From assembly GCF_000003605.2 (NCBI RefSeq), contig NW_003120921.1, positions 525,012 to 553,468 of the forward strand: DNA of 28,457 bases, written 5' to 3'. The notes below the pieces were generated by a model. That model did no database searches. It saw nothing but the letters and a program-made list of their open reading frames with translations, and was not told the origin of the DNA. The DNA is from Saccoglossus kowalevskii (lineage: Eukaryota > Hemichordata > Enteropneusta > Harrimaniidae). This document shows positions 1 through 28,457 of this stretch, one piece after another (the stretch's first letter is position 1; every line of letters starts with the position of its first letter). The position numbers and the translations under genes were made by a program.

Positions 1-3000
1 ACATTTTCTTAATATATATATATATACACTACATTTCCTTTACTCTCAATGCACTTTCCACAACACACACTGTAATACGTTTACATCTCCAAATATACTC
101 TCCAAAACACTCCCCACCTCTCCCAATATACTGTTTCACCTTACCCCTAATACAGCATTCCTTTATAATACACCTTCTTACCTTTCTCCTGCCTCCAACA
201 TATGTTCATCTATTGCACCATAATAAACCCTCCCTCCATCCCTCCCTCCCTCCCTCTCTTCCAATCAGCCTACTTGCCAAGAGAGCCATATTTTGTTGAC
301 CACATAGTTATTCCAAGCTGTGTTTGAGAACCCATACTAAAACTGAAAACACAGTTTCTTGCTATTAACATCATGATATTTTCAGTTGGCAGCATGCCCA
401 ATAGAATTACATCAGTGGTGTATAATTCACCTTTATAATACAAATAATTATTGCCTCCACTTACATCTATGAATAAGCGGACTGTTTGTAAACGTTGTTC
501 TATTTAATGTGTTGGTATATGTGCTTAGTACAATGTTTATACAGTCTTATGTTTTATAGAATAGATCAACATCAATTCTATTAGACTTACCTTTTATTAA
601 AGGCGACCCTGCTGTCAAGCCATATTTGTGACGTTTGTAATTCTCTATTGAAATTGCATTTTAGTGAAATAAAAGTAAAAGGCGTTTGTGTTCTTTATAG
701 GAGTATCGATTCCAACATATTAAATTATTGTGGAAAGCTTTTAAAATGCAAATATTGATTATATGTCAGTGGTGCTCAAATAATGGCCTCGTTATAAAAC
801 TCAAGTTTAGAATTATAGCACTCGGTATTTGGTTCTGTATTGAGTATAAAATTTAGCAAACAAAAGAAGAAAAGTAATTGGACAGCCTCCGATTACTCAA
901 ATATATATGAAGCATGTTTTGACTTCCCAAAACTTGATTGTAAACCCTGTTTCCCTGCATACAGTATATTGACAATATATTGTTGTACAACTGGAAGCGA
1001 GAACCACATTTTTCTCCTCGTATGGATACGTTGCTCAAATGTGTTTGAACATCTTATTTATCTTGTATCTTCTTATTTGAAAAGTGTGTCATTTATCTGT
1101 CATTCAAACATTTTCATTTGACATCAGACGCAGCAACAATTTAGCATGCATGTACTGTGTGAAATGAGTAGAATCCCTTCACTGAATGATATCTCAGTAA
1201 ATTATACCTACAAGCAGACAAAGATGTAGTAGTATTACACTCAGCAGTTACACGATCACATCTGCCTACACTGTACACGTCAGTCAATAATGATTATATT
1301 ACTGCTTTGGTGTATACCTAACTGTATTCTCGCAATCACCTTGTTTTATCAGCGACTTCACATTTTGTGGCAAGCAACTCTCTTGAAAGTTAACTAACAC
1401 TAAGCAGCATTTGGTGTCATTTTAGATTACCATCATATTCGTTAACAGGAAACAAAATACAAGTTGCCACAATTATTTCCATAGCAACAGTATTTAGTTT
1501 TGCCTTGAAAACACAATTACAAGTTCAAAATTTAAATGTTTATTGGACATGTTTCTATTATGCCAAGACGAGGTAACCTGTGAAATATTGTTATAATTAT
1601 GCCAACTTATCAGAGAACCATCAGTGTCAATTCAGTTACTTGGAAATTGTTGGCTACCCCTTCAGGCGATATGTAAATTAAAATTCACTACTTTGAGATT
1701 GGAATTATTAATAGTTTTGAGTGTCTGATTACAATTTCTATAGTTTTATGGTGATCAATATGAGTCTGGAAATACAATACTTGAAATGTGTCTATAACTG
1801 AGGTCAGGCTGTCTCTGTGATCCCTTTTACCATTTATTGTTTCTCCATTGACTTTCATGATCCCCAGGTGAAAATATTTCAGGTGGTTTCTGTGTCAAAG
1901 ATCGAGGAGGTCTTTGAACAAAGTATTTTGTTTGCGATTGTAGGAAGGCGATTGTAAATGTATTTTGAATGTTTTTTTTAAGCAGTTATGAATATTCATA
2001 AGTCATTGTTAGCTTTTGATGGTATTCTCATACAAGAAATATACCTGTATAATATTTATCGAGGTCTGCTTTTGGGGAAATATAATTTACCAGTATCAGT
2101 TTTCCCTAGTGCCATACTCTGCGTATAACTTGTAGTAAGCTGTAAAACTTCAGATTTGAAGTGAAAAATATATTCCATGTGATTTGTTTCATCATTTAGT
2201 GCCCCCCCCCCCAGAAATATTATGAATATCATAATTTTTTTGAGAAGAAAAAAGAGTTTGTTTTGATTCACTACCAAAAAATGACTACACATTAACATTG
2301 TTAGATAATATTGAGCGAAATTTATATGAATTTCTTTACCTGATCCTTGCCTTGTTTAAGAGAGATCTCACAAATCGATCATGTTTTTTTATCCCCACAT
2401 GGATGAGTGAAAATAGTATCTAATATGCCGTCAGTATTCTAAATATCTGCCAATTCCACTTGCCAAACTACTGTAACACTAATGTTCAATGGTTTCTAAT
2501 TTCATAATGGTGAAATTGAAGCCACGTGAATAATTAATACATTTACTGTAGATGGAAGTATTTGTAATAAGTCAAATAGTTATCGATAACAGAAGCCTGC
2601 ATAAACCTCGAACTTTTTTTTAATAATCCAGCGTAGCCAGTATCATAATTATTTCATTTATGTCGTGAGTTACCCATCAATGTAAATTACAAATTGATAA
2701 CAATTTAGTGACATTTAAAAATAGTTGTATTTGATCGTAAAAGCACATACCTGGGCCGTTAAAATCCAACTATCCTCTAGGCATGGAAATATAGGAATGC
2801 TTAAAAGTACTCTCATTTATCAAAATATTCAGTCAAATAACGAGGCTGTGCTAAAATAATCCTAACATGTATATATTTATATAGTCTGATACTAATAGAA
2901 TAAAAACAAAATATTTTTTATAAAATATTTATGGATATTTATGTGATTTTAAAATTGTATCATTCTCAGATTGTGATCTGTGTTAAATTTATATTTACAG

Positions 3001-3319
3001 AGAAAGGGTGAAAGGTCTCACAGTTGGACTTATTTTGTGGTCAGGCACCTGGTTAAAACCCCTACCAGCAACTCCTCCATACTCACATTTCACCCTTTAA
3101 AATTAACCTGCCTATTTATTTGTAAAATATGGCTTCCCCTATGCAACGTGAATATATTCTGCATGCTTTTAGGACAATGGAACAGTCCTTTTATACATAA
3201 TAATTTCAATACTGCATTAACAATATTTTTTCCATTCAATATTAAGCCCTTATTACCATAGTGGCATTATAAAGCTGCTTTGCATAAAATTCTATCATTG
3301 TTAAATTTGACTTTCCCAG
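1..3319. other. Upstream flank or 5' intron, no supported gene
   Basis: No open frame here shows a recognisable protein, and the frames longer than 60 codons are scattered on both strands without splice-site support. The stretch holds simple repeats (a TA tract near 12-27, a TCCC tract near 228-262, a run of eleven C at 2202-2212) and otherwise AT-rich unique-looking DNA. Whether it is promoter, 5' UTR intron or intergenic DNA cannot be decided from the sequence. Confidence 0.6.
228..262. repeat. TCCC/CTCC microsatellite
   Basis: A pyrimidine-only tract of roughly eight CTCC-like units with one interruption (CATC). It is a simple repeat. As transcribed from the plus strand it would also be a CU-rich tract of the sort PTB proteins bind, but nothing shows that it is used. 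Confidence 0.7.
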
Positions 3320-3360
3320 GGGGCCCTTAAATCCTTTAGTCATTTACATAAGGAGTCCAA

Positions 3361-3399
3361 ATGATGATGTTGGAAGACGGTGCTGCCAGTTTTACTGAG
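3361..3399 (+). CDS. Candidate first coding exon of the PTBP gene (uncertain)
   Basis: An ATG in an acceptable context (CAA before it) opens 13 codons reading MMMLEDGAASFTE and ends exactly at a GAG|GTAAAA donor in phase 0. That phase is what the first secure exon at 5691 needs. An acceptor-like CTTTCCCAG lies at 3311-3319, and stops in the same frame upstream of the ATG make it a natural start. From memory, the first coding exon of vertebrate PTBP1 is also 13 codons in phase 0. Against it: a short exon is easily found by chance, and the peptide shows no similarity to known PTBP N-termini. A competing candidate is ATG 5482 (MTPRQ, donor at 5497), and the true first exon may lie upstream of the window. 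Confidence 0.25.
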
Positions 3400-5690
3400 G
3401 TAAAAAAAATTGACATTTTTTTGCAATATTTGACCTTGTTGGAAATTGTCATGTAATTTTAGACGCGTATTTTTCTTTCACTGTATGTGAATGATCACAT
3501 GATGTTTGAATGCTAACTTAGTGGTTGTTTCATCAAGTAAAAACAATGCCCTAAAAGCTGTTGAGAGACTGCAACACCTGTTGAGGCCTGCCTTCCCTGA
3601 TCCATAGTACAAGCGAGAGTGAAACACTCCATATGGTGGACTCGCCCAGCTACATTTTTTTTGTAACTGCAACTATCGTCATCACGTGCGAAGACTAGAA
3701 ACTGAAAGTATAATAATTATTTTGAAAAATCGGCTTTTGCTATAATTTATAGGTGTGTGTTTTGTTATCACCCAGTTTACTAGCTCTGTATACTATATCG
3801 ATATTGTTGGGAGTGTTGCCATGGAAGCAGTCCTATTAGAATTTTCTACTATTTTACTAAATGTTATGGTTTAAGAATTTATAAAAAAAAAGTTATATTT
3901 TTCCCCCCACATTAATTCTGTAGGAAAATATATTAATGTTTGAACATCTGTTTTATTAAATTTATTTCAGTCGTCAATTTTGTTTCAAACGTAGATATTG
4001 GAATGACACTTGTTAAATATTTGAACTTTGCCTTTGCTCAGCAGTAGTGCATATTGTCAGATTTTTGTTGGTTTATATTTTGATGTGAAATCATGTCATT
4101 TTATTCATTGTGAAAGCTCTTGCTCATTTAAGTACAAAATAGAAGTATTAAAACATGAGGCTGAATTATTTAATTGGCTTATTCCACGTCATTAGTTTGC
4201 AATGTAGTTTTTTTAACATACTGCCGATGACACGTGTCCCACACCTGATGAAGTGGTCATATTTAATTCAGGGTATGTTCACTAATGCTTTCTCTTATTC
4301 AGTGGTATAATTAATTTCATTGTCAACTGCTAAATATAAAGGGAGGTGGTTCTTCTAACAGGTAAAATTCCATCATGAATGAATATGCATTTCCTATACA
4401 AAAAAAACATGAAATATCTACAGAATGACAGCTTGTTCTCCCTGCCTTGCTTGTTTGCTTGCTATCTCCATTTGCATAATGCTCCACTGCTAATTCCCAT
4501 AGCTGTTGTGTGCACAAAGGGAAAACCATATTTTTTTTTCTTTTCTTTTCATGATTGATTGACGTGTAGATTGGTTTATAAATGTTGTTGTTTGTGATGT
4601 GATATATTGGCTCTTTCACGTCTGTTGCCAGGACATCTGTTCTACTTTTGGGCGCGATTGAATCTCATTATGACATAATGAATGATGGTGCATAGTTTAC
4701 GCATCTGTAATACTTGTATTTTCAAGAACTGTAGGATTGTAGTTGATTTCATCAAGCTTGTTCGTATTTTTGTTCAGCGTATTACTATGTGGATCAACTT
4801 TGCTCTTCATTCTGCTTGGTTGACCTTCAAAAAATGTACTGTCCTGCAATTTATAAAATTATCAATTTATTAAAAAAGAAATTTTATAAATAGGGGTGAA
4901 TGTTATTTATAGTTATCTGTGTAATCTGCAGATTATAGCTTGCCTTTTAAATAAAAAATTGTTTTTTGGATTGTGAATTACTTTTACAGTAAAACAGTAT
5001 TTACATTTCAAAATTGAAGGAACGAATTTCACATTTCAGTAAGAAATATTTGAATTACCCTGAAATATAATAAAATTGATTGCATAGAAGCAATAGGCTA
5101 CAACTTCAAATGATTCGTGTGTTTCAAGCAGTTAAAACGACTTGTTGATTTGAATAGGCTCACCTGTTGAAAGGGTTGGTACTTGACATTACTTTAAAGG
5201 AGGGATAATCTTTTTCAACAGACATTAACCAATATTAAATGAAATTTGTAAATGTAATGATTATTATAGTTGTTTGGATTCATTGATTATTTACAATTTT
5301 TATCTCATCGCTGGTTTTCATCAACCATCCAACACCAAAGTACCCATTTCCGGTTTACAAATTTATTACAAATTTATAATAATACTGTAATACTTCTATT
5401 CTTTGAACTTTGTTATTGTGTGGGCTCCTCCCAACTTCAAGGCTAAAACTTCTGTATTTCAGTATTTCTGGTTATTTTTTAATGACTCCAAGGCAGGTAC
5501 AAATATCGATGGACTTTGATGAAGTGTGTTGTTTGATATATGTTCGATGTGATGTGACGAGTGTTCAGGCAGCAAATCTCGGCACTCGTCCCGATTGTTC
5601 ACATGCACGACACGTACCGACTCTCGGCCACGAATGAGATTAACGATGAGCTCTTCTTGTCTCTAAATTTCTCTTGCTTATTTTTTTTAG
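3400..5690 (+). other. Intron or upstream DNA before the first secure PTBP exon
   Basis: This AT-rich stretch ends in a strong acceptor (TTGCTTATTTTTTTTAG) directly before 5691. The in-frame TAG of the acceptor shows that coding cannot simply continue upstream, so at least one more exon is required. Open frames on either strand here are short and unconserved-looking. A slightly GC-richer patch lies at 5560-5640, but it has no convincing splice boundaries. Confidence 0.6.
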
Positions 5691-5840
5691 GTAAAGCTGG
5701 ACACTAAAAGTAATGGGAAGGCCTCCCGAGTAGTACACATACGTAATGTAGTTGCAGATGCTACTGAATCAGAAATCATAGCCCTCGGTGTGCCTTTTGG
5801 TCGCGTTACCAACATTTTGTTGTTGAAAGGTAAAAGCCAG
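5691..5840 (+). CDS. PTBP1: PTBP exon: start of RRM1
   Basis: 150 nt, 50 codons, phase 0 at both ends, acceptor TTTTTTTTAG and donor CAG|GTAAGT. It begins [20 protein letters not shown]; the lysine-rich start resembles the basic stretch just before RRM1 in other PTBPs. VVHIRN is the RNP2 strand, and [18 protein letters not shown] runs into RNP1, which the next exon completes. Confidence 0.95.
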
Positions 5841-8800
5841 GTAAGTTTACCATCATGTAGATTTATTTCAACTCATTGCGACTTGTGTTTTGTCTAGAGT
5901 GTGCTCTTCATTACCTGTTCAAGGGTCCTCACATTTCAGCTTTATTGTATTTAATAGGTGGGATACATTAGGACAAGTATTTGGGAAGGAGGGTGATATG
6001 TTGTTCTACTGTTGTAGTGCATGTTTTAGTGATGTATGAAATATTTGCCCACTTTTTAACCCTTTGAGCGCCAAATTTTTTCCCTGTAAAATTTTGCAGT
6101 TTTTATGTATTTTTCTCAATTTTCTAATAAATTCTGATCCAAATGGACATCATTCCTTATTGGCTGCTCGTCTAAATCAAAATTGTGGAAAAATTCAGAA
6201 AAAATTTGTTCATAGTGACAAAACTTTGGCACTCAAAGAGTTTATGGTAGTAATTAAATGCTTGTATTATCATTGACACATTCCAGGCTTTCTTGGAGAT
6301 GGAAAATGAGACTGCTGCGACGACAATGGTGAATTACTATTCGCATGTTACAGCCAACATCAGAGGAAGACCGGTCTATGTACAGTTTTCAAATCATAAA
6401 GAATTAAAAACAGAAAATGCACCAGCGCAACAGGTAATGTTTTATCTATTACATGTGTGTGGGTGGGTGGAAAGAAAAACAGTATTAATTCATTGTTTAT
6501 TAAAGTCATTGACATAGATCTCAAATTTATCTTTACTGGTTATCTAATTTCATATTGTTATCTTACTCCTTTGAGCTTGCGTTAGAATAATTTACTGCCT
6601 TATGGCGAAATTGGTAGGTATTGAATGATTAGGAAATAATGCTGAGAAATCAAGCATGTTTGTGTTACTAGGCTAGGTATCAGTCATTTATAAATATCCA
6701 TTGATAAAATGTTTTGTCTTTTTATACAGACTGCAGCAGCACAAGCAGCGTTAGCAGCAGCACAGTCCCTAATGCCACAGACACTGGGTGTACATCCAGG
6801 AGACACGCTAGGAGGACAGAACACTGTGTTGAGAGTCATTGTAGAAAATATGCTTTATCCAGTCACTGTAGATATTTTGCATCAGATTTTTTCCAAATTT
6901 GGTGCAGTGTTGAAAATTATCACATTCAATAAAAACAGTAAGTATAGTGTTATACTTTCAATCAGTTAATTGAATAGTTTTCATTTTGCTTGGGAGTTAT
7001 AATTATATTAATTTTCATGCATATTTTAAAAGGAGGATCTTTGTCTTCAATGCTTGTGGTTGATATGGTCCATGTTGCATCAAGTGTCCTCATAAACAAC
7101 GCAGGAAATTGTGTATCGGTGAAAACAGTTCACCATAATCTGTGATATTTGCATAATAATTCACTAATCTGTGTTGCTCTTCACTCTGCGACAAACACAT
7201 TTGTTGATTCATTGTTCTTGCTATTTTCCAGACACCTTTCAGGCCTTGATTCAGTTCGCAGATGCGGTCTCTGCCCAGGCTTCAAAACTGGTGAGTGTGC
7301 AGTTGTCAACTCCTGGGGGTACTCTAGATACATTCAAATGAATTGATTGGATGAATAGGAGAACACCGTATTCCCTCCTGAAAAATCAGCATGAAAATTC
7401 AAAATAAAACCAATCGTTTTTTGTGCAGATGCACTCAATATATGAGATCTCACAGTGAAAGGAAAATCTTATTCTATCCATGCATCAAGTTTATCTGCAT
7501 TTTCATGTGTTCATCTCCACAGTCGCTTGATGGGCAAAACATTTATAACGCATGCTGCACACTCAGAATTGATTATTCCAAACTGACTACCCTGAATGTG
7601 AAATACAACAATGACAAAAGCCGAGATTACACACGACCAGATCTCCCATCAGGTGATGGCCAGCCTCCACTTGACCCAGCAATGGCGTTTGGTAGGTCTA
7701 TTTATATCATGCTAGATCCGAATGAAACTGGTTTGAACTGGCATTATCCAGATACACCTGGTAGATAATATATTCATTATTAAATCGCATAATACTCTTC
7801 TCTTCTATTCTCTTTCTCTGTATCTACACCAACATCACACTTTTTCCATATTATTATTTTTCTATAAATAAATAAATAGTTGGGTGATTATTTTTTTTTT
7901 TATATTTTAGCCGGTATGTGACTAATTCAATAATTCGGGTGTTAAGGTTATTTTTTTGCTAGATGAGTGTTCAAAATGCCAGGTGGCGGGACCACAGCCA
8001 ACCCAATAAAAGTTCTGTGCTTTTCCTTCCACCTAGTAACGTAATATATATGTATCACAGCACTTGTTCTGTCTGTCAGTCTTTCTTAACAGTTATGCAC
8101 ACACATAATTTAATACCATGGAAACGTACAGAAACTAACATCGAATTTCTCTTTCAGCATAGTATAGTCACTTCAGGATGTACGTTTCCGAAAATATAAA
8201 AAAATTTGAGAACATTTTAGTAATTCTAAAGACTCCATTTACAAATATTTGTTTGTGAATCTGAATTTAATTTCAGTTGAAAAACAAAATGTCTGAAGCA
8301 TTGGCAATAATAGTGCCTAAAACGCATTAGGTTTGACCCTGTTATGTTAATAACCTGTGACGAGTGTCAGCAGATTTGAGCAAGTTGTATTATTTGCATA
8401 TTAAAAGACTCTCAAAGAGAGGGAGAAAAAAGTATTCAGTCACACTTACATCCTTGAGTGATTAATCTTTTAACAAACTTTTTAGACCCTTGAAGTTAGT
8501 TGTTTCTTTTTCAGACAGACCTGTTATCAAAAAATGTATATATATATATATATCAAATTTATGAATCTTTTACATTGTATATATGTTGTCATGTCAAAGC
8601 ACTTCATTCTCACTGCATACCCACCGATCAATTCTCTCATGTAGATGTATTTGTTTAGATTTATCCATTTCCTTGCCTCCTCCTCCTCCAGTATATAAAT
8701 GATATGGCTAACTGAACCCCTCACCCTGTATGTATTTGCAGGGAATGCAGCTCCAGGTATGCTGCCAACCCCAAACGCTGCTGCCATGGGTGCTGCTTTT

Positions 8801-11800
8801 GCTAACCCAGCATTGGCGGGATATGGTGCTACAGGTATACATCGTTTTCATAATAACCACTGTCAAAAAAAAAATGTGCTGTTACTACTACCTTCCCTGT
8901 TTCTCTTTCACTTTCTCTCATAGCTCAAGATAAAGATTTTTCTTTCTCTATAGGCAAGTCAGGACGAAGCCCTTCTTTTCATCTGTACTCATTTAATGTC
9001 TTATCTCTTCACTCTGTTGTATGTGTTCATTAGTTGCATGCTGTAGCTGCTTGTGTGGAACTCATTGCAGGTGCTGTTTATTCACCAGAATGTGTTAGTA
9101 GGTTTCATTTGATCTGATCTGGTTGCGACCGGTTCTCACCTGGTAGTCAGGCTGGTTTGAGCCTACTGTGAGATACAGATATTGGTGAATTATTTTTTTC
9201 ATGATTTGTTGCAACTAGTTTAAACCAGTTCAGACCGGTGTGATGAAGAACATTTGTCTATCTCGAACTGGTTTCTTCCACTTCTGTCTAGTTTGAGTAA
9301 ATTAAAAAAAAATAAAAAAAAATCTTTATTTTTGTCAAACATTGTATATTATAAATGATGATGTTCGTGTATAATTTTACAAATTGTGAAAAAATATATG
9401 TACGGGGAAAGAAGATTGTAATTAAATTGCCTTAAATGGTGGACAGTTGTTTATTTCAATGGCTAATTTATCTTTTTGTGCATTCTCATATTTCCGTAGT
9501 GCCTGGTCTGCCCGGGATGTACTCTATGCCAACCCACGTTTCTGCAGCAGCTGCGGCGGCAGGACTTCGTTATGCCGGACAGATGCAGCAGCAAGGATGT
9601 GTACTATTGGTCAGCAACCTGAACGCTGAGGTATGTCATGTCAGCAGATCACTCCAACTCCAACACGATGGTGATGCAATGGTTTTGTGGTAATATCGGT
9701 GGTGATTGTCTCTTAAAGAGTGATGGGTTAAACAATAATGCCTGTTTATATTTAGATATTACACCAAAAATAATTATGAAATTCCGACTAACTGGCACCG
9801 AACTGGGAAACAAAAGAGAGTGCATACTATCATATTTCTGACTTTTCGGTTTTAAATACGGGTCTTTATAGTGCTATCTATATTCTATATCATAGATTAT
9901 CATGTTAACATAGCAATAATTCATTAAGCTTGAATGTGCCTATACTACTTTACAATGCCCGTTGTTTTGTAGTCCTCATATTTCATCAATATAATTTTTT
10001 CTGCCTTTTTATGTCACTTTATTCCATAACTCTAGCTCCTTTATATTTAGTATCGTAAATATGACCTCATATGTATTGTTGCCTGTATATATATTTATAT
10101 TAATTGCTATTTCTCAATCATTTTCCCCATGCATTTATTTTTCTCTTTCTTCCAGTTAGCAATTTCATGTAAAAACTTATTCAAGATTTTCTTTTGTGCC
10201 TTATTATTTGTATTCCCCAAAACTTTTTCCCCCCATTTCCTGTAATTTTACAAAATTGTCTACATTAACAATGTCTTCCTGCATGATATGTGTACTCAAG
10301 AGTTTTCACCTCGCATCTGTAGATCGGCTCTCATCACCCGAGAAGCTGCCAGCAATCCCATAATGCTCTGTGATAACCCATGATTCCATGCTTCATCACA
10401 GCCATGCAATATATTCTTAGTACGGCTCGTTGCTACGAGTCGTATTTATGTTTCTTTTTTCATGAATATGAACTAATCATTGTGGATGTTAACATTCTAT
10501 CATATAATTATGCATGCGTGCTTTTAACAGCAGGGGAGGTGGCTTGCCTGTCATAGCACCTTATATCACTGTTCACATGTTATTTTTATTATTTTCCCTC
10601 ATATTATAGATCTGACCTCCCAAAGCATGAACACCTAACTCTTACATTCAAATGCATATCACAAGAAAATCTGTTTTATACCCCAGATTGTTTTTGTTTT
10701 CTCTCTCACTTTTTCTCTCAAATGATGTTTGCATGCTGCCCCCTTTTACATACATTCAATAACATGTAATACATTTGTGACTTTACAGTTTCTCTTTCTC
10801 AGCCGGATATCATCAGTATTGCTCCTCGTTGGCATGTCTCTTTAATCCCGCACACCGTTATTATATTATTTTGATTTCCTCTTAGTACTCTCTTTCTCTA
10901 GGTTACAGTATGTTGCCAAGCTGCCTGCTTTGCCCACCACACCACCCTGCTCTCAACTATGATCAATGCTTCATATTACACCTGAATTCATTGATAAATT
11001 AACAGCTTTTTATTATTATTTAATATACATGTACATGTATATGGAAAGTGTCAGAGTTCATACTGCTATAATTTGTCTTTGTCATTAAGTGACCATTTCG
11101 CTCGTAATTCAAAGGTAAAAACCTTCTTTTCATTTTTCCATATAAACTTAATTGGGCATATCATTCTGGTTCATTATCTATTTTCTGACAAATTAACGCT
11201 AGCTGCAGTTGTATACTAGTAGCGACAAATTCATTGTGTTTGTTACGTGGGAGGAGGCTCGGGTCGTTGCACTTTCCTCAGACATGCTAGTTATCATTTT
11301 TAATAGTTTTTTTATATATAAATATATATAACTATCATATTTATAATACATAAGTTATAATCGGAGACGTAAGCAGCTGTGTGTACCATCTGTTTCACAT
11401 TTATGTAGCCACCACTAACTAGCATGTCTGATGCGTCTGCTGTCTTGGAGATAACGTTTCGTAAATGCTTTAACAGTCCTCCAACTTTTTCTCGCTACTT
11501 CAAATTTATAATTTATCAAGATGTTCTTCCTTGCCCATCTAGCCTCCTACATAACACTCATCATTATAGCACTGTCAACTCTGGCATTCTTCATATCAAA
11601 AGCGTTACACAACATCAACTTACAACCAATTTATATATATTTTTTCTATAATTTGTATATATCAACAACCTTTTTATCCTTTTTTTTTCCCCCTCCCCAA
11701 ATGCTAATAATAAGTCCATATTTTTCACATGGAATGGCTTTGTATGAGCTGACACTGACCATCTCGATATTCATCTTTCCATTTCTCCTCTATGCCCTCT

Positions 11801-14800
11801 ACTACTGTGTCCTGTGTTATATTATTGTATTGCCTTACCCATCTATATGCCTTCTACCTGTGTTGTGTCGTACGTACGTACGTAGCTGGTCACGCCTGAA
11901 GTTCTCTTTACTCTCTTTGGTATGCACCCTTTTTACGTTATTTTTCTTGAGTCATTAATTTAACATAGTAGCTGTGTAGTAGTGATCTTAGCTTTTAGTT
12001 GATGTGTTTTAATCAATGAACTATTTATCTTGACTCTGCATGCTTAAGTTTGGACTAGCTGTGACTAGTTACTTGTCTATATTTGAAAATGATGAAGAAA
12101 AAAAAAAATAAGAGCAAAATATCTTGCATGCCCTCCAACTGCATGTTTGTTGTTTATTTTCTGAGTGAGGCTAAGTATTTTTAAGCTGCACTGTTTCTCA
12201 TTTTTTGTTTGTGTACTATATTTGCACTGTTTCCTGAACAGAAAACAGACAAAGTAGACGAAACAGAATTCAAACTTTGCATGATAACTATAAAAAAAAA
12301 AAAGGAAATACTAAAACTTCACAAATTCTATTTTGTTTTCATTCTGATTAACATAACAAAACAGCTGTGTAATATAATTAAACAAAACTGTCTAAATCAA
12401 GCTAATTTCTTGCACCATGAAAATGAGCTGTATCACTTGTGTATATATATACACATATATAATGCCTGCATGTTATAATTATACTTAGTCGTCAATATTT
12501 TCTCTAACTTTTCCGACAACAACAATTAACCATTTCTTATTATCTCGGTGTTATTTTATTTTATTATTTTAGTTTTTGTTTTGTTGGCCTTGCTGTTTAT
12601 TGCGTCTCAACTTTTGTCTTGAACAATGTTTTCTGTTTGTAAGCTGTTATATATACCAAATTATCTATCTATTCCTTAAAAAAAAGAAAAAAGATCAAAT
12701 TTGCGCTTGAGATTCAAATTCCAAAAAACCTTTTCTCAATTACTCTTCATTCCCTTTGTTTTTATTGTTTTTTCAACTATTTATTTTATTTATTTATTTC
12801 GGATTCATATGGTCAGTCTAGCTTATGGAATATTCAGAGGGAATTTAGCCTGTAATGTTCTTGTTTTGTTTTTTGCCGCTCAGCGTTGTTAATGCTAGCA
12901 AAGCTATATTGAAATGGTGTGATTTTCTTTTCTATAGGAGTGTATGGCGATGTACACAGAGTAAAAATAATATTTGCTAAGAAAGACACTGCTTTGGTGC
13001 AGTTAGCAGAACCACATCAAGCACAAACGGGTAAGGCATCGTCTGTTCATTGAGCGGGGTGTTTATTGCTACCATGTATATTCCATATGGTTCCATACTT
13101 GATGCATCAACGTATAAACATGCTGATAAAATGTGTTATGTATAATTTCAATTTTAACATACAGTTGGTATGATGATCTCTCTTTAATAAAGGAGTTTGC
13201 GCTTACATTGCACATGTTTATAAAAATGCGTTGTTTTCTTTTGCAGCTATGACTCACCTCAATGGCATCAAGATGTTTGGGAAGCCCCTCAGGATTACGC
13301 TGTCCAAACACCAACTGGTACAGCTACCGAAAGAAGGACAGCCGGTGAGTTTGATCTAATCAGTCTTCACTGTCATCAACCAATGTCTGTACAGTTTTTG
13401 TTGTAATCCCACTTTCACACAGATCTATAAATCTATGTGATATGTATGTCGTGACTAATGTTAGGAGTTTTATTGATTCCACAGGACGCAGGGTTAACGA
13501 AGGACTTTCAGAGTTCACCGTTGCATCGTTTCAAGAAACCAGGGTCAAAGAACTTCATGAACATTTACCCGCCCTCGGCGACCTTGCATCTTTCAAACAT
13601 TCCGTAAGTGTGCAATAATATCACCTACTCTTAAATACGAGGACAAAAAGCATCTCAAAAGTCAAACCCTCTCCTATAAGTCGGGCTAAGCACTTATTTA
13701 AGCTATTAGGTGTCAATGACATGTATAAATACTTATGTATAATGTCCAAAAAAAATTTGTTTCACCTTAACCTGTATCTTCAAAAATCCTTGTTTTATGT
13801 CCAACATGTAGGTCTTCAAAATCAGTTGAGAAATGAATCTAGCGAGTCGGTCATTCCTTTATTAATGAATACATTAACAACTTTAAAACAATGATTGAGA
13901 TGGGATTTAGACGATTTGGCAGATGTGATTTAGTTTGAAAGTATATTTGGATGCTTTGTCACATGTGAAATCTGTCTCGTTCTCATTAATGAGCATCAAT
14001 GGTACATTTCAACTCACCAGCAGTGGTGTAATTTTCATTTTTTTGTTTTACAGTCCCAATGTAACAGAGCAAGATATCACAAGTGCCTTCACCAGACATG
14101 GATCAGTCAGTGCTTTTAAATTTTTCCAGTAAGTTTTTCTTTCAAGTATATTACTTTGCATATTTTTTAACGTCCGTGAAAAGTCAGCTAAAACATGTTT
14201 TTGATTACTTAAAGTTGCTCTCTGAAATTATTCATATAGCTGTATTGAGGTCTTAGGACTGTTACGTGAAATAATTGGAATTGCTGTGAATACATGAATG
14301 TTTCAATCATTTCCAGTGCAATTGTATCATTTTACCATTTAATTGTGTTCAAATTTCAATTGCTAACAATTTTAAATTGTTTTCCCATTCATATTGATTC
14401 ATGAAGATGCAGCCACCATTAATGTGGGATAAAGGGAAATTCAGATGAACCATTAAATACTTCCCAAAATTTCACAAAATAGTCTCAATAAACTTATAAT
14501 AAAAATTGAATTGCAAAGCTTGGGGAAACCAAAACAGTTCTACTTTAGATTAAATTATTTGTGTGATTTACCCTAATGTGTCATTCCATCAATTTCTTAT
14601 TACAGGAAAGACCGCAAAATGGCCTTAATCCAGATGGATTCAATAGAAGAGGCTGTCACAGCGCTTGTGGTGAGTATCGAATGCGATTAGTCGCTTTCCT
14701 CTTAATCTGATTGTCACCATTGTTTTGTGGGGAAATTATGTTATTAAACCCTTTCGGCTGACAGCTCACTTGGCAAAATATACTACAGTACATTTTATCC

Positions 14801-15120
14801 AGAACATCAAACACGCATACTGGGGTTCTGAGCATGTCCTAATTGCAATGAGAAGGTAAATTTTACGCAGGATAACTAATGCAGCCTCATCTAGTTAGAA
14901 TTAATGCTTGATCAATAAAAAATGTAGTTATTTTAACCGTCAACACACTTTTGTCATTTTATACATGTCTATTATTCAGAGATCCAATATTATATTATTT
15001 CCCAGTAGGTCATGATTGTGATCTTACAATGTTTTTTGATTTCCTCTGCAGGCAATGCACAACTACCAACTGAGCAACTCAAGCCACTTACGAGTGTCGT
15101 TTTCTAAGGCCACTATCTAG
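5691..15120 (+). CDS. PTBP1: Polypyrimidine tract-binding protein (PTBP1/2/3, hephaestus orthologue), 14 exons, N-terminus missing
   Basis: Joined exons: 5691-5840, 6287-6433, 6730-6937, 7232-7290, 7523-7691, 8742-8834, 9500-9630, 11886-11919, 12938-13030, 13247-13344, 13485-13603, 14054-14128, 14606-14669, 15052-15120. The sum is 1509 nt: 502 codons and TAG, unbroken, all with GT/AG ends. Four RRMs are visible: RRM1 about residues 13-90, RRM2 131-210, RRM3 306-385, RRM4 422-500 (numbered from the first codon at 5691). Diagnostic blocks are [95 protein letters not shown] and [10 protein letters not shown] at the C-terminus. In animals this family binds CU-rich RNA, mainly represses exons, and shuttles between nucleus and cytoplasm. 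The vertebrate PTBP1 protein is about 531-557 residues, so only a short N-terminus is lacking. Whether it is called PTBP1, 2 or 3 is arbitrary for a single invertebrate orthologue. Confidence 0.95.
5841..6286 (+). other. PTBP intron
   Basis: 446 bp, GTAAGT donor and ATTCCAG acceptor. An open frame at 6064-6276 has no PTBP similarity and no splice support. Nothing else is seen. Confidence 0.85.
6287..6433 (+). CDS. PTBP1: PTBP exon: end of RRM1
   Basis: 147 nt, 49 codons, phase 0 to phase 0. It opens with AFLEMENE, completing the RNP1 strand of RRM1, and contains [19 protein letters not shown] and the hallmark [12 protein letters not shown]. Donor CAG|GTAATG. The exon matches the end of vertebrate RRM1 (AFIEMNTEEAANTMVNYY) at the same boundary. 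Confidence 0.95.
6434..6729 (+). other. PTBP intron
   Basis: 296 bp, AT-rich, donor GTAATG and acceptor TTTTTATACAG. No other feature is seen. Confidence 0.85.
6730..6937 (+). CDS. PTBP1: PTBP exon: Ala-rich linker 1 and start of RRM2
   Basis: 208 nt, phase 0 in and phase 1 out, donor A|GTAAGT. It begins with an alanine/glutamine stretch ([12 protein letters not shown]), the counterpart of the vertebrate linker, then [45 protein letters not shown] is RNP2 of RRM2. Linker 1 here is shorter than the human one. Confidence 0.95.
7232..7290 (+). CDS. PTBP1: PTBP exon: middle of RRM2
   Basis: 59 nt, phase 1 to phase 0, acceptor CTATTTTCCAG and donor CTG|GTGAGT. With the carried base it reads [20 protein letters not shown], the RNP1 strand and helix of RRM2 (human: FQALLQYADPVSAQHAKL). 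Too short to stand out as an ORF; found by family alignment. Confidence 0.94.
7523..7691 (+). CDS. PTBP1: PTBP exon: end of RRM2
   Basis: 169 nt, phase 0 to phase 1, acceptor TCATCTCCACAG and donor G|GTAGGT. It contains [20 protein letters not shown] and [20 protein letters not shown], the most conserved block of the family. The NIY segment holds the tyrosine position that in mammalian PTBP1 RRM2 contacts the Raver1 peptide (from memory), and it is conserved here. The exon ends LDPAMAFG, which leads into linker 2. Confidence 0.96.
7692..8741 (+). other. PTBP intron upstream of the 93-nt cassette
   Basis: 1050 bp. It contains pyrimidine-rich runs (TCTTCTCTTCTATTCTCTTTCTC near 7797-7820, and TCCTCCTCCTCC near 8678-8690 close to the acceptor), plausible PTB-type contact sites, and a TA repeat near 8537-8553. 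The acceptor is TGTATTTGCAG. No coding sequence is seen. Confidence 0.75.
8742..8834 (+). CDS. PTBP1: PTBP in-frame cassette exon in linker 2 (vertebrate exon 9 counterpart)
   Basis: 93 nt, phase 1 at both ends, so inclusion or skipping keeps the frame. It encodes [31 protein letters not shown], an Ala/Pro/Gly-rich linker between RRM2 and RRM3. The donor GTATAC is weak. Human PTBP1 exon 9 (26 codons, also phase 1/1) sits between the same two exons and is alternatively spliced; that this one is skipped is inference. Confidence 0.9.
8835..9499 (+). other. PTBP intron with CCGGTT/AACTGG motif cluster
   Basis: 665 bp. CU-rich tracts lie just after the donor (near 8890-8955). From about 9115 to 9285 short related words recur in both orientations (GACCGGTT, CTGGTTTGA, AAACCAGTTCAGACCGGT, GAACTGGTTT). 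Near 9302-9330 are A-rich runs. No coding sequence is seen. Confidence 0.65.
9500..9630 (+). CDS. PTBP1: PTBP exon: end of linker 2 and start of RRM3
   Basis: 131 nt, phase 1 to phase 0, acceptor TTTCCGTAG and donor GAG|GTATGT. It reads [20 protein letters not shown] and onward, then [18 protein letters not shown]. The alanine run and CVLLVSNLN (RNP2 of RRM3) match vertebrate PTBP1 exon 10, which ends [10 protein letters not shown] at the same codon boundary. Confidence 0.95.
10421..10444 (+). other. Intronic stem-loop
   Basis: TACGGCTCGT, a TGCT loop, then ACGAGTCGTA. As RNA it forms a 10-bp stem with one G-U pair. It lies in a slightly GC-richer patch (about 10305-10450) of an otherwise AT-rich intron. 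Function unknown; it could be chance. Confidence 0.4.
11757..11885 (+). promoter_or_regulatory. Weak 3' splice site and CU-rich PTB-type sites before the 34-nt exon
   Basis: CU-rich words (CATCTTTCCATTTCTCCTC, GCCCTCTAC, CCTTCTACC) cover about 11757-11860. The last bases before the exon are a TACG repeat (about 11870-11884) closing on TAG, which breaks the usual pyrimidine tract next to the AG. A suboptimal acceptor with upstream PTB sites is what a PTB-repressed exon looks like in mammals. Binding here is inferred, not shown. Confidence 0.6.
11886..11919 (+). CDS. PTBP1: PTBP 34-nt switch exon (vertebrate PTBP1 exon 11 counterpart), RRM3 helix 1
   Basis: Exactly 34 nt, phase 0 in and phase 1 out, reading [12 protein letters not shown] with one base of the next exon's glycine; human is RVTPQSLFILFG. 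Donor G|GTATGC; acceptor ACGTAG. The exon contains the CU-rich run TTCTCTTTACTCTCTTT, so it may itself be bound by the protein. Leaving it out joins 9630 to 12938 and shifts the frame to a stop at 12962-12964, more than 50 nt before the next junction and with five junctions remaining, so the skipped mRNA should be a target of nonsense-mediated decay. This is the known autoregulatory device of mammalian PTBP1 and PTBP2. It is invisible to simple ORF calling. Confidence 0.93.
11920..12937 (+). other. Intron downstream of the 34-nt exon
   Basis: 1018 bp, donor GTATGC. Pyrimidine-rich near the donor (CCCTTTTT, TTTTTCTTG), A-rich runs near 12099-12110 and 12293-12304, a TTTA repeat near 12779-12799, and an acceptor TTTTCTTTTCTATAG. 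The frame at 12209-12478 is low-complexity and unsupported. Confidence 0.75.
12938..13030 (+). CDS. PTBP1: PTBP exon: core of RRM3
   Basis: 93 nt, phase 1 to phase 1, donor G|GTAAGG. With the carried G it reads [31 protein letters not shown]; human [39 protein letters not shown] is RNP1 of RRM3. Read in phase 0, as after skipping of the 34-nt exon, it gives ECMAMYTE and then TAA. Confidence 0.95.
13247..13344 (+). CDS. PTBP1: PTBP exon: end of RRM3
   Basis: 98 nt, phase 1 to phase 0, acceptor TTTTCTTTTGCAG and donor CCG|GTGAGT. It reads [33 protein letters not shown]; human [32 protein letters not shown]. It includes the last strand of RRM3 and the start of the short linker to RRM4. Confidence 0.95.
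13485..13603 (+). CDS. PTBP1: PTBP exon: RRM3-RRM4 linker and start of RRM4
   Basis: 119 nt, phase 0 to phase 2, donor CC|GTAAGT. It reads [52 protein letters not shown] is the conserved linker which in mammalian PTB helps pack RRM3 against RRM4. TLHLSNIP is RNP2 of RRM4. Confidence 0.95.
13604..14053 (+). other. PTBP intron
   Basis: 450 bp, donor GTAAGT, acceptor TTTTTTGTTTTACAG. AT-rich; no other feature seen. Confidence 0.85.
14054..14128 (+). CDS. PTBP1: PTBP exon: RRM4 helix 1 and following strand
   Basis: 75 nt, phase 2 to phase 2, donor CA|GTAAGT. It reads [20 protein letters not shown] and FKFFQ; human PSVSEEDLKVLFSSNGGVVKGFKFFQ. The residues are family-typical except in the variable loop. 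Confidence 0.94.
14129..14605 (+). other. PTBP intron
   Basis: 477 bp, AT-rich, acceptor TTTCTTATTACAG. Nothing else is seen. Confidence 0.85.
14606..14669 (+). CDS. PTBP1: PTBP exon: RRM4 RNP1 and helix 2
   Basis: 64 nt, phase 2 to phase 0, donor GTG|GTGAGT. With the carried bases it reads [20 protein letters not shown] and [12 protein letters not shown] is the RNP1 strand of RRM4, identical to human. Confidence 0.95.
14670..15051 (+). other. Last PTBP intron
   Basis: 382 bp, donor GTGAGT, acceptor TTTCCTCTGCAG. No further feature. Confidence 0.85.
15052..15120 (+). CDS. PTBP1: PTBP terminal coding exon
   Basis: 69 nt including TAG at 15118-15120. It reads [20 protein letters not shown] and TI then stop; human [21 protein letters not shown]. 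The C-terminal SFSKxTI end is the family signature, so the stop is natural and not a truncation. Confidence 0.96.
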   Translation, partial: AMHNYQLSNSSHLRVSFSKATI

Positions 15121-15253
15121 TAAGAAAACTCCTCACCCAACCATCCAAGAAAAAACAAAACACAGGAGAGAGGCTGAAGATATCGATGTCATACAAGTCG
15201 ATGATGACCAAACACAGAGACCAAAGCGTTGACGCAATCAACATTTTGCTGTT

Positions 15254-15261
15254 TGTACATA
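15254..15261 (+). promoter_or_regulatory. PUF (Pumilio) type motif
   Basis: TGTACATA, a match to the Pumilio recognition element TGTANATA, 134 bases after the stop codon on the transcribed strand. Use in this transcript is inference. Confidence 0.35.
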
Positions 15262-15362
15262 TATTTTGGTGGATCTAGGGTATTTTAATTATTGTTGTAG
15301 TTACACATGTTGCACATGTTAAACCCAAAGCAATAACAAACGGGATATACTTTTTATTGCGG

Positions 15363-15368
15363 AATAAA
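15363..15368 (+). terminator. Candidate proximal poly(A) signal
   Basis: AATAAA 243 bases after the stop codon. No strong GU-rich downstream element is obvious, so it may be a weak or unused site. Confidence 0.35.
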
Positions 15369-16191
15369 TTTCTATATAAGATTAGCATGGTAATTTGATT
15401 TTAAAGGGTGGATTGAAGCAATATTTTGGAAATTTCTCACAAACTTATAGAATTGGTAGACTCAGCAAAATGTTGATTGACCTGTAGGTACCACATTCCA
15501 GAAGACAATCCAGGATGACTTGAACTAATTTTATTTGAGTAATCTTGATTGTAGACAGAGGGTAAATTAGGTGGATAATTGTATATGTTTGACCCCCACC
15601 CCTTACCACCTGGTCTGTAATTTGCAAGGAAGACCAATTCATTCATCAGAAAAGATGGGTTTTTTTTGAATGTTTTTACCAGCCCCCTAAAAGTAAAGGG
15701 CAAAGTTTTTTTTTTGACAATATAAAATAGTTTTCCATGATTTAATTAGTTGTATAGAATTTTATATTTGGAAGAATCATATTTTGTTGTTTGTATGTTT
15801 GTTTGTTTATTTGTTGACACTGGATCCTTGCTCATGACCCACATCAGTCTGGGTCTGAATACACTCGTATATAGAACTTGTCGCAGTACGAGGTGGTGTA
15901 TAATCTGCGTGGGATTAGACAGCTATGGCAGCCCTCAATTCAGAAAAAAAAATTAAATTTATTTTTTTAAATCTGAAAACATTTTTTTTTTTTACTAAAG
16001 TGAAGGCTGATTAGTAAAGTACTACAAGTTTTAGTAAAATCAACCATCAGTAGCTACCAGCTTGGACATTTACAATGTACATAATTGCCAGTGTTTTTTT
16101 GTTTTTTTGGAGGGGGAGAGGGTGAAGTAGACTGTGAATGTATGGAGGTGAAGTAACCTCATAAAGAAGTGGCTCTTTGTATCTTTATTGC

Positions 16192-16199
16192 TGTAAATA
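16192..16199 (+). promoter_or_regulatory. Second PUF (Pumilio) type motif
   Basis: TGTAAATA, again fitting TGTANATA, in the extended 3' UTR. It matters only if the longer 3' end is used. Confidence 0.3.
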
Positions 16200-17064
16200 T
16201 TTCATCCATTCATGTAATACTATTGGATTGTTCAGAAATATCAAGGGGTTTTGAGTCGTTTAACATTTCCGTTCCCCTCCACATACTCGCATTGGAGATA
16301 TTGCTCTGATAAAACATCCCCCTGTCAATCCTGCCTCTCCCTCCATTTATGAATGGGACAACCCCATTGGCATGAACCAATTGAAGGTGAGAAGCCAAAG
16401 ATTCACTGGTTTCCAAAACTATTCAAGAGACCTACAATTCTGTGACTTTATAACAGTTCTGTCTCTCTCCGGCTTTAGAGCTTCTGCCATAGCTGTTTAG
16501 TGTTATCCTTTTGTGTTGGCATCTCAAACGAATGCCATTACTACAATTAATAACTGCATCATAAGGGTATATCATATGCAGATTTTTTTTTCCAGTTTAA
16601 ATCTAAAAAGGAGACCAAGTCTTGACTATATATTTTGGTATTGTTATGGGAATATATTATTTATATATATCACGAGAAACTTAGTTATTAAAGGTTAACG
16701 TGTATCTGTCCACAAATTTCTCCCCTCTTTGTATGATTCTTTTGATTTTTCATCTCTCTTACTGACTTGTATAATAACAAAAATCAATCTAGTGCCTTTC
16801 AGAATGATGAAGCTGCTTTGCAGGTTTGCTTATCTCATTGTAAATTTTACAAGTTATATTTCATGTAAGTTTACTGCTGTCTTCTTTACCCCCTTCTGGT
16901 CCTACAACAACAGAGACCTAAGGATTTTGCTTGTGACAAAAACAAATTTGATCATGGATGTACATTTTTTTTTCTCATCAATGTATTTCTGGTTAGGTGG
17001 TTTGCAGGAGAAGCTTTTCACTTTGTCATGAGGAGTTTAAAAAAATTATTTTGTGGTCAAGTGG

Positions 17065-17070
17065 AATAAA
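17065..17070 (+). terminator. Candidate distal poly(A) signal
   Basis: AATAAA about 1.95 kb after the stop. A further AATAAA at 18318-18323 is followed by GT-rich sequence (TTTTGTAAACTTTTGTTGTC) and is an alternative. None can be chosen without transcript ends. Confidence 0.3.
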
Positions 17071-17180
17071 CACCATTGACGAAAAGCCACACATTAAAAT
17101 TTGTGCTTTCCACACCACCCTCAGCTCATTCTTGTGTAAGCTGCTCCTACTTATCTCTATTCTTGGCAATATGGACTAGT

Positions 17181-18405
17181 CTTGACATTGTAATTTTGAT
17201 TAGAAAACTTTAATTTTGCACAAGTGAAGAGGGAAGATGTCAAAACTATTTGTATATGGAAATTGGTTTTCATGTTCAAAGTTGTGGAAATCAGCAGTGT
17301 AATCTTATTGGGGGCCTTTAATTTAGACATTTTAAAATGGTTGGCTAACTTTTACTAGCTATAACAATTGACTTTTTCTCGTAACTTTTTTTCTTATTTT
17401 TTCTAGATTTTATGTTAGAACTCTTTCTTGTGTGTTTCTTACTATCTCTTTATCTAACTTGTATTATCGTTTAACTGATAATTTTAGCGTTTATCCACAA
17501 AAGTTGATTTGTAGTGACTTAATAATTTGTGATGCTGTAGATATTGTGTATGTGACACATTTTTTTGTTTTATAATTGTTAGCTTAAAACTACGATTGTT
17601 GCTAAGTTTATTATCTGCCTATTTTGTAAGGGTATTTTGACGATCATTAAATCATTACTGATACTTCAACCGCTTTCTCTTTTCATTCTTTAATTGTTGA
17701 CTTTCCAACTTCTTCTTCTCTCTTTTCCTCTTCTCGATCTCCCCGAAACCTTCAGTCAAATGGCCAGTCACGATAATACATGTAATATTAATAATTACTT
17801 TAAATTTTGACGCAAATAACAAAATAACAAAAATGGAATTACAGAAATCCTGTACTTTTTAGTTTGACTGATGGTCTACAGAGGATCAAATCCACTAATT
17901 TTTTTATTTTATTTTTTTTTTTGAACGAGTACATATCATCATACAAGGTAAAGCTTATTGGGTATAAAACTGAGGCTTTTGTCAAATATGTTTCTTTTGC
18001 TTTGTTTTTAGTTAGTGATCTATAATCTAACAGAAGATTCAGATTCTTGTGTATTTATTCATTAAGAGATGCAAAAAGGAGAAAATAATGAATGAATTCT
18101 ATTATGTACAAAGGAGGGTGTTTTTTAAAAAAAAATACTTTTGAAAGAACCCAGCAATGTTTTATAAGAAGCATTATAGTTTGGTGAAATGCCTGAGGCT
18201 GTAAAAATCAAAAACAAATTCTGTTTTGTGAAACGAAAAGCTAGTCTATCTCAATCTATGCGAATCTGGTCTGTAGTTATTGCTTGAGAGCTGATGGAAT
18301 GAAGGCAAAGAATAAGAAATAAATATGGTTATTTGATTTCTTTTGTAAACTTTTGTTGTCAATGTTTGGTTTATTTAAGATCGGTGACCCTTGTATTGTG
18401 TGAGT
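17181..18405. other. AT-rich non-coding DNA downstream of PTBP
   Basis: Long T-runs, a CU-rich tract near 17669-17745, and no recognisable coding or RNA gene. It could still be 3' UTR if the AATAAA at 18318 is used. Confidence 0.5.
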
Positions 18406-19255
18406 TTGCCACTGTGCTGTGTGAAATCTAGCTAATGGGTCCATAGCTCTTCTTGTGTCGGTATTTAGTCTTTGTGATGTTATTTTAGTCATTTCTGATA
18501 TATTTTGTGTCATTAAATTTGTTATTTTCAGATATTAGGATTTTTATAGACACAGAAGAGCTATGATTCCTCCCATAGTCTTGCGTAACACAAACGTGCG
18601 ACTCCAAATGGCATCGCAATTAAAAGTCGACAAAAGCAGAATATTTTCTCGCATCACACCATTGTAGCCATCGCCAATCCATGATGTTTATTAAAATCTC
18701 ATGAACACCAAAACTGACAAAAACCATTAGTTTGATGTTCTTTTTCCCTCTGGGTTTTAGTGCTCCAGACCACATATAACTCTGGTGGCAAGTTGAACGA
18801 GGAAAATAAAGTAAGTCCGGGAATTTTAGCTATTCCACTTCCCATGGGAAGTTCTAATACAGTGACGTCATTTAGCAAAGTAATTTTATCCTGTTTCGAC
18901 CTCGAGAAAATTGCTGTGACTACATAGTTATGTACAGTTTTGTCACACTTTCTGCGCTGGTGAGTGAATAAACATTCTATCGATTGGTGATAATAGTACT
19001 CGTCTATTGGTTCAGCCGCGTGTCTCTGTTGCGTGCCTTATAAAAATGGTGTACATTTATCAACTCTTATTTGCGATGGTAGTTGGCGTCGCACATTTGT
19101 GTTATGCAAATCTATGGGAGGAACCATATCTCTTCTGTGTTGATAAAAATCCTAATATCTGAAAATAACATGTTTAATGACACAAAATGCATCAGAAAGA
19201 CTGATATAGGAAGAGCTATGTACATAAGTCATTGCAGCACATCTTGATGTGGCAA
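18406..19255. mobile_element. Large inverted-repeat (foldback/MITE-like) element
   Basis: The left arm (about 18406-18635) is the reverse complement of the right arm (about 19055-19255). Matching words include TTGCCAC (18406-18412) with GTGGCAA (19249-19255), CATAGCTCTTC (18442-18452) with GAAGAGCTATG (19210-19220), TCAGATATTAGGATTTTTAT with its complement at about 19132-19151, and AACACAAACGTGCGAC with GTCGCACATTTGTGTT. Arms differ by substitutions and one gap of about 25 bases near 18463-18487. Near the middle is a perfect 16-bp palindrome (18837-18852), and the inner halves keep patchy complementarity, so the whole element may once have been one palindrome. No transposase frame is inside, so it would be non-autonomous. 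Target duplication not identified. Confidence 0.7.
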
Positions 19256-20256
19256 GAATGTTGATAACTTTGAATGAAACAATCTTTATAAGAGAAAGAC
19301 TTGCTAAGTAAACCTTATCTAATGCTATGGATTTAACACATTGTATTTCCTTCCTCTTTAATAAAGGAAATGGAAGTTTAATCTAGTTGGGAAGTGAAAG
19401 CTGATAATTATTCGTATTGCACGTCTACTTTCATAACAAGATTCTACTCCTCTTCCTGCATTGTAGACGCAAAACTTTGTTTCATCTAGAGTTATGGCAA
19501 CCAGAACTAGAAATTGGTGAAGTTCATTGAAAGCATAGACTATTTAAATACCTGTTAATTGTTTTTAATGGAAGGAAGGATTGTCAGTGGTTGTGAATGG
19601 GTGGTGATGCCAGGCTTTGGTAGTGAGGGGGATCCTCTCACTAAGTGGAAGTGTGTGTAGATGTAGATCCATAGACTTGGCCAAAATTTATCAATGTCAA
19701 CAACACTGGGAATGTGACTTTCAATTTACAGCGGGTATGTGGCATTACCCTTCCAGATCAATGAACACTTTGTACCAACTATACCACAGCTCTGTCATGT
19801 TTTGGAATACGCAAGAATGACCTGAAGCGTTGGCACTGACACAATATGCAGATAACTTAATGAGGTTATGATGAAGACATATCTCGTGAATATTATTTTA
19901 AAGTGCAATTAGTAATAGAAAGCATTTATCATGAAACTGCAAGCACTTATTTTAGGCCCTAACCTCCACCCTGTCTATTATTGTAGATTGTACATGCTTT
20001 TCGCCATACTAAACTGATCACCAAATTCAACAAGTGTCGCTGCTTCTTATACTATTAGTCAAACGCCCTCTAGTGGTGGGTCTTGGCAGCTATCATAAAC
20101 ATTTGTAATATTCTGATTAGTCTCTTGTAACAGAAGTACGAGTGTTGAACTTGTAGCTTTCATTAATGTGAGCACAAATCAGCGGTAAGGACAGAAGGTG
20201 AGCAACTTGGAATCCTTGTGAAGAGTGAGCAAAATGTCACTGGAATAGATTAAAGG
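19256..20256. other. Intergenic DNA with a CTCF-like site
   Basis: No convincing gene; the frame at 19617-19820 has no recognisable features. It includes the CTCF-like site listed separately. Otherwise AT-rich. Confidence 0.5.
20064..20076 (-). promoter_or_regulatory. CTCF-like core motif
   Basis: On the minus strand CCACTAGAGGGCG, which fits the bilaterian CTCF core (CCASYAGRKGGC). It stands between PTBP and a promoter-like patch, a sensible place for an insulator, but single-motif matches also occur within SINE-like repeats. Confidence 0.35.
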
Positions 20257-20600
20257 GCGGTAGTCGTCGCGCCACGCATGTGCGAGATGTATGGCTCTCG
20301 TATAAACAAAGATGGCGACGTTGACTGTTGCGTAGTTCAACGAGTACAAACTAGAGATGTTCCCAGGCTTTAACTGGAAGGTATCGAAGGAATCACCGGC
20401 GGTAATTAGTGCACGTTGCGCCACCGTCCCTCAACGGTGTTGAGGGACGGTGGTTGCGCACAGATGATCCTTGTGATTTCCATTAGAAGAGCGCATTGGA
20501 TTGTGGGAAGACCAATGTTTATCAACACACATGCGCACACATTTAAGGGTTCGCCATTTGAATATTGAGGTCGCGTCCACGTCCATTGTTTACACTTTCT
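20257..20600. promoter_or_regulatory. CpG-rich promoter-like patch
   Basis: CpG density rises sharply here against AT-rich surroundings. Recognisable words are CGCATGTGCG (20275-20284, NRF1-like), AAAGATGGCGACG (20308-20320, YY1-like, typically at transcription starts), ATTGG (20495-20499, reversed CCAAT box) and TTGTGGGAA (20501-20509, related to ZNF143-type sites). No gene body is recognised on either side: the ATG at 20312 gives only seven codons. Direction is undetermined. It may be the 5' end of a neighbouring gene or of an untranslated RNA. Confidence 0.35.
20417..20460. other. GC-rich perfect hairpin
   Basis: CCACCGTCCCTCAAC (20421-20435), loop GGT, then the exact complement GTTGAGGGACGGTGG (20439-20453). 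TGCG and TGCGCA continue the pairing outward with one bulged T. It lies inside the CpG-rich patch. It is not followed by a T-run, so it is not a simple terminator. Confidence 0.6.
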
Positions 20601-21133
20601 TTGTTTTTCCAACATAGTGCATAGATTCCTGTACCAAGTTCAATAACTTTTAAATGTAAATATTAAATCGCAGCTGACTTTTCCACCCACCCACATTTAG
20701 TTTATAGGCTCTATATGTAGGCCCTATTCGCGGGGAGTTTGCTCGTAATTTACGACTGATTCCTCATGTGATCCGTTGAACCAATTTTGCTAACTTGCAA
20801 CATTTTGCAAACCCTAATTTTGATCACCTACCCCCTAGTAAGGTGAAAGATATGCAGCTGTTTACATTGATACGAGTGAGAAAATAAAGCACACACTGCA
20901 GAACAGAATTCTATCTGACCGTAGCAACAGTGTAATGAACAGGTTATAAAACTGTACCGGTAACAGATACAAAAAAGATTGATTGATCCCTATGATCAAG
21001 TGGCCAAACTCGAATTTTGTCCCCAAAAAAATACGTGCATGTGTTAGGTTTGCTTCAAGAGTGAGAAACAAACGAGGTGAAATACTTTATTTTAGCTGGC
21101 ATTGATTTTCGCTGAAAAAGCATTTGGGTTGTT
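20601..21133. other. Intergenic DNA, nothing recognised
   Basis: AT-rich with no recognisable coding, RNA or repeat structure; the minus-strand frame at 20862-21071 is hydrophobic low-complexity. Confidence 0.5.
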
Positions 21134-21760
21134 TTGTATGAAATTGAATTTTTTTTCATTTTTGATGAATTGAATATGAAATATAGGGAAAATAGGTATA
21201 TTCAATGGATTTTATTTTCACTGATTTATCACTTCCGCATAAGTAAATTCCAAGTGAAAATAAAGTATTTTACAATAGATGATTGTTTATATAGTTTGCT
21301 TTTCTTTGAATATCGATTCACACCTGCCCAGGTTTCTGCTTTAATAGTAATAGATATATTAATCCCAGAAGTGGGCTTATTGGCTAATTTAACTAAAATT
21401 ACATACACCCAATATAAATTAAAATGCGTTGCAACAAGTGTCACGAAGAACAACTTTGTGAAACATGTAATTTACCCAAACAAAACCATTTTTTTATATA
21501 GACCTGTGAGGGCGTCAACAGGCATTATCTTACACTTCGGCCTCGGAAGTGCGCCCTCACAACACCATGTTTGTACTTTTGTACGTATGAAGCTTCGCCG
21601 AAGATGGTTTAACATACTAGTACTCAACTACGTGATCCTTTCAGAAATTGCCATCACGGGTCAACCCCGCAATCTCAAATCTCCAAACTTAACAGAAATT
21701 CAATCTTATTGCTTTGACTTTCAAAAGGGTGAAATCGAGAAACAAGCGAGGCTTCAGTGA
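21134..21760 (+). CDS. Unrecognised 208-codon open frame (doubtful gene)
   Basis: This is the longest uninterrupted frame in the window (208 codons and stop), which is unexpected in DNA this rich in A+T. I do not recognise the product. The N-terminal third is rich in F, Y and I. Hydrophobic stretches occur near residues 70-85 (VSALIVIDILIPEVGLLANL) and 160-172 (FNILVLNYVILSEIA), and the C-terminus is polar (KGEIEKQARLQ). Two cysteine-containing segments show no clear zinc-finger spacing. The same interval carries a 74-codon frame on the minus strand and a nested inverted repeat (21505-21561), so it may be an eroded repeat and not a gene. No splice sites, TATA box or poly(A) signal tie it to a transcript. 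Confidence 0.2.
   Translation: MYEIEFFFIFDELNMKYRENRYIQWILFSLIYHFRISKFQVKIKYFTIDDCLYSLLFFEYRFTPAQVSALIVIDILIPEVGLLANLTKITYTQYKLKCVATSVTKNNFVKHVIYPNKTIFLYRPVRASTGIILHFGLGSAPSQHHVCTFVRMKLRRRWFNILVLNYVILSEIAITGQPRNLKSPNLTEIQSYCFDFQKGEIEKQARLQ
21505..21561. repeat. Nested inverted repeat
   Basis: The outer arms TGTGAGGGCG (21505-21514) and CGCCCTCACA (21552-21561) are exact complements. Between them CACTTC...GAAGTG (about 21533-21551) forms an inner hairpin with loop GGCCTCG. It looks like the folded end or core of a small palindromic repeat, but outer boundaries and target duplication are not visible. Confidence 0.55.
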
Positions 21761-22599
21761 GAAAATTACGACACGTTGATTAATTTGTATTAATTTATCA
21801 CGAATTTGGCTTTTGCTATCAGACATTTGATATGGAGGATAGGTGTAAGTGTTTACTTGTTTGGCATTTTCTGACTAAACTTCTCAAATAAACATCTCGC
21901 GTGTCAGTATATTGCGTTCATGCATGTCTATTGCTAGTATGAGGTTAGAATGTTACCTAAGGCGTAAACAGATAGAACTAAAAAAAAAAAAAAAAACATG
22001 CAAAAATACCTTTATAAGACTATTAGTCAAAAATATTGTTTATTGGATCAAACTATTTACATCACTACAAATGCGGTTTTGGCAAATCTTATAAACTTTG
22101 TTTAATCAATGCCTGGCGTGACGTGGTCGGCGTTAGTTATTGTGCTCTCTCCGACGATCCTCTCGGACGCAAACTACTCAACTGCTGGCGCGCGAGTTGA
22201 GAGGAGAGTGTACACAACTATCGCCAACCATGTCCATTCACACTGTGTCGGAATCTGTGAAGTTTTACTGTTGTATCTTTCGAATTTGATTCCCATAAAC
22301 TGGATGATGCCCTCGTGCGTTCAACGTGTGACATGCAGTTTTACAACACGGCCCAGTCGCAGTCCCTATGGGGGGGGGGGCATCGACTGGTATCTAGTGT
22401 AAGAAATAAATACCAGCCGATACCCACCCCTTCCCCCGTTCATAGGAACTGCGTACAGTTGGTTATAGTTCCTGGGCCCAGTGGCTTACCTGGAAAAGTG
22501 GTAGAGGCGTGCCGACCGCACCGCTATTTTTTTAAATACTAAAAAAAATTTCCTGCAAGAACGAAGGTGTTTTTTTATATCTAGAATGATTTTTGAGTT
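21761..22599. other. Mixed non-coding DNA before the LINE
   Basis: Contains an A-run near 21980-21996, a CpG-rich patch (about 22105-22240) with CCGACG and GGCGCGCG words, a G-run (22369-22380) and CAGTGGCTTACCTGG (22479-22493), which resembles hAT-type terminal repeats but has no partner in view. The frames at 22109-22402 and 22315-22542 overlap on the same strand and have no recognisable domain. Confidence 0.4.
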
Positions 22600-24690
22600 G
22601 TATTTATAAAGTCACTAATGAAATTGTAGACCCCACTCCACCTTTGCTCAAAAAGGGACCCATTCAAGCGACATATATATCAATAGAGATTTTTTACTTC
22701 AAAAAACTATTTAACCCGCATAAATCTTATAACAAAATAAATGATATAGGGAATGAACAAAATAGAGAACAAAATATAGGGAATAAAAGATGAACTAGAT
22801 GGTCCTATCCTTAAAAATGAAATAAAGCTAGCAATTACACTTATGAAAACAGGAAAAGCTTCGACTGAAGATAAAAGGTGCAACGGAATATTTATATATG
22901 GTCAATGTTATTTATTAAATGCTAAACATAAAATATTCAATATTGTATACTCATCAAATAGTTTCCCAAAATCATGGAATTAGAGCTTAATCGTTCCGAT
23001 CCATGAATCGGGATCAAATCCTTCAAATTATTAAAAAAACTCAGAAAACTTGGCACAAAAATACTTGGAAAACTCTTCACAAAAATACTAAACACAAAAC
23101 TACTGGCAATCTCTTTATTTTAAAGTCAACTATCAATAAATATTTACACCATAACAATGGAAGTTCTGACAACTCAACCTGAGGCAAACAAACTACATGT
23201 ATACGCCGCATGCCTCGATCGTTGATTTGACAAAAGCATTTGACACTGTTTGGCCAAATACTTGGTTTGGAATAATGCTTTATATCTAAAATTACTTGAG
23301 TATGGTGTGAACGGTAAAATGTGTAAAATCGTTAAAAACATGTATAGCGACGTCTCGTATTAGATAAAAACTAATTGGGAGCTTATAACCTAATTTTTAT
23401 CAAACTCCGGGTGAAGCAGGGGTGTAATCTAAAGCCAAACACTATCCAATATTTTTATTAATAATCTTCCAGGTGTTTGAGGTCAAAGTGCATGTAAACC
23501 ATGAACTCTGTCTAACACTCCAGTTAGCTGTCTTCTCTATGCAGAAGATATCATGATACTTTCTTAAACAAAACTGTAGAAGGCTTGCAGATGTCTTGAT
23601 AAACTATCAGAATACACGAATAAATGGAAATTGACTGTAAACGCAGAAAAAAACAAAAATTATGGTGTTCAATAAATCAAATAGATTTTTAAACAATAAC
23701 AAATTTTTTGAAGGAAACAAAATTAATCAAACTAATTTTTTTAATTACCTTGGGGCTGTACTCAGAAACGGAAAATCTAAAGAATGAAGAGACCAAAAGA
23801 CCATGTTATAGACAGTTAAATATAAACAAAAGGTAAAAATAACTACATTTTTATCACTATTCGATATACCGATCCGACAAATATTAGTTTATGGCAGTGA
23901 TATCCGTGAAGATGAAAGTAATTACAAATCTGCCATCGAGGATATACACCTAAGCTACTGGCGGTTTTTACTTTGCCGCTGGCGTCTCAAAAAATACTCC
24001 CAAAATGAGCATCAACGGAGACAAATGATAAAATAATACACAATGAATACAAATATTACCCTTCTTAAAGAAGCTGCATATTTAAATTAACAGTAAATTG
24101 TACAACGAAGTGGAAACCCAACTTGCTAATATCAATCAATCAATCAGGATTTATTAACACTGAAAAAGTAATAACAAACCCCAGTCGAAAATTTTGGACA
24201 AACACATTATAACATCTTTTGAATTAGTTTGAAAAACGATATCAATGATGACATTAAGAATAACGTCAAAGAAAAAAAACCCCAGAGAATATACAGATTT
24301 TTCAAAAAGATAGTCAGACTGGAAAAATAAATTGGCAGACATACAAAACCTAAAACTTCAATTGAATGTGCGACTTATGTACTGCCATGGGAATTGCAGA
24401 CGAAACACGCTTCGTAATGTCATGTAAAACATACGAACAACAAAGAAATGTTTGACAACGCAGCAAAAGTAATTAAAAATGTCACTGTTTTGACGAAAAC
24501 CAACAAATTCTCCGTAATCATGAGTTCAGATATAACATTTCTTAATATCGTGTTAGCAAAGTACATAGACAAATGTTTATGTACTAAGACAGCTGTTTCC
24601 AGACCGAACACAATAAGCCCTGTCTATATAAAATTAAAAACAAATTTCCGTTATGCCATATTTTCTGAAATACTTAACCTTTAACCTCAG
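22600..24690 (+). mobile_element. Decayed non-LTR retrotransposon (LINE), RT and C-terminal zinc-finger parts
   Basis: Reverse-transcriptase signatures appear in order across all three plus frames: LDGPILKNEIKLAITLMKTG (about 22795), a SLIVPIHESGS-like segment (near 22985), FILKSTINKYL (near 23115), VDLTKAFDTVW (23221-23253), YGVNGKMCKIVKNMYSDVSY (near 23300), CLLYAED (23529-23549), AEKNKN with MVFNKSN (near 23645), NYLGAVLRNGKS (near 23745), and ILVYGSDI (near 23880). The C-terminal finger is CDLCTAMGIADETRFVMSC (24369-24425), followed by LAKYIDKCL near 24550. Frame changes and internal stops are many, and the catalytic YADD reads YAED, so it is a dead copy lacking the 5' endonuclease. I cannot assign the clade with confidence. 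Confidence 0.85.
24131..24146. repeat. ATCA microsatellite
   Basis: Four ATCA units inside the decayed LINE, probably replication slippage after insertion. Confidence 0.6.
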
Positions 24691-25094
24691 TTTCTTTTTT
24701 TTTTTGTAGCTTTATAGTTCCTAGTCGTCTTGTATTTTGTATGTCTTATTTTTAGTTTAAAGACCGTACTACTGCACCTTTCTGTGTCATTCTGGTCTCT
24801 CAACCACGCCACCAACGACAGAAAGCAGTCGAGGCTTAGAGAATGTATTCTTCGATCTGGGGGGCTACTTCCATAGAAGTGCAATACGGGTATGTGCCGC
24901 CCGACTGGGGTGTCATTTCACGTTATTTTGTTTAGAAGTGGGTAGCCATTTATCAATGGTTTGGTTTAGAAATGTGTAGCATTTATTTACTTTTTTTACA
25001 GATCCTTATATTCAAAGCCAAATACCGGAAAAGGCTGAATAAAATGCATTGCCCGGATGCGCTCACTTATGGGGTGAGATCACCGCCAAAATAG
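24691..25094. other. LINE 3' flank and unique DNA with a short diverged duplication
   Basis: A T-run at 24696-24706 follows the LINE coding remnant and could belong to its tail. Around 24926-24985 two diverged copies of about 33 bp (TTTGTTTAGAAGTGGGTAGC and TTGGTTTAGAAATGTGTAGC) stand in tandem. No gene is recognised. Confidence 0.5.
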
Positions 25095-25284
25095 AATTAT
25101 TTCAATATCTTTCAATTATCTCACCATTATTTCATCATTATTTCAATATCTTTCAATTATTTCACCATTATTTCAATATCTTTCAATATTTCAATTATTT
25201 CACCATTATTTCATCATTATGTTAATATCTTTTAATTATTTCACAATTATTTCAATATCTTTCAATTATCTCACCATTATTTTT
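25095..25284 (-). repeat. AT-rich minisatellite block, inverted relative to the one at the window end
   Basis: About six units built from TTTCAATATCTTTCAATTAT and CACCATTATTTCA words, period near 30 bp. It is the reverse complement of the array that starts at 27509. The two blocks therefore bracket 2.2 kb as an inverted pair. Confidence 0.85.
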
Positions 25285-26259
25285 ATTTAAATTTCTTTCC
25301 ACTCATGTTACGGGGCACATTCCCGGCATGCACTATTTTGGATATTGTGCTTTGTGAAGATCATTGTCCTGGGTAATATCGTTCGAGTTAGGAGATTCCT
25401 CTCATTTATTGTAGAAAAAAGGCTATTATACATCGATTCAATCCAGAATTCAAGTGTCTATGGACAAAAGTTGTTGGGTCCTAGGTAGCCTAAGATGAAA
25501 CACGATGGCGGAAAGGGGGCGGAAAGGATACACGGGGAAGAAGTGTGCGCGTAGTGGAAGATTAGTTGAACCAACAAGATCATCATCCCTTCTCGTTCCT
25601 GTCACGTCAAGTCATCAGAAACACATCGAGCGTAGACGACAGTGTCGCTGGTCATCGTGACCGTGATCGTAGTCTATCGCTGACATCAAGTCCTGCCATC
25701 GCGCAGCAATTCAGGCAAACATTCAACAACGGTTTAGCTACCAGGACAAGACACTGTAATCGTCGTTGTGGTGCAAAAAACACCTAGATCCAATTTCCAA
25801 TTTCCACCTGTTGAACATAAATTGACTTTTATTAATTGCTATAACATATTTGTAATCAACACTTTCATTATACACATTGTGATTACAATAATACGTACGA
25901 GTGTACTCGAGTGATTACATGTAGTTAGTTTAACAAAACATAAAATTGAGACGTTATATTTTCATTGACATTCTTCCTCCCATTAACTGCGGATTAATGG
26001 TAGTAATCATTTCACAGTTTTAAGTGTGCAATTAGTTTGTTTTTGGTAATATTAGTTACGGATTCATCACTCGCGTAACGTTGAAGAAGAAGAAAAAATA
26101 CAAAGTATTTTATCATCGGTTTACGGTGCATCTTACGACAAGTTTGCCGATGCACATAATGCCTTTCACATTGCTGTCGGCCAAGTCGTGGAAATATGAA
26201 GCTAATATCGAGGAGTATATAAATAATAACCGTATGTGGGGGTCACATCAAATCTAAAG
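25285..26259. other. Spacer between inverted minisatellite blocks, 5' half
   Basis: Mostly AT-rich with a CpG-richer part (about 25500-25790) that holds the possible transposase remnant. No intact gene is recognised. Confidence 0.5.
25566..25787 (+). pseudogene. Possible Tc1/mariner-type transposase N-terminal remnant
   Basis: A 73-codon frame, starting at a chance ATG, reads SSVDDSVAGHRDRDRSLSLT and then PAIAQQFRQTFNNGLATRT, followed by an R-rich tail. The order (SVDD, a basic stretch, a helix-turn-helix-like QQFR...N..LATRT.RRR segment) resembles the second DNA-binding helix-turn-helix of Tc1-like transposases. No DDE catalytic part and no terminal repeats were found, so it would be a small dead fragment. 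A different origin, such as the first exon of an unrelated gene (the ATGGCGG at 25505 opens 51 codons), is possible. Confidence 0.3.
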
Positions 26260-26650
26260 GGTAATGTTCCGAACGTTGTTAGATATGGCGACAGGAAAAC
26301 GTCTACCCCACTTGATATTCAGATTTAATGATTTTTTTGTCTCTGTTTTCACTCACGAAGATGATACAGATTATTGCTATGAATTTAATCGCGTCTCAGA
26401 AAATTATCTTAGTAGTATTACTAATTATTTAGAAGACATTAAAACATTTCAATAGTTTAGTTCCTAACAGGGCTATTGGACCAGACGGGGTATCATTTGT
26501 ACTACTTGAAAACTGTGCAATAAATAAATAAATAAACTATCTGTCCCGCTAAGTTTTATTTTCCAGAAATCTATTAATACTTGGAGAAAGTTGTGTTTTT
26601 TTTTCCAAGCAAGCTAATGTAGTATCAGTGTGGTACTCTAAACACCTTTA
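26260..26650 (+). mobile_element. Second LINE fragment (start of RT region)
   Basis: The frame from 26264 reads FNDFFVSVFTHEDDTD and YLEDIKTF, then after a frame change SLVPNRAIGPDGVSFVLLEN (about 26455-26515), LSVPLSFIFQKSINTWRK (about 26540-26592) and KQANVVSV (near 26610). This is the linker and first RT block of CR1/jockey-like LINEs (compare N.A.GPDGI, I..PLS.IF..S...G..P..WK.A.V). At least two frame changes and an AATA repeat at 26520-26534 show that it is broken. It appears distinct from the copy at 22600-24690, which lacks this segment. Confidence 0.75.
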
Positions 26651-27013
26651 TTTTGTTAAAACAAAATTCCCCGGACTATTTCACACACACGAATGCTTTT
26701 CACAATAATGATGACTGTACACGCTCAACACGTGTTCAGAGAAACTTCCATTTCCTGAACTCAAATGAGTGCCAGACAGGGTTGCCAGACCGGGGTGCCT
26801 GGCAGCTCCAGCTTATTACAGGATTTAGTTATCGGTATATTTCGAAAATTGTCGAACCGATACTATACAAATCTTGTTTTTATACGAACGTGTCACATTC
26901 CGGGTTTGTTAATGTTCGGCACAAATGAGATCACAGTTACCACTCATTTGAGTAAAATGGTTTTGTCTCATTAACCTCCGCCTTTTCAGGCTGATTGTTT
27001 TTAAAATGTAGCC
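26651..27013. other. Spacer, nothing recognised
   Basis: Overlapping frames at 26653-26928 and 26765-26974 have no recognisable domain. There is a GC-richer stretch with GCCAGAC/GCCTGGC words near 26770-26815 and no clear repeat. Confidence 0.45.
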
Positions 27014-27213
27014 AGTTTGTTGTAGACTGGCGATTAATTTGTTTTTGAAGTTTAAATAAAATTAAAAAAAAATCGCAAAATATTGGTGTTAGCGCGAGAT
27101 CACTTCAGTTACAGGGGATTTCGCGCTAACACCTCCATTTCACGATTTTTTTTATTTTAATTAAACTACAAAAACAAATTAATCGCCCCGACTGCGCCAG
27201 TCTAAGTTTGTTG
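27014..27213. mobile_element. 182-bp palindromic MITE with 9-bp target duplication
   Basis: The element spans 27023-27204, starting TAGACTGGCG and ending CGCCAGTCTA, and is flanked on both sides by AGTTTGTTG (27014-27022 and 27205-27213). The arms pair nearly end to end, with a perfect inner stretch GGTGTTAGCGCGA (27085-27097) against TCGCGCTAACACC (27121-27133). One arm has about 10 extra bases next to its tip. It has no coding capacity. A 9-bp duplication is typical of Mutator-like elements, but family assignment is inference. Confidence 0.8.
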
Positions 27214-27508
27214 TTACAGTGTTTTTAAAAGTAGTGTTTCGATTTCTTAGTTAGATGCATGAATGAATCATTATTCGATAGCCAAACATTGAGACAAATC
27301 AGGTTGCACTCTTTATAATTTTAACCAAAATGTGATCACATTGTAACACTTCGTTTACTTGGTGTCTTTACTACAAACTATACGTGGACAAGAAAGCCCG
27401 ATCGTGCCCGCCGTCCGTGTCAGTGTTTCAGATTCCGATGTTATGGCAAACTATAATTGTCACAACAGACCCTACCAGAAGGAAACGTCACTCAGCGATG
27501 ATTTATCT
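27214..27508. other. Spacer before the minisatellite
   Basis: AT-rich unique-looking DNA with a CpG-richer patch near 27390-27420. Nothing recognised. Confidence 0.45.
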
Positions 27509-28457
27509 CAAATAATTGAAAGATATTGAAATAATGGTGAGATAATTGAAAGATATTGAAATAATGGTGAGATATTTGAAAGATATTGAATTAATGGTGA
27601 AATAATTTTAAGATATTGAAATAATTGAAAGATATTGAAATAATGGTAAATAATTGAAAGATATTGAAATAATGGTAAAATAATTGAAAGATATTGAAAT
27701 AATGATAAAATAATAGGTGAAATAATGATGAAATAATGGTGAAATAATTGAAAGATATTGAAATAATGATAAAATAATAGGTGAAATAATGGTAAAATAA
27801 TTGAAAGATATTCAAAGTTGAAATAATGATGAAATAATGGTGAAATAATTGAAGGATAATGAAATAATGATAAAATAATGGTGAAATAATTGAAAGATAT
27901 TGAAATAATGGTAAAATAATTGAAAGATATTGAAATAATGATAAAATAATAGGTGAAATAATTTAAAGATGTTGAAATAATGGTAAAATAATTGAAAGAT
28001 ATTGAAATAATGATGAAATAATGATGAAATAATGGTGAAATAATTGAAAGATATTGAAATAATGGTAAAATAATTGAAAGATATTCAAAGTTGAAATAAT
28101 GATGAAATAATGGTGAAATAATTGAAAGATAATGAAATAATGATAAAATAATGGTGAAATAATTGAAAGATATTGAAATAATGGTAAAATAATTGAAAGA
28201 TATTGAAATAATGATGAAATAATGATGAAATAATGGTGAAATAATTGAAAGATAATGAAATAATGATAAAATAATGGTGAAATAATTGAAAGATATTGAA
28301 ATAATGGTAAAATAATTGAAAGATATTGAAATAATGATAAAATGATAGGTGAAATAATTGAAAGATGTTGAAATAATGGTGAAATAATTGAAAGATATTG
28401 AAATAATGGTAAAATAATTGAAAGATATTCAAAGTTGAAATAATGATGAAATAATGG
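27509..28457 (+). repeat. AT-rich minisatellite with higher-order structure, running off the window
   Basis: Basic unit of about 30 bp, GATAATTGAAAGATATTGAA plus ATAATGGTGA, mixed with shorter GAAATAATGAT units. A marker word TTCAAAGTTG recurs at 27811, 28084 and 28429, giving longer periods of 273 and 345 bp, a higher-order repeat. The unit is the reverse complement of the block at 25095-25284. Open frames here on the minus strand are by-products of the stop-free repeat. Confidence 0.92.

Follow-up and report, generated by a model that had tools for sequence, protein, structure and literature searches.

The PTBP gene of Saccoglossus kowalevskii

The window, a 28,457-nt stretch of the Saccoglossus kowalevskii genome, contains a PTBP gene for which a 14-exon coding model was built in phase on the plus strand (5691-15120). 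All four RRMs of the encoded protein align with PTBP1/PTBP2; phmmer comparison with PTBP1 chains yielded E-values of 3.1e-87 for RRM3-4, 8.6e-63 for RRM2 and 1.4e-38 for RRM1, and the translation also matched Pfam RRM families. Genome-wide, this was the single PTBP gene found, as all seven matches at E ≤ 0.01 fall inside it. The N-terminal part with the first coding exon(s) was not found in the 40 kb upstream by a crude search with few short peptide motifs. The model consists of the following parts:

5691-9630, plus strand: upstream coding exons (RRM1, RRM2 and linker; 5691-5840, 6287-6433, 6730-6937, 7232-7290, 7523-7691, 8742-8834 and 9500-9630), placed by splice sites, continuous frame and phmmer matches to the human PTBP1 RRM1 and RRM2 chains
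9631-11885, plus strand: 2255-nt intron preceding the putative switch exon, longer than the other 12 in the model
11886-11919, plus strand: putative switch exon encoding a piece of RRM3, 34 nt, with the densest PTB-like motifs in the modelled coding sequence
12938-13030, plus strand: exon after the putative switch exon, 93 nt (GVYGDV...), which skipping of the switch exon would put out of frame
13247-15120, plus strand: last five coding exons up to the normal stop (13247-13344, 13485-13603, 14054-14128, 14606-14669 and 15052-15120)

Separately, we compared codon use on the mitochondrial contig C4830 with one mammalian-type COX1 chain. Of nine ATA codons, five fell on Ile, two on Val and one each on Met and Leu; 17 of 19 ATG codons were at Met positions, the only AAA aligned with Lys, and seven of nine TGA codons corresponded to Trp. 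Comparison of ND1 and COX2 with known sequences suggests Lys for AAA and, at one position, Ser for AGA. According to the code tables, AAA as Lys argues against the echinoderm mitochondrial code, and the codon set fits hemichordates.

A 34-nt exon whose skipping shifts the reading frame

Exon 11886-11919 (...cgtacgtag / CTGGTCACGCCTGAAGTTCTCTTTACTCTCTTTG / gtatgc) is the shortest exon of the modelled gene and adjoins its longest intron. It starts in phase 0 and ends in phase 1, phases that we take to be those of the human exon as well. Its peptide of 11 residues, followed by G, aligns without gaps to RVTPQSLFILFG of human PTBP1 (chain 2adc_A) with seven of 11 residues identical, which places a 34-nt exon at the VTP..LF.LF position of RRM3. 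The original prediction had given the exon exactly this length, read directly in the sequence here, and had equated both length and RRM3 segment with mammalian PTBP1 exon 11 and PTBP2 exon 10; the alignment bears out the segment, and the mammalian exons are indeed 34 nt long (PMC1940037). A pattern search of the translated flanking introns revealed no convincing duplicate of the exon that could form a mutually exclusive pair with it.

The predicted joining of 9630 to 12938 would produce eight wrong codons followed by a stop:

12962-12964, plus strand: premature stop TAA of the skipped mRNA

A distance of 66 nt separates this TAA from the end of the exon that contains it, and five junctions follow (13030/13247, 13344/13485, 13603/14054, 14128/14606 and 14669/15052). 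The codons, the stop and the five junctions had all been predicted beforehand and were reproduced in the gene model. NMD is expected for stops located more than 50-55 nt upstream of a downstream junction, and the early stop of the skipped mRNA is positioned accordingly.

A frameshift upon skipping means little on its own, however, because eight of the 12 internal exons, including 11886-11919, shift the frame when skipped. Equal exon length is likewise weak evidence of regulation if taken alone, and would be expected if both flanking introns are old. The frameshift would also be seen if the exon were constitutive, its 34 nt merely set by a pair of old introns within an RRM under strong conservation, and its regulation lost or never present.

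Weak splice sites and CU-biased codons

Both splice sites of the exon are the weakest of their kind in the modelled gene:

11866-11885, plus strand: weak 3′ splice site tgtcgtacgtacgtacgtag, the weakest of 14
11920-11925, plus strand: weak 5′ splice site TTG/gtatgc, matching five of nine consensus positions, the weakest of 13

The 3′ splice site scores −0.4, whereas the other sites of the gene range from 2.8 to 13.7 (leave-one-out); six of 75 control 3′ splice sites score lower still, these controls being kinase-exon sites of the same genome that were picked by score near a domain match and not from transcripts. At the 5′ splice sites of the other 12 exons, six to nine of the nine positions match the consensus.

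The exon is also rich in PTB-like CU motifs beyond what its peptide and the codon usage of the gene would lead to (P = 0.0011 for six tetramers, P = 0.0004 for YTCTYY), with motif sets and thresholds that were fixed after the exon had been seen; none of 44 control blocks reached P ≤ 0.01 for the six tetramers. TCTT alone gave a weak codon-choice effect (P = 0.03), and the longest pyrimidine run in the exon gave none (P = 0.20). Within 250 nt upstream we counted 14 ten-pyrimidine runs, the highest number in the gene (0-6 at the other exons). CU motifs are clustered within the exon; in the 250 nt on either side, PTB-like tetramers are no more frequent than around the other exons of the gene (upstream 12 versus 4-17, downstream 7 versus 1-23).

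Splice sites weaker than any others in the gene, together with the CU-biased synonymous codons, argue against a constitutive exon. Another reading is that skipping and mRNA decay are brought about by another factor, or by splicing noise at a weak microexon, with no PTB feedback. Whereas the 34-nt length, the weakness of the sites at both ends and the unexceptional tetramers of the flanking introns would suit such non-PTB control, CU motifs packed into the exon above the codon-usage expectation would not, and the equivalent exon is skipped in a PTB-dependent manner both in mammals (PMC1940037) and in C. elegans (PMC4876481). We consider control by something other than PTB very unlikely.

A candidate distant branch point within a large AG exclusion zone

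Upstream of the exon lies a large AG exclusion zone, and a sequence close to the 5′ end of this zone fits the branch-point consensus well:

11749-11883, plus strand: AG exclusion zone with pyrimidine-rich runs, 135 nt, the longest at the 14 modelled 3′ splice sites
11753-11759, plus strand: predicted distant branch point CACTGAC, A at 11758 (−128), score 8.8
11747-11753, plus strand: second candidate AGCTGAC, overlapping CACTGAC, A at 11752 (−134)
11832-11838, plus strand: weaker proximal branch-point candidate GCCTTAC, A at 11837 (−49), score 5.8

The zones of the other 13 exons span 15-101 nt, the runner-up being the 101 nt of exon 7232. Scored with a hand-written matrix, CACTGAC outranks every other heptamer in the 200-nt upstream regions scanned for 13 exons. 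Among the kinase-exon controls, one of 75 has a zone of at least 135 nt, at a weak and doubtful site, and four have zones of at least 100 nt; none of the 75 has its best in-zone branch-point candidate more than 100 nt upstream at a score of 7.4 or higher.

It is possible, though we think it doubtful, that the AG-free tract is incidental and that the proximal GCCTTAC is used, any regulation then not involving a distant branch point. Such a reading touches one part of the mechanism and is compatible with an NMD switch. In its favour, a Markov sequence of the intron's own composition has such a gap at about 1% of its AGs, and an intron of equal length contains one somewhere 53% of the time. The combination of zone and branch point is rarer: gaps of at least 135 nt make up nine of 5,698 AG gaps (both strands, about 68 kb), and the zone of the putative switch exon is the only one of the nine with a branch-point score of at least 7.4 in its first 30 nt. 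The distant candidate moreover outscores the proximal one and occupies the 5′ end of its zone, a position matching that in the human gene, in which mutating a site at −51 was without effect (PMC1431707).

The layout resembles that of the mammalian switches, which likewise have 34 nt, the same RRM3 segment, a frameshift if skipped, a large AG exclusion zone and, near its 5′ end, a branch point resembling UACUGAC. The dimensions differ. The zone of human PTBP1 exon 11 measures 381 nt with a verified branch point UACUGAC at −351, that of PTBP2 438 nt with a predicted branch point at −389 and that of Fugu 590 nt with a predicted one at −566, compared with 135 nt and a candidate at −128 here, which is also below the 150-nt cut applied to AG zones for manual study (PMC1431707). 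Human ROD1 (PTBP3) offers two further comparisons. Its exon 2 shares the 34 nt and an AG exclusion zone, of 168 nt, and is included more upon PTB/nPTB knockdown; its exon 10 corresponds in position to exon 11886-11919 (PMC1940037) and may be a constitutive parallel. Unlike ROD1 exon 10, however, the hemichordate exon has the 135-nt zone with its best branch-point candidate at −128, along with its weak splice sites and CU-biased codons, and we regard a constitutive exon as improbable. Judged from the sequence, splice-site, branch-point and codon-choice features are stronger evidence of regulation than frameshift or equal length.

A probable PTB-repressed NMD switch

Taken as a conserved autoregulatory NMD-switch exon repressed by PTB, exon 11886-11919 of the single PTBP gene found finds its most likely explanation. 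As it is the same 34-base exon as in mammals and roundworms, it probably works in the same way here. When PTB is scarce, the exon would be included and the full-length four-RRM protein made. When PTB is plentiful, the protein would bind CU-rich sites both within the exon and along the preceding 135-nt tract, blocking an exon that should already be hard to define with its 34 nt, two weak splice sites and a branch point some 128 nt away. Splicing would then join 9630 to 12938, translation of the shifted frame would stop at 12962-12964, and exon-junction-dependent NMD would clear the skipped mRNA, which would complete the feedback. Skipping and PTB dependence are established for mammalian PTBP1 and PTBP2 and are predicted from sequence here. 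The loop proposed originally thus stands as the best prediction, strengthened by the splice-site, branch-point and codon features, but its presumed novelty outside vertebrates does not hold.

A self-limiting PTB loop with a 34-nt exon, its size held to the base far outside vertebrates, is already known from C. elegans, where ptb-1 has a 34-nt cassette exon encoding part of RRM3 (exon 11) that leads to a premature stop if skipped (PMC4876481, published in 2016). Skipped forms are destabilised by NMD (smg-2) and were undetected in a ptb-1 mutant; skipping, NMD and PTB-1 dependence were demonstrated by RT-PCR in mutants, whereas they are predicted here, and the authors described position and size of the exon as highly conserved with mammals (PMC4876481). 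PMC2265522 lists one C. elegans ptb-1 event, marked as lacking a premature stop, that is nearly unchanged in smg-1 (0.06, log scale). The novelty here would be a distant branch-point layout in a non-vertebrate. The main text of PMC4876481 contains no word starting with "branch" and no mention of "AG exclusion", and in the literature, mostly outside subscription papers, we found no distant branch point reported for an invertebrate PTB exon.

That the whole layout (34 nt, distant branch point, AG-free tract, CU-biased codons) is older than the vertebrates, was present in the hemichordate-chordate ancestor if not earlier, and has persisted since is a tentative proposal, to which we give somewhat less than even weight; if true, the exon would be among the oldest distant-branch-point exons described. 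An invertebrate candidate for a distant branch point makes the ancestry of the repression mechanics testable beyond exon length. As a probable case from a non-vertebrate deuterostome, the exon would extend the loop shown in mammals and nematodes, consistent with PTB having controlled itself since the origin of bilaterians.

The 34-nt exon and the predicted premature stop

The PTBP gene lies on the + strand of the window, where 14 coding exons were modelled from position 5691 on in a single continuous frame, all separated by GT...AG introns. The 502-residue product matches human PTBP1 in RRM1 (E 1.4e-38), RRM2 (E 8.6e-63) and RRM3-4 (E 3.1e-87). The first coding exon(s) were not found in a search of 40 kb upstream with a few short peptide motifs. 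When the last 227 residues of the product were searched against the whole genome, all seven matches at E<=0.01 fell on this gene, which is the sole PTBP gene found.

Features of the PTBP gene (window positions, coding model)
11886-11919, + strand, switch exon, 34 nt, starting in phase 0 and ending in phase 1
12962-12964, + strand, TAA predicted to be reached after skipping of the switch exon
15118-15120, + strand, stop codon of the modelled gene

The original prediction was right about the structure of this exon: its 34-nt size is borne out by the coding model, its 11-residue RRM3 piece aligns gap-free with RVTPQSLFILF of human PTBP1, and splicing 9630 directly to 12938 produces, in the model, eight wrong codons and then the TAA, 66 nt from the end of its exon and with five junctions further downstream. 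Size, frame shift and stop are nevertheless insufficient evidence of regulation, because eight of the 12 internal exons, the switch exon among them, shift the frame when skipped, and because a pair of old introns within a conserved RRM would hold the length at 34 nt even in an unregulated exon.

Weak exon definition and a distant branch-point candidate

The switch exon is the least well defined in the modelled gene, since it is the shortest, follows the longest intron (2255 nt) and scores lowest at both splice sites (3' splice site, leave-one-out, -0.4 versus 2.8 to 13.7 for the other 13 exons; 5' splice site, 5/9 matches versus 6 to 9 at the other 12 sites). At its 3' splice site, a tandem repeat of four cgta units (11869-11884) replaces the pyrimidine tract, which is unusual for a conserved exon.

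The AG-free tract preceding the 3' splice-site AG, the AG exclusion zone, spans 135 nt (11749-11883) compared with 15 to 101 nt for the other 13 exons. Two candidate branch points, AGCTGAC (11747-11753, A at -134) and CACTGAC (11753-11759, A at -128), stand at its start, and CACTGAC is the top-scoring heptamer among those upstream of the 13 exons scanned with a hand-written branch-point matrix. The motif sets and thresholds, here and for the CU motifs below, were fixed only after the switch exon had been seen. In about 68 kb around the gene, nine of 5,698 AG gaps on both strands reach 135 nt, and only that of the switch exon has a branch-point score of at least 7.4 within its first 30 nt. Composition speaks against this reading: the intron's own base content would give about 1% of AGs a gap of this size, and one somewhere in the intron about half the time.

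For comparison we used 400 nt upstream of 79 kinase-exon loci (from 143 matches in this genome), selecting each 3' splice site by its score in the vicinity of the domain match and with no use of transcripts; four loci had no candidate and were left out (n=75). Zones of at least 100 nt occurred in 4/75 and of at least 135 nt in one, at a weak, doubtful site; in none was the zone's best branch-point candidate more than 100 nt away with a score of at least 7.4, and six had a 3' splice-site score below that of the switch exon. Within the gene, the RRM2 exon 7232-7290 (region 7127-7290), whose skipping would shift the frame, has a zone of 101 nt and a conventional candidate branch point near -25.

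CU motifs and codon choice

Codon choice in the switch exon leans towards CU motifs. Across the coding sequence, no 11-codon stretch is denser in them, with eight motifs here versus three in the next separate stretch. With the peptide and the codon usage of the gene taken into account, the excess has p 0.0011-0.00135 for six CU tetramers and p 0.0004 for YTCTYY, and the six-tetramer test reached 0.01 in 0/44 and 0.05 in 1/44 control blocks. Arguing against this reading, the p value is 0.03 for TCTT on its own and 0.20 for the longest pyrimidine run, and counts of CU tetramers in the exon's flanks are not exceptional relative to other exons of the gene.

Dense CU clusters occur at 10751-10930, in the intron preceding the switch exon and about 1 kb upstream of it, and at 17591-17850 (maxima of 20 and 28 motif hits, respectively, in 150 nt; 99th percentile of the window, 17). 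Another of the densest, 8861-9050 (23 hits), lies downstream of the 93-nt exon 8742-8834 in the RRM2-RRM3 linker, which keeps the frame and is a possible in-frame cassette; in mammalian PTBP1 this region contains the regulated exon 9.

Other features of the window and genome

The open stretch 23641-23784 resembles, by eye, a retrotransposon fragment, and for the 306-aa open stretch 27511-28428, on the minus strand, no Pfam family matched at E<=0.001. Contig C4830 (17037 bases) is the mitochondrial genome with COX1, and ND6 lies on the opposite strand to COX2, ATP6 and CYTB (these four named by eye). In COX1, codon-to-residue counts give ATA mostly as Ile, the single AAA as Lys and TGA mostly as Trp; comparing ND1 and COX2 with known sequences gives AAA as Lys and AGA as Ser-like. 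Judged by the genetic code alone, this pattern speaks against an echinoderm and is consistent with a hemichordate.

Comparison with known PTB systems

The mammalian PTB feedback loop is established (PMC1940037). According to Gooding et al. (2006; PMC1431707), human PTB exon 11 has the layout predicted here, but with a zone of 381 rather than 135 nt and a mutation-verified UACUGAC branch point at -351 rather than a candidate at -128; mutating a site at -51 had no effect. The same authors put the zone at 438 nt in PTBP2 and at 590 nt in Fugu, and among 67,334 human exons count 838 with at least 100 nt and 165 with at least 150 nt.

By analogy, PTB repression, frame shift and NMD most likely act together as self-control: PTB would repress the switch exon in its own pre-mRNA, skipping would yield a frame-shifted mRNA, and NMD would clear it, holding PTB at a set point. 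Exon, frames, stop and signals are read directly from the DNA; PTB binding, skipping, decay and feedback we infer from the mammalian and nematode cases. Human ROD1 exon 10, for which PMC1940037 describes an ordinary branch point and no EST evidence of skipping, suggests that the exon can persist while the loop is absent.

An invertebrate switch exon of exactly 34 nt had been put forward as new. This central claim fails because that of C. elegans ptb-1, exon 11, was published in 2016 (PMC4876481); that paper remarks on its conserved position and size and reports that NMD destabilises the skipped forms (seen in smg-2), which were undetected in a ptb-1 mutant. The PTB switch exon of Saccoglossus kowalevskii is thus, as a well-supported prediction, a further case of a known loop, and the distant-branch-point layout outside vertebrates could be its new part.
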